A stretch of 64,000 nucleotides of DNA from positions 248,001-312,000 of the forward strand of contig NZ_JACSKH010000002.1 of the NCBI RefSeq assembly GCF_018617485.1. Reading direction: 5' to 3'. This document shows positions 1-64,000 of the stretch, piece by piece. Under the pieces are notes generated by a model. It had not been told where the DNA came from, searched no databases, and worked only from the letters and a program-made list of their open reading frames with translations. This stretch comes from Exiguobacterium sp. s124 (GTDB taxonomy: Bacteria; Bacillota; Bacilli; Exiguobacteriales; Exiguobacteriaceae). The position numbers and the translations under genes are program-made. The stretch's first letter is position 1, and every line of letters starts with the position of its first letter.

Positions 1-1167
1 ATGTTGATGGACCCGACATTTTCGGCAATCGTCAAACGCTTCGGTCAACTAGGGGCGAAGGCGTTCATGAACCGGGAAGAGCATGCTTCATTCGCGGCAT
101 TGAAACGCTTGACGATCGTGAAAGAGAATGCCAATTCAACGGAACAAGACATCGAGGCGGCAGAACGAGCGGTCCATGAAGCGAAAGCACAAGTGACCGG
201 GTTTTCAGAGGCGCAACAAGTTGCACGCATCTTTTGGTGGACGGTTGAATTTGGATTGATTGGCGACCTCGAGCGTCCAATGATTTACGGCGCAGGTCTC
301 TTGTCATCTGTTGGCGAAAGCCGTCACTGCTTGACCGACGCGGTCGTCAAACATCCGTTTGACTTGGAGCATGCGTTACAGACGAAGCAAGACGTGACGA
401 ATATGCAAAAAGAACTGTTCGTCATTCCAGACTTTGAGACGCTCTCTTACGTCTTAGACGAATTAGAAGGGAGAATGGCGATTCGAAAAGGTGGGATTGA
501 ATCTGTCTCGAAAGCATTGGCGTCGGGAAGTCAATCGACGCTTCGACTCGAAGATGGCTCTGAGCGCGTCGGAATCGTTCGCCATATGACAGAGTCGAAA
601 GAACATACGCTCATTCAATGGGATGAATGCACGATTGTAAAAAATGGTCAATTCACGAAACGAGAACGTCACGGACTTCTCATTGTCCACGATACGGAAT
701 CCGCACTAAATCGAGACGATCTCCTCGAAGGGATGACCATTCGTCAAGCATGTTCATCCGATACGATCCAAGACGTGACGATTCAGCTAGAAGGACGGAC
801 GATTTCACTCGACTCGCTCGAAGTACACGTCGATTCGCTTCCATCGGTATTCCCTGGAACGACAGTGGAAGAATTAATGATCATTGAAAAGCCCGTGATC
901 ATCGAGCGAGATGAACGTGTATGGACGAATGATGACCCAATGTTCAACCGCATTCACCTCATGCGTGAACGAGGGGAGTCGATTGATGGTCTCGTTCCAG
1001 ACATTTTATCTGAGCATCCAGACGCGTGGTTGTTACACATCGAATGTTTGGAACTAGTGGAAGACGAAGAGCTGAAGCAGGCGTTGATTGAACGCCTTGA
1101 AGCGTTGCGTCACACATCTCCATCCCGAAATGAATTGATCGGACGTGCGTTCGAACTGTTGCGTTAA
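1..1167 (+). CDS. phhA: Phenylalanine 4-monooxygenase, 3' part (5' truncated by window edge)
   Basis: Pterin- and iron-dependent aromatic amino acid hydroxylase, expected to convert phenylalanine to tyrosine in the cytosol. The frame is open to base 1 and 388 residues are visible. Residues about 75-108 carry the family block around TVEFGLI and YGAGLLSSVGE; the Glu of TVEFGLI is the third iron ligand. The two His ligands (HDxxGH type) would lie just upstream of base 1, so the ATG at base 1 is internal. About 280 residues follow the catalytic core, far more than in short bacterial enzymes of about 260-300 residues; Bacillus-type enzymes near 580 residues have such an extension, whose role I do not know. 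Its cofactor-recycling partner phhB lies at 52121. Confidence 0.85.
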   Translation: MLMDPTFSAIVKRFGQLGAKAFMNREEHASFAALKRLTIVKENANSTEQDIEAAERAVHEAKAQVTGFSEAQQVARIFWWTVEFGLIGDLERPMIYGAGLLSSVGESRHCLTDAVVKHPFDLEHALQTKQDVTNMQKELFVIPDFETLSYVLDELEGRMAIRKGGIESVSKALASGSQSTLRLEDGSERVGIVRHMTESKEHTLIQWDECTIVKNGQFTKRERHGLLIVHDTESALNRDDLLEGMTIRQACSSDTIQDVTIQLEGRTISLDSLEVHVDSLPSVFPGTTVEELMIIEKPVIIERDERVWTNDDPMFNRIHLMRERGESIDGLVPDILSEHPDAWLLHIECLELVEDEELKQALIERLEALRHTSPSRNELIGRAFELLR

Positions 1168-1168
1168 C

Positions 1169-1212
1169 AAAAATAAGCGACGTTCCCTAAAAGAGAACGT
1201 CGCTTATTTTTT
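1169..1212. terminator. Bidirectional intrinsic terminator
   Basis: Perfect inverted repeat AATAAGCGACGTTC / GAACGTCGCTTATT around a short loop, with A-run before and T-run after. It serves phhA on + and the convergent hydrolase on -. Confidence 0.9.
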
Positions 1213-2209
1213 ATACGGATTGATTCGTCGTTTCACGCAAGAACGTGATTAAACGGCGATACGTCGAGTTGGCCGCTGGTCGGTCCATTTCGAAGTAATA
1301 GTTATGACCAAGTTCGTGTTCGTTTTGATCATAAAACACAGTCGTCACATCTGTTCGACCTGAGAGAATTGTCGCAAATTCTTTCGCCTGATCTTCAAAC
1401 GAATGATCGTTTCCGTCGGCGATGAATGTTGGCACAAACGTGGCAGGTACGTTGACGAGCGGTGAAGCTTCAGCGACGACCGGGAGCGTTTCCCAGTTGT
1501 ATGTGCCGAAGTAAGCCCAGCCGATGCGTTTGAACAAGAAGCGATTCACCGATTTCGATGACTCGAGCCATGACCGTTTCAAATCCAGTGGAGCAGATAA
1601 TAAGACAGCTCCAAGGATCGATGATTTCGGTACGACTTGTCTGACCTCTGCAGAAGGCGAGTAGTCGTCATTCATCTGGATGCCAACAAACTGTGCGACG
1701 AGCTGTCCACCATTCGAATCACCCGCGAAAAAGACGCGGTCCAAGTCGAGGCGGAATCGATCATTGTTTTCAGCAATGAACGAATATGCTTCTTCGATTT
1801 GTTGAAGTGGTGTCGGATAGGTCACATCAGGTGCAAGCGCATAGTTGATGCTGACGACGTTGTAACCGTTACTCGCAATCGATGTCGCGTACTTGAGGAC
1901 ATCTGATTTGTCACCACCGACGAATGAGCCACCGTGTACCCAAAAAATCGTCGGGACCGTACGGCTGTCTCCTTCATAGCGAATCAAATCAAACGTTCCG
2001 TTGTCATAAGAGGACAAGTAGTCGATGTCTTTTCGGACAGACGTCTTTTGAACGACTTCCTCGAATCCCTTCATCTCCACCTCGTTCCCCCCTGCGAACG
2101 AAGTTTTGATTAAACGTGTTGCTGGTTTAGGTGATAGGAACACATAAGCCGCTCCCGCGACCGCTGTTCCAATCAAGCCGACTCCAGCGCGTTTCAACCC
2201 TTTATTCAT
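1211..2209 (-). CDS. Membrane-tethered alpha/beta hydrolase (HSL/BD-FAE-like esterase)
   Basis: Predicted carboxylesterase of 332 residues. The oxyanion motif HGGSF lies near residue 93, the nucleophile elbow is GDSNGG near residue 163, and candidate acid and base are the Asp in ADGNDH and the His in HELGH near the C-terminus. Residues about 8-26 are hydrophobic after a Lys/Arg-rich start, suggesting a signal anchor with the catalytic domain outside the cell; this is inference. A GGGAGGAAGT ribosome site supports the ATG at 2209. The HAD phosphatase gene lies 30 bp upstream and may be in the same operon. A second hydrolase of similar build lies at 46893. Substrate unknown. Confidence 0.8.
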   Translation of the reverse strand: MNKGLKRAGVGLIGTAVAGAAYVFLSPKPATRLIKTSFAGGNEVEMKGFEEVVQKTSVRKDIDYLSSYDNGTFDLIRYEGDSRTVPTIFWVHGGSFVGGDKSDVLKYATSIASNGYNVVSINYALAPDVTYPTPLQQIEEAYSFIAENNDRFRLDLDRVFFAGDSNGGQLVAQFVGIQMNDDYSPSAEVRQVVPKSSILGAVLLSAPLDLKRSWLESSKSVNRFLFKRIGWAYFGTYNWETLPVVAEASPLVNVPATFVPTFIADGNDHSFEDQAKEFATILSGRTDVTTVFYDQNEHELGHNYYFEMDRPAANSTYRRLITFLRETTNQSV

Positions 2210-2239
2210 CTTACTTCCTCCCTTTCTACAATCAGAAGC

Positions 2240-3061
2240 TTATTGCGTGACGAGTACGTCCGCCATATATGTCTCGATGACATGAGCGATGCCGTCTTCG
2301 TTGTTTGACTTCGTAATGAAGTCCGCTTTCCCTTTGACCGTCATATTGGCGTTACCCATCGCAACACCAAGACCTGCCCATTCAATCATCGTCAAATCAT
2401 TGTTTCCATCACCGCAAGCGATGACTTCTTTCTGGGCGATGCCGAGTTGATCCGCTAGGAAGGCGAGGCTCGTTCCTTTTGTGACACCGGCTTCCGTGAA
2501 TTCTAGGAAGAACGGTTTTGAACGAGCGACGGCCAACTTCCCGGCCAACTCTTCTTGTAGTTTCGTTTCAATCGGAGCAAGCGTGTCACCATCGGCAAGC
2601 ATCAAGCATTTGACGACAGGTGCTGTCACAGCGTCTTTAAAGTTGTCGACATGGATGACAGGCATACCCGTCAATTCACCTTCGATATCGGTATATGGGT
2701 TCGGACGATCGGTTACGATTTCGTTACCGACGTACGTATGAATCGCGATTCCTTCCCGTTCACTGATATCATGGAGATGGGCGACTGTGTCTGGTTGAAG
2801 CGTGCTCGAGAAAATCTCCTCATTCGTTTCGCAATTGATGACCGAGGCACCGTTGAACGATAAAATGAAGCTACCGTACTTCGCAAGTTCCAATTCACGG
2901 GCTGCATCCCACATCGCAAACGTCGGACGGCCACTCGCAAGCACGACTTTATAGCCGCGCTCTTGCGCATCGAGAAGTGCTTCTTTTGTTTTAGGGGAAA
3001 TCGTATGGTCGCTCGTGAGGAGCGTATCATCCATATCCAATACAATCATTTTGTAACTCAT
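2240..3061 (-). CDS. HAD-superfamily Cof-type sugar-phosphate phosphatase
   Basis: Cytosolic Mg-dependent phosphatase of the Cof/YidA group, 273 residues. The nucleophile motif is LDMDDTLL near residue 8; motif II is in ASGRP; the Lys of motif III is in GVTKG; the acidic motif IV is GDGNNDLTM. The long cap domain between motifs II and III is typical of type IIB HADs. I place the start at 3061 because GGAGG sits 12 bases upstream; an upstream in-frame extension to 3139 would read through this ribosome site and begins with non-family sequence. Substrate cannot be told from sequence. Confidence 0.9.
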   Translation of the reverse strand: MSYKMIVLDMDDTLLTSDHTISPKTKEALLDAQERGYKVVLASGRPTFAMWDAARELELAKYGSFILSFNGASVINCETNEEIFSSTLQPDTVAHLHDISEREGIAIHTYVGNEIVTDRPNPYTDIEGELTGMPVIHVDNFKDAVTAPVVKCLMLADGDTLAPIETKLQEELAGKLAVARSKPFFLEFTEAGVTKGTSLAFLADQLGIAQKEVIACGDGNNDLTMIEWAGLGVAMGNANMTVKGKADFITKSNNEDGIAHVIETYMADVLVTQ

Positions 3062-3121
3062 AGTAGTAGGGGGTCCTCCTTCAGAATCTAATGACTCCAT
3101 CCTAAACCTTTTTAAGGTCAA

Positions 3122-3154
3122 TTGACAACCTTGTCGCAAAAACGTAACTATAAT
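3122..3154 (+). promoter_or_regulatory. Possible sigma-A promoter of the two-component operon
   Basis: TTGACA at 3122-3127 and TATAAT at 3149-3154 are both perfect hexamers, but the 21-base spacer is long. A 17-base spacing is obtained with TAACTA at 3145-3150 as -10, so the exact promoter is uncertain. Confidence 0.45.
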
Positions 3155-3186
3155 GTAGAGAAGTGAACTCTAGAAGAGGTGTAAAT

Positions 3187-3879
3187 ATGAATCGAATTTT
3201 AGTAGCTGAGGACGAGCATGCGATTCGCAGCTTCATTATTGTCAATTTAAAACGAGCCGGATTCGATGTGTTTGAGGCGACGAATGGACGAGAGGCGGTC
3301 ACCGCATTTGACCGTGAACCGTTCGACGTTGTCTTATTAGATGTCATGATGCCGGAGATGGACGGGTTTGAGGCGTGTGCGGCCATTCGAGATATCGATG
3401 AGAACGTCGGAATCATCATGTTGACGGCACGAACGCTCGAAGAAGATAAAATCGAAGGACTCGGAAAAGGGGCGGACGATTATATCGCCAAGCCGTTCAG
3501 TCCAGGCGAACTAGTGGCACGCATTCAAGCGTTGCTGCGTCGCGTCGAAAAAGTGAAACGAAAAGACTCGAAACGTTTGAAGTCAGGACCGTTCGCAATC
3601 GACCTTGCGGCAAAGCAAGTGACGAAGTACGGTCAATCGATCGATTTGACGCCGACGGAGTATGACTTGATTTGTCATCTCGTCCAAAATGAAGAGATCG
3701 TCTTGTCGCGTGATGCATTACTCGATGCGGTATGGGGCGTCAACTACTTCGGTGACCGTAAGACAGTCGACGTCAATATCCGTCGATTGCGTCAAAAAAT
3801 CGAGGATGACCCGAGTCACCCAATCTATATTGAAACGTTGTGGGGTCACGGATATAAATGGCGGAGACATGAAGCATGA
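3187..3879 (+). CDS. OmpR-family response regulator
   Basis: Cytosolic DNA-binding response regulator, 230 residues. The receiver domain occupies about 1-120, with phospho-acceptor Asp in LLDVMMPEMDG, the conserved Thr in MLTART and the Lys in AKPFSP. The winged-helix effector domain occupies about 130-228 and ends in the usual GHGYKW. The start at 3187 has AGAGGTG upstream; a GTG at 3163 is in frame but has no ribosome site. The stop overlaps the kinase start by 4 bp (ATGA), so the pair is translationally coupled. Targets unknown; which Bacillus pair it matches (ResD, PhoP, YkoG type) cannot be fixed from motifs. Confidence 0.93.
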   Translation: MNRILVAEDEHAIRSFIIVNLKRAGFDVFEATNGREAVTAFDREPFDVVLLDVMMPEMDGFEACAAIRDIDENVGIIMLTARTLEEDKIEGLGKGADDYIAKPFSPGELVARIQALLRRVEKVKRKDSKRLKSGPFAIDLAAKQVTKYGQSIDLTPTEYDLICHLVQNEEIVLSRDALLDAVWGVNYFGDRKTVDVNIRRLRQKIEDDPSHPIYIETLWGHGYKWRRHEA

Positions 3880-5255
3880 AACAACAGTTAGTCATTCGCA
3901 TGATGATCGTCGTGACGATTGTCTTACTTCTACTCGTCAGTGTCTTGTCTTACGGGACATATCGATACTATTACGAGTATGAGTCGGAAGCGTTACTAAG
4001 TCATGCGACCACGAGTGCATATCTATATCCTCAAGCCCAGGTCGGGTTTGAGACGCCGAGCGCCTTCTCCGTCCTTGTCCGGACATTCGGATATCCCGGA
4101 ACGGATTTAACGATTGTCGACCAGAGTGGTTCCATCGTCAAGACGACGGGGCAACGGACAAGGCAGGCATCTTTTTCACAAGAACAATTAGAAAAACTTT
4201 CACGAGGAGAGTCGGTCGTACAGGACTATGACATCGGTGAGGAGCATTACTTAGCGGTGACCAGTCCGATTATGACGAACGATACGTCAGAGTTTGCGAT
4301 TAGCTTTACACGCCCGCTCGAAGACTTAGATACGCTCATCCGTGAAATTTGGATGACCGTTGTCATGATTGGTGTCCTGATCTGGTTACTTGCACTCTAT
4401 ACCGTCATTCGAATCGCTGATCGTTTCGTCCGTCCGATTCGTCAAATCATCGAAACGGCGGATGAGATGGCTCAAGGTGATTTCGACGTTGCCGTTGAAT
4501 CCAATGAAAAACATGAGCTTGGGGCATTGGCTCGAACACTCACGTATTTAGGTGCTAAAGTGCAACAGCATCAGTCGACACGTAACGAGTTTCTCTCGAG
4601 CGTCTCTCATGAACTGCGGACACCGCTCACATCGATTAAGGGGTGGACGGAGACGATTCGTGGCGGCGATGAGAAGCTATCTGAAGAAACGGAGCTTGGT
4701 TTAAGCATCATTCATTCAGAAACAGAGCGCATGATCGGTCTCGTAGAGCAGCTTCTCGATTATACGAAAATCGAAGAGAGTCGATTGGTGTTGTATCGTC
4801 AGGAACTTGATTTAGTCTCACTGTTACGAAAGGTGACATTGCAGTTAAAACAGTCGCTTGAAGATAAAGACATCACGCTCATTGAGCGTTATCCTCAAAA
4901 GTCGGTCGGATTGTTTGATGAGAATCGGTTGAAGCAAGTGTTCTTGAACATCCTCGAGAACGCGATTCGCTTCTCGCCAGACGGTGGGACGTTGACAATC
5001 CGCTTCGTTCAATCGGAACGTGTTGCCTTCATCTCGATCATCGATGAAGGTCCTGGTATCTCACGTGAGCATTTACAGCGTATTACGGAGATGTTCTATC
5101 AGGCCCACGTGACGGAAGGAAGTAGCGGTCTCGGACTCGCTATCTCAAAAGAGTTGATTGAAGCACATGAAGGAAAACTGGTCATCGAAAGTGAGGTCGG
5201 ACATGGGACGACCGTGACCGTGTTATTGCCACTCGACCCGAGTGAACTACATTAA
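3876..5255 (+). CDS. Membrane sensor histidine kinase
   Basis: Partner kinase of the preceding regulator, 459 residues. There are two membrane segments (about 8-28 and 158-180) around an extracellular sensor of about 130 residues. A HAMP domain follows at about 180-235, then HisKA with the phospho-His in SVSHELRTPLTS and HATPase_c with N box (ILENAIRFS), G1 (DEGPGI) and G2 (GSSGLGLA). The sensor has no motif I recognise, so the signal is unknown. The gene overlaps the regulator by 4 bp and is followed by a terminator-like hairpin. Confidence 0.93.
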   Translation: MKQQLVIRMMIVVTIVLLLLVSVLSYGTYRYYYEYESEALLSHATTSAYLYPQAQVGFETPSAFSVLVRTFGYPGTDLTIVDQSGSIVKTTGQRTRQASFSQEQLEKLSRGESVVQDYDIGEEHYLAVTSPIMTNDTSEFAISFTRPLEDLDTLIREIWMTVVMIGVLIWLLALYTVIRIADRFVRPIRQIIETADEMAQGDFDVAVESNEKHELGALARTLTYLGAKVQQHQSTRNEFLSSVSHELRTPLTSIKGWTETIRGGDEKLSEETELGLSIIHSETERMIGLVEQLLDYTKIEESRLVLYRQELDLVSLLRKVTLQLKQSLEDKDITLIERYPQKSVGLFDENRLKQVFLNILENAIRFSPDGGTLTIRFVQSERVAFISIIDEGPGISREHLQRITEMFYQAHVTEGSSGLGLAISKELIEAHEGKLVIESEVGHGTTVTVLLPLDPSELH

Positions 5256-5262
5256 TAGGGTT

Positions 5263-5316
5263 AAACCTCCCGAATTCAGGCTACATATAGATGTATGTAG
5301 AATGAGGGAGGTTTTT
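5263..5316 (+). terminator. Terminator hairpin whose 3' arm is the next gene's ribosome site
   Basis: AAACCTCCC at 5263-5271 pairs with GGGAGGTTT at 5305-5313, followed by T's. The loop holds a smaller hairpin (CTACATA / TATGTAG, 5281-5300). The 3' arm AGGGAGG is also the Shine-Dalgarno of the DUF1499 gene at 5321. Confidence 0.7.
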
Positions 5317-5320
5317 TACT

Positions 5321-5686
5321 ATGGCCAATCAGTCATTGAAGCCGTTAAAAGGAAGTCCAAACGCCGTCTCGACGCAAACCTCGATTGAAGAATTGCGCAT
5401 GTCTCCACTCCCATATGCGGGTAGTCGTGGTCAATCGATTGAAGCGATCAAGATGGCAATGAACCAATTGCCGCGAGCTGAACTGGTTAAAGAAACGGAT
5501 GAGGGCCTTCATTATGTGGTGACCTCGAAAGTGATGCGTTTTAAAGATGATGTGAATTTTCTATTTGATGATTCCACTCAACAAGTCGAATTTCGGTCTG
5601 CGTCTCGTGTCGGCTATTCAGACTTTGGCGTGAACCGGAAACGGATGGAAGATGTGAGTGAACGATACCGGAGGTTGATTCGATGA
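5321..5686 (+). CDS. DUF1499 family protein
   Basis: Small soluble protein of 121 residues. The conserved DUF1499 features are present: SPNAVSTQ near residue 12 (SPNxVSS in relatives) and the C-terminal block FRSASRVGYSD followed by FGVNRKR. The function of this family is not known. The ribosome site AGGGAGG lies within the 3' arm of the upstream hairpin, so translation from read-through mRNA may be limited. The stop overlaps the flavoprotein start by 4 bp (ATGA), suggesting a shared transcript and coupled translation. Confidence 0.85.
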   Translation: MANQSLKPLKGSPNAVSTQTSIEELRMSPLPYAGSRGQSIEAIKMAMNQLPRAELVKETDEGLHYVVTSKVMRFKDDVNFLFDDSTQQVEFRSASRVGYSDFGVNRKRMEDVSERYRRLIR

Positions 5687-7107
5687 AGGACTATCAGTTG
5701 ATTGTCATTGGTGGCGGTGCCGCTGGAATGACAGTGGCGGCAGGAGCAGCGAACTTAGGCGCGAAAGTCGCGCTTGTTGAAAAGAACAAACATTTAGGTG
5801 GCGACTGTCTACATGTCGGATGCGTCCCATCGAAAGCATTGATCGCCGCCTCGAAAGAAGCGAACGCGATGATGCGCGCAGCGCGTGTTCTCGGAACAGA
5901 ATTCAATGGAGGCGAGCATTATCAAATGTCAAAAGCACGAGTCGACAAGGCTCGCGCAATCATCCAAGATCATGACGGGACCGAGCGCTTTGAAAAGATC
6001 GGTGTAGACGTATACATCGGGGAGGCTTCGTTCCAAAGCCCGACTGAATTGAAGGTCGGGGACGATTTATTGATCGGGAAAAAATTTGTCATCTCGACAG
6101 GCTCGAAACCGACAGTCCCTCCAATCGATGGATTAGATCAAGTCCCATACTTAACGAACGAGACGGTCTTTGAAGAAGAGACGCTTCCAGAGAGCCTCAT
6201 TGTCATCGGTGCCGGGACAGTCGGTCTCGAGCTAGCACAATCGTTTGTCCGACTCGGCTCGCAAGTTACCGTACTCGAGGCACAGGATGCGTTCTTACCA
6301 AAAGAAGACGAGGACGTCTCCACTTACCTAAAATCGCAGCTTGAGATGGCGATGCGCTTGAAAATTGGCGTGAAGGTCAGTCGGGTCGATGAAGTCGATG
6401 GCCGCATTCGTGTCACGACAGAGGTGGACGGCGAGACAGTCGAGTACGAGGCAGATAAGCTCCTCATGGCGACAGGGCGTGTGCCACGCATCGACGCGCT
6501 TCGTCTCGATCGTGCGAACGTTCAAGTGACGAAAGGATACATCGATGTCTCATCTTCGTATCGAACGTCACAGCCGCATATCTTTGCGATTGGCGATACG
6601 ATCAAGACGTTACCGTTCACACACGCGGCTGGAGAAGAAGGGAAAGCGGTTGTCGCGAACGCACTGTTCGGACTATGGAACAAGGTAGATTACAGTAAGC
6701 TACCGTGGATCACGTTCACAGATCCTGAAGTGTTCCACGTTGGGATGACGGAGAAAGAAGCGCGCGAGCGTTATGGGGATGACATCGAGACATATGAAGC
6801 AAAACTGTCAGAAGTGGACCGTTTCATCGCCGAACGCCAAGAGGCGGGCTTTGTCAAAGTCATCACGAAGAAAAATGGCAAGATTATCGGGGCACATGCG
6901 GTCGGTGAATCGGCCGGTGACTGGATGCAAATCGTCGTCTATGCGATGCAACGGGGCGATAAGATTGGGAAGTTGTCACGAATGATTTATCCTTACCCAT
7001 CGCGCAGTGAAGCGGTGAAGAAAGTGACGGATCTCTACTGGCGGAAACGCTTGTTCGAAAGCCCACTTACAGAACTGGCAAGACGCTATTTCAAATTGAT
7101 GCAATAA
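5683..7107 (+). CDS. Class I pyridine nucleotide-disulfide oxidoreductase, mercuric-reductase-like
   Basis: FAD flavoprotein of 474 residues. The FAD dinucleotide fold is GGGAAGM near residue 9; the redox disulfide is CLHVGC (CX4C) at about residue 45; the NAD(P) fold is IGAGTVGLELAQ near residue 175; the second FAD motif is FAIGD; a dimerisation domain follows. The family's usual catalytic His-Pro near the C-terminus (HPTxxE) reads YPYPSRSE here, so the acid-base His appears replaced. No N-terminal metal-binding domain or mer genes are present, so a role in mercury resistance is not supported. It is coupled to a DUF1499 gene. Confidence 0.88.
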   Translation: MKDYQLIVIGGGAAGMTVAAGAANLGAKVALVEKNKHLGGDCLHVGCVPSKALIAASKEANAMMRAARVLGTEFNGGEHYQMSKARVDKARAIIQDHDGTERFEKIGVDVYIGEASFQSPTELKVGDDLLIGKKFVISTGSKPTVPPIDGLDQVPYLTNETVFEEETLPESLIVIGAGTVGLELAQSFVRLGSQVTVLEAQDAFLPKEDEDVSTYLKSQLEMAMRLKIGVKVSRVDEVDGRIRVTTEVDGETVEYEADKLLMATGRVPRIDALRLDRANVQVTKGYIDVSSSYRTSQPHIFAIGDTIKTLPFTHAAGEEGKAVVANALFGLWNKVDYSKLPWITFTDPEVFHVGMTEKEARERYGDDIETYEAKLSEVDRFIAERQEAGFVKVITKKNGKIIGAHAVGESAGDWMQIVVYAMQRGDKIGKLSRMIYPYPSRSEAVKKVTDLYWRKRLFESPLTELARRYFKLMQ

Positions 7108-7110
7108 CAC

Positions 7111-7143
7111 AAATCACCCACTCAAATGAGTGGGTGATTTTAG
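7111..7143. terminator. Bidirectional intrinsic terminator
   Basis: AAATCACCCACTCA at 7111-7124 pairs perfectly with TGAGTGGGTGATTT at 7127-7140 across a 2-base centre. It lies between the convergent flavoprotein and motB, whose stop codon is in its edge. Confidence 0.88.
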
Positions 7144-7919
7144 TTCGGTAACGTGATTGTCTCAATCATCTTCGGTTCGCCTTCTGATAAGTCGACGAGC
7201 GGTTTAATCAACACTTCGACACGTCGGTTTTTCGACCGACCTTCTTCGGTATCATTCGTGGCGATCGGTTTGAATTCCCCGTAGCTTGCAAGTGTAAACT
7301 GAGCCGGATTCAGTGCGTCATTCGTTAATAAACCACGCATGAATGCGGTCGCACGTGCTGAACTGAGTTCCCAGTTCGATGGGAAACGCGCCGTGTTGAT
7401 TGGAATGTTGTCGGTATGACCAGAGACGACAATTTCTCGCTTCCCGGCCTTCTCTAAGATTTGACTGATGTTTTGAGCCACATTTCGAGCATCCGCATCC
7501 AGTGTCGCTTCTCCTAAGTTGAAAAGGGCGCGATCTTGAATCGTTAAGACGAGACCGCTCGAGTTGATTGTCGCTTTAATTTGACTCTCTAACCCATTCT
7601 TCTTAATGTACTGATTCACATCTTCCTTCAACTCATCAAGCTGAGCAAGCTCGTAGGTGCGTGGGTTGGCAGTCGTATTGGTTTTATCCGTCCGACTGAT
7701 GTCACTGTTTGAGGCGGTCGAAGCTTGGAAGACACTGACGCCTCCAGAGAACACCTGGTTGAAAGAGCGAGACATTTTCTCGAGCTTCGTTTGGTCGATG
7801 TTACTCGATGCGAACAGTACGATGAAGAGCGCGAGCAAGAGTGTCAACAAGTCGGCATAAGGAATGAGCCAACCTTCTGGAATGTGTTCTTCATGATCAT
7901 GCTTCTTTTTGCGTTTCAT
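7140..7919 (-). CDS. motB: Flagellar stator protein MotB
   Basis: Stator subunit that anchors the torque unit to peptidoglycan, 259 residues. The short basic N-terminus is followed by one membrane helix (about 17-38) with the proton-path Asp in PYADLLTLLL near residue 22. The C-terminal OmpA-like domain has the VSGHTDNIP signature near residue 163 and the RRVEVLI end. Its start overlaps motA by 23 bp, as is common for motAB. AAAGGAG upstream supports the ATG at 7919. The proton type (MotB) rather than the sodium type is inferred from general resemblance only. Confidence 0.93.
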   Translation of the reverse strand: MKRKKKHDHEEHIPEGWLIPYADLLTLLLALFIVLFASSNIDQTKLEKMSRSFNQVFSGGVSVFQASTASNSDISRTDKTNTTANPRTYELAQLDELKEDVNQYIKKNGLESQIKATINSSGLVLTIQDRALFNLGEATLDADARNVAQNISQILEKAGKREIVVSGHTDNIPINTARFPSNWELSSARATAFMRGLLTNDALNPAQFTLASYGEFKPIATNDTEEGRSKNRRVEVLIKPLVDLSEGEPKMIETITLPN

Positions 7920-8679
7920 AGTCAGCTCGCTCCTTTGGAGACAAATACACAGACAGCTTATCTTCTAACGTTTTTGGAGATTCACCGCTTTGAATCGATA
8001 AAATCCCTTCAATCATCATTTCTTTGATGATGACTTCGCTCTTCGAATATTGCTTCAGTTTATTCGCAAACGGGAACCAAAGCACGTATCCGGTGAAAAT
8101 CCCGAAAAGTGTCGCGACGAAGGCAGCCGAAATGGCGTGTCCGAGTTTCTCGATATCCGACAAATCTTTAAGGGCAGCAATCAATCCGATAACGGCTCCG
8201 AGTACCCCGAGCGTCGGCGCATATGTCCCGGCCTGGGTGAAGATGTCGGCATTCGCTTTATGGCGCTGTTCCATGTTTTCGATATCACGTGACATCACTT
8301 CCGCAATGTATTCAGAAGGTTGACCGTCGATGACCATCATCATTCCTTGGCGTAAAAATGGTTCTTCGACTTGTTCAAGTGCTGTTTCTAGGGATAAGAG
8401 TCCCTCTTTCCGAGCTTGCGTCGACAAATCGACAAATTGTGTGAGCAATCCGGATTTACTTGGGAGTTCTTGTTTTTTGAACAAGATTTTAAATAACTTC
8501 GGTACATTTTGAAGCTGTTCTTTCGATACGGCGATACTGACCGCAGCAGCTGTACCGACGAAAATGATAACGATTGCGGCAGGGTTGATCAGCGGTGCAA
8601 TACCCGCTCCTTTTAATAACATTCCACCAACGAGGGTGAGGAACCCGAGTATGAGCCCGACTAACGTGACGACATCCAT
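7897..8679 (-). CDS. motA: Flagellar stator protein MotA
   Basis: Four-helix stator subunit that conducts ions and drives rotation, 260 residues. Membrane helices lie at about 5-25, 30-50, 145-165 and 180-200. Charged residues of the cytoplasmic loop that face FliG fall around RQGMMMVIDG and the EQRHKANAD block; the Pro-containing GTYAPTLGVLG and the PFANKLK region follow family order. I prefer ATG 8679 (MDVVTL), with AAAGGTGG 11 bases upstream, over GTG 8694, which overlaps that site. motAB stands alone here, away from flagellar structural genes, as in Bacillus. Confidence 0.92.
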   Translation of the reverse strand: MDVVTLVGLILGFLTLVGGMLLKGAGIAPLINPAAIVIIFVGTAAAVSIAVSKEQLQNVPKLFKILFKKQELPSKSGLLTQFVDLSTQARKEGLLSLETALEQVEEPFLRQGMMMVIDGQPSEYIAEVMSRDIENMEQRHKANADIFTQAGTYAPTLGVLGAVIGLIAALKDLSDIEKLGHAISAAFVATLFGIFTGYVLWFPFANKLKQYSKSEVIIKEMMIEGILSIQSGESPKTLEDKLSVYLSPKERADYETQKEA

Positions 8680-8715
8680 GTCTTTGTTTTCCACCTTTCC
8701 GAAATAAATCAGGAC

Positions 8716-8747
8716 AAAAAAAGCGAGAGACGCTACTCGTCTCCCGC
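8716..8747 (-). terminator. Intrinsic terminator before motA
   Basis: On the minus strand GCGGGAGACG pairs with CGTCTCTCGC (one G-U) and is followed by seven T's. It ends the short gene at 8766-9029, so motAB would need its own promoter or read-through. Confidence 0.8.
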
Positions 8748-8765
8748 AACATGCGTTCCCGATGA

Positions 8766-9029
8766 TTAAGCGCCGTTTTCATCAATCAGCATTTGGATGC
8801 TGATGTTTCGTTCTTCACGCTCTATATCGGTTAATACGTCGTATTTTTTTAACAATGCGTACAATTGATTCACGACTTCTTGCTCAAGTGACCAATTGAG
8901 TAACTCTTCTAGCTGAAAATAAAGGTGAGCGGGCATACATTGTGATTGGCGCTCCAACCTTCGCGAGACATCCTCTATCGAATGATCTACCGTACTAGGG
9001 TCCACGGTTTCATTCAACCTCCTCAACAT
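8766..9029 (-). CDS. Hypothetical protein, small and acidic
   Basis: An 87-residue frame with no family I recognise. It is soluble, rich in Glu, Leu and Arg, and probably helical: the stretch from about 35 to 70 has heptad-like Leu spacing around LEELLNWSLEQEV. The start is uncertain. ATG 9029 has GGGAG about 13 bases upstream, while a strong AGGAGG at 9018-9023 lies inside the frame and precedes an in-frame GTG at 9005 by 12 bases. It is followed by its own terminator and lies upstream of motAB, with no evidence of a motility role. Confidence 0.55.
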   Translation of the reverse strand: MLRRLNETVDPSTVDHSIEDVSRRLERQSQCMPAHLYFQLEELLNWSLEQEVVNQLYALLKKYDVLTDIEREERNISIQMLIDENGA

Positions 9030-9119
9030 TCTTAAAGTCTATCTCCCATAATACCAAAAAAATGAGGAAAGCGTTAGAGATACATTTTCTTGTTGGCATT
9101 TAGAAAAGCGAGGAGTAAC

Positions 9120-9158
9120 ATGAGGCTTAGAATAACAGATGTGAAGGGGATGTCGTAA
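9120..9158 (+). CDS. Short leader ORF overlapping the ktrB start
   Basis: Twelve codons (MRLRITDVKGMS) with a good ribosome site GAGGAG 5 bases upstream. Its stop TAA shares a base with the start ATG of ktrB (TAATG), the usual arrangement for termination-reinitiation coupling. Seen in sequence; that it is translated is inference. Confidence 0.45.
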   Translation: MRLRITDVKGMS

Positions 9159-10537
9159 TGCGACATAGACTGTCAGCGCGTGAAATGCGCTTGAAGCGAA
9201 TCGAGGTACTTTATCGAGTCGTGTTTGAAAAACCTGCTCGCTTTATCGCGGGAGGATTTTTACTTGCGATTTTTATCGGGGCAACACTCTTATATATGCC
9301 ATTTGCACAAGAAGAGCCAGTTTCTTGGATTGATTGTTTGTTCATCGCGACTTCTGCAGGAACAGTGACCGGATTGTCGACAGTCGACATCGGATCGTCG
9401 TTCAACCTGTTTGGGGAATTGGTGATTGTCGCCCTCATTCAAATCGGGGGTCTTGGGTTCATGACGATTGCGTTGATGCTCCTGAGTGTATTAGGTAAGA
9501 AAATTGGATTAAAACAACGGATTCTCTTGCAAGAATCGTTGAACTTAGCCGGGCCAGGCGGTACGGTTCGTCTCGTTCGAAATATCGTCTTCACGACGGT
9601 CATCGTACAATTTATCGGGATGCTGTTTTTGACGTTCGAACTGTATAGTACGGAGAGTTACTCGTTCGGTGCGGCGCTTTATTACGGCTTCTTCCATGCC
9701 GTCTCTGCCTTTAACAATGCGGGCTTCGCGCTGTTCCCGGACAGTCTCATGTCGTTTGAACAAAACACGGCGATTGTCGTGACGATTGCCCTCATGATTA
9801 TGATTGGGGGTCTCGGGTTCACGACCATCGCCGACGCGACAGAGGTAAGAGGATGGAAACGTCTCGCCCTTCATTCGAAAATCATGATTTTGTCCCTTTT
9901 GGTGATCAATGGAATAGCGTGGTTCGTGCTCATGATGTTTGAGTGGGTATCGAGCGAAGGCGCGCTGTATGGACGGTCCATCGGTGAAGCGTTACATGTG
10001 ACGTTCTTCCAAGCCGTGACGACAAGAACGGCTGGTTTCAATACGATTGATATCTCGATGATGGCGCCTGCCTCAATCGGCTTAATTTTGATTTTGATGT
10101 ATATCGGGGCCGGTGCAGCTTCGACAGGGTCGGGGATTAAAGTGACGACGCTTGCGGTCATCTTCGCGGATATGTGGGCGTTCATTGCAGGTAAAAAAGA
10201 AACGGTCATCATGGAGCGAACGATTGATGCGTTTCAAATTAAAAAAGCATACGTCGTTGCCATCTCAAGTTTCTTCTTTATACTCATCATTACGACACTC
10301 GTCATTTTGACGAACGGTCATATTCCAGCGAGCGCCATTTTGTTTGAGACGGTGTCGGCGTTCGGGACGGTCGGGTTATCATTGGGCATTACCGCTGATT
10401 TGAATGCTGCCGGTAAAGGGTTCATCATGTTCATGATGCTTCTTGGCCGTGTCGGATCCTTGACGATTCTCTTTACGGTCGCGCGACAAGCTGACCGAAA
10501 GATTCGCTATCCGAAAGAAAAGATTTTGATTGGATAA
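9158..10537 (+). CDS. ktrB: Potassium uptake channel subunit KtrB/TrkH family
   Basis: Membrane translocation subunit for K+ (often Na+-dependent), 459 residues with four M1-P-M2 repeats. The four selectivity-filter loops are visible: SAGTVTGLS (about 68), SAFNNAGF (about 186), TTRTAGFNT (about 290) and SAFGTVGLS (about 403); each keeps the key Gly. The third membrane-pore block contains the gating loop region GAGAASTGSGIK. The cytosolic RCK partner KtrA/KtrC is not in the window. AAGGGG 8 bases upstream supports the start; a 12-codon leader ORF overlaps it. No ydaO-type riboswitch is visible in the 128-base upstream gap. Confidence 0.93.
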   Translation: MRHRLSAREMRLKRIEVLYRVVFEKPARFIAGGFLLAIFIGATLLYMPFAQEEPVSWIDCLFIATSAGTVTGLSTVDIGSSFNLFGELVIVALIQIGGLGFMTIALMLLSVLGKKIGLKQRILLQESLNLAGPGGTVRLVRNIVFTTVIVQFIGMLFLTFELYSTESYSFGAALYYGFFHAVSAFNNAGFALFPDSLMSFEQNTAIVVTIALMIMIGGLGFTTIADATEVRGWKRLALHSKIMILSLLVINGIAWFVLMMFEWVSSEGALYGRSIGEALHVTFFQAVTTRTAGFNTIDISMMAPASIGLILILMYIGAGAASTGSGIKVTTLAVIFADMWAFIAGKKETVIMERTIDAFQIKKAYVVAISSFFFILIITTLVILTNGHIPASAILFETVSAFGTVGLSLGITADLNAAGKGFIMFMMLLGRVGSLTILFTVARQADRKIRYPKEKILIG

Positions 10538-10550
10538 ACGTGTGTTGTGG

Positions 10551-10582
10551 GCTGCATTCCTGATAAAGGAATGTAGCTTTTT
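10551..10582 (+). terminator. Intrinsic terminator after ktrB
   Basis: GCTGCATTCC pairs with GGAATGTAGC (one G-U) across 7 bases, followed by TTTTTA. Confidence 0.8.
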
Positions 10583-10693
10583 AGTTAAGGTTGTCATGAT
10601 ATTGAAGTTGATAGTCTTCATCCTATTCGATATTTGGTATATAATGGGTTGAAGAATGAATGGTCATATGAATGGATCAAGGAGGATTCTGAC

Positions 10694-10978
10694 TTGTTAT
10701 CTTGGCTAGGTATAACAAAAGGAGAGAAGAGTGGACGTCCATTCTTCGGAGGCGTGTCGAAACGAGCGGTAACGCTCGTATTGCTCTCTTCATTGATATT
10801 GATGAATGGCGTGAAATGGCTCTTCCTTTACTTAATTCCGTCAGCATATTTGAAGGATTCGATTGTTGCTGTTCTCCCTGGTATCGTGGGACTCTTCGTG
10901 GCATTGGTCTATATTTTCGTCCTTGAGCGTCTTCTACACGATCAAGGAGTGTCTCGTAGACACGTGGATGAAATCTAA
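10694..10978 (+). CDS. Hypothetical small membrane protein
   Basis: A 94-residue protein with two hydrophobic segments (about 24-44 and 56-80) after a basic N-terminus. I recognise no family. The start is TTG 10694, chosen because AAGGAGG sits 8 bases upstream; a longer in-frame version from 10634 would run through a TATAAT sequence at 10640-10645 that may be the -10 of this gene. Two terminators follow. No operon partner. Confidence 0.6.
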   Translation: MLSWLGITKGEKSGRPFFGGVSKRAVTLVLLSSLILMNGVKWLFLYLIPSAYLKDSIVAVLPGIVGLFVALVYIFVLERLLHDQGVSRRHVDEI

Positions 10979-10980
10979 AA

Positions 10981-11018
10981 AGCAAGTGTACGCTCGTTCA
11001 CAGCGCACACTTGCTTTA
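10981..11018 (+). terminator. Intrinsic terminator
   Basis: AGCAAGTGT at 10981-10989 pairs with ACACTTGCT at 11007-11015, with extra pairing CGCT/AGCG inside, after the small membrane protein gene. Confidence 0.7.
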
Positions 11019-11042
11019 TCACTTTGATTCTAATCATAGTTC

Positions 11043-11069
11043 AAGCCCTGAGCGCATCAGGGCTTTTTG
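11043..11069 (+). terminator. Second intrinsic terminator, overlapping the end of the convergent gene
   Basis: AAGCCCTGA pairs with TCAGGGCTT and is followed by T's on the plus strand. The stop codon of the minus-strand dehydrogenase is in its 3' arm. On the minus strand the stem lacks a T-run. Confidence 0.75.
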
Positions 11070-12127
11070 TGTGTCATGAAATAACGGGCAATCTCCGGGA
11101 GATAATCTTGTAAATCTGGACAGACGATTCCGGTCCCATCGAGCGCACGAATTGTTTGCGTCGTATCAAAATGGACGGAATGTTTGAAGTAGTCCAGCAG
11201 TTCATGAGGGACATCGAGTTGTGCGGCATTCTTCCAGCTCGTGAATGCGACGTCCGCAACAGCGTGAGGGACCGTGCCACGAGGAGGGCGTTGAAACATC
11301 GTTTCATGTAGCATGCGATACACTTCACGCGCACCGTGTGGGAACGGGTCCGTCAAATGGAACGTTCGCTTCATTCCGGCTGGTGAGTGCGCTAAGAAAG
11401 CGGTCGCTTCCACCACGTAATCATAAGGGACGAGATTCACTTCGACGTTCGCTCGTCCGATATAAGGAAGCGGTCGCATCTGTTTCAATTGCTCCATTAA
11501 CTTCAATACGAAATAGACACCGTCAAATTTTTTCGTTTCTCCTGTTCGACTATGACCAATCACAATACCAGGACGAATGATGGTAATCGGCATCGCTCCC
11601 ATCTCACGCGAGACGAGAGCTTCTGCTTCATATTTTGTCGCTTCATAATGATTTTTAAACTGAGCCCGATGCCATAGTTCGTTCTCGTACACGGTTCCTT
11701 GCCGGCGACCGGCGATATAGGCTGTACTGAAGTATACATAGCGCTTCAATTGTTTTGAGCGTTTGGCGAACGCGGTCACATGTTTCGTACCGAGGATATT
11801 GATTCGATACCCGGTGTCATACGGAATGCTCAAGTCATATGCTGCGGCCAGATGAAAGACGTAATGCACGTCGCGTTCGATGACAGACCGCATAATCGGA
11901 TCGAGAATCACTTCAGGCAACGTGATATCCGCCTCTACTAAAACGAGTTGACGAGGCTCGAGGGACGTCGTAGACAGTAAGGTGTCCCTTAAGTCTTCTG
12001 CTTCGCGTTGTTGACTCGGAAGATGCAATGCATAAATCGTCCCGATTTGATGAGGTAACGACGCGAGATGCTCGATTAATTTTCCAGCTAAAAATCCAGG
12101 GAAACCGGTAAAGGCGTAATCGTTCAT
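11057..12127 (-). CDS. NAD(P)-dependent extended SDR, fatty-acyl/thioester reductase type
   Basis: A 356-residue Rossmann protein. The nucleotide motif TGFPGFLAGKL is at the very N-terminus, in the TGxxGFLG form seen in the male-sterility/NAD_binding_4 group. The active-site pair is YEATK near residue 174, with STAYIAG supplying the catalytic Ser/Thr region. Such domains reduce acyl-thioesters or act as epimerase-like dehydrogenases; the substrate here is unknown. The start overlaps the upstream histidine kinase stop by 4 bp, so both are likely made from one mRNA. Confidence is high for the fold, lower for the acyl-reductase label. Confidence 0.78.
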   Translation of the reverse strand: MNDYAFTGFPGFLAGKLIEHLASLPHQIGTIYALHLPSQQREAEDLRDTLLSTTSLEPRQLVLVEADITLPEVILDPIMRSVIERDVHYVFHLAAAYDLSIPYDTGYRINILGTKHVTAFAKRSKQLKRYVYFSTAYIAGRRQGTVYENELWHRAQFKNHYEATKYEAEALVSREMGAMPITIIRPGIVIGHSRTGETKKFDGVYFVLKLMEQLKQMRPLPYIGRANVEVNLVPYDYVVEATAFLAHSPAGMKRTFHLTDPFPHGAREVYRMLHETMFQRPPRGTVPHAVADVAFTSWKNAAQLDVPHELLDYFKHSVHFDTTQTIRALDGTGIVCPDLQDYLPEIARYFMTHKKP

Positions 12128-14298
12128 GACATCTCCTCCGCTAATTCTAGTGTGAATGTAAAAGTCGATCCTTTTCCGACAGTCGATTCCACTTCAATAC
12201 TACCGCCGTGTGATTCGATGATTTCTTTGCAGATGGACAACCCAAGACCGGTCCCACCAATTTTACGCGTATCCGAGTTGTCGACCCGATAAAACTTCGT
12301 AAACAGTTTCTCAAAGGCGTGTTCCGGAATACCGATTCCAAAATCACGAATGGAGACGTGAGCCTGATTGTGGTCGTGCCGGACCCGTACCTCAATCTCT
12401 TGTTCGTTCGGAGAGTACTTGATGGCATTTGAAATCAAATTGACGAGTACTTGTTCAATTCGGTCTCGGTCAGCAATCAAGAGTAAATCTTCATCAGCGT
12501 TATCGAAGTGAATGGCATGATCATTCGTTTCACGGAAGCGTTCAACCACCTCTAAGACGAGTTCATTCAACGAGAAATGATCTTGCTTGTATTCCTGATG
12601 ACCATCTTCCATGCGTTGAATATCTAAAAAGTCGTTAAGTAATGCTGTTAGCCGTGACGCTTCTCGTGACATCGTCTTCAAGAAACGTTCCCGCTTATCG
12701 GGAGTCAAATCGCGAGCGAGCATCAACTCGATGTAACCAGATAATGAAGAAAGGGGTGTCCTCAGTTCATGCGAGACCGTGCTCACTAATTCGTTTTTAA
12801 TCTGGTCCATGCGTTCTTCCTCTGTCCGATTGCGGAATACGAATAAGAAACCGCTGTCCATTCCGATTTGCCGTTTCGTATCCATCGTCGTGCCGTACAT
12901 CTCATAATATTCCTCATCCCGGTCGTTCGGCTGGGGGATGGAGAAACGCATCGACACTTCCCGGGCCGTCCCGTCGAGAAGTTGGTCCATCTTTTTCAAC
13001 ATCTCGCTCCGGTCGCGTGGACGGAACGTGGAGAGGAGGGGAATGCGCTCTTGTATTTTGTTTGGAGCGATTCCAGGTAAATCCATGAGGCGTCGCGCAT
13101 GGACGTTCATGAACAAGACACTCCCGTTCGACTCGGTCAAGACGAATGCTTCGTTCGACGCTTGTAAAATCGATTGAATGATATCTCGTTGGCGGGCAAT
13201 CGCATTTTTCTCTCGTTCGAGCATACGCTCTACTTTTTTGCGATCGCTAATGTCGCGCATGACGGCTACCCGTAACGTTTGGCCTTGATACGTCACTTCT
13301 TTTGGGTAAACCTCCATCTCTAAAAACGTGCCGTCTGCTCGTCGGCCAATCACTTCGTATGGTGTTTGGATATGATTCCGAATCCGTCGCAATACATCCG
13401 CACGATACCCTTCAGCGATAAATTCGACCGTTTGACGACCGACCATTTGTTCAGCAGGAATTTTAAAGATAGATTCCGCCGCTTTGTTCGCATCGAGAAT
13501 CATACCGTCTTCGTGAAACAGGACAGCTTCGATGACGGATTCGGCAAACATCCGATAGCGTTGCTCCTTATAACGAAGTTCTCGTTTCAATTGAATCTCG
13601 GGACTCACATCGAACACGAAGAAAAAGAAGCCGATGAGTTGCTCTTGTTCATATACCGGATGCATGAAGAGTTTTCCAATAAAATGTGTCCGGTCCTTAC
13701 ATTGGAATTTCCATTCACGGTCTCCTTTGTCGAGCGCAAGGCGTAACATTTGCTCGAATGACAGCAACCGTTCCGTTTCATCTTGATAAGCAGAGCGCTT
13801 TTCGCTCAACTCTCTCGACTCGAACAAAGCGAACGGTGTCATTTCATATAGCACTTCATGGGGCGCATAACCGAACAGTTCGGTCGCTCCCTGATTAAAT
13901 CGTGTGATTAACATATTCGCATCGGTCATAATCATCGCCATGTCGAGTTCAGTATGCATCATCGCTTCAAACGCATTATGTTGAATCGTCACGCGCGTAT
14001 CGAGAGGGAGTGGTTCAATGGATAGAATGTAATGATCTTCCCAAGGAATGGCATGTACACGCATCGTCGGCAATTCATACATCCAAGGAAGTCCTTGCTC
14101 CATTCGGCGAGATAATTCCATTGTAATCGGAGACTGGTTGATCATATGAAAGAGGTTCGTACGAGTCTGCAGATTCTCTGGGAAATTTTCTAAGAATGGG
14201 CGGTTTGCCTGAACGATTGTTCCATCTTTTTGTATTAAAGCAACCCCATAAGGTAATGCATGTAATAACTCACTGTGGAGATTGGTGGGTTTCTCCAT
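12124..14298 (-). CDS. Cytosolic multi-PAS sensor histidine kinase
   Basis: A 724-residue kinase without membrane segments. Four PAS-like regions can be read at about 8-110, 115-235, 245-360 and 370-480; the third has a PAC-type tail (DISDRKK). HisKA holds the phospho-His in STVSHELRTPLSS near residue 504; HATPase_c has N (LISNAIKYSP), G1 (DFGIGIPE) and G2 (GTGLGLS) boxes. No response regulator is adjacent, so it is an orphan kinase, possibly of sporulation or phosphorelay type as in other Bacillales; that is inference. A GGAGGGAT site supports the ATG at 14298. It is coupled to the SDR gene downstream. Confidence 0.9.
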   Translation of the reverse strand: MEKPTNLHSELLHALPYGVALIQKDGTIVQANRPFLENFPENLQTRTNLFHMINQSPITMELSRRMEQGLPWMYELPTMRVHAIPWEDHYILSIEPLPLDTRVTIQHNAFEAMMHTELDMAMIMTDANMLITRFNQGATELFGYAPHEVLYEMTPFALFESRELSEKRSAYQDETERLLSFEQMLRLALDKGDREWKFQCKDRTHFIGKLFMHPVYEQEQLIGFFFFVFDVSPEIQLKRELRYKEQRYRMFAESVIEAVLFHEDGMILDANKAAESIFKIPAEQMVGRQTVEFIAEGYRADVLRRIRNHIQTPYEVIGRRADGTFLEMEVYPKEVTYQGQTLRVAVMRDISDRKKVERMLEREKNAIARQRDIIQSILQASNEAFVLTESNGSVLFMNVHARRLMDLPGIAPNKIQERIPLLSTFRPRDRSEMLKKMDQLLDGTAREVSMRFSIPQPNDRDEEYYEMYGTTMDTKRQIGMDSGFLFVFRNRTEEERMDQIKNELVSTVSHELRTPLSSLSGYIELMLARDLTPDKRERFLKTMSREASRLTALLNDFLDIQRMEDGHQEYKQDHFSLNELVLEVVERFRETNDHAIHFDNADEDLLLIADRDRIEQVLVNLISNAIKYSPNEQEIEVRVRHDHNQAHVSIRDFGIGIPEHAFEKLFTKFYRVDNSDTRKIGGTGLGLSICKEIIESHGGSIEVESTVGKGSTFTFTLELAEEMS

Positions 14299-14419
14299 GA
14301 ACGATCATCCCTCCTTCGTTGGTGTCAGACGAGCACATCTTCTATAACATTCGACAGATCCCCCTTTCATTTCCTGCCCTCAAAACGGTAAAGTGGGAGA
14401 GAGGAGTTGGAAAGGAAAG

Positions 14420-14920
14420 ATGGGGATGATTGGATTACTTCTAAGTATGATTGGTGCCATTGGTTTATGGTGGTTCGGGGCACCGCTTTGGAGCAGTATC
14501 TTGCTACTCCTGTTAGGGATTGCGTGGTTCATTTGGAGAGCACGACTGTCGACCATCGACCGAATCGATCGGATGGATGGGCGGGAATTCGAACTGTTCT
14601 TAGAAAATGTGTTCACGGCGCTCGGTTACACGGTCACCGTGACCCCAGCATCGCGCGACTTTGGTGCCGACTTGTTACTTGAGACACCGGACGGATGGTT
14701 GATTGCGGTGCAAGCGAAACGTTATGAAAAGGTAGTCGGGCTTGAAGCGGTTCAACAAATCGCAGCTGCGGTTCCTTATTATCAGGTTCACGAAGGATGG
14801 GTCGTGACGAACTCGACGTTCACGGACAGTGCGTACGAATTGGCGGCACCAAATCAAGTTCGTCTGATTGCAAGATTAGAGCTTGAAGAACTCTTAAAAG
14901 AAGCGGGATATAAGCGTTAA
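14420..14920 (+). CDS. Membrane-anchored Mrr-like PD-(D/E)XK endonuclease
   Basis: A 166-residue protein with two hydrophobic helices (about 2-20 and 24-41) followed by an Mrr_cat type restriction endonuclease domain. The catalytic set is visible: Glu in GREFELFLE, Asp in RDFGADLLL, and the QAK core of AVQAKRY, with the later conserved TNSTF block. Members cleave DNA, often modified DNA, but the two N-terminal helices would hold this one at the membrane. The start is uncertain between ATG 14420 and ATG 14426; GAGGAG and AAAGGA lie upstream. No methylase or specificity subunit is nearby, so classic restriction is not supported. Confidence 0.8.
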   Translation: MGMIGLLLSMIGAIGLWWFGAPLWSSILLLLLGIAWFIWRARLSTIDRIDRMDGREFELFLENVFTALGYTVTVTPASRDFGADLLLETPDGWLIAVQAKRYEKVVGLEAVQQIAAAVPYYQVHEGWVVTNSTFTDSAYELAAPNQVRLIARLELEELLKEAGYKR

Positions 14921-14934
14921 GAATAGGCATGTTC

Positions 14935-14990
14935 ACAAGTTCGACAGAATCCAAAATGATGTCGAAAAAAAGGGCTTGTCTTTTTCTTTA
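14935..14990 (+). terminator. Probable terminator with two-part stem
   Basis: TTCGACA at 14940-14946 pairs with TGTCGAA at 14960-14966, with flanking ACAAG/CTTGT pairing, followed by CTTTTTCTTT. The stem is interrupted by an A/G-rich bulge, so confidence is moderate. Confidence 0.5.
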
Positions 14991-15138
14991 ATCGATGCAA
15001 TAATCATCTTCGTCATATGAAATATGTAGTAGTTGAAACGAGATCAAAACTACAGAGAGAAACGATTGGGGTTTCAAGAAATGCCCGACCGTACACATAC
15101 AAACAATCACGGTTGGAACGTGCTAGGAGGAAAAAGCG

Positions 15139-15621
15139 GTGCGCAAATTAATTTATGTAAAAGGTTGCGTCTTTACGCAAGGCGAGGCGACCATTTATGA
15201 TGAGACAAATGATGCGATCGGATCTGTTCACCGCGACGCGGAAGGCAGTGTCCAAGTGCACAATTTGTCTGGACGACAGATCGCTCACGGGAAGTATATC
15301 CCGAACTGCCAAAAATGGGTCGTGATGAACCATGACGGACAGGCGATTGGTCAATTGAAAGACAAGTTCTCGTTATTCGGGAAAAAGTGTGAGTACAACG
15401 TCTATGAACGCGGACTCTTCACGATTCAATACGATGTGGAACGTCATAAGTTCAGCGTCCGTGACAAAGCAGGTAAGCTTGTTGCGGAGCTACGGAAAGA
15501 AGAGAACGACACGTTCTGCTTAACGAAAGAAGCAGATCAGCTATCGATGTTCGAACTCCTTTCTGTCTTAAAAACGTTAACGGTTAAATCGCGGATGCCG
15601 CTCGCAGCATCTGTCTCATAA
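15139..15621 (+). CDS. Hypothetical beta-rich protein, possibly YxjI/LURP1-like
   Basis: A 160-residue soluble protein starting at GTG 15139, with AGGAGG 9 bases upstream. The pattern of short repeated strands (IYDETNDAIG, VMNHDGQAIG, VRDKAGKLVA), each turning at a D/N-G or A-G pair, suggests the twelve-strand tubby-like fold of YxjI/LURP-one-related proteins. This is a weak pattern match, not a motif-level identification. It stands alone with a strong terminator behind it. The 218-base gap in front holds only the probable terminator of the upstream gene and no clear promoter. Confidence 0.6.
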   Translation: MRKLIYVKGCVFTQGEATIYDETNDAIGSVHRDAEGSVQVHNLSGRQIAHGKYIPNCQKWVVMNHDGQAIGQLKDKFSLFGKKCEYNVYERGLFTIQYDVERHKFSVRDKAGKLVAELRKEENDTFCLTKEADQLSMFELLSVLKTLTVKSRMPLAASVS

Positions 15622-15629
15622 CGATGACG

Positions 15630-15656
15630 AGCACCGGTCTATGACCGGTGCTTTTT
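15630..15656 (+). terminator. Intrinsic terminator
   Basis: AGCACCGGTC pairs perfectly with GACCGGTGCT across TAT, followed by TTTTT. Confidence 0.92.
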
Positions 15657-15664
15657 GGTGCAAC

Positions 15665-15694
15665 GAAAAAACCGTTCCATCAAATGAAACGGTT
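15665..15694 (-). terminator. Intrinsic terminator overlapping the DUF1836 gene end
   Basis: On the minus strand AACCGTT and AACGGTT form a stem, followed by a T-run. The last codons and stop of the DUF1836 gene form the 5' arm and loop. Confidence 0.72.
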
Positions 15695-16303
15695 CAAGTA
15701 GTGCTTGGCCTCGAGCTCGAGTGTCGTCACACGATGTGCGTATAGACAGAGCTTTAAGACATGAATGATATTCGGGTGCGTGTACTTCGTCTTTTCGAGG
15801 GAACGCTTGGCACGCGTATCGAGTAAGTCGATTGGACTCGTCGACTTGGCATACTCCGCATACAAACGATAAAAATCAATCGGGGTGATAAAGTCGTCTT
15901 CGTCCCGGTCAGGGTTGTTGAAGATGAGTGCCAATAAGGAACTCGTCTCTTCAAGTGAAAAAAGGTGTTTCAAGTCATCAAGGAGATAGATGATTGCCGC
16001 TTGATGCAAGGAATACTTTTTACCGATTCGCGGGACACCGATGATTTTACGGACTTCACGCTTCGTCCAGTTTTGAATCGTCGTCGCCGAGAGATGTTCT
16101 CCGGTCAATGCGTTTGCCAGGGCGACGATTTGATTGATGGACAAGCCGTTCTTTTCAATATGAAACAAGTGGATTTTTCGAAGCTCTTTTGGAAAATGTT
16201 CACGCACGTCTTCAGGGAAGAGGGCGATGGCTCTCTCGATTTCTCCGACCTGCATGAAATGAAGGCAATCTGCCAAAGTTTGAATTGAAGTTGCGTCGCG
16301 CAT
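15680..16303 (-). CDS. DUF1836 family putative transcriptional regulator
   Basis: A 207-residue protein. Residues about 60-115 fit the DUF1836 core: LSATTIQNWTKREV followed by a basic KKYSLHQAA stretch and LLDDLKHLFSLEE, which reads as a MerR-like helix-turn-helix plus helix. It is therefore probably DNA-binding, but family members have no established targets. The start has AAAGGGTGG upstream. A 151-base gap divides it from the divergent polyprenol kinase-like gene, so it could regulate that promoter; this is inference only. Confidence 0.75.
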   Translation of the reverse strand: MRDATSIQTLADCLHFMQVGEIERAIALFPEDVREHFPKELRKIHLFHIEKNGLSINQIVALANALTGEHLSATTIQNWTKREVRKIIGVPRIGKKYSLHQAAIIYLLDDLKHLFSLEETSSLLALIFNNPDRDEDDFITPIDFYRLYAEYAKSTSPIDLLDTRAKRSLEKTKYTHPNIIHVLKLCLYAHRVTTLELEAKHYLNRFI

Positions 16304-16407
16304 ACGGCCACCCTTTCTATCGCCAACATCGTACGTTGGCTATACAGTCATTTGACCTCATTCTACCAAATGTTTGAAAAGTAAGCTAGGATGGGCACTG
16401 ATTAAGG

Positions 16408-16413
16408 TATAAT
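16408..16413 (+). promoter_or_regulatory. Probable -10 element
   Basis: Perfect TATAAT 41 bases before the start of the gene at 16455. No good -35 hexamer is seen at 16-18 bases. Confidence 0.4.
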
Positions 16414-16454
16414 GACGTTATCATACATATCCTATACATAGAGGTGGTCAAGCA

Positions 16455-17105
16455 ATGAATGAATGGATTAGTTCGATTCTTTCCATCGTAATCGTCCTTG
16501 CGTTCCTCGTCGGTCTTGAACAAGTCGGGAAGCGTCTTGGGTGGACAGATGAAACGATTCGAAAGAGTGTACATATCGCAGTCGGACATTGGTCGCTGTT
16601 AGCGGTCTGGTTAATGGATTCATGGTACGTCGCGGCAGTCCCGCTCGTCTTCTTCACGTTTGCGAATGCGGTCTTATTGTATAAAAGCCCCTCACCGGTC
16701 CATCAGACGGAGCGAAAGTCTTTTGGGACGGTCTATTATCCGATTGCCTTACTCATCATTTTATACTTCTTCTTTGAATCAGAGCCGCTTGCATTTTTAG
16801 CGGGCTCACTCGTTCTCGCATGGGGTGACGGGATGGCCGCATTGATCGGGCGGAAGTATGGAACAGTCATTTATGATTTGTACGGTCAAAAGCGTTCCTT
16901 CCAAGGGAGCGTCGCCATGTTCTTAAGTTCGTATGTAGTCTTATTTTTATTGTTTTTGTGGAATGATGTCGTCATGTGGCAAGTGGTAACATATGGATTT
17001 ATCATTTCCATCATCGCCACACTGACTGAAGCGATTTCATACCGAGATTGGGATAACTTTACAATTCCGATTATCGTTACTGTAGCGACATCGCTATTGT
17101 TATAA
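16455..17105 (+). CDS. Diacylglycerol/polyprenol (phytol/dolichol-type) kinase family protein
   Basis: Integral membrane protein of 216 residues with about seven hydrophobic segments. It has the conserved marks of the SEC59/VTE5/DGK1 group: RKSVHIAVGHW near residue 36, FGTVYYPIAL near 90, AWGDGMAALIGRKYG near 122, then KRSFQGS and a final TEAISYRDWDNFTIP. Enzymes of this group transfer phosphate from CTP to a lipid alcohol (dolichol, phytol, diacylglycerol). The substrate here is not known; polyprenol or diacylglycerol recycling near murB is plausible. GAGGTGG upstream supports the start. Confidence 0.83.
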   Translation: MNEWISSILSIVIVLAFLVGLEQVGKRLGWTDETIRKSVHIAVGHWSLLAVWLMDSWYVAAVPLVFFTFANAVLLYKSPSPVHQTERKSFGTVYYPIALLIILYFFFESEPLAFLAGSLVLAWGDGMAALIGRKYGTVIYDLYGQKRSFQGSVAMFLSSYVVLFLLFLWNDVVMWQVVTYGFIISIIATLTEAISYRDWDNFTIPIIVTVATSLLL

Positions 17106-17136
17106 ACTAATCATGACATTGTAAGGAAAACGTTGC

Positions 17137-17165
17137 TTGTCACGTCCGACAATCATTTGTATACT
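17137..17165 (+). promoter_or_regulatory. Sigma-A promoter of murB
   Basis: TTGTCA at 17137-17142, 17-base spacer, TATACT at 17160-17165. This leaves a 5' untranslated region of about 85 bases. Confidence 0.72.
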
Positions 17166-17259
17166 GTGTTTCGTACTGAAACCATTCAGTGACGTGCTCG
17201 GTACCAAAAGTCGTGACCGAGACACTGATTAAATAGAACGTAAAGGATTGAGTGAACGC

Positions 17260-18180
17260 ATGAGCTTTTTACAGCAACTCCAAAGTATTATTCCGGCCGA
17301 GCGCGTCCTCCAAGACGAGCCGTTGTCGGCACACACGTATACAAAACTAGGCGGAAAAGCCGATTACTTCGTAGCCCCACATACGTACGAAGAGGTACAA
17401 GCCGTCTTAGAACTAGCCCATCAGGAAGCGATGCCGTTCATGATTCTCGGGTTCGGTTCAAACTTGATTGTCCGCGACGGGGGAATTCGCGGAGTCGTTT
17501 TAAACTTGAATGAGCTGAATACGATTCGTCGTGAGGGTAACCAAATCGTGGCACAGGCTGGAGCAGCGATTATTGATGTATCGCGTCATGCACTTGCGGA
17601 AGGCTTATCTGGCCTTGAGTTCGCTTGTGGCATCCCTGGAACGGTCGGTGGTGCCGTTTATATGAACGCGGGTGCCTATGGTGGAGAAACGAAAGACGTG
17701 ATTACGTCTGCGACGGTATTGACGTCAGAGGGACAAGTCCTTCATTTGTCAAAAGACGAATTAGAACTCGACTACCGAACGAGCCGTGTATCAAAAGAAG
17801 GATTCATCGTTTTAGAGGCGACGTTCGAACTCGAACCGAAAAACTATGAATTGATCAAAGAAGTGATGGACGATTTGACGTACAAACGTGAATCGAAGCA
17901 ACCGCTCGAATATCCTTCATGCGGCAGTGTCTTTAAACGTCCACCAGGCTACTTTGCTGGTAAGTTGATTCAAGACTCTGGTCTTCAGGGCACACGAATC
18001 GGGGGAGCGGAAGTATCGCTCAAGCACGCCGGATTCATCGTCAACATTGCGGAGGCGACGGCGACAGAGTATATTTCACTCATCCGTCACGTCCAAGCGA
18101 CCGTTAAAGAGAAGTTCGAAGTGGATTTAGAACCGGAAGTAAAAATCATCGGCGAAGATATCGCTGTCGAGAACGCATAA
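17260..18180 (+). CDS. murB: UDP-N-acetylenolpyruvoylglucosamine reductase
   Basis: Cytosolic FAD enzyme that reduces UDP-GlcNAc-enolpyruvate with NADPH to UDP-MurNAc, the second committed step of peptidoglycan synthesis. 306 residues. FAD-binding [12 protein letters not shown] is near residue 64 and the pyrophosphate block [18 protein letters not shown] near 123; the catalytic Ser is in CGSVFKRP and a conserved Glu in PEVKIIGE near the end. The YFAGKLI form and lack of the Tyr loop mark the type II enzyme of Gram-positives. ATG 17260 has AAAGGA 12 bases upstream; a TTG at 17248 directly abuts that site and is rejected. Confidence 0.96.
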
Positions 18181-18187
18181 TCATGGG

Positions 18188-18222
18188 AAGGGATTGGACG
18201 ATGTTGTTCAATCCCTTTTTTA
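18188..18222 (+). terminator. Intrinsic terminator of murB
   Basis: AAGGGATTG pairs with CAATCCCTT, followed by a T-run. Confidence 0.88.
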
Positions 18223-18229
18223 TTTCATA

Positions 18230-18265
18230 CAAAAAAAGGCGACGAGAACGGGCATCTCGTCGCCT
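18230..18265 (-). terminator. Intrinsic terminator of ald
   Basis: AGGCGACGAG pairs perfectly with CTCGTCGCCT; on the minus strand seven T's follow. Confidence 0.92.
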
Positions 18266-18270
18266 TTCGC

Positions 18271-19401
18271 TTACGCTTGTGTTTGTTTGGCAACTGCCTC
18301 ATAGGCAGGTACGAATGGATACTCCAAATCGCGAGCGACCGCTTCATATGTGACCGTTCCGTTGATGACGTTTAAGCCTTTGAGGAGCGCGTCGTTTTGA
18401 AGAAGTGCCGGGAACACACCTTTTTGTGCACATTCGATGATATATGGCATCGTCGCGTTCGTCAGCCCCATTGTCGATGTGCGTGGTACAGCGCCAGGCA
18501 TGTTGGCAACAGCGTAATGCTGGACACCATAGCGCTCATATGTCGGTGCATCATGTGTTGTGATGTGATCAATCGTCTCACAAATTCCACCTTGATCAAT
18601 GGCGACGTCCACGATGACTGAACCTGGTGACATGCGTTGTACCATTTCTTCTGTGACAAGTTTTGGTGCTTTTGCGCCTGGAATCAGAACGGCACCAATG
18701 ACGAGATCACTCTCCGCCACTTGTTTCGCGATATTATATTTGTTCGAGATTAACGTGTTGATTGTGTTTCCGAACAAGTCGTCGATTTGACGAAGACGAG
18801 CCGGACTAATATCCATCAACGTAACGCTCGCACCGAGACCGATTGCGATGCGGGCTGCATTCGTTCCGACGACACCGCCCCCGATGACCGTGACGTTCGC
18901 ACGAGGTACGCCCGGGAGACCTGACATGAGGATTCCTTTGCCACCGTGCGGTTTTTCGAGGATCTGTGCCCCGATTTGAGCAGCCATACGACCTGCGACT
19001 TCACTCATCGGTGTGAGGAGCGGTAACGTCCGATCGACTTCTACCGTCTCATACGCGATTGCAGTGATTCCTGATTCGACGAGAGCTTTCGTCAATTCTG
19101 GTTCCGCTGCTAAGTGTAGATACGTGAAGAGCGTCAAATCAGGACGGAAGTATTGATATTCAGACGGCTGTGGCTCTTTGACTTTGAGCGCAAGTTCGAC
19201 GCCTTCCCATACGTCTTTCGCCGTTTCGACGATGGTTGCGCCAGCATCGATATATTCCATATTCGTGAAACCACTGCCGAGACCAGCATTTGTTTCGACG
19301 AATACGTCATGGCCAAGTTCCGTTAACATAAATGCACCCATCGGTGTCAAAGCCACCCGATTTTCATTGTTTTTAATCTCTTTTAATACCCCGATTTTCA
19401 T
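18271..19401 (-). CDS. ald: L-alanine dehydrogenase
   Basis: NAD-dependent enzyme interconverting L-alanine and pyruvate plus ammonium; in Bacillales it serves alanine catabolism. 376 residues starting [16 protein letters not shown]. Family marks include [10 protein letters not shown] (catalytic Lys near 75), the His of TYLHLAAE near 96, the NAD fold [14 protein letters not shown] near 170, the Asp in DVAIDQGG and [14 protein letters not shown]. The start at 19401 has AAGGGG 10 bases upstream; the in-frame extension to 19419 adds only MKGECS. A PucR-type regulator is encoded 132 bp upstream on the same strand. Confidence 0.96.
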
Positions 19402-19447
19402 GGAACATTCCCCTTTCATTCCGTTGACACAAATTGTTCACACCCCT

Positions 19448-19476
19448 AGTATAGACCCATTCGAAAACGCTGTCTT
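19448..19476 (-). promoter_or_regulatory. Probable promoter of ald
   Basis: Minus-strand -10 TATACT (19453-19448) and -35 AAGACA (19476-19471) with a 17-base spacer. The weak -35 would suit activation by the neighbouring PucR-type protein. Confidence 0.55.
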
Positions 19477-19489
19477 TATCATGGATTCT

Positions 19490-19534
19490 AAAAACGAAGA
19501 CGCTCACTTTGTGAAAAAACACAAAGCGAACGTC
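19490..19534 (-). terminator. Intrinsic terminator of the ald regulator gene
   Basis: A 15-bp stem (arms 19499-19513 and 19520-19534, one G-U/A-C irregularity) with a 6-base loop; T-rich sequence follows on the minus strand. The stop codon is in the 5' arm. Confidence 0.75.
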
Positions 19535-20757
19535 TAGTCTTCTAATCGATATTGACCGGCTTTAATCGCCAAATAAATCATGGACCGTTCGGGTAATGAA
19601 ACTTGTGTGATATTCGTCAACTCTTCGATGCGTCGAATCCGATACAAGACGGTATTCGGATGGATATGAAGATGAGCGGCGACCCGCTTTACGTTCCCGT
19701 CGAAATAAAAATACCATTCGAGCGTCTTCACGAGTTCGGTCTGATGGGATGAATCATATTGTTGCAACCGTTCGACGGTCGGATGGGTCTCTAGTCGAAG
19801 CCCGATGCGACGGGCGAGTTCCGGGACGAGCTGATAAATCCCAATCTGTTCGAAAGCGCGAGAAGTTGCGAGCACGAGAGGGAACTTACGACGAAGTGTC
19901 GTGACGCGTCTTGCTTCTTCGGCTGCGGCGTATAACATGTCACTTTCGAAAAAGCGTCGACTGATTCCGAGCCGTGGTTCGGATTCGGTGAATTTGTCTT
20001 GAAGCAACTGTTCGAACCGTTCCGCCCAAGCGAGCAATTCTACTTCTTCATCGGAGAGTTCGGATTTCATATAGTGCCACACAAGCAACTGCTGTCCATC
20101 GATGGCATGTAAGACGACCTCGATTGCCTCCTGTGTCGCGAGCACATAATGCAGCCGCTCAGCGAGTTGCGGGGTGATCGGTTGGGCGCATTCGATAATC
20201 GTCAACCGGCTTGCGACGGCGATGGGGGCGAGTTCGTTCAATCGTTCGCGATTGGCATCAGAGAGGGTCGGGGAAGCGAGGACATCTAATAAAAAGCGTT
20301 CGAGTTCCGCGCTAATGCGCCGTTCGTGCATCGCGATCGTCATGAGCAACTTTTTGGCAATGGTCGCTCCTTCTTGCAAGATGGCCAATTCTTGATTCGT
20401 GAACGGGTTCGTTCGAGCCAGGCTCCAAATATAGCCGAGCACTTCGTCATGTTGTTTGATGACAATTGCTGCACGTTCTCCTAGCCCGACAGCGAGCCGT
20501 GCCGGAATGACGACAGGTTCATCCTGGTCAATCACTTCTCGTAAAATCCCGCTTTCCCATAAATCTTCGATGACCGCTTCTGGGACACGACGACCGATGA
20601 TCGTCGCGATTCTGGCCGGGTCGGTCGAATCGGGATGTGTGCTATAGGCGAGCAATTGATGGTGACGGTTCTCGATTGTGATAGGTGCTCGAATCGCTTG
20701 ACCGATTGCTTCAGCGAGTGTGTCGAGAGACTCGTAAGATTTCTGCAAAAAAGGCAT
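19534..20757 (-). CDS. adeR: PucR-family transcriptional regulator, probable activator of ald (AdeR-like)
   Basis: A 407-residue regulator. The C-terminal PucR helix-turn-helix (about 355-395) is clear: FFDGNV-type start (FDGNVKRVAAHLHIHPNT) followed by VLYRIRRIEELT. A central GGDEF-like/CdaR region lies at about 170-300 and the N-terminus resembles a GAF-type sensor. In Bacillus subtilis the PucR-type protein AdeR next to ald activates it in response to alanine; position and family make the same role likely here. GAGAGGAGG upstream supports the start. Its promoter carries a dyad (20792-20809) that may be its own operator. Confidence 0.85.
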   Translation of the reverse strand: MPFLQKSYESLDTLAEAIGQAIRAPITIENRHHQLLAYSTHPDSTDPARIATIIGRRVPEAVIEDLWESGILREVIDQDEPVVIPARLAVGLGERAAIVIKQHDEVLGYIWSLARTNPFTNQELAILQEGATIAKKLLMTIAMHERRISAELERFLLDVLASPTLSDANRERLNELAPIAVASRLTIIECAQPITPQLAERLHYVLATQEAIEVVLHAIDGQQLLVWHYMKSELSDEEVELLAWAERFEQLLQDKFTESEPRLGISRRFFESDMLYAAAEEARRVTTLRRKFPLVLATSRAFEQIGIYQLVPELARRIGLRLETHPTVERLQQYDSSHQTELVKTLEWYFYFDGNVKRVAAHLHIHPNTVLYRIRRIEELTNITQVSLPERSMIYLAIKAGQYRLED

Positions 20758-20777
20758 GTCGATTCCTCCTCTCTCTG

Positions 20778-20809
20778 AGTATAACTTCTTCTTTGTGAAA
20801 CTTCACAAA
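20778..20809 (-). promoter_or_regulatory. Promoter with perfect dyad, possible operator
   Basis: TTTGTGAA-AC-TTCACAAA at 20792-20809 is a perfect 8-bp inverted repeat. It covers the -35 position (GTGAAG) of a minus-strand promoter with -10 TATACT at 20783-20778. No T-run follows, so it reads as an operator rather than a terminator. Confidence 0.5.
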
Positions 20810-20848
20810 AAGAATCGAGAGTGTGAGAAATGACATACCTTCAGTGGA

Positions 20849-21262
20849 TTACATTGGGAAGAATAAGCCAACAGCGAGACCTAGTAACGCCCCGACGATG
20901 ACCTGGAACGGTGTGTGACCGACGAGTTCATTCAAGAGTGGGGTCTCATGTTTAATTCCTTTGAAATAATCATTCAGCAGTCGAGCTTGAAAACCGACCG
21001 CTTGCCGGACGCCGGTCGCATCGTACATGACGATGGTGGCAAAGACGACAGCGAGAGCGAACATGCTCGAGTCGATGCCTTCCATCCGTCCGATTGCCGT
21101 CGCGAGTGCCACGACCGTAGACGAGTGTGAGCTTGGCATACCGCCTGAAGCGAACATGATTTCAATTTCAAAATCCCGTGTTTTAATAAGTTCGGTTACG
21201 AGCTTGGCTGCTTGGGCGATAAACCAAGCGAGAATCGCGGCGAGTAAAGGTTCGTTAAACAT
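20849..21262 (-). CDS. YuiD-type divergent PAP2 family membrane protein
   Basis: Membrane protein of 137 residues with about four hydrophobic segments. The acid phosphatase core of the DUF212 group is visible: ASGGMPSSHSS near residue 39 and the following GHTPFQVIVGALLG near 115; AVGFQARLLND lies between. PAP2 relatives remove phosphate from lipids, but the function of the YuiD branch is unproven. ATG 21262 has AGGAAG 11 bases upstream; a GTG at 21274 overlaps that site. The gene stands alone between adeR and trhO. Confidence 0.85.
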   Translation of the reverse strand: MFNEPLLAAILAWFIAQAAKLVTELIKTRDFEIEIMFASGGMPSSHSSTVVALATAIGRMEGIDSSMFALAVVFATIVMYDATGVRQAVGFQARLLNDYFKGIKHETPLLNELVGHTPFQVIVGALLGLAVGLFFPM

Positions 21263-21340
21263 GCATCTATTCACTTCCTGTCTGACATAGTATCTTCAAT
21301 ATACCCGAAAGCGGGGCAGGCTAGACGTTAAGATTTCGTC

Positions 21341-21380
21341 AAAAAAAGGTGTCATGGACGGCTTGTCCATGACACCTTTT
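21341..21380 (-). terminator. Intrinsic terminator of trhO
   Basis: A 16-bp perfect stem (21344-21359 with 21365-21380) around GGCTT/CTTG. T-run on the minus strand; also usable on plus. Confidence 0.92.
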
Positions 21381-21392
21381 GGTCGATTTTTG

Positions 21393-22334
21393 TTACCCGA
21401 CTACTCCTTCAGTTTCCTGAAGTTTCTCTGCAATGTTATCGATGATATAACGGTTGCGTGGGTGTTCTTGACACTCTTTCGAGCATGAACGCATTTGTTT
21501 CGGTTCACACTCTTCACAACAGAAATGCTGTACATTGCACTCCGGGTTGGCACAATTAACGTAACGAACCGTCTCTGTCCCACAGTGCATGCAGTGTGAA
21601 ACAACAGTCGGGTTCACAGAGTTGACAGGGACGTTGATGCGCTCATCAAAGACGTAAAGCTCACCATCCCAGTTTTCTCCTTTTGTCGCTTCGTCTTTTC
21701 CATACATCGCGACGCCACCTTTTAAGTGGAAGATGTTGTCGTGACCTTGGTCACGCATATATGCTGTAAATTTCTCGCAACGGACGCCACCGGTACAGTA
21801 CGTGAGAAGTGTTTTCCCTTCGTAGAGGTCTTTGTTCTCTTCGAGCCATTCCGGCATGTAACGTGAAGCCTCTACATCGATTTTGATCGCGTTTTTAAAG
21901 TGACCAAGTTCGTACTCGTAGTTGTTACGAACGTCGAGGATGACGACATCATCACGATTCATCATCTCTTTCCATTCTGCTGGTTCGAGGTATGCACCGT
22001 GTTGTTTCGGCACATCAAACTCGCCATCAAAGCGCCACGTCACGAGCTCTTTCTTGTGACGGACAAAAATTTTCTTGAATGCATGCTCTTCGACTTCATC
22101 GATTTTGAACTCGATATCGCTGAAGAGTGGGTTTGCTTTCAAGTCGTTCATGTATTGCTCAGTTTGTTCCCAAGTACCAGAGCACGTCCCGTTAATTCCT
22201 TCGGAGGAAATCAAGATACGTCCTTTGATGCCGAGATCCTTACAATACTTCAAATGTTCTTGCGTGAGTGTTTCTGGGTCTTCGATGTTGACATACTTAT
22301 AGTACAGCAAGACCCGCATTGGTTTTGTTTCCAT
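21393..22334 (-). CDS. trhO: tRNA uridine-34 hydroxylase, rhodanese-related (TrhO/YceA)
   Basis: Uses molecular oxygen to make 5-hydroxyuridine at the wobble position of tRNAs, as shown for E. coli TrhO and the Bacillus homologue. 313 residues: N-terminal acylphosphatase-like UPF0176 domain (about 1-95), rhodanese domain (about 120-220) with the catalytic Cys in YCTGGVRCEKF, then a Cys-rich tail with CxxC pairs (CMHCG, CCEEC, CSKEC) that probably binds zinc. Length and order match the family. The ribosome site is GGGGAG. Single gene with its own terminator. Confidence 0.93.
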   Translation of the reverse strand: METKPMRVLLYYKYVNIEDPETLTQEHLKYCKDLGIKGRILISSEGINGTCSGTWEQTEQYMNDLKANPLFSDIEFKIDEVEEHAFKKIFVRHKKELVTWRFDGEFDVPKQHGAYLEPAEWKEMMNRDDVVILDVRNNYEYELGHFKNAIKIDVEASRYMPEWLEENKDLYEGKTLLTYCTGGVRCEKFTAYMRDQGHDNIFHLKGGVAMYGKDEATKGENWDGELYVFDERINVPVNSVNPTVVSHCMHCGTETVRYVNCANPECNVQHFCCEECEPKQMRSCSKECQEHPRNRYIIDNIAEKLQETEGVVG

Positions 22335-22562
22335 GTTGTGTTGCTCCCCTGTGTTCAGTTTTTTGCAGGAAAACGAACGTTGGGTTGTGTCGTTCGACGA
22401 ATAGACTTGCCTGCAACCACAAGTCCATTATTATATGATAAATATCACGGCGAATTTTCGCAAATGGTTTTTAATTTTTTTTGACGAATGCAGGGAGATG
22501 CGTCTTGTAAATCGAATTCGGGTAATAGAGTAGTAGTAACGAAAGTTGAAGGTGGAACGACT

Positions 22563-23207
22563 ATGCTCACTTCTCTCCAACAGTACATCATCCAATTAAT
22601 CGAATGGTTGCAAAGTTTGCCTGGCGGTCCTTGGGCCGGACTCGGCGCTCCATTTTTAGAGGCGATCTTTCCGTTTTTGCCACTCGTTTTAATCATTTCT
22701 GCCAATGCGGCGACATACGGTTTTTTATTAGGAGTCCTTTTATCGTGGATTGGGAACCTTCTCGGAACAATTGTCGTCTTCGCAGCCGTCCGGTATGTGT
22801 TCCGAAAACCGATGACGCGCTGGCTCGAAAAACATAAGGTGGCGGTTTATTGGTTAGAACGAATCAATCATATGAGTCCGATTTCACTCGGATTCTTGTA
22901 TTCACTTCCGTTCATCCCGGTCAGTTTGATCACTTATTTGCTGGCGCTTATTCAGATGCCGCTCCGCACATTCATTTTAGCGGCAGGATTCGGGAAACTA
23001 CTCGTCGTCGTCATTTTCTCTGTCATCGGGGATCAGTGGGAAGAGTTTATCCAAAGTCCATTTCGTTTATCGATGCTCGGTCTGCTTTTGGTTGCATTAT
23101 GGGCCATCAGCCGGGGACTAGAAGAAATTCTCAAACGACGCGCTTTCAAAAAACGCAACGAGCAGTTGAAACGAAATATGATGACCAAACGACAAACACC
23201 CCTTTAA
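22563..23207 (+). CDS. VTT (DedA/TVP38-like) small integral membrane protein
   Basis: A 214-residue membrane protein with about six hydrophobic segments. FLEAIFPFLP near residue 28, the Gly-rich GNLLGTIVVF region near 70 and the amphipathic SPISLGFLYSLPFIPVSLITYLL block near 107 fit the VTT/SNARE-associated family, whose members include lipid scramblases and small-molecule exporters. A specific role cannot be assigned. ATG 22563 has GAAGGTGG about 9 bases upstream; the longer in-frame start at 22488 lacks a ribosome site. The 228-base divergent gap to trhO holds AT-rich promoter sequence only. Confidence 0.8.
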   Translation: MLTSLQQYIIQLIEWLQSLPGGPWAGLGAPFLEAIFPFLPLVLIISANAATYGFLLGVLLSWIGNLLGTIVVFAAVRYVFRKPMTRWLEKHKVAVYWLERINHMSPISLGFLYSLPFIPVSLITYLLALIQMPLRTFILAAGFGKLLVVVIFSVIGDQWEEFIQSPFRLSMLGLLLVALWAISRGLEEILKRRAFKKRNEQLKRNMMTKRQTPL

Positions 23208-23221
23208 ACAAGGGGTGTTTT
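23194..23221 (+). terminator. Intrinsic terminator
   Basis: AAACACCCCTT pairs with AAGGGGTGTTT; the stop codon of the VTT gene is in the loop. It may also serve the convergent transporter gene. Confidence 0.85.
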
Positions 23222-23224
23222 CGC

Positions 23225-24508
23225 TTAAGACTGTTTTTTAAAGCGTGGGAAGTTAAATGCGATGGCGATCCCTCCACAAATAAAGAGGAGGAACGGATAA
23301 AACATGAACGGGACGAGATCCGGCGATGCGGTCTTCGTCAACTCTGCCGCGATGAGGAGTTGTGCTCCATATGGCAGAATTCCTTGTACCCCACATGAGA
23401 AGATATCGAGTACACTCGCTGATTTTTTCCGTTCGATATCATATTCGTCCGCAATGTTCGCGGCAAGCGGTCCGGCTACGAGAATCGAAATCGTATTGTT
23501 CGCCGTCGCCACGTTCGTCGCGCTGACAAGACCAGCGATACTCCACTCGGCACCGGCACGTTTTTGGATTCGTGACGTCAACGCGTCACGCAAATACGTG
23601 AGTCCGCCGTTGTGCGAGATGAGTCCGACGAGTCCGCCCATGAGTAACGTCAGAAACGAGATTTCGGCCATGCCGACCATGCCGTCGGCGATAGCGGTCA
23701 CGAATGCTGTCACCGATAAGCTTCCGTCGAGGAGACCGATGATACCAGTGAGCGTGATGCCGCCCAAAAGGACGAGAATAACGTTCAGTCCTGTTAACGC
23801 TAAGCCGATAACTGCGAGATAGGGAATCAGTTTATACCATTCGAATGCAGCGACATCAACCGTCGACTCACCGTTCGATAAGACCGCTAGTAAAATCGTC
23901 GTGATGATAGCGGCCGGTAAGACAATCCAGAAGTTTGTCCGGAACTTATCACGCATGTTTGTCCGTTGCGTCCTTACGGCGGCAATTGTCGTATCTGAAA
24001 TGAACGAAAGGTTGTCCCCGAACATCGCGCCTCCGACAACTGCGGCGGCTGCGATGGCGACGTTCACGCCACTCTCTTCATGAATACCGAGAGCAATGGG
24101 TGCAAGTGCTGCGATCGTTCCGGTCGATGTTCCCATCGCCATTGAAATGAACGCGGCAATGACAAATAGTCCGCTCAAGAGAAGCGATGGCGGTAAGAGC
24201 GTCAACGCGGCGTTGACCGTCGCGTCGATGGCGCCAATCGATTCGGCTACGGTTGAAAATGCACCGGCGAGTAAGAAAATAAAAATCATAATGATGATTC
24301 CCGGATTTCCGGCACCTTGTGCGATGCGCTCCACGGTTTGTGTCGCACTTCCTTTTGTCATGAATGCTGCGACTAGCAATGCGATGATTGCTGCGACGAG
24401 AACTGGGAACTTATAAAAATCCCCATAGTAGACACCTGCCCCGATGAAAAAGAGCAAGAAGACGAATAACGGCAAAAGTGCCCACTTGTTGGCTGTTGGT
24501 TGTTCCAA
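23225..24508 (-). CDS. NhaC-family transporter under S-box control, probable methionine transporter (MetT-like)
   Basis: Membrane transporter of 427 residues with about eleven hydrophobic segments. By sequence it is an NhaC/ArsB-group antiporter (GTSTGTIAALAPIALG near residue 120, GAMFGDNLSFISDTT near 160, GLISHNGGLTYL near 300). Such proteins are often named Na+/H+ antiporters, but a SAM riboswitch in its leader argues for sulfur amino acid transport: S-box-controlled NhaC-type MetT has been predicted as a methionine transporter in Gram-positives. I start at TTG 24508 because GAGGTGA lies 6-7 bases upstream; the open frame beyond it runs into the riboswitch. Confidence 0.85.
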   Translation of the reverse strand: MEQPTANKWALLPLFVFLLFFIGAGVYYGDFYKFPVLVAAIIALLVAAFMTKGSATQTVERIAQGAGNPGIIIMIFIFLLAGAFSTVAESIGAIDATVNAALTLLPPSLLLSGLFVIAAFISMAMGTSTGTIAALAPIALGIHEESGVNVAIAAAAVVGGAMFGDNLSFISDTTIAAVRTQRTNMRDKFRTNFWIVLPAAIITTILLAVLSNGESTVDVAAFEWYKLIPYLAVIGLALTGLNVILVLLGGITLTGIIGLLDGSLSVTAFVTAIADGMVGMAEISFLTLLMGGLVGLISHNGGLTYLRDALTSRIQKRAGAEWSIAGLVSATNVATANNTISILVAGPLAANIADEYDIERKKSASVLDIFSCGVQGILPYGAQLLIAAELTKTASPDLVPFMFYPFLLFICGGIAIAFNFPRFKKQS

Positions 24509-24530
24509 AATAATCACCTCACTAAAAAAT

Positions 24531-24562
24531 AAAAAGGACCTTCTTCTGGAGAAAAGGTCCTT
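24531..24562 (-). terminator. Riboswitch expression-platform terminator
   Basis: AAGGACCTT (24534-24542) pairs with AAGGTCCTT (24554-24562); on the minus strand a T-run follows. Expected to form when SAM is bound. Confidence 0.88.
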
Positions 24563-24575
24563 CGTGCGAAATACC

Positions 24576-24673
24576 CTTTTCATCTTTCGAGCAATACGCC
24601 CGCTGGATTTGGCACAGGTCCCCCGCTGCCGAGACTTCACAGGGCCAGTCCCTCCGTCTCTCTCGATAAAAAG
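24576..24673 (-). ncRNA. SAM-I (S-box) riboswitch aptamer
   Basis: On the minus strand the S-box core is clear: GAGAGAGACGGAGGGACTGG, then CCCTGTGAAGTCTCGGCAGC, then GTGCCAAATCCAGC, and GAAAGATGAAAAG closing helix P1 with CTTTTTATC (24665-24673 with 24576-24584). It binds S-adenosylmethionine and, with the terminator at 24531-24562, should switch off transcription of the NhaC-type transporter when methionine is ample. Confidence 0.95.
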
Positions 24674-24704
24674 TGAATCTATCTAATTATTAAACACGTT
24701 CCCT

Positions 24705-24733
24705 AACGTACCTGTTTCGAATCCGGTTGTCAA
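24705..24733 (-). promoter_or_regulatory. Promoter of the S-box transcript
   Basis: Minus strand: perfect TTGACA (24733-24728), 17-base spacer, TACGTT as a weak -10 (24710-24705), about 30 bases before the aptamer. Confidence 0.5.
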
Positions 24734-24736
24734 CCT

Positions 24737-24772
24737 AAAAACTCCCCAATTCGATGTGGAAAAGGGGAGTTT
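24737..24772 (-). terminator. Intrinsic terminator of the diguanylate cyclase gene
   Basis: AAACTCCCC pairs with GGGGAGTTT, T-run on the minus strand; includes the stop codon. Confidence 0.88.
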
Positions 24773-26450
24773 ACGTCGTTAAATTGTTGAAGTGAGCTAC
24801 TCGGTTACGCCCTGCGTATTTCCCACCGACATAGAGCGCACGGTCAGCGTTTCGAATTGTGTCATCTAGACGTTTGTTCCCGAACGCTTCAATCGTATCG
24901 ACCCCGATGGACGCGGTCACAGAAATCTCATGATGGTCAACAAGGAACGGTTTCGTTTCGATTTGGTGGCGAATCCGTTCTGTGATCTCGATGGCTTGGG
25001 TCATGTCACAATGGTTGAGTAGTAAAATGAATTCTTCGCCGCCATAACGTGCGGCAAAGTCATCCGTTCGAAGTACCTGCCGAATGCGTCGGCCAAATTC
25101 TTGTAACACACGGTCACCGACCTGATGACCGTACGTATCATTAATTTTTTTGAAGAAATCAATATCGAGCATGGCGACGGATATCGGATACATCGACATA
25201 TCCGATATTTGTTGAATGCCGTATTCATAAAACGCACGCGCATTGGCAAGAAGCGTCAAGCTGTCTGTCCGGCTCTCGGTATAGAGACGATCTCGCTCGT
25301 GACAACGGCTAATCGTTCGATTGAACGATTTCAACAACTTGATGATTTCATGCTGAATGATTTTCGGATATGCGTATACGGGTTCTCCCGTCATGACGAT
25401 CCATGTACGAATCTCTTCGATTTCTTCCGAACGGACAGAAACAAAGCTGTGGTAATCGTCATGGAAGGCGTCGGAAAGTGCGATATCCCATTCAAACCGC
25501 ATCTCATAGTCGAGAATTTGCTCGATTGGTTGACTCATCTCAAGCAGTGCAAAGACGACCGGTCGATCGATGGGCTGTCGCGTCTTCAAATCGAAGTAGA
25601 GCGTGCGGTCGAACAATTTGAACTCGATATAACCTTCGTCGTAATGGTTCAACTGTTCACACTGACTTAAAAAGACTTCGATTGCTTGCGCCTCACTCTG
25701 TGACAAAGAGACGGCTTCTTTAGCTTCATCATATTGCTCGATCAAAGATTTGAAGGCGTCTTGCCGTTCTTTTTGAATGAGAAGTCGTTTAATGAAGAAC
25801 GTCAAGGCAGCGGCGATACTACTGACGACCAGTAAACTCGTCTCCCGGAAGAATGATGCCGCTAAAATGAAGATCAAACTGACGACGTATGTGTAGAAAG
25901 CGATTTTCATAAAATCGCTCAATGCGATGTCGACGCGGAACCACCATTTCACCTGATATTTTTGGAATACCGTGTTTAAGAAGATGGCAAGGAACAGTCC
26001 GGCAAGCGGCACGAACGAATCTTGCGAATAAAAGTCGAGACCGGTCTCACCACCAAGGGCGAGATAAACCGCTGCCGGGATGACGATTTCTAAGTACGCC
26101 GTAACGGCATTCCAAGGATATGTGAAGCGGAAGCGACGGATGGCGACTTTCGGTTTCAAATTGGCGAATTGAAAGACGAACAACCCGATTTGGTTGACGA
26201 TGAGTGCTGTTTCAAATCCAAAGAATAAAAATAAGATTAAGACGATACTTTCAGAAAAAGTGAAGTACACACCTTTGACTTCGATCGAGTCGAGTTGAAA
26301 AATGATGACCAATAATGAAATTAAAATAAACGACAATGGATCGATCGTCGGGGCGTGTAGGACATCCAATGCAAATAATGTGATGGTGAAGATGAATAAG
26401 GCACTCCATATACTCCAACCGAGCACGGACATCTTACGAAAGTGGTTCAT
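24771..26450 (-). CDS. Membrane diguanylate cyclase (GGDEF domain)
   Basis: Makes cyclic di-GMP from two GTP at the membrane. 559 residues: about seven or eight hydrophobic segments in 1-215, a linker with coiled-coil character (around LIEQYDEAKEAVSLSQ), a region of about 150 residues that may be a degenerate GAF, then GGDEF at about 395-555. The active site reads RYGGEEF and the allosteric RxxD I-site (RTDD) lies at its usual place before it, so product inhibition is expected. ATG 26450 has AGGAGGG upstream; the open frame to 26552 has no such site. No EAL or PilZ gene is adjacent. Confidence 0.92.
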   Translation of the reverse strand: MNHFRKMSVLGWSIWSALFIFTITLFALDVLHAPTIDPLSFILISLLVIIFQLDSIEVKGVYFTFSESIVLILFLFFGFETALIVNQIGLFVFQFANLKPKVAIRRFRFTYPWNAVTAYLEIVIPAAVYLALGGETGLDFYSQDSFVPLAGLFLAIFLNTVFQKYQVKWWFRVDIALSDFMKIAFYTYVVSLIFILAASFFRETSLLVVSSIAAALTFFIKRLLIQKERQDAFKSLIEQYDEAKEAVSLSQSEAQAIEVFLSQCEQLNHYDEGYIEFKLFDRTLYFDLKTRQPIDRPVVFALLEMSQPIEQILDYEMRFEWDIALSDAFHDDYHSFVSVRSEEIEEIRTWIVMTGEPVYAYPKIIQHEIIKLLKSFNRTISRCHERDRLYTESRTDSLTLLANARAFYEYGIQQISDMSMYPISVAMLDIDFFKKINDTYGHQVGDRVLQEFGRRIRQVLRTDDFAARYGGEEFILLLNHCDMTQAIEITERIRHQIETKPFLVDHHEISVTASIGVDTIEAFGNKRLDDTIRNADRALYVGGKYAGRNRVAHFNNLTT

Positions 26451-26551
26451 GCGTTCCCTCCTAGCATGGGACATTTCAAGATCTAATAGTAAAGATTCGT
26501 CACGTTTTCGTTTGAGTCCTGCTTCTCTTCCATGATGCTTGAATTCTAGCA

Positions 26552-26580
26552 TTGAGTATACAGGGAATATCCTCTATAAT
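26552..26580 (+). promoter_or_regulatory. Sigma-A promoter of the argS T-box transcript
   Basis: TTGAGT at 26552-26557, 17-base spacer, perfect TATAAT at 26575-26580. Confidence 0.8.
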
Positions 26581-26587
26581 GAAATTG

Positions 26588-26841
26588 CTTTTCAACCGCA
26601 TAGACGAATGTCGATGAAAAAGAGAGTAACGATGGTTTAGTCAACAAAGCGACCTAGGGATTGGTGAGAGCCTAGGCTGACAAACGTCGCGAAACGCACT
26701 TTTGAGATGCTATCCGAAACGAGAGTAGGCATAGCCGGAGGGAACCGTTATCACCATAAAGCGGTCTGCGTCATGCAGGCAAGAAGAGTGGTACCGCGGG
26801 AATTCCCGTCTCTTTGCATCTATGCAAAGGGCGTTTTTTTT
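26588..26841 (+). ncRNA. T-box leader RNA of argS
   Basis: The gap of 424 bases between the cyclase and argS is filled by promoter and T-box leader. Seen: AGAGAGTAACGATGG at the stem I base, the stem I apical motif GGTGAGAGCC, the T-box bulge GAGTGGTACCGCGGG at 26786-26800 and a terminator (CTTTGCAT / ATGCAAAG, then eight T's, 26812-26840). It should sense uncharged tRNA(Arg). A CGC at 26695-26697 in the GAAACGCAC stretch is a candidate Arg specifier codon; I could not fold stem I to prove it. Confidence 0.9.
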
Positions 26842-26874
26842 ATGAGTTGTGATACGAAGAAGGAGGACATACAA

Positions 26875-28557
26875 ATGAGTTATGAACGCAAGTACGCAGA
26901 AGCGTTATCACGTGTCATCGGAGACGAGCTCACGATTGACCAGATTGAAGCATTGATTGAAAAGCCGAAACATGAGGCACACGGTGACCTCGCGTTCCCA
27001 TGTTTCCAATTAGCGAAAGCCTACCGTAAAGCACCTGTCATGATTGCGACAGATATTGCGAATGACTTGAAGGATGAACTGTTCACAAAAGTCGAGGCAG
27101 CAGGACCTTACGTCAACGTCTTCTTGAGCCGTGACGTCGTGTCAAAAGAAATCATTAACACGGTGCTCGACGAGAAGTCGGATTATGCAACACACGCAGC
27201 GCGCAACGAAACGATTGTGACGGACTTCTCGTCACCGAACATTGCGAAGCCGTTCTCGATGGGTCACTTACGTTCGACGGTGATCGGGAATGCGATCAAC
27301 CAAATCGCACGCAAAAACGGATATGACGTTGTCGGCGTCAACCACCTCGGTGACTGGGGCACACAGTTCGGTAAATTGATGGTCGCCTATAAAAAGTGGG
27401 GCGATGAAGAAGCGGTACGTGCTAACCCGATCGCAGAACTTTTGAAGCTATACGTCCATTTCCATGAAGAGGCGAAGACACAGCCAGAACTCGAAGATGA
27501 AGGCCGTGCATGGTTCAAGAAACTTGAAGATGGTGATGCGGAAGCGACAGAGCTTTGGCAATGGTTCCGTGACGAGTCACTCAAGGAGTTCCAAAAAGTA
27601 TATGACCTTCTCGGTGTGAAATTCGAGAGCTTCAATGGTGAGGCATTCTACAACGACAAGATGGGACGCGTCGTCGAGATGCTCGAAGCGAAAAACCTCT
27701 TAGTCGAAAGTGAAGGCGCGATGGTCGTCTCACTCGAAGAAGAGAACTTGCCACCATGCTTGATTAAAAAGAAAGATGGCGCAACATTGTACGCGACACG
27801 TGACTTGGCTGCGGCAATCTATCGCTACGAGACGTACAACTTCGTGCAAGCGAACTATGTCGTCGGTGGCGAACAGGCGCTTCACTTCAAACAACTCTTC
27901 TCGGTTCTTCGTAAGCTCGGATACGACTTCGTTGATGGGATGCATCACGTACCATTCGGCTTGATCTTGCAAGAAGGGAAGAAGATGTCGACACGTAAGG
28001 GGCGCATCGTTCTGCTTGAAGAAGTGTTGAAAGAAGCCATCGAAAAAGCACAAGCGAACATCGAACAGAAGAACCCAGACCTTGCGAACGCACAAGACGT
28101 TGCCCGTATGGTCGGTGTCGGAGCGGTCGTCTTCCACGACTTGAAGAATGAACGGATCAACAACATCGAATTCGATCTCGACAGCATGCTCAAGTTCGAA
28201 GGAGAGACAGGACCTTACGTTCAATATACAAATGCCCGTGCGAACTCACTCCTTCGAAAAGGAAACTATGACGGCTCACCGTTCACTGGTGCAGATGATG
28301 ATTACTCATGGGGTGTCGTCACGATGCTCAACGCGTTCCCACACGTCATCACACGTGCACATGAACGTCGCGAACCATCAATCATCAGCCGTTACGTGAT
28401 CGACCTTGCTCAAGCGTTCAACAAGTACTACGGTCATGTCCGTGTTCTTGAAGAAGATGCAGGCAAGCAGTCGCGTCTTGCGCTCGTCAAAGCGGTGACA
28501 ATCGTCTTGACGGAAGGACTTCGTTTGATCGGAGTTCAAGCACCGGAAGAAATGTAA
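26875..28557 (+). CDS. argS: Arginyl-tRNA synthetase
   Basis: Charges tRNA(Arg) with arginine. 560 residues, class Ia. The N-terminal Add-1 domain occupies about 1-100; the HIGH-equivalent is SMGHLRST near residue 131; the KMSK-equivalent is KKMSTRKG near 370; a DALR anticodon-binding domain follows, with ALVKAVTIVL near the end. ATG 26875 has AAGGAGG 8-9 bases upstream; the in-frame extension to 26707 lies inside the T-box leader and is not coding. Expression is set by antitermination when tRNA(Arg) is uncharged. Confidence 0.96.
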   Translation: MSYERKYAEALSRVIGDELTIDQIEALIEKPKHEAHGDLAFPCFQLAKAYRKAPVMIATDIANDLKDELFTKVEAAGPYVNVFLSRDVVSKEIINTVLDEKSDYATHAARNETIVTDFSSPNIAKPFSMGHLRSTVIGNAINQIARKNGYDVVGVNHLGDWGTQFGKLMVAYKKWGDEEAVRANPIAELLKLYVHFHEEAKTQPELEDEGRAWFKKLEDGDAEATELWQWFRDESLKEFQKVYDLLGVKFESFNGEAFYNDKMGRVVEMLEAKNLLVESEGAMVVSLEEENLPPCLIKKKDGATLYATRDLAAAIYRYETYNFVQANYVVGGEQALHFKQLFSVLRKLGYDFVDGMHHVPFGLILQEGKKMSTRKGRIVLLEEVLKEAIEKAQANIEQKNPDLANAQDVARMVGVGAVVFHDLKNERINNIEFDLDSMLKFEGETGPYVQYTNARANSLLRKGNYDGSPFTGADDDYSWGVVTMLNAFPHVITRAHERREPSIISRYVIDLAQAFNKYYGHVRVLEEDAGKQSRLALVKAVTIVLTEGLRLIGVQAPEEM

Positions 28558-28565
28558 GGCATACG

Positions 28566-28594
28566 AAAAGGACCTCAAGCGATGAGGTCCTTTT
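28566..28594. terminator. Bidirectional intrinsic terminator
   Basis: AAAAGGACCTCA pairs perfectly with TGAGGTCCTTTT between argS and the convergent gene at 28607. Confidence 0.9.
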
Positions 28595-28606
28595 GATTTG
28601 GCAACT

Positions 28607-29143
28607 TTAAAAGTCGGAGAACATTTCATAGCCGTCTGTGAAGAAATTGAGGCGATGACGATCCAACTGATCGGGCGACACGAACGACAAATGTTTTTTA
28701 TCGTCATATGAGACGGTTACTTTAAACAACTGTTCCGTGTAAGGTGGAGACCCAGCTACAAGAACGGTTACCTCGTGCATCGTCGTGACTTCTAAGTCTT
28801 CGGGGGCTAACGTCTCAGTCGCATAATCGTCAAGTATTCGTTGCACGTCATCTTGCGCAAGAAGTGGAACGGGTTTACCGCGGTCGATGACGACATAAGA
28901 CTGCATGGGATTCTCGAGCCGGTCGACAACATAAAGATGATTATCGGTGAAATACGCGTAGTTTTTTGGAGATTCAAAATAATCCCCTTCTACATCACCA
29001 AACTCTTCTAGAGCAAAGTGACGGACAAGGTTTTCGACTTCCGCCTTACTCGGAGTGGGCTCGTATGTCATGAACCACCCCAACCCCCACCATCCGAAGG
29101 AGACAACAAAGACCCCTCCGATCAAATACATGACTTTTTTCAT
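28607..29143 (-). CDS. Hypothetical single-pass membrane protein
   Basis: A 178-residue protein with an N-terminal signal anchor (KK then hydrophobic residues about 5-24, Trp-rich WWGLGWF) and an acidic extracellular domain. No lipobox and no family I recognise. It is probably the last gene of a minus-strand operon with yajQ and the phosphoesterase: the gap to the upstream gene is 34 bp, GGGAGGAT is a strong ribosome site, and the terminator follows. No functional link can be stated. Confidence 0.6.
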   Translation of the reverse strand: MKKVMYLIGGVFVVSFGWWGLGWFMTYEPTPSKAEVENLVRHFALEEFGDVEGDYFESPKNYAYFTDNHLYVVDRLENPMQSYVVIDRGKPVPLLAQDDVQRILDDYATETLAPEDLEVTTMHEVTVLVAGSPPYTEQLFKVTVSYDDKKHLSFVSPDQLDRHRLNFFTDGYEMFSDF

Positions 29144-29177
29144 GAGATCCTCCCGAGTTTTGATTGCGAATACGACT

Positions 29178-29756
29178 TCACGCTTTCATCCGCGTTACCG
29201 TTCGGGCTTCCGTGTCATATAGACACCATTCCCGGTCGAAGATGACGGCACCGACATTGATGACGTAACGCTTCTTCTTCAATGTGAACGGTGTCCCGAT
29301 TTCCCACGGCAGCGACTTTCCTTTTCGATAAATTCCGGGGATGTGGCTGTGCCCGATAAAGACGAGCGGATATTTGCTCTTCTCGACGATTGGTTCCCAA
29401 TCCTCGTTCCATTTCACCTGATGCCCATGCAGGAAGCGTGCTTCCCCGAGTGTCGTCTGTTCCGGCAACAAGGAAATCCGTGTTTTCACAGGATGGTCGA
29501 TGACGAGCACCTCGTCGATGCGCTCCTCCTGATTACCGCGTAGACTCGGGAACGTCAGTAGCGCTTCATAGTTCGGGTCATACGTCACGACCTCTTCCAC
29601 ATGATGAAAGCGCTCGTGGCGTCGTTTTTTGCCGATGTGGCATTCGTATAGGTCGCCGAGACAGAGAATGTGTTCGGTTTCCCGCCGGACGTCATCGAGA
29701 ACCGCCTTTAAATCATCAAACGAACCGTGTGGGTCACTGATGATGGCGAGCTTCAT
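29178..29756 (-). CDS. Calcineurin-like metallophosphoesterase (YfcE/MJ0936-like)
   Basis: A 192-residue dinuclear-metal phosphoesterase. The motif series is visible: [10 protein letters not shown] (D-x-H) at residue 7, CLGDLYE (GD) near 33, RGNQEE (GNHD/E-type with Gln for His) near 75, LHGHQ near 110 and GHSHIPG near 135. Soluble. The substrate is unknown; relatives act on phosphodiesters or nucleotides. The Gln in the GNH motif is a change at a normally conserved position. The start overlaps yajQ by 4 bp (ATGA), so it is coupled to it. Confidence 0.83.
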
Positions 29757-30244
29757 CGGAAGTTTGTGAATTGGGCATCGACAGACAACTCGAGATCACG
29801 TACAAGTTGCATGACGGCTTGAAGATCGTCACGCGATTTACCCGTAACACGGATTTGATCGTCTTGAATTTGCGATTTGACTTTTAGTTTTGATTCTTTG
29901 ATGGCGTTATTGATTTTTTTCGCGTCATCTTTATCGATGCCGCTCTTCAATTTCACACGTTGACGAACCGTGCCACCGAGAGCGCCCTCTACTTTTTGAT
30001 AATCGAGGTTTTTGGTCGGGACACCGCGTTTAATCAACTTCGTGATTAAGACGTCCTTTAATTGCTCAAGTTTGTAGTCGTCATCCGAGATGAGGACGAG
30101 GTCGCCATTGTCGAGCGACATCTCACTTTTTGATCCTTTAAAGTCGTAACGGTTTAAAATTTCCTTCTCCGCGATTTGAATCGCGTTCTTCACTTCTTCA
30201 AGATTCATTTCTGACACGATATCGAAAGAATTGTCTTTTGCCAT
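29753..30244 (-). CDS. yajQ: YajQ family nucleotide-binding protein
   Basis: Two-domain ferredoxin-like protein of 163 residues (DUF520). Conserved parts: [16 protein letters not shown] at the N-terminus, RYDFKGS near 33, the central [11 protein letters not shown] near 73 and the final [13 protein letters not shown] Xanthomonas member binds cyclic di-GMP and acts as a co-regulator; in Bacillales the role is not proven. A diguanylate cyclase gene lies about 3 kb away. It heads the operon with the phosphoesterase. Confidence 0.92.
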
Positions 30245-30269
30245 GTTTCATCCATCCTTTGTGTGGTTT

Positions 30270-30278
30270 TGTTATAAT
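30270..30278 (+). promoter_or_regulatory. Extended -10 promoter element of the pullulanase gene
   Basis: TGTTATAAT (TG at -15/-14 plus a perfect TATAAT), 34 bases before the start; no good -35, as usual for extended -10 promoters. Confidence 0.55.
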
Positions 30279-30312
30279 GATAGCAGATTTGAAGCAGTGA
30301 AGGAGTGAAGAG

Positions 30313-32310
30313 ATGGAACGTACAATGGATCAACATACACATGCAGACTTAGATCACGTTGCCTATCACGGGAAAGACCTTGGGGTGACGTTCAAAGGGG
30401 AACAGATTCGACTACGTGTCTGGTCTCCGGTAGCGGAACAAATGTCGGTCAAGTTATATCGCACAGCCCGTGCACGTAAGTTTGAACGACTCGAGCTCGA
30501 ACCGGCTGAGAAGGGGACTTGGGTCATTGAACTCGACCGCGCCCTGTTCGAAGGTCAATTTTATGTATTTGAAGCAATGATTGATGGGAAAAAAGTGGAA
30601 TCACTCGACCCTTATGCAAAAGTCGTCGGAGTGAACGGGAAACGTGGATGCTTGCTTGACCCGGCATCCTTGAATCCGGACCATTGGATCAAAGAACGTC
30701 CGCTATTCAATTCTTCACAAGAGGCGGTCATTTATGAAGCGCACGTACGTGATTTGACGAGTCATCCAGAAAGTGGCGCCACGCATCGTGGGAAGTTCTT
30801 AGGCATGACCGAGACGGGAACGACGACAACGAGCGGATACCCGACCGGACTTGATTACATCACCTCGCTCGGTATCACGCATCTTCAGTTGATGCCATTC
30901 TTTGACTATGGGTCAGTGAATGAATCACGCGAGAGCGAAGATAACTATAACTGGGGATATGACCCGGTACATTACTTTGCGGTCGAGGGATCGTACGCCT
31001 CGTCAGCAGATGATCCAGCGACACGCATCATCGAATTGAAAGCGATGATTCAAGCCCTCCACGACCGAGGCATCCGCGTCATCATGGACGTCGTCTTCAA
31101 CCATACGCACGATGCGTTGACGACACCGCTCGGTCAATTCGTCCCTGACTACTACTATCGACTAAATGAGTACGGGACACTCGCGGACGGTTCGGCCTGT
31201 GGGAACGACACGGCATCTGAGCGTACGATGATGCGTAAGCTCATGGTCGAATGTGTCACGTATTGGGCGAAAGAATTCATGATCGATGGGTTCCGTTTCG
31301 ACTTGATGGGATTACACGATGTGAAGACGATGAATCAAATTCGGAAGGCGCTCGATCGCGTCGACCCATCCATCCTTGTCATCGGAGAAGGTTGGGATTT
31401 GGACACACCACTCCCTGTCCGTAAAAAAGCGAATCAACACAACGCCCATAAAATGCCACGAATTGCGCAATTCAATGACGGGATTCGAGACGGCGTCCGT
31501 GGAGACGTGTTCATCGAGGACTTGCCAGGTTGGGTGAGTGGGAATACAGACATGACGGCTGACGTGAAACGTGGGATTGCTGGCGGAATCACGAGCCAAA
31601 GTTTTGCCGATGAACCGAATCAGGTCGTCAACTACGTTGAATGTCATGACAACTTGACGCTTTGGGACAAGTTGTCCGTGACGAATCCTGAAGATGATGA
31701 GACGACACGTCGTCGCCGTCATCGTTTGGCGACATCGATCGTACTTCTTGGACAAGGGATTCCGTTTCTTCATAGTGGACAAGAGTTTTTCCGCACAAAA
31801 GATGGGGACGAGAATAGCTTTAACTCAGGTGAGGTCGTCAACCGTGTCGACTGGACACGAGCTGAACAAGAAGCGCCAAGTGTGGAATATGTGAAAGGTC
31901 TGTTGCGTCTGCGGAAGCAGTATCCGCTCTTCCGACTCGAGAACACGGAACAGATTCGGAAACATTTGCGCTTCTTTGATGAAGAAGAAGGTGTGATTGC
32001 ATTCGAGTTGAGCCGTCACATCGAAGGGTATGTCGAACGACATGTCGTGTACCATAACGCGCTAGAGGAAGCGGTTGAGGTCAAACTTCCGTCTGGTAAG
32101 TTTGAAGTGAACGTGGAAGACCATACGGTCAATTTGACGGCGCCGCGTCAAATCGAAGACCGTCATATGACGGTCGCGCCACTGTCGACACTCGTGGTGA
32201 CGGAACGTCGTCCGGACTACAGCAAATACGCTGTTGCCGGTGGTGCCGCACTCGCCGTGCTCGGTGGTCTCTGGTATGTGTCGAAGAAACGGAAGCGTAA
32301 AGAGCAGTAA
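30313..32310 (+). CDS. pulA: Type I pullulanase with C-terminal membrane tail
   Basis: Glycoside hydrolase 13 debranching enzyme that cleaves alpha-1,6 bonds of pullulan and branched dextrins. 665 residues: an N-terminal CBM48 domain (about 15-115), then the catalytic barrel with the pullulanase signature YNWGYDP near 215, GFRFDLMG (nucleophile Asp), IGEGWD (acid Glu) and ECHDNLTLWD (third Asp), then a beta domain. There is no signal peptide. Unusually the last 28 residues form a hydrophobic helix followed by KKRKRKEQ, a tail-anchor-like end. AAGGAG 8 bases upstream supports the start. No glycogen genes adjoin it. Confidence 0.92.
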   Translation: MERTMDQHTHADLDHVAYHGKDLGVTFKGEQIRLRVWSPVAEQMSVKLYRTARARKFERLELEPAEKGTWVIELDRALFEGQFYVFEAMIDGKKVESLDPYAKVVGVNGKRGCLLDPASLNPDHWIKERPLFNSSQEAVIYEAHVRDLTSHPESGATHRGKFLGMTETGTTTTSGYPTGLDYITSLGITHLQLMPFFDYGSVNESRESEDNYNWGYDPVHYFAVEGSYASSADDPATRIIELKAMIQALHDRGIRVIMDVVFNHTHDALTTPLGQFVPDYYYRLNEYGTLADGSACGNDTASERTMMRKLMVECVTYWAKEFMIDGFRFDLMGLHDVKTMNQIRKALDRVDPSILVIGEGWDLDTPLPVRKKANQHNAHKMPRIAQFNDGIRDGVRGDVFIEDLPGWVSGNTDMTADVKRGIAGGITSQSFADEPNQVVNYVECHDNLTLWDKLSVTNPEDDETTRRRRHRLATSIVLLGQGIPFLHSGQEFFRTKDGDENSFNSGEVVNRVDWTRAEQEAPSVEYVKGLLRLRKQYPLFRLENTEQIRKHLRFFDEEEGVIAFELSRHIEGYVERHVVYHNALEEAVEVKLPSGKFEVNVEDHTVNLTAPRQIEDRHMTVAPLSTLVVTERRPDYSKYAVAGGAALAVLGGLWYVSKKRKRKEQ

Positions 32311-32314
32311 TCAA

Positions 32315-32342
32315 AAAGGAGACGGGTTAATCCGTCTCCTTT
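32315..32342. terminator. Bidirectional intrinsic terminator
   Basis: AAAGGAGACGG pairs perfectly with CCGTCTCCTTT between pullulanase and the yycC-like gene; the longer T-run is on the minus strand, so it mainly serves the latter. Confidence 0.85.
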
Positions 32343-32491
32343 GGTGTGTCTTCCTCTGTTTGAGATGCCTCGAGTTGCATCATCTTCTGAACGAGAATGT
32401 GTTTCGGCATATGCATCAACTCTTCGAGCGGAACGTTTAACTTTTTCGCAAGCTCAACTGCTGTTTCTGGTGATAACTGTAATGGGCGCAT
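32327..32491 (-). CDS. yycC: YycC-like small protein
   Basis: A 54-residue protein too short for usual gene-length cut-offs. It begins MRPLQLSPETAVELAKKLNV and continues with MHMPKHILVQK, which matches my recollection of the conserved YycC family of Bacillales (function unknown, about 45-55 residues). AAAGGAG lies 8 bases before the ATG at 32491 and the stop sits inside the terminator stem. The codon pattern is typical of the window. It probably forms two or three helices; no membrane segment. Confidence 0.8.
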   Translation of the reverse strand: MRPLQLSPETAVELAKKLNVPLEELMHMPKHILVQKMMQLEASQTEEDTPKETD

Positions 32492-32621
32492 GGGTAGACT
32501 CCTTTCTAAATCACTTATCTATACCGACAGTATACAGGAAAATCGAAAATGTGTTGAACGAACACATTCAAAATCGAATTTCGTTTCGGTCGTTGCTAAG
32601 CTGAAAATAGGAAGTGATCAA

Positions 32622-33422
32622 ATGTACAAACAAACAGCAGACTTTCAATTTCATCAAACGATCGAATGGCTAGAACGTGTCGGTGAAGGTTGGATGTTGT
32701 ACTTGGCGCAAACCGGATTTTTGTTCTTTGACGAGTCGTCCCAAATTCGCTGGGAAATTGACTGGGCTTGGACACCGTGCGCCCTATATGTGGAACCGAA
32801 TGCCACGCGTGCCGTGGCATGGTTCCGAGAAAAAGGACTTTACGGAGTGATTGATTTACAAAAAGGACAGATGGAGACGCATGCGATTCCACAACGTTTT
32901 AATGGTGACTGGTTTAGTAATTTGCACTATTGGCAAGGCGATGACATCTTCTTATATTCAGCCGAATCGGATGTCGTGGCGTTGAACCTCCATGATCATA
33001 CGTTTCGATATAGTCGTTATGAAGAAGTCCCGGTTTTTGGGGACATCATCGAGCTGGCGTATCAGGGGACGTATGACTTTGAACGATTCACACCTGACAC
33101 ATGTGTGACGGTATATGATGAAAACACGCATCACTTTTTAGTTGAAAATGTGAAAACGAATGAAAATTGGCGTATCCCATATCAAGGAGACCGCGAAACG
33201 GTCATTCTCGATCAAGTCGGGGAAACAACGGCGATCACCTCGACTGAATCATTCCAATTGTTTCATCGAGAGCAAGAACTGTTTTGTTCATCGGTGTGCG
33301 CGGACAACCAATTACTGAAGGTCATGCTGTTAGATGACCGAGGGGATCGACTCGTCGTCTTATCCGCACCACCGCGATTTTGTCATAGTTGGCTGCAAGT
33401 TTTTGAACGACAAGAATCCTGA
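32622..33422 (+). CDS. Hypothetical protein, possible beta-propeller-like
   Basis: A 266-residue soluble protein rich in Trp, Tyr and Phe. Repeated strands with turn pairs (WMLYLAQTGFLFFD, YGVIDLQKG, IFLYSAESDVVALNL) suggest a small propeller or all-beta fold, but I recognise no family. ATG 32622 has AGGAAGTG upstream; the longer in-frame version to 32397 would overlap the yycC gene on the other strand and has no ribosome site. A strong terminator overlaps its stop. No catalytic motif or signal peptide. Confidence 0.6.
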   Translation: MYKQTADFQFHQTIEWLERVGEGWMLYLAQTGFLFFDESSQIRWEIDWAWTPCALYVEPNATRAVAWFREKGLYGVIDLQKGQMETHAIPQRFNGDWFSNLHYWQGDDIFLYSAESDVVALNLHDHTFRYSRYEEVPVFGDIIELAYQGTYDFERFTPDTCVTVYDENTHHFLVENVKTNENWRIPYQGDRETVILDQVGETTAITSTESFQLFHREQELFCSSVCADNQLLKVMLLDDRGDRLVVLSAPPRFCHSWLQVFERQES

Positions 33423-33449
33423 ACCAGAAACAGGTTCAGGAATTTTTTG
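33417..33449 (+). terminator. Intrinsic terminator
   Basis: TCCTGAACC pairs with GGTTCAGGA, followed by a T-run; contains the stop codon. Confidence 0.9.
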
Positions 33450-33513
33450 TGAAGTGATGATGAATGGAGAAAGAAACGGGAAGTAGATGGTTAGACAGGG
33501 AGGAGTGACGAGG

Positions 33514-35637
33514 ATGGAATGGTTAGGTAGACAGTTGGTTCGCTTTCGATATGGAGTACTACTCGTTTGGGCGATTTTACTCGCGGGGTCGGTCTATTTT
33601 GGGCTTCAGCTCCCGGGTGAGTTGAGAGGAAACGGCTTCGCCATTCAAGACGGACGGTTTCAACAAGTAGAAGATACGTTGAATGAACGGTTTGATCGTG
33701 CTGGCGCCTCGATGATCGTACTATTCGAAGGCGGAGATTTGGATACGGTCATGGACGAACAGCAAGAACAATTGGAGACGATTCGGTCGGTTGATGGCGT
33801 GATTACTCCATCCGAGAATCCAGATGCCCGTTCAGGAGACGTCGCCTATTTCGTGCTTGAGTTTGAAGACTATGAAGCGGCCGAATCTTCGATTGCTGCG
33901 GTCCGTGATGCGCTTATCACAGACACGGATACAGAAGTGCGCTTGACTGGGGAACCGGTATTTGCGGACGACCTGAATGAGGCATCGAAAAATGACTTGA
34001 TTCGGGCGGAGTTGATTGGGATTCCAGTCGCACTGGTCGTATTATTACTCGTTTTCGGAACGCCGCTCGCGGCACTCATGCCGTTGCTCGTCGGACTGAT
34101 CACGTTCATCGTAGCGGCGGGGTCTCTATTCTTTTTTGCGCAAAACATGGAATTATCCATATTCGTCTTGAACGCCGTGGCGATGATTGCCATTGCGCTC
34201 GGGATTGATTTCTCATTGCTACTCGTCAACCGCTATCGTGAAGAGTTGACGCGAGGACAATCGAGAGAAGAGGCGATCGTTCGAACTGTTGCAACGGCCG
34301 GACGTTCGATTCTCTTTTCAGGACTATGTGTATTCGTCGGGTTGGCCGGTCTACTCTTTATCCAGGTCGATGTCTTCCAGGCGGTCGCACTCGGTGCGCT
34401 TATTGCCGTCGCAGGGGCGGTTTTGTCGGCACTGACCCTCCTGCCGTCATCTCTATACTTAGTTGGGGATGCATTGAATAAAGGACGAATCATCAAGTCT
34501 GATGAGACAAAATCAGAAAGACGTTGGCAAAAACTCGCGCGTTTCGTGATGAGACGTCCTGTGACGATGACGCTCATTGCGTTATTGTTACTTCTGCCAA
34601 GTCTCTGGTTCGTTCGCGACTTGGAGTTAAATATTCCAGATGCCGACGCGCTCCCGACTTCCTATGAATCACGGGCGGCACTTGAACGCTTTGACGAAGT
34701 GTTTGGAGAAAATTCAACCGATGCCGTCATTCTGTTTGAAGCGAATGATCTGACGGATCCGATGATTTTAGAAGAACTGACAATGCTCACGGACGACTTG
34801 AACGAAGTGGACATTGTCGATAACGTCTCAACCTTTTTGACGACATCCGGTTTGACACCGGAAGCTTTCACACAACTCGTCGAGGCGGCACCAGAACAAC
34901 TCGCTCCGCTTGAACGACTTGTGACCCTTGACGGGAACTCAGATTTGGCACTCGTCAACGTGAGCTTCGATGTGCCACCGAGTGACAAGGAAGCGCAAGC
35001 GTTCGTGCGTGATTGGCGAGATCAAGGATTTGAGGTCGGTGGACCTGCTGCTTTTAACGAAGAGATTTATGATGAGATTTACGACAGCATCCCATATGCG
35101 GTGATTACGGTCATTTTGGCCACATTCTTCATCCTCATGTGGGCGTTCCGCTCCATCTTGATTCCGATTAAAGCCATTCTCATGAACGTGCTCGGCCTCG
35201 GAGCGACGTTCGGCTTACTCGTCATCATCTTCGAATCCGGTTATGTATATGACGCGGAAACAATCAGTATATTGACACCGGTCTTTATCTTCTCGCTCGT
35301 CTTCGGATTGTCGATGGACTATGAGGTATTCCTCGTTTCACGAATCGAGGAATATTACCGCGAGACAGGTGACAACGACTATGCGACAGAGATGGGACTG
35401 GCCAAAACGAGTAAAATCATCACCTCGGCCGCGATCATTATGATTGTCGTGACGGGTGCGTTCGCCTTCACGGGTGTCAGTCCGATCAAACAGCTCGGTG
35501 TCGGGATTGCCCTCGCCATTTTCATCGATGCGACGATTATCCGGATCCTGCTCGTTCCGTCACTCATGAAGCTGTTCGGGGATTGGAACTGGTGGTGGTT
35601 CGGCAAAAAGAATTTACCGAAACGTAACATGCACTAA
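33514..35637 (+). CDS. MMPL/RND-family transporter (YdfJ-like)
   Basis: Large membrane exporter of 707 residues with twelve hydrophobic segments in two 6-helix halves, each with one extracellular loop domain after its first helix. The conserved proton-relay motifs are GIDFSLLLVNRYREE in helix 4 (near 234) and GLSMDYEVFLVSRIEE in helix 10 (near 590), the GxxxDY/F form of MMPL proteins. Members move lipids, siderophores or drugs; the cargo here is unknown. ATG 33514 has GGGAGGAG upstream; the longer start at 33487 has none. No regulator adjoins it, and no terminator divides it from the next leader. Confidence 0.9.
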   Translation: MEWLGRQLVRFRYGVLLVWAILLAGSVYFGLQLPGELRGNGFAIQDGRFQQVEDTLNERFDRAGASMIVLFEGGDLDTVMDEQQEQLETIRSVDGVITPSENPDARSGDVAYFVLEFEDYEAAESSIAAVRDALITDTDTEVRLTGEPVFADDLNEASKNDLIRAELIGIPVALVVLLLVFGTPLAALMPLLVGLITFIVAAGSLFFFAQNMELSIFVLNAVAMIAIALGIDFSLLLVNRYREELTRGQSREEAIVRTVATAGRSILFSGLCVFVGLAGLLFIQVDVFQAVALGALIAVAGAVLSALTLLPSSLYLVGDALNKGRIIKSDETKSERRWQKLARFVMRRPVTMTLIALLLLLPSLWFVRDLELNIPDADALPTSYESRAALERFDEVFGENSTDAVILFEANDLTDPMILEELTMLTDDLNEVDIVDNVSTFLTTSGLTPEAFTQLVEAAPEQLAPLERLVTLDGNSDLALVNVSFDVPPSDKEAQAFVRDWRDQGFEVGGPAAFNEEIYDEIYDSIPYAVITVILATFFILMWAFRSILIPIKAILMNVLGLGATFGLLVIIFESGYVYDAETISILTPVFIFSLVFGLSMDYEVFLVSRIEEYYRETGDNDYATEMGLAKTSKIITSAAIIMIVVTGAFAFTGVSPIKQLGVGIALAIFIDATIIRILLVPSLMKLFGDWNWWWFGKKNLPKRNMH

Positions 35638-35717
35638 AGGTAAAATTCATGAACTGAATCAAAATGTGTGGTAAACTACGTACAAGATTACGCGCAATTT
35701 GAGAAAGGAAGGTCTTT

Positions 35718-35765
35718 ATGGATACCGAGAGGACGTGGCCTCTGTTCCAACTTCCGGACTTCTAG
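35718..35765 (+). CDS. Putative regulatory leader peptide before the YitT-type gene
   Basis: Fifteen codons, MDTERTWPLFQLPDF, with ribosome site AAAGGAAGG 5-6 bases upstream of ATG. The codons for Leu-Phe-Gln and Leu-Pro lie in segments (35741-35749 and 35751-35756) that pair with downstream bases (35817-35825 and 35803-35808), and a further hairpin hides the next gene's ribosome site. The layout resembles leader peptides of translational attenuators. Translation is inferred. Confidence 0.5.
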   Translation: MDTERTWPLFQLPDF

Positions 35766-35877
35766 CGTTGAATGATCACCATGACGTGTATCAATCAACA
35801 AACGGAAGATCGGAGATGGAACAGATGGAACCGCAGCTACGACTGAGGATCCTCCTCTCCGTCAAGAACGGGGAGGA
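35741..35877 (+). promoter_or_regulatory. Putative translational attenuator: alternative stems around a hidden ribosome site
   Basis: Stem A: TCTGTTCCA (35741-35749) with TGGAACAGA (35817-35825), continued by CTTCCG (35751-35756) with CGGAAG (35803-35808). Stem B: TCCTCTCCGT (35853-35862) with ACGGGGAGGA (35868-35877), which buries GGGGAGGA, the ribosome site of the gene at 35886. Alternative stem C: CGGAGATGGA (35811-35820) with TCCTCTCCG (35853-35861), bulging one T; it needs stem A open and would free the ribosome site. Confidence 0.55.
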
Positions 35878-35885
35878 CAATCGGA

Positions 35886-36518
35886 ATGAAACGAGTTGCT
35901 ACCATAGTGCTCGGAACGCTGATCATGGCGTTCGGTTATTATTATTTGAATGAACAGTTTGGTTTGGCGGAAGGTGGATTCGTCGGGTTATCGCTACTCG
36001 GTCGCTATTTATTTGATATCGACCCGGCGATCTCGATGATCGTGCTCGACATCCCATTTTTTATCATCGCATTGTGGTGGAAAGGATGGCGTTTTGTCGG
36101 ACAAGCAGTATTAGCCGCTTCGTCCCTTTCGCTCAGTTATGCGATGTGGGACCGTCTCGATTTGCTCACGTTTGAGATTCAAGTATGGCCAGCGACGTTA
36201 TTCGCTGCCATCGCGAGTGGGATTGTGACCGGGTATGGTCTCGGTCTCGTCTTGAAGTCAGGCGGAGCGACCGGAGGCGACGATTTATTCGCTCTCGGAT
36301 TGTCGAAGTGGACAGGTGTGTCGGTCGGTACGATTTTAATTATTTTTGATGTGATCGTCCTTGGGATTTCACTCATTTATTTACCATTATCGAACGCGTT
36401 GTATACGCTGATCGCGGTATCAATCGCCGGACGAGTCGTCACCAAGATGCTCGTCGTCGACGAACCGAAAGCGACACCTGTCGTACCAAATTGGACACCA
36501 AAAAACGATCTCGCGTGA
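35886..36518 (+). CDS. YitT/YczE-type integral membrane protein
   Basis: A 210-residue membrane protein with five or six hydrophobic segments. It has the repeated Gly-rich blocks of the YitT membrane domain: GLAEGGFVGLSLLGRYLF near residue 25 and KSGGATGGDDLFALGLS near 120. The C-terminal DUF2179 domain of full-length YitT proteins is missing, so length resembles the YczE branch. Function unknown. The ribosome site GGGGAGGA lies 8 bases upstream but is paired in a hairpin; a leader peptide precedes it. The stop lies in the terminator. Confidence 0.82.
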   Translation: MKRVATIVLGTLIMAFGYYYLNEQFGLAEGGFVGLSLLGRYLFDIDPAISMIVLDIPFFIIALWWKGWRFVGQAVLAASSLSLSYAMWDRLDLLTFEIQVWPATLFAAIASGIVTGYGLGLVLKSGGATGGDDLFALGLSKWTGVSVGTILIIFDVIVLGISLIYLPLSNALYTLIAVSIAGRVVTKMLVVDEPKATPVVPNWTPKNDLA

Positions 36519-36531
36519 GGTCGTTTTTTTT
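36502..36531 (+). terminator. Intrinsic terminator
   Basis: AAAACGATCTC pairs with GAGGTCGTTTT (one G-U) followed by a T-run. Confidence 0.88.
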
Positions 36532-36985
36532 AGTTCATCGAAGCGGCGACGTCAAACAAGTCCTGCATCGAGAGTTCATGTCCTTTGTAGTCGATTGCAT
36601 ATTCAACACCATCTCGTTGCCAGCTGAGAATGGTGAGTGCCTCGGTTTGATTAAAATATACAGGAGAATCTTGAATGGTTTGAGAGTATGTTTCCCACTG
36701 TTCTGTATGGTGCCATCCTAGCTCCGTAGTTGCCCATATGGTCATAGATTCCTCTTCGTTTTCATAGACGAGTTCGACTTTCCCTAGGCTGACAAGATGT
36801 GCGTATTCAGTCTCTGCAACAAAAGGAAGGTGTGTGGGGCCGTGAACCTCGAATGGAACGAACGCTGTCGTTGCTGGAATTGGCAAAGGAATTTCGCTTC
36901 GGCCGATGAAAAACAGAACGAAACTCATACCGAGGATACACTTGAAGATAAACCGACTTTTTCGATTTTTTGGTAGGAAAGACAT
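36530..36985 (-). CDS. Hypothetical membrane-anchored protein, DUF4367-like
   Basis: A 151-residue protein with a basic N-terminus (KNRKSRFIFK), one hydrophobic segment at about 14-30 and an extracellular domain. The end, DGVEYAIDYKGHELSMQDLF, resembles the closing strand and helix of DUF4367-type domains, often found fused to anti-sigma factors; this is a weak match. ATG 36985 is chosen because GAGGTGAG lies 8 bases upstream; a TTG at 36991 is too close to it. Stand-alone gene. Confidence 0.58.
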   Translation of the reverse strand: MSFLPKNRKSRFIFKCILGMSFVLFFIGRSEIPLPIPATTAFVPFEVHGPTHLPFVAETEYAHLVSLGKVELVYENEEESMTIWATTELGWHHTEQWETYSQTIQDSPVYFNQTEALTILSWQRDGVEYAIDYKGHELSMQDLFDVAASMN

Positions 36986-37125
36986 GATCAAATCTCACCT
37001 CACTGAACATTTTAAACACTTTCATTTAGTATAGATGAGATATTTGGTTAAAACATACAATAAATAACTTTTCATTTGCTGAAGGTGGTATCATGAAGGA
37101 TGACTAGAAATGAGAGGTGCATCTT

Positions 37126-37311
37126 ATGAAGAATCGAAAGATCGTAAATTTTAGTATCCTCGTGTTGCTCATGGCAGTGATGGTAATCAATAATCTCGAA
37201 GGAATGCACACGTTCAAGACAGTAGTGAACAGTCTGGCGATTTTGACGTTGTCTGTCATTGGTATTGTATACGCGATACAATACACGCAAAACAAAAAGA
37301 GAGTCATGTGA
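37126..37311 (+). CDS. Hypothetical 61-residue membrane protein
   Basis: Small protein with two hydrophobic helices (about 8-24 and 36-53) and basic ends (MKNRK and QNKKRVM). GAGAGGTG lies 6-7 bases before the ATG at 37126, and a strong terminator follows, so it is likely a real gene. I recognise no family and no operon partner. Confidence 0.6.
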   Translation: MKNRKIVNFSILVLLMAVMVINNLEGMHTFKTVVNSLAILTLSVIGIVYAIQYTQNKKRVM

Positions 37312-37313
37312 GG

Positions 37314-37345
37314 AAATAGGTGGCCGAGGCCACCTATTTTTCTTT
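37314..37345 (+). terminator. Intrinsic terminator
   Basis: AAATAGGTGGCC pairs perfectly with GGCCACCTATTT around GA, followed by T's. Confidence 0.92.
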
Positions 37346-37420
37346 TTCGTTATTTGTGCTAAACCTCACAGCGCATGCTATCACCATCCATTACACTAGT
37401 GGATGAAGGAGTGATAGGTG

Positions 37421-38143
37421 ATGAAATGGATGATTCCAACACAACATGGCGCATGGTCGATGCTCATTTTGCCGTTCGTTCTTGGAGGAACGGTCGGAGG
37501 ATGGACGTGGACACATGTGCCTTTTGCCATCGCATGGCTATTTGTTTATATGGGGACGTTCTTCTTGTTCCAATACATCAAACAACGTAAGAAATCGCGT
37601 GAGCTATTACGCACAGTGGTGATTTATTTGACGATTGCGATCTTAGCCATCATCCCAGTCTTATGGGTACAATGGCATCTTATCGGGTTCGGGTTCGCGA
37701 TGATTCCATTCGGTCTCGTGAACGCCTATTTTGCCAACATCAAAGATGAGCGTAACGTGTGGAACGATGTGAGTGCCGTCACGTCATTCTGTATCGGAGG
37801 AATGGCGAGTTATTACCACGGGGCACACATCTTTGATGAAACGATTATATGGGTATTCGTTTTGCCATATCTTTATTTCCTCGGAAGCATCTTTTTCGTC
37901 AAGACGATGATTCGGGAAAAGAAGAGCATCGTGTATCGGAACCTTTCGTGGGGATATCACATATTACTGATTAGCGTATTCATTGTACTCGGATATCCTC
38001 TTCTCGCATTGGCTTATGCACCGAGCCTGATACGCGCTGTTTGGTTTTATGGCAAAAAGATCCCGATCATGAAGATTGGGATCTTGGAAATCGCGAACTC
38101 TGTATTTGTACTGACATGTCTTACAACATATCTTCTGATTTAG
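37421..38143 (+). CDS. YwiC-like family membrane protein
   Basis: A 240-residue membrane protein with seven or eight hydrophobic segments. The N-terminal WMIPTQHGAWSMLILPF is the family mark (PxQHGAW), followed by the FVYMGTFFLFQ and NAYFANIKDERN regions. YwiC is encoded near nitrate respiration genes in Bacillus subtilis but has no proven function; the UbiA-like look (NAYF-x-DxxxD-like stretch) is suggestive only. AAGGAG 9 bases upstream supports ATG 37421. It ends tail to tail with the next gene, sharing 4 bp. Confidence 0.78.
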   Translation: MKWMIPTQHGAWSMLILPFVLGGTVGGWTWTHVPFAIAWLFVYMGTFFLFQYIKQRKKSRELLRTVVIYLTIAILAIIPVLWVQWHLIGFGFAMIPFGLVNAYFANIKDERNVWNDVSAVTSFCIGGMASYYHGAHIFDETIIWVFVLPYLYFLGSIFFVKTMIREKKSIVYRNLSWGYHILLISVFIVLGYPLLALAYAPSLIRAVWFYGKKIPIMKIGILEIANSVFVLTCLTTYLLI

Positions 38144-39087
38144 TTCGTAGACGACGAGGTACTGGCGATAACGGCGGCAGTTGTAGCGGCAGTCATGGCT
38201 TGTTGCATCGCCAGCAAATGGGCAAACGTCCCGTGCAACAATAAGTCATTCGCCTCTCCAGTGATGTGATCGGCAGCTACGAGTTGAAGCGCGACAAGTA
38301 CGCTATGCGTATTAAACCAGCGTTGTTTCTCTTTTTCGGCATTCACAACTTCTTGAATGGCATGTATGACATCCGCATGCGGTTCCGCGACAATGCTCAG
38401 CAAGGCGAGCGCAGGCAAGTGTTCACGACGAATGGATATTTGTATTTCATCTAAATGTGATTTCCAAGCGAGCAGTCGGGACACCGCTTCTTCTGCGGAA
38501 GAGTCGCTGAACGTCAGAAGATGTGAGACGAGCTGTAGTTCGTTTGACTTCGGGAGTCGGTCTTTCAATAACGTATAATGCTGCTCGATACGCTCGTTCA
38601 AATCGATGACATCATCAAACGCTTGAACGAGAACGAGCGACGATAACAAGTCCTCCTCGCTCGTCAACCAGGGATGATGTTGTTTGAACGTTTGATATAA
38701 ATCAGTCGCCTCATCGAGTCGTCGCTCAGGATCCTCTACATTAATCAGTTGATTTGCTAAAAAGGGCCGCAACGAACTGAAACGGAAGTGTTTGCGGTCG
38801 AGTAAAGTATCGAGACGGAGCGCCTCGTCGATTGCAGTTCCGATGTCCTCATACTTGGCATCAAGAAACGAGAGCCAGACGAGGTTTTGACTGCCTCGAA
38901 ACTTTGAGAACATCTTCGTTTTTTGTTTCAATGTATCGCGTGCATGTGAAAAACGGGATGCCTCGAACGGGGTGTCGTGAATCGCATAATGAATGGCCAT
39001 CAAGCGTCGGAAGTCATCTGTCAGTTCCCATTTCGTCGCCTCTTTAATGGCGTCTAACGCCTCTACATATCGATCATAACGTGTCAT
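38140..39087 (-). CDS. DUF4003 family protein
   Basis: A 315-residue soluble, mainly helical protein. The layout, with an RRLMAIHYA start, a YQTFKQHHPWLTSEEDLLSSLVLV centre and a Ser/Thr/Ala-rich end (AATTAAVIASTSSS), fits DUF4003 proteins of Bacillales as I remember them. Function unknown. AAGGAGG 8 bases upstream supports the start. Its stop overlaps that of the convergent YwiC-like gene, and there is no terminator between the two. Confidence 0.62.
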   Translation of the reverse strand: MTRYDRYVEALDAIKEATKWELTDDFRRLMAIHYAIHDTPFEASRFSHARDTLKQKTKMFSKFRGSQNLVWLSFLDAKYEDIGTAIDEALRLDTLLDRKHFRFSSLRPFLANQLINVEDPERRLDEATDLYQTFKQHHPWLTSEEDLLSSLVLVQAFDDVIDLNERIEQHYTLLKDRLPKSNELQLVSHLLTFSDSSAEEAVSRLLAWKSHLDEIQISIRREHLPALALLSIVAEPHADVIHAIQEVVNAEKEKQRWFNTHSVLVALQLVAADHITGEANDLLLHGTFAHLLAMQQAMTAATTAAVIASTSSSTN

Positions 39088-39138
39088 ATCGAATCGCCTC
39101 CTTGGTCAACCATACGAGCTACAATAAGAAGATGTTTC

Positions 39139-39175
39139 AAAAAAAGCCGCCCGGAACAATTTCCGGACGGCTTTT
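39139..39175 (-). terminator. Intrinsic terminator
   Basis: AAAAGCCGCCCGGA pairs with TCCGGACGGCTTTT (one mismatch); T-run on the minus strand, after the YbjN-like gene. Confidence 0.85.
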
Positions 39176-39177
39176 GA

Positions 39178-39609
39178 TTATTGTACTTGTGTGTAGAGCT
39201 TTTGCATGTACTCGTTCACTTCGTCGGCCGCTTGGAACATCATGAATGAATGTTGCAAGATGATCTCTGGCGAGAAGCCGAGGTCTAGGTCGAGTGTAGA
39301 TGCGAGTGTGACATCACGATCGCTGTCGAGTACGCAACGGAAGTATTTGAACTCCTGGTTGAACTCGTTCAAGGCGTTTAGAATCGGTAAGTCTTCTACA
39401 TAGTCTGGGACGTGCGTTACGGTCGCAGCGTACAACTCAGCGTCTGTCGTCTTTTTGTTAAAAGCGATAATCATAACGGGCTGAGCCCCGGATTTTGTTG
39501 TTTCACGCGTCAAAAACGTGACATGCGTTTCAGTGTCGCTCTCTTTGAACGTCATGTTGCGTTCAGCGGCGAGCGCTCTAAATGATTCTACTTTTTCTTC
39601 GAAGTTCAC
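39178..39609 (-). CDS. YbjN-like domain protein
   Basis: A 143-residue acidic soluble protein starting at GTG 39609, with GGGGG about 8 bases upstream. Alternating strands and helices, with LNEFNQEFKYFRCVLDSD near residue 85 and a closing FMMFQAADEVNEYMQ helix, resemble the YbjN/type III secretion chaperone-like fold. The function is unknown and the match is by pattern only. It is probably a single gene. Confidence 0.5.
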   Translation of the reverse strand: MNFEEKVESFRALAAERNMTFKESDTETHVTFLTRETTKSGAQPVMIIAFNKKTTDAELYAATVTHVPDYVEDLPILNALNEFNQEFKYFRCVLDSDRDVTLASTLDLDLGFSPEIILQHSFMMFQAADEVNEYMQKLYTQVQ

Positions 39610-39676
39610 AAGGAAATCCCCCTTAGTAAGTCGTTACTCTAACTTTCCCCCATTTGGACGGGGAAAGCAAGGGGAA

Positions 39677-39943
39677 CTAGCGTTTCATCAACATTTTAAT
39701 GGCTTCTTCGACCGTTTCGGACGTATCTTCGCCATCTGCTTGCGCTGTGATGATGCATTGCTCTAAGTTCTTGGCCACGATAATCGTCGAGGCGCGGTCG
39801 AGTGCAGAGCGTGCGGCACTTAATTGCGTCACCACATCACGACACTCCTTGCCTTCTTCCATCATGCGGATGATGGCGCGAATTTGCCCTTCTACACGTT
39901 TCATTCGATTCAATACTTTTGGGTCGTATTGATACTGTTCCAT
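39677..39943 (-). CDS. cstR: CstR, persulfide-sensing CsoR-family repressor
   Basis: DUF156 repressor of 88 residues. Cys34 (GKECRDV) and Cys63 (NLEQCII) are the two conserved cysteines. The position that binds copper in CsoR (His, four residues before the second Cys) is Asn59, so copper sensing is unlikely; this Cys-Cys pattern without His is that of CstR, which forms di- to tetrasulfide links with persulfides and then leaves DNA. The divergent operon of rhodanese and CoA-disulfide reductase supports this. ATG 39943 has GAGGTG 6 bases upstream. Operator-like repeats lie at 40008 and 40099. Confidence 0.88.
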   Translation of the reverse strand: MEQYQYDPKVLNRMKRVEGQIRAIIRMMEEGKECRDVVTQLSAARSALDRASTIIVAKNLEQCIITAQADGEDTSETVEEAIKMLMKR

Positions 39944-40007
39944 GTCATTCACCTCTATAGTAAAAATTGTTCAGTAACCCAACTATTTATTGTGTAGGCT
40001 CATCTTA

Positions 40008-40023
40008 ATACATGGGGGAGTAT
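40008..40023. promoter_or_regulatory. Possible second CstR operator
   Basis: ATAC-N8-GTAT with a G-run in the centre (ATACATGGGGGAGTAT), between cstR and the divergent operon; could serve autoregulation. Confidence 0.4.
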
Positions 40024-40088
40024 GTGTCGAGCATCAACCCCTCGAGAAGGGAAGAATAAAATATTCTCTATTTCGTCAAACTTATTTC

Positions 40089-40117
40089 TTGCATTTGGAT
40101 ACCTAAGGGGGTATATT
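40089..40117 (+). promoter_or_regulatory. Promoter and CstR operator of the sulfur operon
   Basis: TTGCAT at 40089-40094, 17-base spacer, TATATT at 40112-40117. The inverted repeat ATACC-N6-GGTAT with the G-tract typical of CsoR-family operators lies at 40099-40114, in the spacer and over the -10, where a bound repressor would block polymerase. Confidence 0.7.
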
Positions 40118-40220
40118 AATGACGTGGAAGCTAAATGTTCAATAAATCACAAACTTATTGATCGCCAGCTACCAAGCCGAATGGTATAAATTGATTTGAA
40201 AAAAGAAAGGTAGATCAACG

Positions 40221-40526
40221 ATGAAAGCATCCGCTTTAAAACGTCAAATGGACTTTGAAGTGCCTGTAAATATCGTCGACGTCCGAGAACGTGACGAGTT
40301 TCAAGAAGCACATATCGAAGGTGCGAAAAACTATCCGTTATCAGAAATCACAACGTGGATCGACACACTCGATCCAGCTGAAGAATACGTCGTTCTTTGC
40401 CGCTCTGGTGCACGCAGCACGCAAGCAACTTGGCAAATGGAGGCGAAAGGCTATAAAGTGGTCAATATAGAAGATGGCTTGATGAGTTGGCCAGGAGAAG
40501 TCGTCAGAGGAGGAAATGGACAATGA
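40221..40526 (+). CDS. Single-domain rhodanese
   Basis: Sulfurtransferase of 101 residues. The active loop is CRSGARS with Cys60; the N-terminal IVDVRERDEF and HIEGAKNYP are the standard rhodanese marks. It likely moves sulfane sulfur between thiols and the downstream reductase. The last bases overlap the reductase start (ATGA), so it is co-translated. It is the first gene of the CstR-controlled operon; a 5' leader of about 95 bases precedes it. Confidence 0.92.
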   Translation: MKASALKRQMDFEVPVNIVDVRERDEFQEAHIEGAKNYPLSEITTWIDTLDPAEEYVVLCRSGARSTQATWQMEAKGYKVVNIEDGLMSWPGEVVRGGNGQ

Positions 40527-42988
40527 GTAAAAAAATCGTAATCGTCGGTGGAGTAGCAGGTGGTGCATCTGCAGCAGCACGTCTTCGTCGTTTAAATGAA
40601 GAAAATGAAATTGTCATGTTTGACCGTGGAGAATATATTTCATTTGCGAACTGTGGTCTTCCATACTATATCGGGGACGTCATCCAAGACCGTCAAAAAC
40701 TCCTTGTTCAAACGGTTGAAGGGATGAACAAACGTTTCCAACTCGATATCCGCAATTTGACGGAAGTCGTTAAAATCAACCGTGACGAGAAAACGGTAAC
40801 GGTGAAACACGTCCAAACAGGCGAAACGTATGATGAGTCATATGATGTCCTCATCCTTTCACCGGGAGCGAAACCGATTCGTCCAAACATCCCTGGAATC
40901 GACGAAGCAGAAGACATCTTCACGCTTCGCAACATTCCAGATACAGATAAAATCCGTGGCTATGTCGATGACAAAGCACCAAAACACGCGACTGTAATCG
41001 GTGGGGGCTTCATCGGGATTGAGATGGCAGAAAACCTACGTGAGCGTGGCGTTGACGTTACACTCGTCGAGATGGCAGACCAAGTCATGACGCCGCTCGA
41101 CCGCGAGATGGTCGCGCCGATTCATGAACACATGCGTCTTCACGGTGTCGAGCTTCAATTGTCTGATGGTGTTTCTTCATTCTCTGAAAAAGGGAAGAAA
41201 GTTCATTTGACGAGCGGTCGTGTCATCGATACAGATATGGTCATCATGTCGATCGGGGTTACGCCGGAGTCAACGATTGCCCGTGAAGCAGGCCTTGAAA
41301 CAGGTACGCGCGGTGCGATTCGTGTAAATGAAAAAATGATGACATCTGACCCGTCGATTTACGCGATTGGAGATGCGGTCGAAGTGCTCGATTACGTCTT
41401 CCAAGAACCAACCGTCGTCCCACTCGCATGGCCGGCAAACCGTCAAGGTCGTCTCGTTGCCGATATCATTAACGGCCGTGACGTGAAATATAACGGAACG
41501 ATGGGAACAGGAATCGCGAAAGTGTTTGATATGACGGTCGCATCGACTGGTTGGAACGAGAAACGCTTAAAAGCAGCCGGTAAGACGTATGAAGCCGTTC
41601 ACGTGCATCCAGGTTCGCACGCCGGATACTATCCAGGATCGACGCCAGTATCGCTCAAACTCTTATTCCACCCGACAACTGGTGAGATTTACGGTGCACA
41701 AGGTGTCGGTATCAACGGTGTCGACAAGCGAATCGACGTCATTGCGACAGCGATGAAGGGCGGTTTGACGGTCCTTGATCTTCCTGACCTCGAACTCAGT
41801 TACGCACCACCGTTCAGCTCGGCGAAAGATCCGGTCAACATGATTGGATACGTCGCCTCTAACGTCGTACTCGGTGATAATGAAGTCGTGCATTGGGATG
41901 AAATCGATGAGCTCGTGAAAAATGGGGCGACGCTACTTGACGTCCGTGACGAATCAGAACATGAACTTGGGAAGATTCCAGGATCAATCAACGTCCCACT
42001 CAACTCATTACGTGAAAACTTAGACAACTATGACCGTGGCGAAACGATTTATGTGACGTGCCAAGTCGGTCTTCGTGGATATCTCGCATCACGCATCTTG
42101 CGTCAAAACGGCTTCAAGGTGAAAAACTTGAGCGGTGGCTATAAAACATGGTCACAAATCAATCGTGATTTCGAGGCGCTTGAAGAAGCGAACACATCAA
42201 ATGAAACAGCGGCTACCGTTGTAGAGGAGGAGCCAACACAAATGACGAACGCACCAATCGGTGAAGCGGTCATGTTAGACACATGTGGTCTACAATGCCC
42301 GGGACCAATTTTAGAAGTGAATAAAAAAGTCGCAGAACTCGGAGAAGGCGAAACACTCCGTGTACTCGCAAGTGACCCAGGGTTCTTTGCCGATATCGAA
42401 GCATGGGCGAAGAAGACAGGTAACAAACTTGTCTCGAAACAATTCGTCAATGGACGAGTCGAAGCCATCCTTCAAAAAGGACAAGGACCAGCTGCACCAC
42501 AGGCAGGCGCTCCAGCAGGAGACGGCGCGTCAATGGTCGTCTTCAGTGGTGACCTCGACCGTGCGCTCGCATCTCTCATCATTGCGCAAGGCGCTGCAGC
42601 GATGGGGAAAGAAGTAACGATGTTCTTCACATTCTGGGGACTTAATGTCATCCGCAAGCCGGACGCACCTGAAGTGAAGAAACAAGGTCTTGAGAAAATG
42701 TTCGGCATGATGATGCCAGGGCATGCTGGCGAACTTCCACTCTCGAACATGAACTTCGGTGGTGTCGGCCAAAAAATGATGAAGAAAGTCATGAGTGACA
42801 AGAACGTTCCTTCTGTTGAAGAAATGATCAAGTCAGCTCAAGAGGCAGGCGTGAAGATGGTAGCCTGCACGATGTCGATGGATGTCATGGGTATCAAAGA
42901 AGAAGAGTTGATTGAAGGTGTCGACCTTGGTGGCGTTGCGGCGTATCTCGGCGCAGCAGAGGGCGGTAACTTAAACCTCTTTATCTAA
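40523..42988 (+). CDS. CoA-disulfide/CoA-persulfide reductase with rhodanese, TusA and DsrE domains
   Basis: A fused enzyme of 821 residues. Residues about 1-445 are an FAD/NAD(P)H CoA-disulfide reductase with GGVAGGASAA and the single active Cys44 in FANCGLPYY. A rhodanese domain (about 465-550) has CQVGLRG as its Cys loop. A TusA domain (about 575-645) has DTCGLQCPGP. A DsrE-like domain (about 665-821) starts VVFSGDLDRA and has a Cys in ACTMSMD near the end. Related CoADR-rhodanese fusions reduce CoA persulfide. Under CstR control the chain of Cys domains probably channels sulfane sulfur. AGAGGAGG upstream fixes ATG 40523. Confidence 0.92.
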   Translation: MSKKIVIVGGVAGGASAAARLRRLNEENEIVMFDRGEYISFANCGLPYYIGDVIQDRQKLLVQTVEGMNKRFQLDIRNLTEVVKINRDEKTVTVKHVQTGETYDESYDVLILSPGAKPIRPNIPGIDEAEDIFTLRNIPDTDKIRGYVDDKAPKHATVIGGGFIGIEMAENLRERGVDVTLVEMADQVMTPLDREMVAPIHEHMRLHGVELQLSDGVSSFSEKGKKVHLTSGRVIDTDMVIMSIGVTPESTIAREAGLETGTRGAIRVNEKMMTSDPSIYAIGDAVEVLDYVFQEPTVVPLAWPANRQGRLVADIINGRDVKYNGTMGTGIAKVFDMTVASTGWNEKRLKAAGKTYEAVHVHPGSHAGYYPGSTPVSLKLLFHPTTGEIYGAQGVGINGVDKRIDVIATAMKGGLTVLDLPDLELSYAPPFSSAKDPVNMIGYVASNVVLGDNEVVHWDEIDELVKNGATLLDVRDESEHELGKIPGSINVPLNSLRENLDNYDRGETIYVTCQVGLRGYLASRILRQNGFKVKNLSGGYKTWSQINRDFEALEEANTSNETAATVVEEEPTQMTNAPIGEAVMLDTCGLQCPGPILEVNKKVAELGEGETLRVLASDPGFFADIEAWAKKTGNKLVSKQFVNGRVEAILQKGQGPAAPQAGAPAGDGASMVVFSGDLDRALASLIIAQGAAAMGKEVTMFFTFWGLNVIRKPDAPEVKKQGLEKMFGMMMPGHAGELPLSNMNFGGVGQKMMKKVMSDKNVPSVEEMIKSAQEAGVKMVACTMSMDVMGIKEEELIEGVDLGGVAAYLGAAEGGNLNLFI

Positions 42989-43000
42989 ATAGACTAGGTG

Positions 43001-43039
43001 ATGGATCGGGTTGCGTTGAGCAATTCCGATCCATTTTTT
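43001..43039 (+). terminator. Intrinsic terminator of the sulfur operon
   Basis: ATGGATCGG pairs with CCGATCCAT, followed by TTTTTT. Confidence 0.88.
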
Positions 43040-43094
43040 GTTTGTAGGGTTGAATCGAATGAATGACCCGCCTATTCAAAAAAACGAATTAATA

Positions 43095-43123
43095 TTGCAA
43101 TTTTCGTATAATTTACCTATAAT
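43095..43123 (+). promoter_or_regulatory. Sigma-A promoter of the AgcS symporter gene
   Basis: TTGCAA at 43095-43100, 17-base spacer, perfect TATAAT at 43118-43123. Confidence 0.8.
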
Positions 43124-43126
43124 TCT

Positions 43127-43153
43127 AGTCATGTTAAAAAAGTTGACATGACT
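43127..43153. promoter_or_regulatory. Dyad at the AgcS transcription start
   Basis: AGTCATGT (43127-43134) and ACATGACT (43146-43153) form a perfect 8-bp inverted repeat with 11 A/T-rich bases between, then five T's. The expected transcription start is near 43130, so part of the left arm would not be transcribed; an operator is more likely than an attenuator. Confidence 0.5.
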
Positions 43154-43190
43154 TTTTCTGTTGAGATTTTTAGAATGATGGAGGATTAGT

Positions 43191-44636
43191 ATGGAGAAAT
43201 TTGTAGAGAATCTTGTTTCACAGGCGAACGATTTGTTATGGTCGCAAGTGCTCATCGTTGTTCTTGTCGCATTAGGTCTTTATTTCACAGTCCGTATGGG
43301 CTTCGTTCAGTTCCGCATGATTCCTGAAATGTTCCGCCTTTTGTTCAAAGAAGGCACAGCACGTGAAAAAGGCCAAGTGTCTTCGTTCCAAGCGTTCGCA
43401 ATCGGAACGGCAGCACGTGTCGGAACAGGAAACATTGCCGGTGTGGCGACAGCGATTGCGCTAGGTGGCCCAGGGGCAGTTTTTTGGATGTGGCTCATCG
43501 CCTTAATCGGAGCGGCGTCTGCATTTGTCGAGAGTACATTGGCACAAGTGTATAAAATCCGTGACGGACGCACATGGCGCGGAGGTCCGGCTTACTATAT
43601 GGAGCGTGCGCTCGGTCAACGTTGGCTCGGTGTCTTGTTCGCGATTTTAATCACGTTCTCATTCGGATTCGCGTTCAACTCTGTTCAGTCGAACACGATT
43701 TCACTTTCTGTGAGTAACCAGTTCGGTATCAGCACGACAGTCGTGGGGATTGTCCTCGCAATCATTACGGCAGTTGTCGTATTCGGTGGTATTCAATCCA
43801 TCGCGCTATTGTCGAGTATTATCGTTCCAGTCATGGCGGGTGGCTACATTTTACTCGCGATTTGGATTATGGTGACAAACGTATCCCTCTTACCAGACGT
43901 CTTCAGCCTCATCTTCTCAGAAGGAGTTCTTGGAATTGAGCAACTCTTCGGCGGTGCGATTGGTGCGATGGTGCTCCAGGGGATCCGTCGCGGTCTCTTC
44001 TCGAACGAAGCAGGGATGGGTTCTGCGCCGAACGCCGCTGCGACAGCGGAAGTGTCACACCCTGTCAAACAAGGGTTGATCCAATCGTTCAGTGTCTTTG
44101 TCGATACATTACTCGTATGTACGTCGACAGCGATGATCATCTTAATCTCAGGTGTAGCGGGTTCAGAATCGTTCGCTGGTGTCGAATTGACACAAGCTGC
44201 GTTGACAGCGGAAGTCGGTTCAGTAGCAACATCGTTCTTAACGATTGCGATCTTCTTATTCGCTTTCAGTTCGATTCTTGGAAACTACTACTACGGCGAG
44301 ACGAACATTCAGTTCATCTCGGATAAAAAAATCTACGTTACGCTCTATCGCATCGGTGTCGTCGGGATGGTCTTGTTCGGAGCGGTCCGCTCTGCAGGTC
44401 TCGTCTGGTCGATTGCTGACGTGTTCATGGGGCTCATGGCGCTCGTCAACTTGTATGCGATCTTCCGTTTGGCGAAAGTGGCTCGAGCGGTCCTTGATGA
44501 CTACTTGGCACAGCGACGCGAAGGAGAAGACCCGGTCTTCTATGTGGATTCGGTCGAAAATCTTCCTGGCCGCGAATATATCGAGGCTTGGGAGAGCGAA
44601 ACAGAAGAACAGCAAACAGGAACAGGTCGTTCTTAA
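43191..44636 (+). CDS. Alanine (or glycine):cation symporter, AgcS family
   Basis: Sodium- or proton-coupled amino acid symporter of 481 residues with about eleven membrane segments. AgcS marks: GTAARVGTGNIAGVATAIALGGPGAVFWMW near residues 65-95 (broken-helix substrate site), GGPAYYMERALG near 128 and RGLFSNEAGMGSAPNAAA near 265. In Bacillus the AlsT/AgcS proteins take up alanine, glycine or glutamine; with ald and alr in this window alanine is plausible. GGAGG upstream supports the start. The promoter carries a dyad at its start site. Single gene. Confidence 0.93.
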   Translation: MEKFVENLVSQANDLLWSQVLIVVLVALGLYFTVRMGFVQFRMIPEMFRLLFKEGTAREKGQVSSFQAFAIGTAARVGTGNIAGVATAIALGGPGAVFWMWLIALIGAASAFVESTLAQVYKIRDGRTWRGGPAYYMERALGQRWLGVLFAILITFSFGFAFNSVQSNTISLSVSNQFGISTTVVGIVLAIITAVVVFGGIQSIALLSSIIVPVMAGGYILLAIWIMVTNVSLLPDVFSLIFSEGVLGIEQLFGGAIGAMVLQGIRRGLFSNEAGMGSAPNAAATAEVSHPVKQGLIQSFSVFVDTLLVCTSTAMIILISGVAGSESFAGVELTQAALTAEVGSVATSFLTIAIFLFAFSSILGNYYYGETNIQFISDKKIYVTLYRIGVVGMVLFGAVRSAGLVWSIADVFMGLMALVNLYAIFRLAKVARAVLDDYLAQRREGEDPVFYVDSVENLPGREYIEAWESETEEQQTGTGRS

Positions 44637-44643
44637 TGAATCG

Positions 44644-44676
44644 AACCGTCTACGAATTTTCGTAGGCGGTTTTTTA
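44644..44676 (+). terminator. Intrinsic terminator
   Basis: AACCGTCTACGA pairs with TCGTAGGCGGTT (one G-U), followed by TTTTTA. Confidence 0.9.
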
Positions 44677-44721
44677 ATGTTTATAAGACGGGTAATGTCA
44701 TAAAAAAGGGGGCGTTCATGT

Positions 44722-45177
44722 ATGGAGACGACGCACTATGTACGTGTTTCCCCAGAAGTATGGGTATCGTTCGAACAAGATCCGGAGATGATTTTAGACT
44801 GGTTGATTCATATGCATGAGCAATACCGTGACCGGGACGACACGTTAACGCTCCCGAATGTCGAATCGTTTCAACGCGTACTCAGTCAAATCGAAGTGTA
44901 TATCGATGGGGCTGATACGTACAATATGGAAATGGCACTCGTCGGCGAGGAGTTGATCGTGAATGAAGCGCAGGCGGTCGTGGTCGGGATTTTGACCCCG
45001 CAGTTGCTTCATATCGTCAAAGACACACTACACGCGTTCGGACGGGACGATGTGAAAGATATGGCGCTCGTACCGAGAGATGAGTTCGAGACGATTTGGG
45101 AAGACTGGACAAGATTGCAACAGTTTTGTGAGACGGCCGCGTCTCAAGAAGAGCTTGTCTTAATTTATTATGAATAA
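44722..45177 (+). CDS. Hypothetical acidic protein
   Basis: A 151-residue soluble, strongly acidic protein with no family I can name. It has an N-terminal strand (HYVRVSPEVWVSF), helices around WLIHMHEQYRD and LLHIVKDTLHAF, and no cysteine cluster or catalytic motif. AAGGGGG 9 bases upstream supports the start. The next gene begins 51 bp downstream and could be co-transcribed. The overall pattern loosely recalls YfbM/DUF1877 proteins but the key blocks are not there. Confidence 0.6.
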   Translation: METTHYVRVSPEVWVSFEQDPEMILDWLIHMHEQYRDRDDTLTLPNVESFQRVLSQIEVYIDGADTYNMEMALVGEELIVNEAQAVVVGILTPQLLHIVKDTLHAFGRDDVKDMALVPRDEFETIWEDWTRLQQFCETAASQEELVLIYYE

Positions 45178-45228
45178 GTTGAATCCATATGATATACTGT
45201 AAAAAAATGGTATAAAGAGGATTCATTC

Positions 45229-45675
45229 ATGGACGTGCTCGGTACACTCATCTGGATCGGCATTCTGATTAATCCGTTTCTTGCGTATCAAACGAAGAAT
45301 GTATCACTCTATCGCATCACGCTCATCTCATTCACCGTATTCTTGGCGATATGGGGATATGGGGTGACGGGAAGTGTGGTCGTACCCTTCTTTGAGACAG
45401 CGTGGAATGTCCTGTTGATTGCTTACGTTGGGCTTTTATTATTGAATAGTTACTTCGTCAGCAAACGGCTCGTTCCGCAGATGACATGGTTTCGTTTTGG
45501 TCTATTCGGACTGATTGGAGTCGGTTTCAGTCAAGTGTGGTTCGGACTGAGCACGGGCAAGTGGGGATGGTCATCCTTCATGAATGGAGATGTATGGATG
45601 ATGGGTGTGATCGTATCACTACTGCTCCTTCTTATCGTGACGATGAAGACGCTGGACCGTCGGATTGAGGTATAA
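45229..45675 (+). CDS. Hypothetical multi-pass membrane protein
   Basis: A 148-residue membrane protein with about five hydrophobic segments (about 2-16, 26-48, 52-75, 85-105, 118-142). No conserved motif that I recognise. AGAGGA before the ATG, and a perfect bidirectional terminator follows. It may be in operon with the preceding acidic protein. Confidence 0.6.
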   Translation: MDVLGTLIWIGILINPFLAYQTKNVSLYRITLISFTVFLAIWGYGVTGSVVVPFFETAWNVLLIAYVGLLLLNSYFVSKRLVPQMTWFRFGLFGLIGVGFSQVWFGLSTGKWGWSSFMNGDVWMMGVIVSLLLLLIVTMKTLDRRIEV

Positions 45676-45676
45676 A

Positions 45677-45712
45677 AAAATCCCGAAACGAATGAGTTCG
45701 TTTCGGGATTTT
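45677..45712. terminator. Bidirectional intrinsic terminator
   Basis: A perfect 16-bp stem (45677-45692 with 45697-45712) between convergent genes, with A- and T-runs at the two ends. Confidence 0.95.
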
Positions 45713-45714
45713 AA

Positions 45715-46719
45715 TTATTTCAAAGCTGTCTCGAGTGCCTTGACGTTTTCGCGCATCAAGTCGAAATAGCTCTTGTCCATCTGTTCTTTTGTGACAGATT
45801 CTAAGTTGTAGATTGTCACGCTTTCTGCGCCGATTTCTTGTTTCACGACTTCGGCCACTTTCGGCGTGACTGTATCTTCAAAAGCGATATAGTTCAAGTC
45901 GTGGAGACGAGCCTCTTCAATGATTCGTTTCAGGGCTTGTTGTGACGGCTCTTCAGAAGGTGTGAGTCCGGCAATCGGCAATTGCTCGAAACCATATCGT
46001 TCACCCAAATAGCCATATGCTGCGTGTGTGACGAGCAACTCTGACTTCGAACCATTTTCAACTGCTGATTTTAATTCCGCGTCGAGGGCGTTCGCCTCAT
46101 CTTTAAATGCACTCAACCGCTCAGCGAACTCGTCTTTATAGTCCGGTGCTTCTTCACTGAAAGCTGCTTCTACCGCTTCTGCCATCGATACAGCATTCAT
46201 CGGGTCGAGCCAGACGTGTGGATCGTATTGTCCGTGGTCATGACCATCTTCTTCATGAGCATGCTCGTCTTCAGAATGTCCTTCTTCTTCGTGAGCATGT
46301 TCATCCTCGGAATGACCATCCTCTTCATGGACATGGACCGTATCAGTGGCATCGAGTAACGTCACGTCCTCAGCTGTTTTGACGAAAGCGACGTTCTGTC
46401 CTTCTAAGCTCTTCTCCATCGATTCCACGTAAGGTTCGAGGTCATGACCGATTGTCAAAAAGAGATCTGCTTCTGCAATTTGAGTCATTTGCTTCGAAGT
46501 GGGCTCGTATGTGTGCGGGTCTGCTCCGGGTGGGATGACCATTTCCACGTTGACACGGTCACCACCAATCTCCTCCGCCATTGACTTCAAGGCAAAAGTT
46601 GAAGCGTAGACGGTCAGTTGATCATCTGTCGATTCTGTTGCGTTATCTCCCTCAATGTTGCCGCAAGCTCCAAGTAAAAGCGTGCCGGCCGCGACAGCAC
46701 CTAGCCAAGTCTTCTTCAT
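45715..46719 (-). CDS. znuA: Zinc ABC transporter substrate-binding lipoprotein
   Basis: Captures Zn2+ outside the membrane for an ABC importer. 334 residues with signal peptide and lipobox LLLGAC (Cys near residue 19). Metal ligands expected for the A-1 cluster: His in DPHTYEPT, His in PHVWLDP, His in VTHAAYGY and the acidic residue in FEDTVTPK. A long His/Glu/Asp-rich loop before the second ligand contains two tandem copies of GHSEDEHAHEE. A Zur box and promoter lie upstream. The permease and ATPase genes are not adjacent, so it is a solitary component. ATG 46719 is preferred to TTG 46740. Confidence 0.93.
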   Translation of the reverse strand: MKKTWLGAVAAGTLLLGACGNIEGDNATESTDDQLTVYASTFALKSMAEEIGGDRVNVEMVIPPGADPHTYEPTSKQMTQIAEADLFLTIGHDLEPYVESMEKSLEGQNVAFVKTAEDVTLLDATDTVHVHEEDGHSEDEHAHEEEGHSEDEHAHEEDGHDHGQYDPHVWLDPMNAVSMAEAVEAAFSEEAPDYKDEFAERLSAFKDEANALDAELKSAVENGSKSELLVTHAAYGYLGERYGFEQLPIAGLTPSEEPSQQALKRIIEEARLHDLNYIAFEDTVTPKVAEVVKQEIGAESVTIYNLESVTKEQMDKSYFDLMRENVKALETALK

Positions 46720-46754
46720 CTTCCATCGTCCACCTTCCAAGTTATCTGAATATT

Positions 46755-46775
46755 AAATCGTAACTGTTACGTTTT
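46755..46775 (-). promoter_or_regulatory. Zur box
   Basis: AAATCGTAAC then TGTTACGTTTT matches the Bacillus Zur operator (AAATCGTAAT N ATTACGATTT) at most positions. It lies about 10-30 bases after the likely znuA transcription start. Confidence 0.82.
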
Positions 46776-46790
46776 GTGACTGCGAGTAAT

Positions 46791-46819
46791 ATTATAGTGT
46801 GACCTTCGGAGCACGTCAA
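46791..46819 (-). promoter_or_regulatory. Sigma-A promoter of znuA
   Basis: Minus strand: TTGACG (46819-46814), 17-base spacer, perfect TATAAT (46796-46791). Confidence 0.8.
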
Positions 46820-46892
46820 GTCCGACTTCTGATGGATAGATTTTTGAAAAAAGCGGGAATATGATTAAAAAAAGGAACGAGGAGTGGATTGT

Positions 46893-47828
46893 ATGAGAAA
46901 GGAGACTGCTTGGTTTGTCGGGGGTGCGGCGTTAGCCGCGGCAACGGCAGCCGGGGCTAGCGTGTGGAATCAGTACGGGTCACTTGTCAGATGGCAAGAG
47001 CCTGAATTGCCGATTCGACCGACAACACGCCGGCGCCACACGTACACGTATAAGATTGTCAATGATCGTCCGCTCCAATTTGATTTATATCTCCCACCAG
47101 GAGAGGGGCCGTTCCCAGTCGCGGTCTATGCACATGGGGGAGCATTTGTCAGAGGGAGCCGCGGCATGGTTACACTGTTCCATCCGTTACTCGATCACTT
47201 TTTGGGGAAAGGGATCGCCGTTGTCAGTATCGATTATCGCTTGTTTGAGGACGGGGTATATTTCCCTGATAATATTATCGATGTCTCGGATGCACTTAGC
47301 TATTTAAAGCAGCATGAATCATTGCTGACACTTGATACAAGTCAGTTACTCGTGTGGGGCGATTCTGCTGGAGCGGCTTTGATGCTCGCGACCGCGCTCG
47401 ATCGCCATAAACAATTTGTAGGCGAACTCGGGGCTGACCTTCCAATCATCAAAGGGGTCATCGCCTTGTATCCACCGACGAACTTTTTACTGTTCAAATT
47501 TATTCAAACATGGCTGGCTCATCTGAAATTTTATGAAGGAAGCCGTGAGGAGTGGCGTGAACTGATGGTGAAATGCTCACCAGTCTCCCATCTATATGCC
47601 GATGCCCCTCCGATTCTATTGTTACATGGAAAGAAAGACCCGATTGTGCCGTTCGGCCAAGCGCTTCACTTCGTTGAACATGCGAGTGATGTCGGCGCGA
47701 ACGTTCAGCTCATCTCATTTCCAAATGGGACACATTCGCTTGCGAGTTTCCTTCAATCAGACAACCCGATCAAAGAAGAACAATTGATGGCGCGCATCAA
47801 CCGTTTTATTGACGAATGCTTTGTCTGA
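46893..47828 (+). CDS. Membrane-tethered alpha/beta hydrolase (esterase)
   Basis: A 311-residue predicted esterase. Oxyanion motif AHGGAF near residue 80, nucleophile elbow WGDSAGAA near 156, acid Asp in GKKDPIVPF and His in NGTHSLASF. Residues about 5-25 are Ala/Gly-rich and hydrophobic after MRKE, suggesting a signal anchor. It resembles the hydrolase at 1211 in plan (anchor, HGG, GDSxG), so the two may be paralogues. ATG 46893 has GAGGAG upstream; an in-frame GTG at 46884 abuts it. Substrate unknown. Confidence 0.82.
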   Translation: MRKETAWFVGGAALAAATAAGASVWNQYGSLVRWQEPELPIRPTTRRRHTYTYKIVNDRPLQFDLYLPPGEGPFPVAVYAHGGAFVRGSRGMVTLFHPLLDHFLGKGIAVVSIDYRLFEDGVYFPDNIIDVSDALSYLKQHESLLTLDTSQLLVWGDSAGAALMLATALDRHKQFVGELGADLPIIKGVIALYPPTNFLLFKFIQTWLAHLKFYEGSREEWRELMVKCSPVSHLYADAPPILLLHGKKDPIVPFGQALHFVEHASDVGANVQLISFPNGTHSLASFLQSDNPIKEEQLMARINRFIDECFV

Positions 47829-47891
47829 AGTTGCGATTTTTAGGGAAGATGGTACGATGGGGGATGATTGAAAGAGTAAGGAGTGGAAGTA

Positions 47892-48491
47892 GTGACAGAG
47901 TTATGTTTAGTCAGACACGGTCAAACCGATTGGAATCGTTTAGAAATTATTCAAGGGCGTGAAGACAATCCGTTGAATGCACTCGGACGTCAACAGGCGG
48001 AAGAGAGTGCAGCTTTTTTGGGTCAAGAACAGTGGGATCTCATCATCTCAAGTCCATTAACGCGTGCGGTCCATACAGCACAGGCAATTGCGACAGCGTG
48101 TGGAATCGAGCATGATGCAATTCAATTGGACGAGCGATTTATTGAACGCGAGTTTGGAGCAGCGTCCGGACAACCTGTGAAAGGTATTTATGAGGCGGTG
48201 CAGGCAGATGACGAGCATCGCGTGCCCGGTCTGGAGTCAGAGGATGAGATGCGCGCTCGTGTTTTAGAAGGAATGGAACATTTAGTCACTATGCATCCAG
48301 GAAAGCGCATCATTGTCGTTTGTCATTCACATGCGATTAAAGCGGCGCTCTCGGCGATTGATGATACGTATACGTTCCGTCATGCGATGCGAAACGCCTG
48401 TTCGAACTATATTATCCATCAACATGGCCGTTTTGAGGTGAAGGCGATTAATGTTGCTGACCATATCACCGATCCGGCCATCATGAAATGA
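47892..48491 (+). CDS. Histidine phosphatase family protein (PGM-like)
   Basis: A 199-residue cytosolic phosphatase. The phospho-His motif LVRHGQTDWN is near residue 5, LSxxGxxQA is present as NALGRQQAEE, the catalytic Glu is in FIEREFG near 80 and the second His is in VVCHSHAIK near 145. It acts on phosphomonoesters, though the substrate (sugar phosphate, cobalamin-type, other) is unknown. GTG 47892 has AAGGAG 8 bases upstream. The next gene starts 10 bp later, so the two form an operon. Confidence 0.88.
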   Translation: MTELCLVRHGQTDWNRLEIIQGREDNPLNALGRQQAEESAAFLGQEQWDLIISSPLTRAVHTAQAIATACGIEHDAIQLDERFIEREFGAASGQPVKGIYEAVQADDEHRVPGLESEDEMRARVLEGMEHLVTMHPGKRIIVVCHSHAIKAALSAIDDTYTFRHAMRNACSNYIIHQHGRFEVKAINVADHITDPAIMK

Positions 48492-48501
48492 GGAGAATGT
48501 C

Positions 48502-48978
48502 ATGACGACCTTGCTATGGGTATTCATCATTGCATCATTTGTAGTCGCTTTTGCCGGACTGATTTATCCGGTGATCCCAAGCGTCCTGTTCTTGTTCATC
48601 GGGTACATGATTTACGGATTCGGTTTTTCATTTGAGCCGTTGACGTGGACATTCTGGGTATGGCAATCGGTCTTCCTCATCTTCTTGTTTGTGGTGGACT
48701 ATGTTGTCACCAGAGCCACAGTGGATAAACGAGGTGGTTCAGAACGGGCGAAATGGGGTGCGACGATTGGCTTGATTGCCGGACCATTTATCTTCCCGCT
48801 CGTTGGTGTCCTCATTTTCCCATTCGTCTTCGCATTTCTAGCGGAGTTGACACTCGGAAAGTCGACGCGTGAAGCGTGGAGTATCGGTGTCGGAACAGTC
48901 CTCGCCTTTCTCGGCAGCACGCTGTTGAAAGTAATCGGGATGACGATGATGGTCATCTTGTTCTTGATCTATGTGTGA
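48502..48978 (+). CDS. DUF456 family membrane protein
   Basis: A 158-residue membrane protein with about five hydrophobic segments. DUF456 marks: AGLIYPVIPSVLFLFIGY near residue 18, the DYVVTRATVDKRGGS loop near 67 and the Gly-rich GLIAGPFIFPLVGVL block near 92. Function unknown. AGGAG upstream; follows the phosphatase gene by 10 bp and ends with a terminator. Confidence 0.85.
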   Translation: MTTLLWVFIIASFVVAFAGLIYPVIPSVLFLFIGYMIYGFGFSFEPLTWTFWVWQSVFLIFLFVVDYVVTRATVDKRGGSERAKWGATIGLIAGPFIFPLVGVLIFPFVFAFLAELTLGKSTREAWSIGVGTVLAFLGSTLLKVIGMTMMVILFLIYV

Positions 48979-49006
48979 GGCGGAGTATCTTTCTCCGTCT
49001 TTTTTG
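48979..49006 (+). terminator. Intrinsic terminator
   Basis: GGCGGAG pairs with CTCCGTC (one mismatch) followed by a T-run. Confidence 0.78.
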
Positions 49007-49032
49007 TTTGAAAGGGGAATGGTTTTGGGGAA

Positions 49033-49067
49033 AGAAAAAACAAGGTCATTCGATTACTCGAATGACC
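49033..49067 (-). terminator. Intrinsic terminator of the YwpF-like gene
   Basis: GGTCATTCGA pairs perfectly with TCGAATGACC; T-rich tail on the minus strand. The stop codon lies in the loop. Confidence 0.85.
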
Positions 49068-49527
49068 CGGTTTTGACTAATTGATTGAAGGCGGAGCGGC
49101 TGAACGATTGCTGGATCTCCACTTTCTTCTCGAAGAAGGCTGGCTTCAAATTCGACGTGGCGACTCCTTCTTGAATAAGCGAGTCGAGCACTTGTTTTGT
49201 CGCATCTTGTTTTGGATTCAACATGAGTCCTTCGGCGACGAACGTATGATGATCGCTCAAGGCTCGTTCACTCGTGAACGTCAAGGCGAGTGCGGCAGGC
49301 GCGTTCGTCGGGGACGTGATGACAGCTTCAGCGAGAATGAGGATTCGTTTGTTTAAGTAATGGTGAAGCGTGACGGCCGATTCGGTCGGGACGAGCATCT
49401 CGAGCAACCATTCTGAATCGTGCTCTTTCGAAATGATCAACCCATCGAGTAAATCGATTGGTAAGTTCAGTTCATTGCCGTACTCGTCTTGAACGAGACG
49501 GACTTGGACGAGGCGAAACGTTTTCAT
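49054..49527 (-). CDS. YwpF-like family protein
   Basis: A 157-residue soluble protein starting MKTFRLVQVRLVQD, with the family-typical IDLLDGLIISKEHDSEWLLEML block near residue 20 and a C-terminal part rich in polar residues. YwpF-like proteins of Bacillales have no known function. ATG 49527 has AAAGGAA upstream; an in-frame extension to 49569 has no ribosome site. Single gene. Confidence 0.72.
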   Translation of the reverse strand: MKTFRLVQVRLVQDEYGNELNLPIDLLDGLIISKEHDSEWLLEMLVPTESAVTLHHYLNKRILILAEAVITSPTNAPAALALTFTSERALSDHHTFVAEGLMLNPKQDATKQVLDSLIQEGVATSNLKPAFFEKKVEIQQSFSRSAFNQLVKTGSFE

Positions 49528-49641
49528 AGGATCGTTCCTTTCCGCGTTTTCTTTAGACCATCTTAACATAGTCTGACGAATAGAATGTGTTAAGATAACG
49601 GGGAAGAAATAGAAAAAATAGAGAGTGAGGGAGGCATCAAG

Positions 49642-49944
49642 ATGAGTTGGGTTGTTGGCGTAATCGGGTATGTGACGATTCTCGCGATCGTCTACTATGG
49701 TGTCCTTTTCTTCAAAGTGAAACGGGAGCGGAGTCGGGCCGGCTATCGAATCTTTCTTTTGCTTGCCGGACTATTTTTAGTCAGTGGGAGCGATTATATC
49801 ATTGCACTGTTCCAAGGGGACACCGAAGCGACGTTTTGGCAACGAACCGTCTATTTTGTCTTGATATTGCTCTCTTTGTCGATGGCGCTTTACTTTCGGA
49901 GAAAAGAAGATCAAAGCCAAGCAGGCGAGATGACGATGGTATAA
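49642..49944 (+). CDS. Hypothetical small membrane protein
   Basis: A 100-residue protein with three hydrophobic helices (about 4-24, 35-52, 66-85) and charged C-terminal RRKEDQSQ. GGGAGG 7-8 bases upstream is a strong site and a perfect terminator follows. No family recognised. Confidence 0.62.
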   Translation: MSWVVGVIGYVTILAIVYYGVLFFKVKRERSRAGYRIFLLLAGLFLVSGSDYIIALFQGDTEATFWQRTVYFVLILLSLSMALYFRRKEDQSQAGEMTMV

Positions 49945-49946
49945 GC

Positions 49947-49983
49947 AAACGGTTGTGGGAAATACACCCACAACCGTTTTTTA
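49947..49983. terminator. Bidirectional intrinsic terminator
   Basis: AAACGGTTGTGGG pairs perfectly with CCCACAACCGTTT, T-run after, between the small membrane protein and pncB. Confidence 0.93.
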
Positions 49984-51426
49984 TTTTGGTACTCGCGTTT
50001 TGCGAATCATATCGAGTTTTAAATCCCAGAGCGGTTTACTGAATGTCACGGAGTACACTTCCGGTAAGCGAAGGCGTTTATACTCTTCCCAGAGTCCGTT
50101 CATCTGTTCGTGATGGTATGCTCGGATCTCGGTCGTGCTTGGAAGGTCGTAAACCCGTTTTCCGTCAAGGAAAATCGGTTGTAACAAGCGTTTGACGTTG
50201 AAGTTGCGCGTCTTGATTTTGAAGGCAGGATCGCGAACGTCGATCAAGTCGATTTCGGTATACGATTCGACCGGTTCGTCGGCAAGGGCGATATAGTCGC
50301 CTTTGAACTTTTTCGTTTCTTTGTCGATGATGCGGTACAACTCTTTTTTATGAGGAGTTGTCGTTTTCACTTTAGAAGAAGAGACTTTGATGACCGGTTT
50401 TAATTCCCCGGATTCATCCTCACGAGCGACGAGTTTATACACCATTCCGAGTGCCGGTTGCTCGTAAGCCGTGATTCCACGTGTCCCGACGAGGAACGTA
50501 TCGGCTTCTGCCCCTTGCATGCGTAAGTCTTGAATGACGTACTCGTCCAAATCACCAGAGACGACGATTTTTACGTAGTCAAGACCTGCCTCATTCAACG
50601 CTTTGCGAGCGCGTTTTGACAGATAGGCGAGGTCACCAGAGTCGAGTCGGACAGACTTGAGGCGGTGTCCTTTTGCTTCGAGCTCTTTCGCAACCGTAAT
50701 CGCGTTTGGAAGACCGGATTTCAGTGTGTCGTACGTATCGATTAGAAGACTCGTGTTATCTGGGTACATCTCGGCGAACGAACGGAATGCGCTCAATTCA
50801 TCATCATGGAACTGAATGTCCGCATGTTCCATCGTTCCTCCTGTCGGCACGTCGAAATCGCGTCCTGCAGAAACGAGGCTCGTCACATCGAAACCAGCGA
50901 TATAAGCAGCGCGTGTCCCGTAATAGGCGGCATCGATACCTTGTGCGCGACGAGCTCCCCCTTCAAGGAGTGTCTCGTTCGGAGCAGCCTGACGAATGCG
51001 GGCATACTTCGTGGCGATGAGTGATTCGTGGTTCGCGATGTTGAGTAGCGCTGTCTGGAACAGTTTTGCTTCAAAGATGGTCGATTCAATCCGGACGACT
51101 TGTTCGTGCGGGAAGATGACTTCTCCTTCACGGACACTATATAGTGAACCAGTGAACTTAAAGTTTCGTAACACATCTTCAAATTCATCTTCGAAACCGA
51201 GTTGCGCTTTTAAATACGTGATGTCTTCTTCTGTGAACGAAACGTTCTCCAGATAGTGGACGATGTTTTCAAGTCCGGCGAAGACGACATAGCCACCGCT
51301 GAAGGGATTCGAGCGGTAGTAAAGGTCAAAGACGACCTTTTCGTTATGACGACCTTGTTTCCAGTAGATATACATCCAACGTGGGAGGTAAAGGTCTGTG
51401 TGAAGTGCTAAATTGCGATGTAACAT
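49981..51426 (-). CDS. pncB: Nicotinate phosphoribosyltransferase
   Basis: Joins nicotinate and PRPP (with ATP) to nicotinate mononucleotide, the entry of the Preiss-Handler NAD salvage path. 481 residues: [11 protein letters not shown] near the start, the [11 protein letters not shown] region near 105, [11 protein letters not shown] near 160, [12 protein letters not shown] near 200 (substrate site), then [11 protein letters not shown] and [14 protein letters not shown] 51426 has AGAAAGGA upstream. The open frame beyond it, to 51576, overlaps pncA and is not coding. It follows pncA by 22 bp in one operon: the amidase makes the substrate used here. Confidence 0.94.
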
Positions 51427-51448
51427 ATGTTTTCCTTTCTGTTTTACG

Positions 51449-51982
51449 TCACTTTCCGACGACGGTCGCACCGAGAGTCGTGACGAAATGTTCGAGCGCC
51501 CATTCGTGACCGACCGGATTGAAGCTTTGAACGGCATCGGCGTGGACGACGATTTGATAACCGAGGTTGTAGGCATCTACGGCTGTATGGAGCACACAAA
51601 TGTCCGTACAGACTCCGACGAGATGAACTTCTGTAATCCCACGTTCCCGAAGACGAAGGTCAAGGTCAGTCCCGGCAAACGCGCTATATCGTGTTTTGTC
51701 GATCCAATGGTCCGCCGTTTTAGATGCTTCTTTCACGGAGCCATACAATTCACGACCTTCCGTCCCACGAATGTTGTGAGGCGGGAATAATGTCGTCTCA
51801 GGATGGAACGTGTCTCCTGCATCATGGACATCGTTCGCGATGACGACATAATCCTCAGTCGAAAACGTTTCGATCAACTCGACAATCCGCTCTTCAATCT
51901 CTTGCCCAGGTTTCCCACAAGTCAAACGACCGGTGTCTGCGATAAAATCAAATGTATAATCAATAACAATCAATGCGCGCAT
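51449..51982 (-). CDS. pncA: Nicotinamidase
   Basis: Cysteine hydrolase that deamidates nicotinamide to nicotinate. 177 residues. The catalytic triad is visible: Asp in IVIDYTFDF near residue 8, Lys in IDKTRYSAF near 98 and Cys in VCTDICVLHTA near 130; the metal site is in NDVHDAGDTFHPE near 50. ATG 51982 has AGAGGAG upstream; the extension to 52024 is dropped. First gene of the pncA-pncB operon; divergent from phhB. Confidence 0.94.
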   Translation of the reverse strand: MRALIVIDYTFDFIADTGRLTCGKPGQEIEERIVELIETFSTEDYVVIANDVHDAGDTFHPETTLFPPHNIRGTEGRELYGSVKEASKTADHWIDKTRYSAFAGTDLDLRLRERGITEVHLVGVCTDICVLHTAVDAYNLGYQIVVHADAVQSFNPVGHEWALEHFVTTLGATVVGK

Positions 51983-52120
51983 AGGAGATGCTCCTCTCTC
52001 GTAATCAAAATGATGGCTATCCACCTCATTCTAAATCATTATACATCATGCGCGGAAGATTATTTTTCTGCGGTTTGGGTAGATTAAGACAGTAGACTGT
52101 AGGGAAAGGGGATTGTGACG

Positions 52121-52396
52121 ATGGTTTTATCACAAAGTGAATTGACAGATGAACTATCACGGTTAAACGGTTGGGAAGAAGTGAACGGGGAAATTCAAAA
52201 GACGTATCGGCTCGAGACGTTCCCTGAAGCCATCCAGTTCGTCCATCTGGTGGCGGATTTGGCTGAATCGCTTGATCATCACCCGAACATCTTGATTGAA
52301 TATCGAAATGTGACATTGACCGTATCGACCCATGATGAAGGGGGCATTACGGAGAAAGACATCACACTTGCGAAAGGGTGTGAGGAACTTGTCTAA
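52121..52396 (+). CDS. phhB: 4a-hydroxytetrahydrobiopterin dehydratase
   Basis: Dehydrates the 4a-hydroxypterin made by aromatic amino acid hydroxylases, so the cofactor can be reduced again. 91 residues. The active-site pattern DHHPNI then EYRNVTLTVSTHD and a final ITEKD contains the three His and the Asp of the family. It belongs with the phenylalanine hydroxylase at the start of the window, although 51 kb away. AAGGGGA 8 bases before ATG 52121. Its end overlaps the next gene's likely start by 8 bp. Confidence 0.92.
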   Translation: MVLSQSELTDELSRLNGWEEVNGEIQKTYRLETFPEAIQFVHLVADLAESLDHHPNILIEYRNVTLTVSTHDEGGITEKDITLAKGCEELV

Positions 52397-52871
52397 ACTA
52401 TATATGACGTTTGCGTCAGGTAGTGTGGCGGAGCGCCTCCGGAAAGAGCCGGGTGTGATCGCTGCGAATGGTCACGAAACGATTCTACTCGCAGAAGGAG
52501 AGAAATCTCCGTTTAAAAGTGGCAAGGTGTTTGAAATCGAAGAGGCATCCGGTGAATTCGTAAAAAAAGGAAACATTTTATATGCGAACGTGCCGACGGA
52601 TGAAAATGCCCGTTCTCTTCTGTTTCATCAGTTGTTGACGGAAAAGGCGCCGCTTGGTGTCGGGCATGATGGATTTTCGGCTTACCGACTAGGTGTCGAC
52701 CCAGACGACAATCATGCGGTCTTGTTTATTCAATTCACGTCTGGTGGGAAACACTTCCGAGATACAGCGGACTATGCGGTACTTGAAGACCGCCTAAAAC
52801 GGGCGGTCGAACAGCGAGGGGCAGGTCCTGTCATAAAACACTATGTCGTCACTGAGTCAGATAATCTATAA
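52389..52871 (+). CDS. ABM-fold protein, HmoB/TRAP-like
   Basis: A 160-residue soluble protein. The arrangement KLYMTFASGS start, HETILLAEGE, a F-x-V/I-x-E-x-G-EF stretch and a late FSAYRLG-DP block resembles dimeric alpha/beta-barrel (antibiotic biosynthesis monooxygenase) proteins such as HmoB and the staphylococcal TRAP protein; a heme-degrading role is possible but no diagnostic Asn/His-Trp set is clear. The start is uncertain: TTG 52389 has AAAGGG 10 bases upstream and overlaps phhB; ATG 52404 lacks a site. Confidence 0.5.
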   Translation: MSKLYMTFASGSVAERLRKEPGVIAANGHETILLAEGEKSPFKSGKVFEIEEASGEFVKKGNILYANVPTDENARSLLFHQLLTEKAPLGVGHDGFSAYRLGVDPDDNHAVLFIQFTSGGKHFRDTADYAVLEDRLKRAVEQRGAGPVIKHYVVTESDNL

Positions 52872-52904
52872 TAAAAGATAACGTCATGTTAGGGGAGGAT
52901 TTTT

Positions 52905-53222
52905 ATGAACAAGAATTATTTCTGGTTGGGGATGGCTGCGGGTGCAGTAATCGGCGCAGCAGCATCACTTCTCCATAGCGAAACACGCGATCAACAAGTG
53001 AGACAACTGAAAGGCATGAAGTCGAAGTTGAAGTCATCGAACGCATCGACAGAAGCACACGCGGTTGGTCTTCAAGCGTCATCGAAAGGGAACTTGAAAG
53101 ACCGTGTCATGGAATGGAAGTCGCTTTACGAAGAAAACCAAGATACGATTCAAAACCTCGTCGAAGACGTGAAAGACTTAGTCGACGCGCTTCAAGAGGC
53201 TCGTCATAAAAATCAAATCTAA
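52905..53222 (+). CDS. YtxH-like protein
   Basis: A 105-residue protein with one N-terminal membrane segment (FWLGMAAGAVIGAAASLL, residues about 5-22) followed by a charged, helical tail (VEDVKDLVDALQEA). This is the plan of the YtxH/general-stress membrane proteins of Bacillales. AGGGGAGG upstream; a TATAAT at 52867-52872 in the end of the previous gene may be its own -10, but no -35 is clear. Terminator follows. Confidence 0.72.
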   Translation: MNKNYFWLGMAAGAVIGAAASLLHSETRDQQVRQLKGMKSKLKSSNASTEAHAVGLQASSKGNLKDRVMEWKSLYEENQDTIQNLVEDVKDLVDALQEARHKNQI

Positions 53223-53228
53223 TCACAC

Positions 53229-53258
53229 GCCTGATGCTTACGCATCGGGCTTTTTTTA
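53229..53258 (+). terminator. Intrinsic terminator
   Basis: GCCTGATGC pairs with GCATCGGGC (one G-U) followed by seven T's. Confidence 0.9.
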
Positions 53259-53308
53259 TGCGCATCAAACCCTTGAAACAAAAGCGATGGTGAAGATAAT
53301 CTGCCTTT

Positions 53309-53346
53309 TATGAATAAAAATACAATTGACAGAATAAATATACATA
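53309..53346 (+). promoter_or_regulatory. Tandem ARG boxes (ArgR/AhrC operator) of the arginine operon
   Basis: TATGAATAAAAATACAAT (53309-53326) and ACAGAATAAATATACATA (53329-53346) each match the consensus TNTGAATWWWWATTCANW with one and about three mismatches. Their centres are 20 bp apart, two helical turns, as expected for hexameric ArgR. A TTGACA at 53326-53331 lies between them; no clear -10 is found at 17 bases. Confidence 0.75.
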
Positions 53347-53383
53347 TAGTTCAATCATTTTATTCTTTAGAGGAGGTAGGAAG

Positions 53384-54409
53384 ATGATTACGTGTGGCAT
53401 CGTCGGCGTAACAGGTTATGCCGGGTTGGAGTTGTTGAAGCTGGTCGAACAACATCCGACTATCCATTTAGAAAAAGCAATCAGCGATTCGCGCGCCGGA
53501 ATGACCTTATCGGAACTGTATCCGTGGTTGCAGACAGGTGCACAACAACTTGAGCCGTTTCAAGCGGATGCCCTGGTTGGAATCGATGTATTGTTTCTTG
53601 CGACACCGAGCGGCGTGTCCGCTGATTATATACGACAGTTGGAATGTTTTGACGGGGTGGTCATCGATTTGAGTGGGGACTTGCGATTACCATCCAACTT
53701 ATACGAAACGTGGTACGGGAAACCGCCTGTAGCGGCTTTCATTCAAACAGAGGCCGTCTACGGCTTGACCGAGTGGAGTCGAGACAAGCTCTTGACCGCG
53801 AAATGGATTTCAAATCCCGGTTGTTACGCGACAGCCGTCTCGCTCGCCTTAGTACCGTTTGTTCAACATGACTGGATCGACCCGACGAATATCATCGTCT
53901 CTGCCTGTTCAGGAATTACGGGTGCCGGAAAGGGATTGAGTGAAAAGACGCATCACGCTAAATCGAATGAGAACGTGCAACTCTATAAAATTCATACGCA
54001 TCAACACATCCCGGAAATCGAGCAAACGTTGAACACATGGAGTGGAACGAAAGCAACCGTCTCGATGTCGACACACTTACTCCCCATCAACCGAGGAATC
54101 ATGGCGACGATCACGGTTCAACCGAACGATGACGTTTCAGAAGATGAGTGGGTACATCGTCTTCAGAACGTATATGGAGACGAACCATTCATCCGCGTGC
54201 AGCAAGGTGAACCTGAAATCAAGTCAGTTGTCGGTTCGAATTACTGCAATCTCTGGGTGTACAAAGAAGAACGGACGAATCGCCTGACCATTGTCTCGGT
54301 CATCGACAATATGCAAAAAGGAGCAGCCGGACAAGCGTTACAAAATGCGAACGTTCGATTCGGGTTAGAAGAAACACTCGGACTGTTGAGTCAACCACAA
54401 TACATTTAG
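53384..54409 (+). CDS. argC: N-acetyl-gamma-glutamyl-phosphate reductase
   Basis: Third step of arginine synthesis: NADPH reduction of N-acetylglutamyl phosphate to the semialdehyde. 341 residues. Nucleotide motif GVTGYAGLELL near residue 8, catalytic Cys in SNPGCYATA near 148, and the conserved GITGAGKG and KIHTHQHIPEIEQ blocks. AGAGGAGG upstream. First gene of argC-J-B-D-carA-carB-argF; argJ starts 11 bp later. Controlled by the tandem ARG boxes upstream. Confidence 0.95.
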   Translation: MITCGIVGVTGYAGLELLKLVEQHPTIHLEKAISDSRAGMTLSELYPWLQTGAQQLEPFQADALVGIDVLFLATPSGVSADYIRQLECFDGVVIDLSGDLRLPSNLYETWYGKPPVAAFIQTEAVYGLTEWSRDKLLTAKWISNPGCYATAVSLALVPFVQHDWIDPTNIIVSACSGITGAGKGLSEKTHHAKSNENVQLYKIHTHQHIPEIEQTLNTWSGTKATVSMSTHLLPINRGIMATITVQPNDDVSEDEWVHRLQNVYGDEPFIRVQQGEPEIKSVVGSNYCNLWVYKEERTNRLTIVSVIDNMQKGAAGQALQNANVRFGLEETLGLLSQPQYI

Positions 54410-54420
54410 GAGGATGAAGC

Positions 54421-55638
54421 ATGATCGATATCATGGCGACCCAAAAGCCGGTCATCGTATCACCGAAAGGATTTCAAGCGTGTGGGATCCATGCGGGATT
54501 AAAACGAAAGCGTAAAGATTTGGCGTTACTCGTCTGTGAACGACCAGCGAGTACGGCAGCGGTCTATACGACCAACCACTTTCAAGCGGCACCGATTCAA
54601 GTGACAAAAGCATCTCTGACCGAATCAAATGGCTACCTTCGGGCCGTGTTGATCAATAGTGGTAACGCGAACGCGTGTACAGGCGAACAAGGATTGAAGG
54701 ATGCCTATGCGATGCGCGACGTGACAGCGACACAGTTAGGTGTGAAGCCGGAGGAGGTGGCAATCGCCTCAACAGGCGTCATCGGTCAACCGCTCCCGAT
54801 GATTCCGCTCATAAACGGAATCGGTCATCTGCAACCTACAACCGCATGGGAAGATGGGCAATCATTCGCCGAAGCGATTTTGACGACGGATACCGGAACG
54901 AAACAGACGGTCGTCCAGTACGGCGAAGGAGAAACGACCGTGACCATCGCGGGAGTCGCCAAAGGGTCGGGGATGATTCATCCGAATATGGCAACGATGC
55001 TCGGATTCGTCACGACGGATGCCGTCATCGCACCAGAGCTTTTGCAACAGACGCTAAAGCAAAGCGTCGACGCCTCATTTAACAACATCACGGTGGACGG
55101 AGACAGCTCGACGAACGATATGGTGCTCGTCATGGCGAGTGGGGCACTAGAAATGGAAGAAATCAAAGAGGGGACTTCAGCACATGATGCGTTCCAACAG
55201 GCATTGACAGAGGTTTGTTTAGAGCTTGCCAAAGCAATTGCGAAGGATGGAGAAGGGGCGACGAAGCTGATTGAAGTTCATGTCAATGGTGCAACATCCG
55301 ACCAAGAGGCTAGAACGATTGCCAAACAAATCGTCGGATCTTCCCTCGTGAAGACGGCGGTGTACGGCCAAGATGCCAACTGGGGAAGAATCATTGCCGC
55401 AATCGGTGCCGTTCCGTTCCCGGTGAATGTAACGGCGATCGATATTCAGATCGGTAGTCAGCTCGTCCTCCAAAACAGTACCCCCGTCTGGTTTGATGAG
55501 ACGTATGCGACAGAAGAAATGAGTCGGGACGTCGTCACGATCACGGTCGACTTACATGACGGGGAAGGGGCAGGTCAGGCATACGGATGTGACTTGACGT
55601 ATGACTACGTCAAAATCAATGCGAGTTACCGGACATGA
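54421..55638 (+). CDS. argJ: Bifunctional ornithine acetyltransferase / N-acetylglutamate synthase
   Basis: Moves the acetyl group from N-acetylornithine to glutamate (and may also use acetyl-CoA), closing the acetyl cycle. 405 residues. The self-cleavage and nucleophile Thr is in the GSGMIHPNMATMLGF stretch near residue 185-199, at the usual ATML site; STGVIG near 115 forms the oxyanion region. With argJ present no separate argA/argE is needed. AGGAGG upstream. The stop overlaps argB by 4 bp (ATGA). Confidence 0.95.
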   Translation: MIDIMATQKPVIVSPKGFQACGIHAGLKRKRKDLALLVCERPASTAAVYTTNHFQAAPIQVTKASLTESNGYLRAVLINSGNANACTGEQGLKDAYAMRDVTATQLGVKPEEVAIASTGVIGQPLPMIPLINGIGHLQPTTAWEDGQSFAEAILTTDTGTKQTVVQYGEGETTVTIAGVAKGSGMIHPNMATMLGFVTTDAVIAPELLQQTLKQSVDASFNNITVDGDSSTNDMVLVMASGALEMEEIKEGTSAHDAFQQALTEVCLELAKAIAKDGEGATKLIEVHVNGATSDQEARTIAKQIVGSSLVKTAVYGQDANWGRIIAAIGAVPFPVNVTAIDIQIGSQLVLQNSTPVWFDETYATEEMSRDVVTITVDLHDGEGAGQAYGCDLTYDYVKINASYRT

Positions 55639-56414
55639 AGAAGCGAAAAATCATCAAACTTGGAGGTAGCGTCTGGGATTCGATGGCGCCCGAGTATTTT
55701 GAGGAGTGGCGTAACTGGATGGAAGCCGGTCATGAACTGCTCATCGTTCACGGAGGGGGACCAAAACTATCGGCGTACTGCACGTCTCAACACATCGAGC
55801 CGACCTTTCAAGACGGTCGTCGCGTGACGACGGACGAGGTGTTGATTGGGGCTTGGCGAGTGTTGGCCGGGGAAATGCAGACGGATGTCGTGTCGACGCT
55901 GACACAACATGACATCGATGCGTTTGGCTTATCAGGTGTCGACGGAAGTGCGATTTGGGGTCATCCGATCGCCGGATTCGGGAAAGTCGGCGAGGTGACA
56001 GCGATTCGGAATGACGTATTCGAACGATTGATGGATTCCGGTCATGTACCGGTCGTGACGTCTGTGATTGCGAGCGCGAATGGACCGCTGAACTGTAACG
56101 GTGATGATTGTGCGGTGGCACTTGCCGTTTCGTTACAAGCGGATGAATTTGAACTGCTGACAGATGTGAACGGGATTCGCATTCATGGCGAATTCCAAAC
56201 GACGTTAAACGAACGGGATGCTCATGAGGCGATCGCGAACGGAGAAATCTATGGCGGGATGGTGCCGAAAGTAGAGGCGTTATTAGCAGCGGTGGCAGGT
56301 GGTGTCAAACAGGCCCGTATCCGGGATGGTCGTGACGCAACACTGGAAGGGACAAGATTATGGGAGGGGAACTATGAATTCGCTTTTACCGACATACGGA
56401 CCACGAACGATTGA
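55635..56414 (+). CDS. argB: Acetylglutamate kinase
   Basis: Phosphorylates N-acetylglutamate with ATP, the second step. 259 residues. KLGGSVWD at residue 8 (ATP-phosphate Lys), VHGGGPKLS near 39, SGVDGS near 95 and NCNGDDCAVALA near 155 are family marks. The short N-terminus lacks the arginine-sensing helix of feedback-inhibited kinases, so it is probably not inhibited by arginine, as in linear-type short enzymes; inference. It overlaps argD by 41 bp. Confidence 0.94.
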   Translation: MKKRKIIKLGGSVWDSMAPEYFEEWRNWMEAGHELLIVHGGGPKLSAYCTSQHIEPTFQDGRRVTTDEVLIGAWRVLAGEMQTDVVSTLTQHDIDAFGLSGVDGSAIWGHPIAGFGKVGEVTAIRNDVFERLMDSGHVPVVTSVIASANGPLNCNGDDCAVALAVSLQADEFELLTDVNGIRIHGEFQTTLNERDAHEAIANGEIYGGMVPKVEALLAAVAGGVKQARIRDGRDATLEGTRLWEGNYEFAFTDIRTTND

Positions 56415-57519
56415 GATTGCACAAGCGAGCGGGTCGTACGTGACGGACGTGTCTGGAAACACATACTTAGATTTTGTGATGGGGATTGCTGTGTGTGGGA
56501 CGGGACATCGCCATCCATACGTGCAACAAAAGATTGAAGAACAACTAAATCGGGTGTGGCATACATCAAACTTATATATGATATCCGGTCAACAGCGTGT
56601 AGCTGAGAAACTGACAAAAGGAACGCATCTCACACATGCCTTCTTTTGTAACAGTGGTACGGAAGCGAATGAGGCGGCCTTCAAGTTGGTGCGCAAGTGG
56701 ACGAAGAAGACGAAAATCGTCACATTCACCCAATCGTTCCATGGTCGTACGTTCGCGATGCTCGGGGCGACCGGTCAAGATAAAGTGAAGCAAGGATTCG
56801 GTCCGATGGTGAACGATTTCATACACGCACCATTCAACGACATGGAGGCGCTGAACTTAATCGATAAAGAAACTTCCGCTGTCTGGCTAGAGATCGTGCA
56901 AGGTGAAGGGGGTGTCGTCGTCGCGAATCAGTCGTGGTTACAGGCGCTGCAAGAAAAGGCAGACGAGTATGATGTGAAAATCGTCGTCGACGAAGTGCAG
57001 ACCGGCATCGCCCGTACTGGCACACGTTTTGCATTCGAGCAAACACCACTTCAACCACACATTGTCACGTTAGCGAAAGGACTGGGGAGTGGTATCCCGG
57101 TTGGCGCGATGTTGACGACGACGGAAGCGACGGAAATCTTTGGACCCGGGAGTCACGGATCGACGTTCGGCGGAAACCCGCTAGCGATGGCGGCGGCGGA
57201 AGCGACGCTCGATATTCTCTTCACACCAACGTCCCTTCAACATGTCAAAGACATGGGAGATTACTTGAAGAAAGGACTCACCCAATTCGTGGACGGGGAA
57301 CGTTTCATAGAAGTGAGAGGGCTCGGACTGATGGTCGGACTTGTTTCATCAGAACCGGTAGCCGAATGGGTCACACAATTGGCAGAGACGGGGTTACTAG
57401 TCGTGATGGCGGGTCCCCATGTCATTCGCTTCCTGCCCTCATTACGAGTCACGAAATCTGAAATCAACGAAGCATTGATGAAACTTGAACAAATCTTACA
57501 GAAGGAGGGCGTCGTATGA
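56374..57519 (+). CDS. argD: Acetylornithine aminotransferase
   Basis: PLP enzyme making N-acetylornithine from the semialdehyde with glutamate. 381 residues. Marks: GIAVCGTGHRHP near 30, NSGTEANEAAFKLVRK near 95, DEVQTGIARTG near 208 and the PLP Lys in LAKGLGSGIPVGAM near 235. ATG 56374, with GGGAGGGG upstream, lies inside the end of argB; a longer in-frame start at 56299 would add 25 non-family residues. The stop overlaps carA by 4 bp. Confidence 0.95.
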   Translation: MNSLLPTYGPRTIEIAQASGSYVTDVSGNTYLDFVMGIAVCGTGHRHPYVQQKIEEQLNRVWHTSNLYMISGQQRVAEKLTKGTHLTHAFFCNSGTEANEAAFKLVRKWTKKTKIVTFTQSFHGRTFAMLGATGQDKVKQGFGPMVNDFIHAPFNDMEALNLIDKETSAVWLEIVQGEGGVVVANQSWLQALQEKADEYDVKIVVDEVQTGIARTGTRFAFEQTPLQPHIVTLAKGLGSGIPVGAMLTTTEATEIFGPGSHGSTFGGNPLAMAAAEATLDILFTPTSLQHVKDMGDYLKKGLTQFVDGERFIEVRGLGLMVGLVSSEPVAEWVTQLAETGLLVVMAGPHVIRFLPSLRVTKSEINEALMKLEQILQKEGVV

Positions 57520-58565
57520 ACGGAAACATCAGCTTATTGAACGGAATGCAGTTAACAGGAACTTGGGAGACGAGTGCACGACATGCGAGTGGCGAGGTCG
57601 TGTTCTTCACCGGGATGACAGGCTATCAAGAAGTGTTGACCGACCCGTCATACGCAGGACAAATCATCGCTTTCACCTATCCGCTGATCGGACAATATGG
57701 ACTGGAATTAGACGGGAACGAAAGTGCTCACATTCAAGTGGCCGGCGTCCTCGTTCAAACATTGGCGGATCATGGAGGGCGTCCCGAATTGAAGGATTGG
57801 TTAGAAAAGGAAGGAATCCCGGTACTATCACAAGTCGATGTGCGTGCCCTCGTCCACGTGTTGCGTGAAGAAGGAGATCAATTTGGGGTGATGTCTCATG
57901 AAATGGAATCCAACGATCCGCAACCACTCCATCAGCTGACAGAGCGTGTCACGACGACGTCAATCGTTCATGAGGGAAACGGTGAGAAAGGGCATGTTGT
58001 CTGTTTAGATTTTGGGGTGAAGGCGTCGATGGTCGGGGAAATCGTGAAACGTGGATATCGCGTGACGAGTGTCCCATATGATTCTCCCAAAGATGTCGTG
58101 GATGCGTTGCGACCGGATGCGATCTTAGTATCGAACGGGCCAGGGGACCCGCGAGACCATCTCGGACGGATTGAGGTCATTCGGGAATTAGCGCTATCGC
58201 ATCCGACGCTCGGAATTTGCATGGGGCATCAACTGCTCGCGCTCGCATTCGGGTGCAACATTGAAAAGCAAACATATGGACACCGGGGCTCGAATCACCC
58301 GGTTCGAAACGTCAAGACGAACGAAGTGTGGATGACGTCACAAAACCATGGATATGTGGTCGAGCGGACGAGTATCGAACAAAGCCCGCTTGAGTTGCTC
58401 TATGAGAATGTGAATGACCACTCGGTCGAAGGGCTGGTGCATCCGAATGGAACAATCTTCACGACACAGTTTCATCCTGAAGCGAGTCCAGGACCAACTG
58501 ACGCACAATCTGTCTTCGACCGCTTTGACGAAATGATTCAGCAAGGAGTGAACGTGTATGCATAA
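57516..58565 (+). CDS. carA: Carbamoyl-phosphate synthase, small (glutaminase) subunit
   Basis: Releases ammonia from glutamine for the large subunit. 349 residues. The N-terminal domain has VFFTGMTGYQEVLTDPSY near 30; the class I amidotransferase has its nucleophile Cys in GICMGHQLLALAFG near 235 and catalytic His in FHPEASPGP near 319. Its place within the arginine operon marks it as the arginine-specific enzyme of Bacillales (a pyrimidine-specific pair is expected elsewhere). It overlaps carB by 8 bp. Confidence 0.95.
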   Translation: MNGNISLLNGMQLTGTWETSARHASGEVVFFTGMTGYQEVLTDPSYAGQIIAFTYPLIGQYGLELDGNESAHIQVAGVLVQTLADHGGRPELKDWLEKEGIPVLSQVDVRALVHVLREEGDQFGVMSHEMESNDPQPLHQLTERVTTTSIVHEGNGEKGHVVCLDFGVKASMVGEIVKRGYRVTSVPYDSPKDVVDALRPDAILVSNGPGDPRDHLGRIEVIRELALSHPTLGICMGHQLLALAFGCNIEKQTYGHRGSNHPVRNVKTNEVWMTSQNHGYVVERTSIEQSPLELLYENVNDHSVEGLVHPNGTIFTTQFHPEASPGPTDAQSVFDRFDEMIQQGVNVYA

Positions 58566-61500
58566 AAAAGTACTCGTCATTGGTTCAGGACCAATCGTGA
58601 TCGGGCAGGCCGCAGAGTTTGATTATTCCGGAACACAAGCGTGCCAAGCGCTACGAGAAGCCGGATGTGAAGTTGTCTTATTGAACTCCAATCCTGCCAC
58701 GATTATGACAGACCCAGGGATGGCGGATGCGACGTATATCGAAGCGATGACCGTACAAAAAGCGACCGCCATCATCGAAAAAGAACGTCCGACTCACTTA
58801 CTCGCGACGGTCGGGGGACAGACGGCGTTGAATTTGGCACTCGATCTCGAGGAAGCTGGAGTATTGACGACATATGGAGTCGAACTACTCGGGACATCAC
58901 TTGAAACGATTCGAGACGGAGAAGACCGTGAACGATTCAAACAAAAGATGGAACTGCTACATGAACCCATTCCGACGTCAACAACGATTGAATCGATAGA
59001 AGAATTGACGACTTTCATCGAGTCGACGGGTGTTCCGCTCATCGTTCGACCAGCCTTTACGCTCGGCGGAACAGGTGGTGGCATCGCGACGACAGAAGAA
59101 GAAGCCTACAAGATGGCACGTCGAGGTCTTGAAGCGAGTCCGATTTCGCAATGTTTAGTCGAAAAGAGCATCGCCGGCTATAAAGAGTTTGAATATGAGG
59201 TGATGCGTGATGCGTTCGGAACGTGCATCATCGTCTGCAACATGGAAAACATTGACCCGGTCGGTGTGCATACGGGGGACTCCGTCGTATTCGCACCAGC
59301 ACAAACGTTATCGGATCACATGCATCAAACGTTGCGGAGTGCTTCGTTTCGGATCGTATCCGAGCTAGGTGTGATTGGTGGGTGTAACATTCAGTTTGCT
59401 GTTCATCCGACGGAATCAGAATACTATGTGATTGAAGTGAATCCTCGCGTCTCGCGCAGCTCAGCGCTTGCGTCAAAAGCGACCGGGTATCCGATTGCGA
59501 AAATCGCGACACGTCTCGCCTTAGGGGAACCGTTAGACCGTTGTATCAATCCGGTCACGACAAACACGATGGCAAGTTTTGAACCGGCACTCGATTATAT
59601 TACGGCGAAAGTGCCATGCTTTCCGTTCGACTTGTTCGCCGAGACAGACCGTGCGCTCGGTCCGCAAATGAAAGCGACCGGCGAGAGTATGGCGATGGGG
59701 AAAACATTAGAAGAAGCATTGCAGAAGGCATGGCGTGGAGCCGGGATTGAACAGGCGCCACTCTATCCAAAGTGGATGCAAGAAGCCACCGTCGATGTGT
59801 TAATGAAAGAAATCGAGGCACCGACGGACCGTCGTCTTCATGCTTGTCTCGCTTTGCTCGATCGTGAATTATTGTCTGGCGATTCGTTGCAGCAAATCAC
59901 GGGAATCACGCCACACTTCATTCAGATGTTGAAACGCCTCCTCCAAATGACAAAGCAAGATTTGACGGAACCGAGCGGGCTATTACAGGCGAAGCGCCTC
60001 GGATTCACGGACGCACAGATTGCCGAGATCATGCACGTACAAGTCGCGGACGTCAAGACGCTCCGGGAATCGGCTTCGATTCAGCCGGTATATCAGATGA
60101 TTGACACATGCGCCGCTGAATTTGAAAGTCAGACCCCATATTTTTATGGCTCCTGGCACGGGACATCTGAAGTAGAGCCGAGTGGCAAACGGAAAGTTGC
60201 CATCATCGGGGCAGGGCCGATTCGAATCGGACAAGGCATTGAGTTCGACTACAGTTCAGTCCACGCGGTATGGGCGCTTCAAAAGCTTGGTGTCGAAACG
60301 ATTATGATCAACAATAACCCGGAGACCGTATCGACCGACTTCTCGATCGCGGACAAACTGTACGTGGAACCACTGACAAGCGAGGATGTCATGCACGTGT
60401 TAGAGGCGGAAGGTTGTCACGATATCTTGATTCAGTTCGGTGGCCAGACAGGGATTGCGCTCGCCCATGATTTAGAGGCGGCTGGATATCATTTGCTCGG
60501 TGCCTCCGCGCAAACCATCGACCAAATGGAAGACCGGGATCGTTTCTATCAGTTCCTTGATTCGATTGAGGTCGAACACATTCCGGGAGAGGAAGTGTCT
60601 TCCCAACAAGAATTGAATGAAGCGGTACAACAGCTAGGTTATCCATGCATCCTTCGCCCGTCATATGTGATTGGTGGGAAGGGGATGCTGCTCATTCATA
60701 CGGAGGAACAGTTGGCAGCTGCACACCCGAACCTCGCCTATCCAATCCTCGTCGATCAATACGTTCCAGGACGTGAGCTCGAAGTGGATTGTGTGACAGA
60801 TGGGGAAACGGTGTATGTGCCAGTCATCCTCGAACAAATTGAAGCGGCAGGTGTTCACTCGGGAGATTCGACGATGGTCTTACCGCCAGTCGAGACGAGT
60901 AAGTCGATTCAAGAGAAAGTCGAATCGATTGCAAAACGAATCGGGCAGGCACTCGATTATAAGGGGGCCTTGAACATTCAGTTTGTGTTGAACGAAGAAA
61001 CGATCTATGTTCTCGAAATCAATCCGCGTGCATCTCGGACCGTTCCGATTGTCAGCAAAGTAACAGGCGAACCGTTAATCGAATGGGCGACCTATGCAGC
61101 GTATGGTCTGTCGTTAGCTGATTACGTTCCGACAAGTGTTCGCCCATTGACGAACTATGCGGTGAAGACGCCAATCTTCTCGAACGTCAAATTGCCCGGC
61201 GTCGACCCGATGACAGGCTCGGTCATGCGTTCGACAGGCGAGACGCTCCAGTTCAGCTCACATCCATATGTGCCGGAGCGGTTCACCTATGATGCGCTGA
61301 CGACGCGGGTGATGACACGTTCGCAGATTGCTTTTGGGGAAGGATTTGAGCACTTCGGGGATACACCGCTCGCAGACGTCACTGATTTCCAAGATGTCGC
61401 CGTGTTATTCTCGGATGCGACCGATGAGCGGGAATTACGTGAAGCCGCCGTCCGCAACGGCGTTCATATTATCTCGTCGCGACAGTTGGCTCAGTATTAT

Positions 61501-61578
61501 CAAATGAGTCAGTCACTGGCCGACAATCAAGTTCAATCGTTACAATCCATTCAAATGAAAGAGGGCGTAGCTAAATGA
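58558..61578 (+). CDS. carB: Carbamoyl-phosphate synthase, large subunit
   Basis: Makes carbamoyl phosphate from bicarbonate, ammonia and 2 ATP. 1006 residues in two homologous halves: GSGPIVIGQAAEFDYSG at 7 and GAGPIRIGQGIEFDYSS near 550; the ATP-grasp blocks RPAFTLGGTGGG near 165 and RPSYVIGGKGM near 702; VNPRVSRSSALASK and INPRASRTVPIVSK close each grasp. The C-terminal regulatory (MGS-like) domain is short, about 70-80 residues, so total length is some 50-60 less than the 1060-1070 of enterobacterial CarB. It overlaps argF by 4 bp. Confidence 0.95.
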   Translation: MHKKVLVIGSGPIVIGQAAEFDYSGTQACQALREAGCEVVLLNSNPATIMTDPGMADATYIEAMTVQKATAIIEKERPTHLLATVGGQTALNLALDLEEAGVLTTYGVELLGTSLETIRDGEDRERFKQKMELLHEPIPTSTTIESIEELTTFIESTGVPLIVRPAFTLGGTGGGIATTEEEAYKMARRGLEASPISQCLVEKSIAGYKEFEYEVMRDAFGTCIIVCNMENIDPVGVHTGDSVVFAPAQTLSDHMHQTLRSASFRIVSELGVIGGCNIQFAVHPTESEYYVIEVNPRVSRSSALASKATGYPIAKIATRLALGEPLDRCINPVTTNTMASFEPALDYITAKVPCFPFDLFAETDRALGPQMKATGESMAMGKTLEEALQKAWRGAGIEQAPLYPKWMQEATVDVLMKEIEAPTDRRLHACLALLDRELLSGDSLQQITGITPHFIQMLKRLLQMTKQDLTEPSGLLQAKRLGFTDAQIAEIMHVQVADVKTLRESASIQPVYQMIDTCAAEFESQTPYFYGSWHGTSEVEPSGKRKVAIIGAGPIRIGQGIEFDYSSVHAVWALQKLGVETIMINNNPETVSTDFSIADKLYVEPLTSEDVMHVLEAEGCHDILIQFGGQTGIALAHDLEAAGYHLLGASAQTIDQMEDRDRFYQFLDSIEVEHIPGEEVSSQQELNEAVQQLGYPCILRPSYVIGGKGMLLIHTEEQLAAAHPNLAYPILVDQYVPGRELEVDCVTDGETVYVPVILEQIEAAGVHSGDSTMVLPPVETSKSIQEKVESIAKRIGQALDYKGALNIQFVLNEETIYVLEINPRASRTVPIVSKVTGEPLIEWATYAAYGLSLADYVPTSVRPLTNYAVKTPIFSNVKLPGVDPMTGSVMRSTGETLQFSSHPYVPERFTYDALTTRVMTRSQIAFGEGFEHFGDTPLADVTDFQDVAVLFSDATDERELREAAVRNGVHIISSRQLAQYYQMSQSLADNQVQSLQSIQMKEGVAK

Positions 61579-62501
61579 CAGTGAAGACGATGCAACATTT
61601 TTTGACGATGGAAGAATTGACACCGGACACGCTCGATGCGTTGCTTCAGTTGGCACATGACGTCAAACAGTCGCCTCAATCTTTTGCGACAGCGCTGACA
61701 GGTAAGAAAGTCGCCTTATTGTTTGAAAAGGCATCGACTCGTACGCGCATGTCATTTGAGGTGGGTGTCGTCGAACTAGGCGGGTACCCGCTCTTCCTCA
61801 GCGGTCAAGATTTGCAAATCGGGCGCGGGGAACCATTGACGGACACGATTCAAGTGATGAGTCGGTATGTGGATGCGCTCATGATTCGGACGTATGCGCA
61901 TGAAACGGTGGAGACGTTGGCGCAACATGGAACGATTCCGATTATGAACGGATTGACGGATCTGCATCATCCATGCCAAGTGCTCGCGGATTTGTTGACG
62001 ATTGAAGAACAGTTCGGAAGTCGTTCAGGGAAAGTGTTGACGTATATCGGAGACGGGAACAATATGGCGCACTCGCTCATGATTGGCGGAGCGCTGAGTG
62101 GGATGCATATTCGAATCGCGTCGCCAAACGGATACACCGTCGATCAAGCGATTTATGAGAATGCACAAAAGTTGGCGCAGACGACTGGAGGTAGCATCAA
62201 GTTGTTTGATGATCCGGCGCTTGCTGCAAATGAAGCAGATATTGTCTATACGGACGTCTTTGCGAGTATGGGGCAGGAAGAGGAAGCCGATGAACGATTG
62301 ATGAAATTTGCAGGGTTCCAAGTGAACAGTAACCTAATGGCTCTTGCGAAAACCGATGCAATCTTCCTTCACTGTTTACCGGCGCATCGCGGGGAAGAAG
62401 TGACGGCTAATGTGATTGATGGACCACAGTCATGGGTGTTCGATCAAGCCGAGAACCGTCTGCATGCACAAAAAGCATTGATGCTGACATTATTGACGTA
62501 A
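61575..62501 (+). CDS. argF: Ornithine carbamoyltransferase
   Basis: Joins carbamoyl phosphate and ornithine to citrulline. 308 residues. The carbamoyl-phosphate motif STRTRMSF is near residue 54, HHPCQVLADLLT near 132, and the ornithine-binding FLHCLPAHRGEEV near 259. The last gene of the operon, so the whole path from glutamate to citrulline is encoded here; argG and argH are not in the window. Placement after an arg operon fits the anabolic enzyme rather than catabolic ArcB. Confidence 0.95.
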   Translation: MTVKTMQHFLTMEELTPDTLDALLQLAHDVKQSPQSFATALTGKKVALLFEKASTRTRMSFEVGVVELGGYPLFLSGQDLQIGRGEPLTDTIQVMSRYVDALMIRTYAHETVETLAQHGTIPIMNGLTDLHHPCQVLADLLTIEEQFGSRSGKVLTYIGDGNNMAHSLMIGGALSGMHIRIASPNGYTVDQAIYENAQKLAQTTGGSIKLFDDPALAANEADIVYTDVFASMGQEEEADERLMKFAGFQVNSNLMALAKTDAIFLHCLPAHRGEEVTANVIDGPQSWVFDQAENRLHAQKALMLTLLT

Positions 62502-62505
62502 CAAC

Positions 62506-62535
62506 AAAGGGTGACACGCCATGTGTCACCCTTTC
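62506..62535. terminator. Bidirectional intrinsic terminator
   Basis: AAAGGGTGACAC pairs perfectly with GTGTCACCCTTT between argF and the convergent rhomboid gene. Confidence 0.88.
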
Positions 62536-62536
62536 G

Positions 62537-63262
62537 TTATAGGAACTGTGCCAATAAACCGAAGATAGCCAGTCCGATGATGATGTAGAAGAACCATTTT
62601 CCGTCTCCGGAATGAACAATCGGGGGTGCATACGAACGTTGCTTATACTTTCCATAGCGCATCGGGCGCGTATACGGAACTGTGAATCGCGAGAGTGGAA
62701 TGGCAAGTAAAAATCCTGCCAAAAAGCCATAAACATGTCCCCAAAGCGAAACATTCGAACCGATCAATGTGAAGGCGGCACTGATGGCGACGAAAATGTA
62801 AACCAAGCGGGCATCTTGGCTAAGCATTAACGTGCGACGGAAACGACCGATGAACACGTAGAATCCGAGAATGGCCAAGATGGCTCCTGACGCACCGGCT
62901 TGTAAATAAAACAAGTTGCTGACGGTGAAATAGGTGAACAAGTTGGCAAGTGCTCCGGCGAAAACATAAAACAGGGCAAATTTCACATGCCCGACCATAC
63001 GTTCCATCGCAGGTCCGAAGATAATCAGTGCAAACGAGTTAAACAATAGATGACCAAGACTCAAATGAATAAAGTTGGCCGTCACCAAGCGATACCATTG
63101 TCCATCGGCGAGTGCCAAATGGAATGACCCGCCTGTCGCCACGATTCGTAAGCCAGGAGCGAAAGAATCGATGACAAACACAAGGAGTTGGATTACAATG
63201 AACAGCGTTACGAGTGGATATGCCCGTACAAACGTTTGTACATTTTCCGTACGACTAAACAT
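62537..63262 (-). CDS. Rhomboid-family intramembrane serine protease
   Basis: A 241-residue membrane protease with six hydrophobic segments. Catalytic Ser in AGASGAILA near residue 127 and His in WGHVYGFLAG near 180; HLSLGHLLFN near 68 supplies the oxyanion/loop-1 HxxxN. These are the key residues of the family. Substrate unknown. ATG 63262 has AGAGGTGA upstream; the longer frame to 63388 overlaps acpS on the other strand and is rejected. It is divergent from acpS with about 60 bp between. Confidence 0.92.
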   Translation of the reverse strand: MFSRTENVQTFVRAYPLVTLFIVIQLLVFVIDSFAPGLRIVATGGSFHLALADGQWYRLVTANFIHLSLGHLLFNSFALIIFGPAMERMVGHVKFALFYVFAGALANLFTYFTVSNLFYLQAGASGAILAILGFYVFIGRFRRTLMLSQDARLVYIFVAISAAFTLIGSNVSLWGHVYGFLAGFLLAIPLSRFTVPYTRPMRYGKYKQRSYAPPIVHSGDGKWFFYIIIGLAIFGLLAQFL

Positions 63263-63325
63263 AACATCACCTCTTTCCTCAATTGTATAGGGAAACGATG
63301 GAAAAAGGAAAGGAGCGAGTGTCCT

Positions 63326-63709
63326 GTGATTGTAGGAATTGGAGTCGATATTGTCGAGCTTGATCGGATGGCTCGCTCGATGAAACAACCACGGTTTTTA
63401 ATGCGTCTGCTCACCGATGCTGAATATGAGATGGTTCAAAAATACCCACTTCCGCGTCAAATCGAGTTTGTTTCGGGACGTTTCGCCGCAAAAGAGGCTT
63501 ACGCCAAGGCGATTGGGACTGGAATCGCACACGGTTTATCATGGCGTCACATTGAAATTTTACCGGATGAGACGGGACGTCCTGTCATGACCGCGCCTTT
63601 TTCGGGTCGGATTCATGTCAGCATTAGTCATAGCAGTGCATACGCCGTTGCACAAGTCATCTTAGAAGAGGAGGGGCAACATGTTTCGTCCAAGTCGAAT
63701 CGAGATTGA
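63326..63709 (+). CDS. acpS: Holo-[acyl-carrier-protein] synthase
   Basis: Transfers 4'-phosphopantetheine from CoA to the acyl carrier protein. 127 residues. IVGIGVDIVELDR at the start (metal-binding Asp) and FAAKEAYAKAIGTG near 54 (Glu/Lys) are diagnostic; HVSISHSSAYA follows. GTG 63326 has AGGAG 10 bases upstream. The C-terminus overlaps the alr start by 29 bp, so acpS-alr form an operon as in many Bacillales (where a lipoprotein gene usually lies between them; it is absent here). Confidence 0.94.
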   Translation: MIVGIGVDIVELDRMARSMKQPRFLMRLLTDAEYEMVQKYPLPRQIEFVSGRFAAKEAYAKAIGTGIAHGLSWRHIEILPDETGRPVMTAPFSGRIHVSISHSSAYAVAQVILEEEGQHVSSKSNRD

Positions 63710-64000
63710 TCGGGCGGCCATCGCCCATAACATAAAAGAATTAACCAAACGAATCCCACAAGACATCATGGCGGTCGTCAAAGCGAACGCCTACGGTCAT
63801 GGGGCGGTTGAAGTAGCGAAGATTGCACTCCAGAACGGGGCGACGATGCTTGGGGTCGCTTTGTTAGAAGAAGCAATCGAACTTCGGGATGCAGGGATTA
63901 TGGCACCGATTTTAGTCATGGAGGCGCAATTTCCCCAATATGCGGGAATTGCAGCGGAACGAGACATCACGTTGTCCGTCTTTTCTGCCGAATGGGTAAA
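63681..64000 (+). CDS. alr: Alanine racemase, 5' part (cut by window edge)
   Basis: PLP enzyme making D-alanine for peptidoglycan. The first 106 residues are visible and the frame is open to the last base. SRIEIDRAAIAHNI starts the barrel and AVVKANAYGHG near residue 34 holds the PLP Lys; LLEEAIELRDAGI and PILVM are also typical. GAGGAGGGG 6 bases upstream of ATG. It overlaps acpS by 29 bp. The catalytic Tyr of the second domain would be beyond the window. Confidence 0.93.
   Translation, partial: MFRPSRIEIDRAAIAHNIKELTKRIPQDIMAVVKANAYGHGAVEVAKIALQNGATMLGVALLEEAIELRDAGIMAPILVMEAQFPQYAGIAAERDITLSVFSAEWV

Follow-up and report, generated by a model that had tools for sequence, protein, structure and literature searches.

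We found that a yitT-type membrane protein gene, located in a 64,000-nucleotide stretch of Exiguobacterium DNA (referred to here as ‘the window’), is preceded by a conserved leader that probably works as a two-step translational attenuator (our own probability for this reading is about 0.58). In the off state of this proposed device, a first stem (stem 1), formed by codons 9–15 of a short leader ORF (uORF1) and RNA further downstream, would hide the ribosome site and start codon of a second reading frame (uORF2), while a second hairpin (hairpin 2) would cover the ribosome site of yitT. In the on state, stem 1 would be held open by a ribosome halted, or slow to terminate, towards the end of uORF1, and we infer that this arrest would be brought about by the conserved nascent peptide MDTERxxxLFxLPDF in combination with a signal that acts on it. 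Initiation on uORF2 would follow, the ribosomes translating it would meet hairpin 2 and open it, and the yitT ribosome site would thereby be exposed, with yitT translated by coupling to uORF2. A sequence-only reading of the same DNA had already proposed a leader-peptide attenuator of the YitT gene with erm/cat-like logic; the attenuator is well supported (the peptide, the stems and the linkage to the gene are all conserved), whereas the erm/cat-like swap of pairings found no support at equilibrium.

In the window, an MMPL exporter gene (33487–35637) is followed by the leader and then by the yitT-type gene (35886–36518, forward strand, 210 aa), whose assignment, initially made from the sequence alone, was borne out by a profile match to PF02588 (YitT_membrane, E 1.5e-36). 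The yitT gene was found in 19/19 genomes of the window’s genus and 19/19 genomes of its sister genus, and the uORF1 leader in 38/38 Exiguobacteriaceae genomes (a single copy in each) and 0/361 other Bacilli sampled; none of the 38 genomes kept yitT while losing the leader ORF or the stems, a loss that would have spoken against the proposal. No match to the leader was found on plasmids or viral contigs, and we set aside a mobile origin. The placement of the leader between the MMPL and YitT genes holds in the window’s genus, but in the two sister-genus loci that we read MMPL is replaced by a divergent FAD-dependent oxidoreductase-like gene, and MMPL adjacency therefore falls outside the conserved unit, which consists of the leader and yitT with a promoter-like element of their own; we accordingly rejected the leader as part of an MMPL operon. 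The promoter-like element is an extended −10-like sequence read by eye (TGGTAAACT, 35669–35677, forward strand), and the transcript predicted from it would begin just 5′ of the leader. TGTGnTAAA(C/A)T is kept at this element in most of 15 aligned window-genus loci, and GGTTATAATG occupies a similar place in sister-genus loci; a consensus promoter scan did not flag the element at 35669–35677. A terminator scan found no G+C-rich hairpin with a U run in the leader (what comes after hairpin 2 is CAATCGGAATG), and the leader matched no Rfam family at either the gathering or a relaxed threshold. A likely intrinsic terminator, AACGATCTCGCGTGAGGTCGTTTTTTTT, seen by eye at 36499–36530 and missing from the scan list, overlaps the end of yitT. 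Elsewhere, the window carries an ordinary T-box leader (26605–26816, forward strand, RF00230, 129 bits) and an ordinary SAM riboswitch (24577–24672, reverse strand, RF00162, 80.6 bits).

The 15-codon ORF noticed from the sequence is present at 35718–35765 (forward strand; uORF1, MDTERTWPLFQLPDF, UAG stop) and does have a good ribosome site, AAGGAAGG (35705–35712, forward strand), which is invariant across the window’s genus and gives way to AAGGGTGG in most of the sister genus. Its conservation, which the sequence-only reading had left to an alignment of related genomes, extends to 38/38 genomes, in every one of which uORF1 has 15 codons followed by UAG and reads MDTER(T/I/A)xxLFxLPDF. When codon changes over the 38 genomes were counted on a tree inferred from the remainder of yitT, 24 proved synonymous and 11 nonsynonymous (expected synonymous fraction 0.244, p = 4e-8), as against synonymous:nonsynonymous counts of 6:31 and 4:33 in the other two frames of the region. 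All of the nonsynonymous changes fall in codons 6, 7, 8 and 11, and the remaining codons, which make up the core MDTER...LF.LPDF-stop, show a ratio of 18:0. Judged by this pattern of substitution, the uORF1 peptide is under purifying selection, and the pattern speaks strongly for a peptide that is produced and whose sequence is important; a bias from RNA pairing might favour transitions, yet the third positions should not then stand out so strongly. A short leader ORF with a ribosome site and an apparently selected peptide is what an erm/cat-type leader has, and the locus resembles such leaders to that extent. Within the leader, codons 3–5 (ACCGAGAGG, 35724–35732) show 0 synonymous changes in the 38 genomes, and codons 2, 9, 10 and 12–15 vary synonymously; the GAGAGG of codons 3–5 is complementary to the CCUCUC of hairpin 2, and the two may form a further RNA contact.

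The fold of the leader is much more stable than expected by chance: its minimum free energy is −75.1 kcal/mol, whereas shuffled sequences average −54.4 (z −4.72) and 0/200 of them did as well. Two sister-genus leader loci compared with shuffled sequence gave z −7.56 and −5.83. In the computed fold, the 5′ side of stem 1 (35742–35763, forward strand) comprises leader codons 9–15 and the first base of the stop codon, and its 3′ side (35804–35824, forward strand) holds the uORF2 ribosome site and abuts or covers the uORF2 start codon. The initially noticed pairing of 35741–35749 with 35817–35825 is present in both the sequence and the computed fold, and a continuation of this stem exists as well, but in a slightly different register (35754–35757 with 35810–35813 and 35759–35763 with 35804–35808, not 35751–35756 with 35803–35808). 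Stem 1 is capped by an apical hairpin (35767–35799, forward strand) made of GTTGA/TCAAC and a variable helix, which takes two different forms within the window’s genus and is paired in both. Hairpin 2 (35853–35877, forward strand) is likewise as first described, a 10-bp stem of 35853–35862 with 35868–35877 that buries GGGGAGGA and with it the yitT ribosome site GGGGAGG (35870–35876, forward strand), and it is folded in both genera. The uninduced stem over the gene’s ribosome site that erm/cat-type control calls for is thus there, and the predicted accessibility of the site is 0.00–0.01 in both genera.

Both predicted stems are conserved across the genera, as far as alignment and folding can tell. 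The sister genus can be aligned base by base in a few blocks only, and its predicted fold has the same two elements. The sequence-only reading had looked to compensatory changes in the stems, and some were found in both stem 1 and hairpin 2, although in-register compensation is limited; few columns covary, since the majority of pairs do not vary within either genus. Pair 35744/35822, which includes the third base of the Leu9 codon, is G-C in one genus and A-U in the other. Within the window’s genus two apical pairs of stem 1 changed on both sides, and within the sister genus three pairs are compensated, among them one that involves the third base of the Phe15 codon (U-A to C-G) and one in hairpin 2 of a single locus, L078 (C-G to G-C). 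Hairpin 2 is rebuilt from different sequence in the sister genus. Codons 13–15 come in a uracil-rich or a cytosine-rich version, and peptide and pairing are kept in either: CCGGACUUCU in one genus and CCUGAUUUUUA in the other both encode Pro-Asp-Phe-stop, and each pairs with its own 3′ side with the register shifted by one. This is a clean case of the same third codon positions serving a peptide and a stem together.

Beyond the features that had been described before, we found a second reading frame, uORF2 (45 codons from 35816 or 42 from 35825, ending at 35953, forward strand; MEPQLRLRILLSVKNGEDNRNETSCYHSARNADHGVRLLLFE), which overlaps yitT by 68 nt in a different frame. Its ribosome site is CGGAG (35811–35815, forward strand, in a segment also able to pair with 35856–35861) or GGGAGAG, followed by AUG, and in both genera it is paired with leader codons. 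Start and stop are in frame in 38/38 genomes, with the end placed alike in all of them, and the start lies 61 or 64 nt from yitT (the window’s genus has an earlier in-frame AUG, 70 nt from yitT), so the length of uORF2 changes in threes. Indels in the apical loop do not come in threes, and total leader spacing ranges over 115–128 nt; note that the in-threes argument amounts to about three events (about 1/27 by chance). In 38/38 genomes the uORF2 stop is supplied by the same yitT codons, TTG AAT GAA. Synonymous diversity in yitT codons 2–22 is 0.03 vs. 0.35 in the rest of the gene (window’s genus) and 0.23 vs. 0.41 (sister genus), a dip deeper than in four neighbouring control genes; low synonymous diversity at a gene’s start is partly general, as some reduction is seen in MMPL and the YwiC gene too.

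The uORF2 peptide showed no conservation in the sister genus (1 synonymous:24 nonsynonymous), and the absence of stops from its frame was not significant (P about 0.35), for which reason we set aside the lack of stops as a sign of selection. The case for translation of uORF2 is consequently one from position, and we infer on that footing that uORF2 is translated; we read the combination as meaning that its translation would matter and its product would not. In the window’s genus uORF2 reads (Q/R)LRLR (window 35837–35848), and RLR is a macrolide +X+ arrest motif, placed where a ribosome stalled with codon 7 in the P site would open hairpin 2. The motif occurs in the window’s genus, is RIK in part of the sister genus and is absent elsewhere in it, and we therefore claim no arrest motif in uORF2. 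Part of the sister genus (L060 and relatives) also has a 10-codon ORF, MAYKNQGERK, about 97 nt before yitT, whose TAG stands directly before the uORF2 ATG; we rejected it as a part of the system, an indel cutting it to MA in the rest of that genus.

What a ribosome on the leader would do to this fold was computed by folding each of the 38 sequences with the RNA removed up to the ribosome’s front edge, a thermodynamic treatment that ignores kinetics. With a ribosome on uORF1 codons 8–15, mean accessibility of the uORF2 ribosome site rose from 0.11 to about 0.35–0.58 in the window’s genus and from 0.29 to about 0.5–0.61 in the sister genus. A ribosome at the end of uORF1 raised mean accessibility of the uORF2 AUG from 0.01 to 0.41 in the sister genus; in the window’s genus this AUG is roughly half accessible even in ribosome-free RNA. 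The uORF2 start region is thus predicted to be hidden by uORF1 codons and freed by a ribosome, as a two-leader arrangement would have it, with the AUG of the window’s genus conforming in part. With a ribosome anywhere on uORF1, the yitT ribosome site stayed at 0.00–0.01 and hairpin 2 about 98–100% formed (genus means, 38 sequences). A ribosome on uORF2, from codon 5–6 onward, opened the yitT site to about 0.3–0.65; at codons 6–10 it was 0.34–0.59 accessible in the five sequences tested, and in the window sequence 0.34–0.49, vs. 0.00 with the RNA free or with a ribosome on uORF1. Because the uORF1 ribosome exposes the start region of uORF2, and not that of yitT, a relay through uORF2 fits better.

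These computations bear most directly on the single-leader swap of the erm/cat type, in which a stall on uORF1 would open stem 1, 35811–35820 would pair with 35853–35861 and yitT would be freed directly, uORF2 being incidental. The alternative pairing is, as the sequence-only reading held, possible (9 bp and one bulged base), and it could form in every representative examined; it is the best fold for RNA that ends before the yitT ribosome site, and could thus act kinetically before that site is transcribed, and the unconserved uORF2 peptide also speaks for this explanation. Once the site has been made, however, hairpin 2 wins: with a ribosome on uORF1 the alternative pairing reached a few per cent at most on average (0.15 once), and direct freeing of the yitT site, the step on which erm/cat-type control depends, was seen in no sequence at equilibrium. 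The same computation does capture switching in a control, the ermC leader (pE194 sequence), whose start region opens with the ribosome at codon 9 and largely recloses at the leader’s end, as expected from the known ermC system. Complementarity between 35811–35820 and 35853–35861 is moreover to be expected anyway, because the uORF2 and yitT sites are both Shine-Dalgarno sequences, and the swap does not account for an AUG that follows the uORF2 site at a constant position and in a constant frame. We consider it unlikely, while keeping its kinetic form in mind.

The same anatomy would also serve a constitutive cascade of reinitiation and coupling, in which ribosomes, having translated uORF1 to its end, would start again on uORF2 and open hairpin 2 with no arrest and no inducer, the peptide affects only the efficiency of termination or reinitiation, and output tracks general translation activity. 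The UAG stop of uORF1 in 38/38 genomes and a uORF2 start region about 45–60 nt downstream of uORF1 would suit this scheme; it leaves unexplained why the amino acids of LF.LPDF are kept despite synonymous codon change, and under it stem 1 would remain open only briefly once termination had occurred, so that we think it improbable. Direct sensing of a ligand or a protein by the RNA (an unrecognised riboswitch or protein-binding leader, with uORF1 and uORF2 as by-products) would account for the strong fold and for invariant stretches in unpaired RNA, but the failure to match Rfam at both thresholds and the synonymous-only change in the leader core, which argues for a translated peptide, make it highly improbable. 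The two-step attenuator, with its arrest on uORF1 and relay through uORF2, is the reading that we prefer.

For the YitT protein, neither the sequence nor the predicted fold (mean pLDDT 82) led to a PDB relative, and function from fold was dropped for want of a significant PDB match. In Mycoplasma pneumoniae selected with macrolides, several mutations appeared, YitT missense variants among them (PMC10240068), which is no more than a weak lead. The window’s genome has seven further YitT-type paralogues (L002–L008, about 24–38% identity), and among these YitT-type genes the MDTER leader precedes only the gene at 35886. uORF1 adds a conserved, selected leader peptide tied to YitT, a widespread membrane family, and the cause of any ribosome arrest on LFxLPDF is likely to be connected with whatever YitT deals with or defends against. 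Tentatively, and with the odds against it, we suggest that MDTERxxxLFxLPDF-UAG may represent a novel class of arrest peptide, one that responds to a cue other than an antibiotic, perhaps while the ribosome terminates at the invariant UAG, and that the overlapping ORF may pass this signal on and serve solely to bring in a ribosome that unwinds the stem over yitT. On that reading, nascent-peptide control would extend to a membrane family not previously known to be linked to it.

Our search of the literature found no description of YitT with leader-peptide control or of Exiguobacterium leader peptides, and the comparison is accordingly with systems that control other genes. In the replication genes of IncFII and IncI plasmids (tap-repA, repY-repZ), a stem over the next gene’s ribosome site is opened when ribosomes translate a leader ORF, as we propose for uORF2; those genes differ in being controlled by antisense RNA and in having a leader that ends at the gene start. 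erm(C) shares with the yitT leader a leader peptide (ErmCL) encoded 5′ of a stem that hides the gene’s start region, with leader codons that form stems, but in our computation a ribosome at codon 9 opens up the ermC start region, while no ribosome position on uORF1 exposes the yitT ribosome site. At toiL-topAI of Escherichia coli, on which several antibiotic classes act, a stalled uORF ribosome refolds the RNA over the next gene’s ribosome site (PMC12121999). The likeness lies in a uORF whose stalled ribosome alters the downstream fold; unlike the yitT leader, toiL-topAI has a single uORF, a different gene and Rho-dependent termination downstream, and no sequence relation between the two is known. 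In erm(B) a second leader, ErmBL2, was found later and is needed for induction (PMC8274638), which recalls uORF2 in the presence of a second leader ORF; ErmBL2, however, overlaps ErmBL rather than the gene, and its amino acids matter. The nearest logic is that of erm(A), where one proposed model has a ribosome arrested on ErmAL1 switch on ErmAL2, on which a second arrest switches on the gene, although the interplay of ErmAL1 and ErmAL2 is still described as unclear (PMC8274638). Both leaders place two successive short ORFs before the gene; the erm(A) product is a 23S rRNA methylase, whereas the gene here encodes a YitT-type membrane protein and is not a resistance gene in that sense, and the second ORF here, unlike a conserved, arresting ErmAL2-type peptide, overlaps its gene by 68 nt and encodes an unconserved one.
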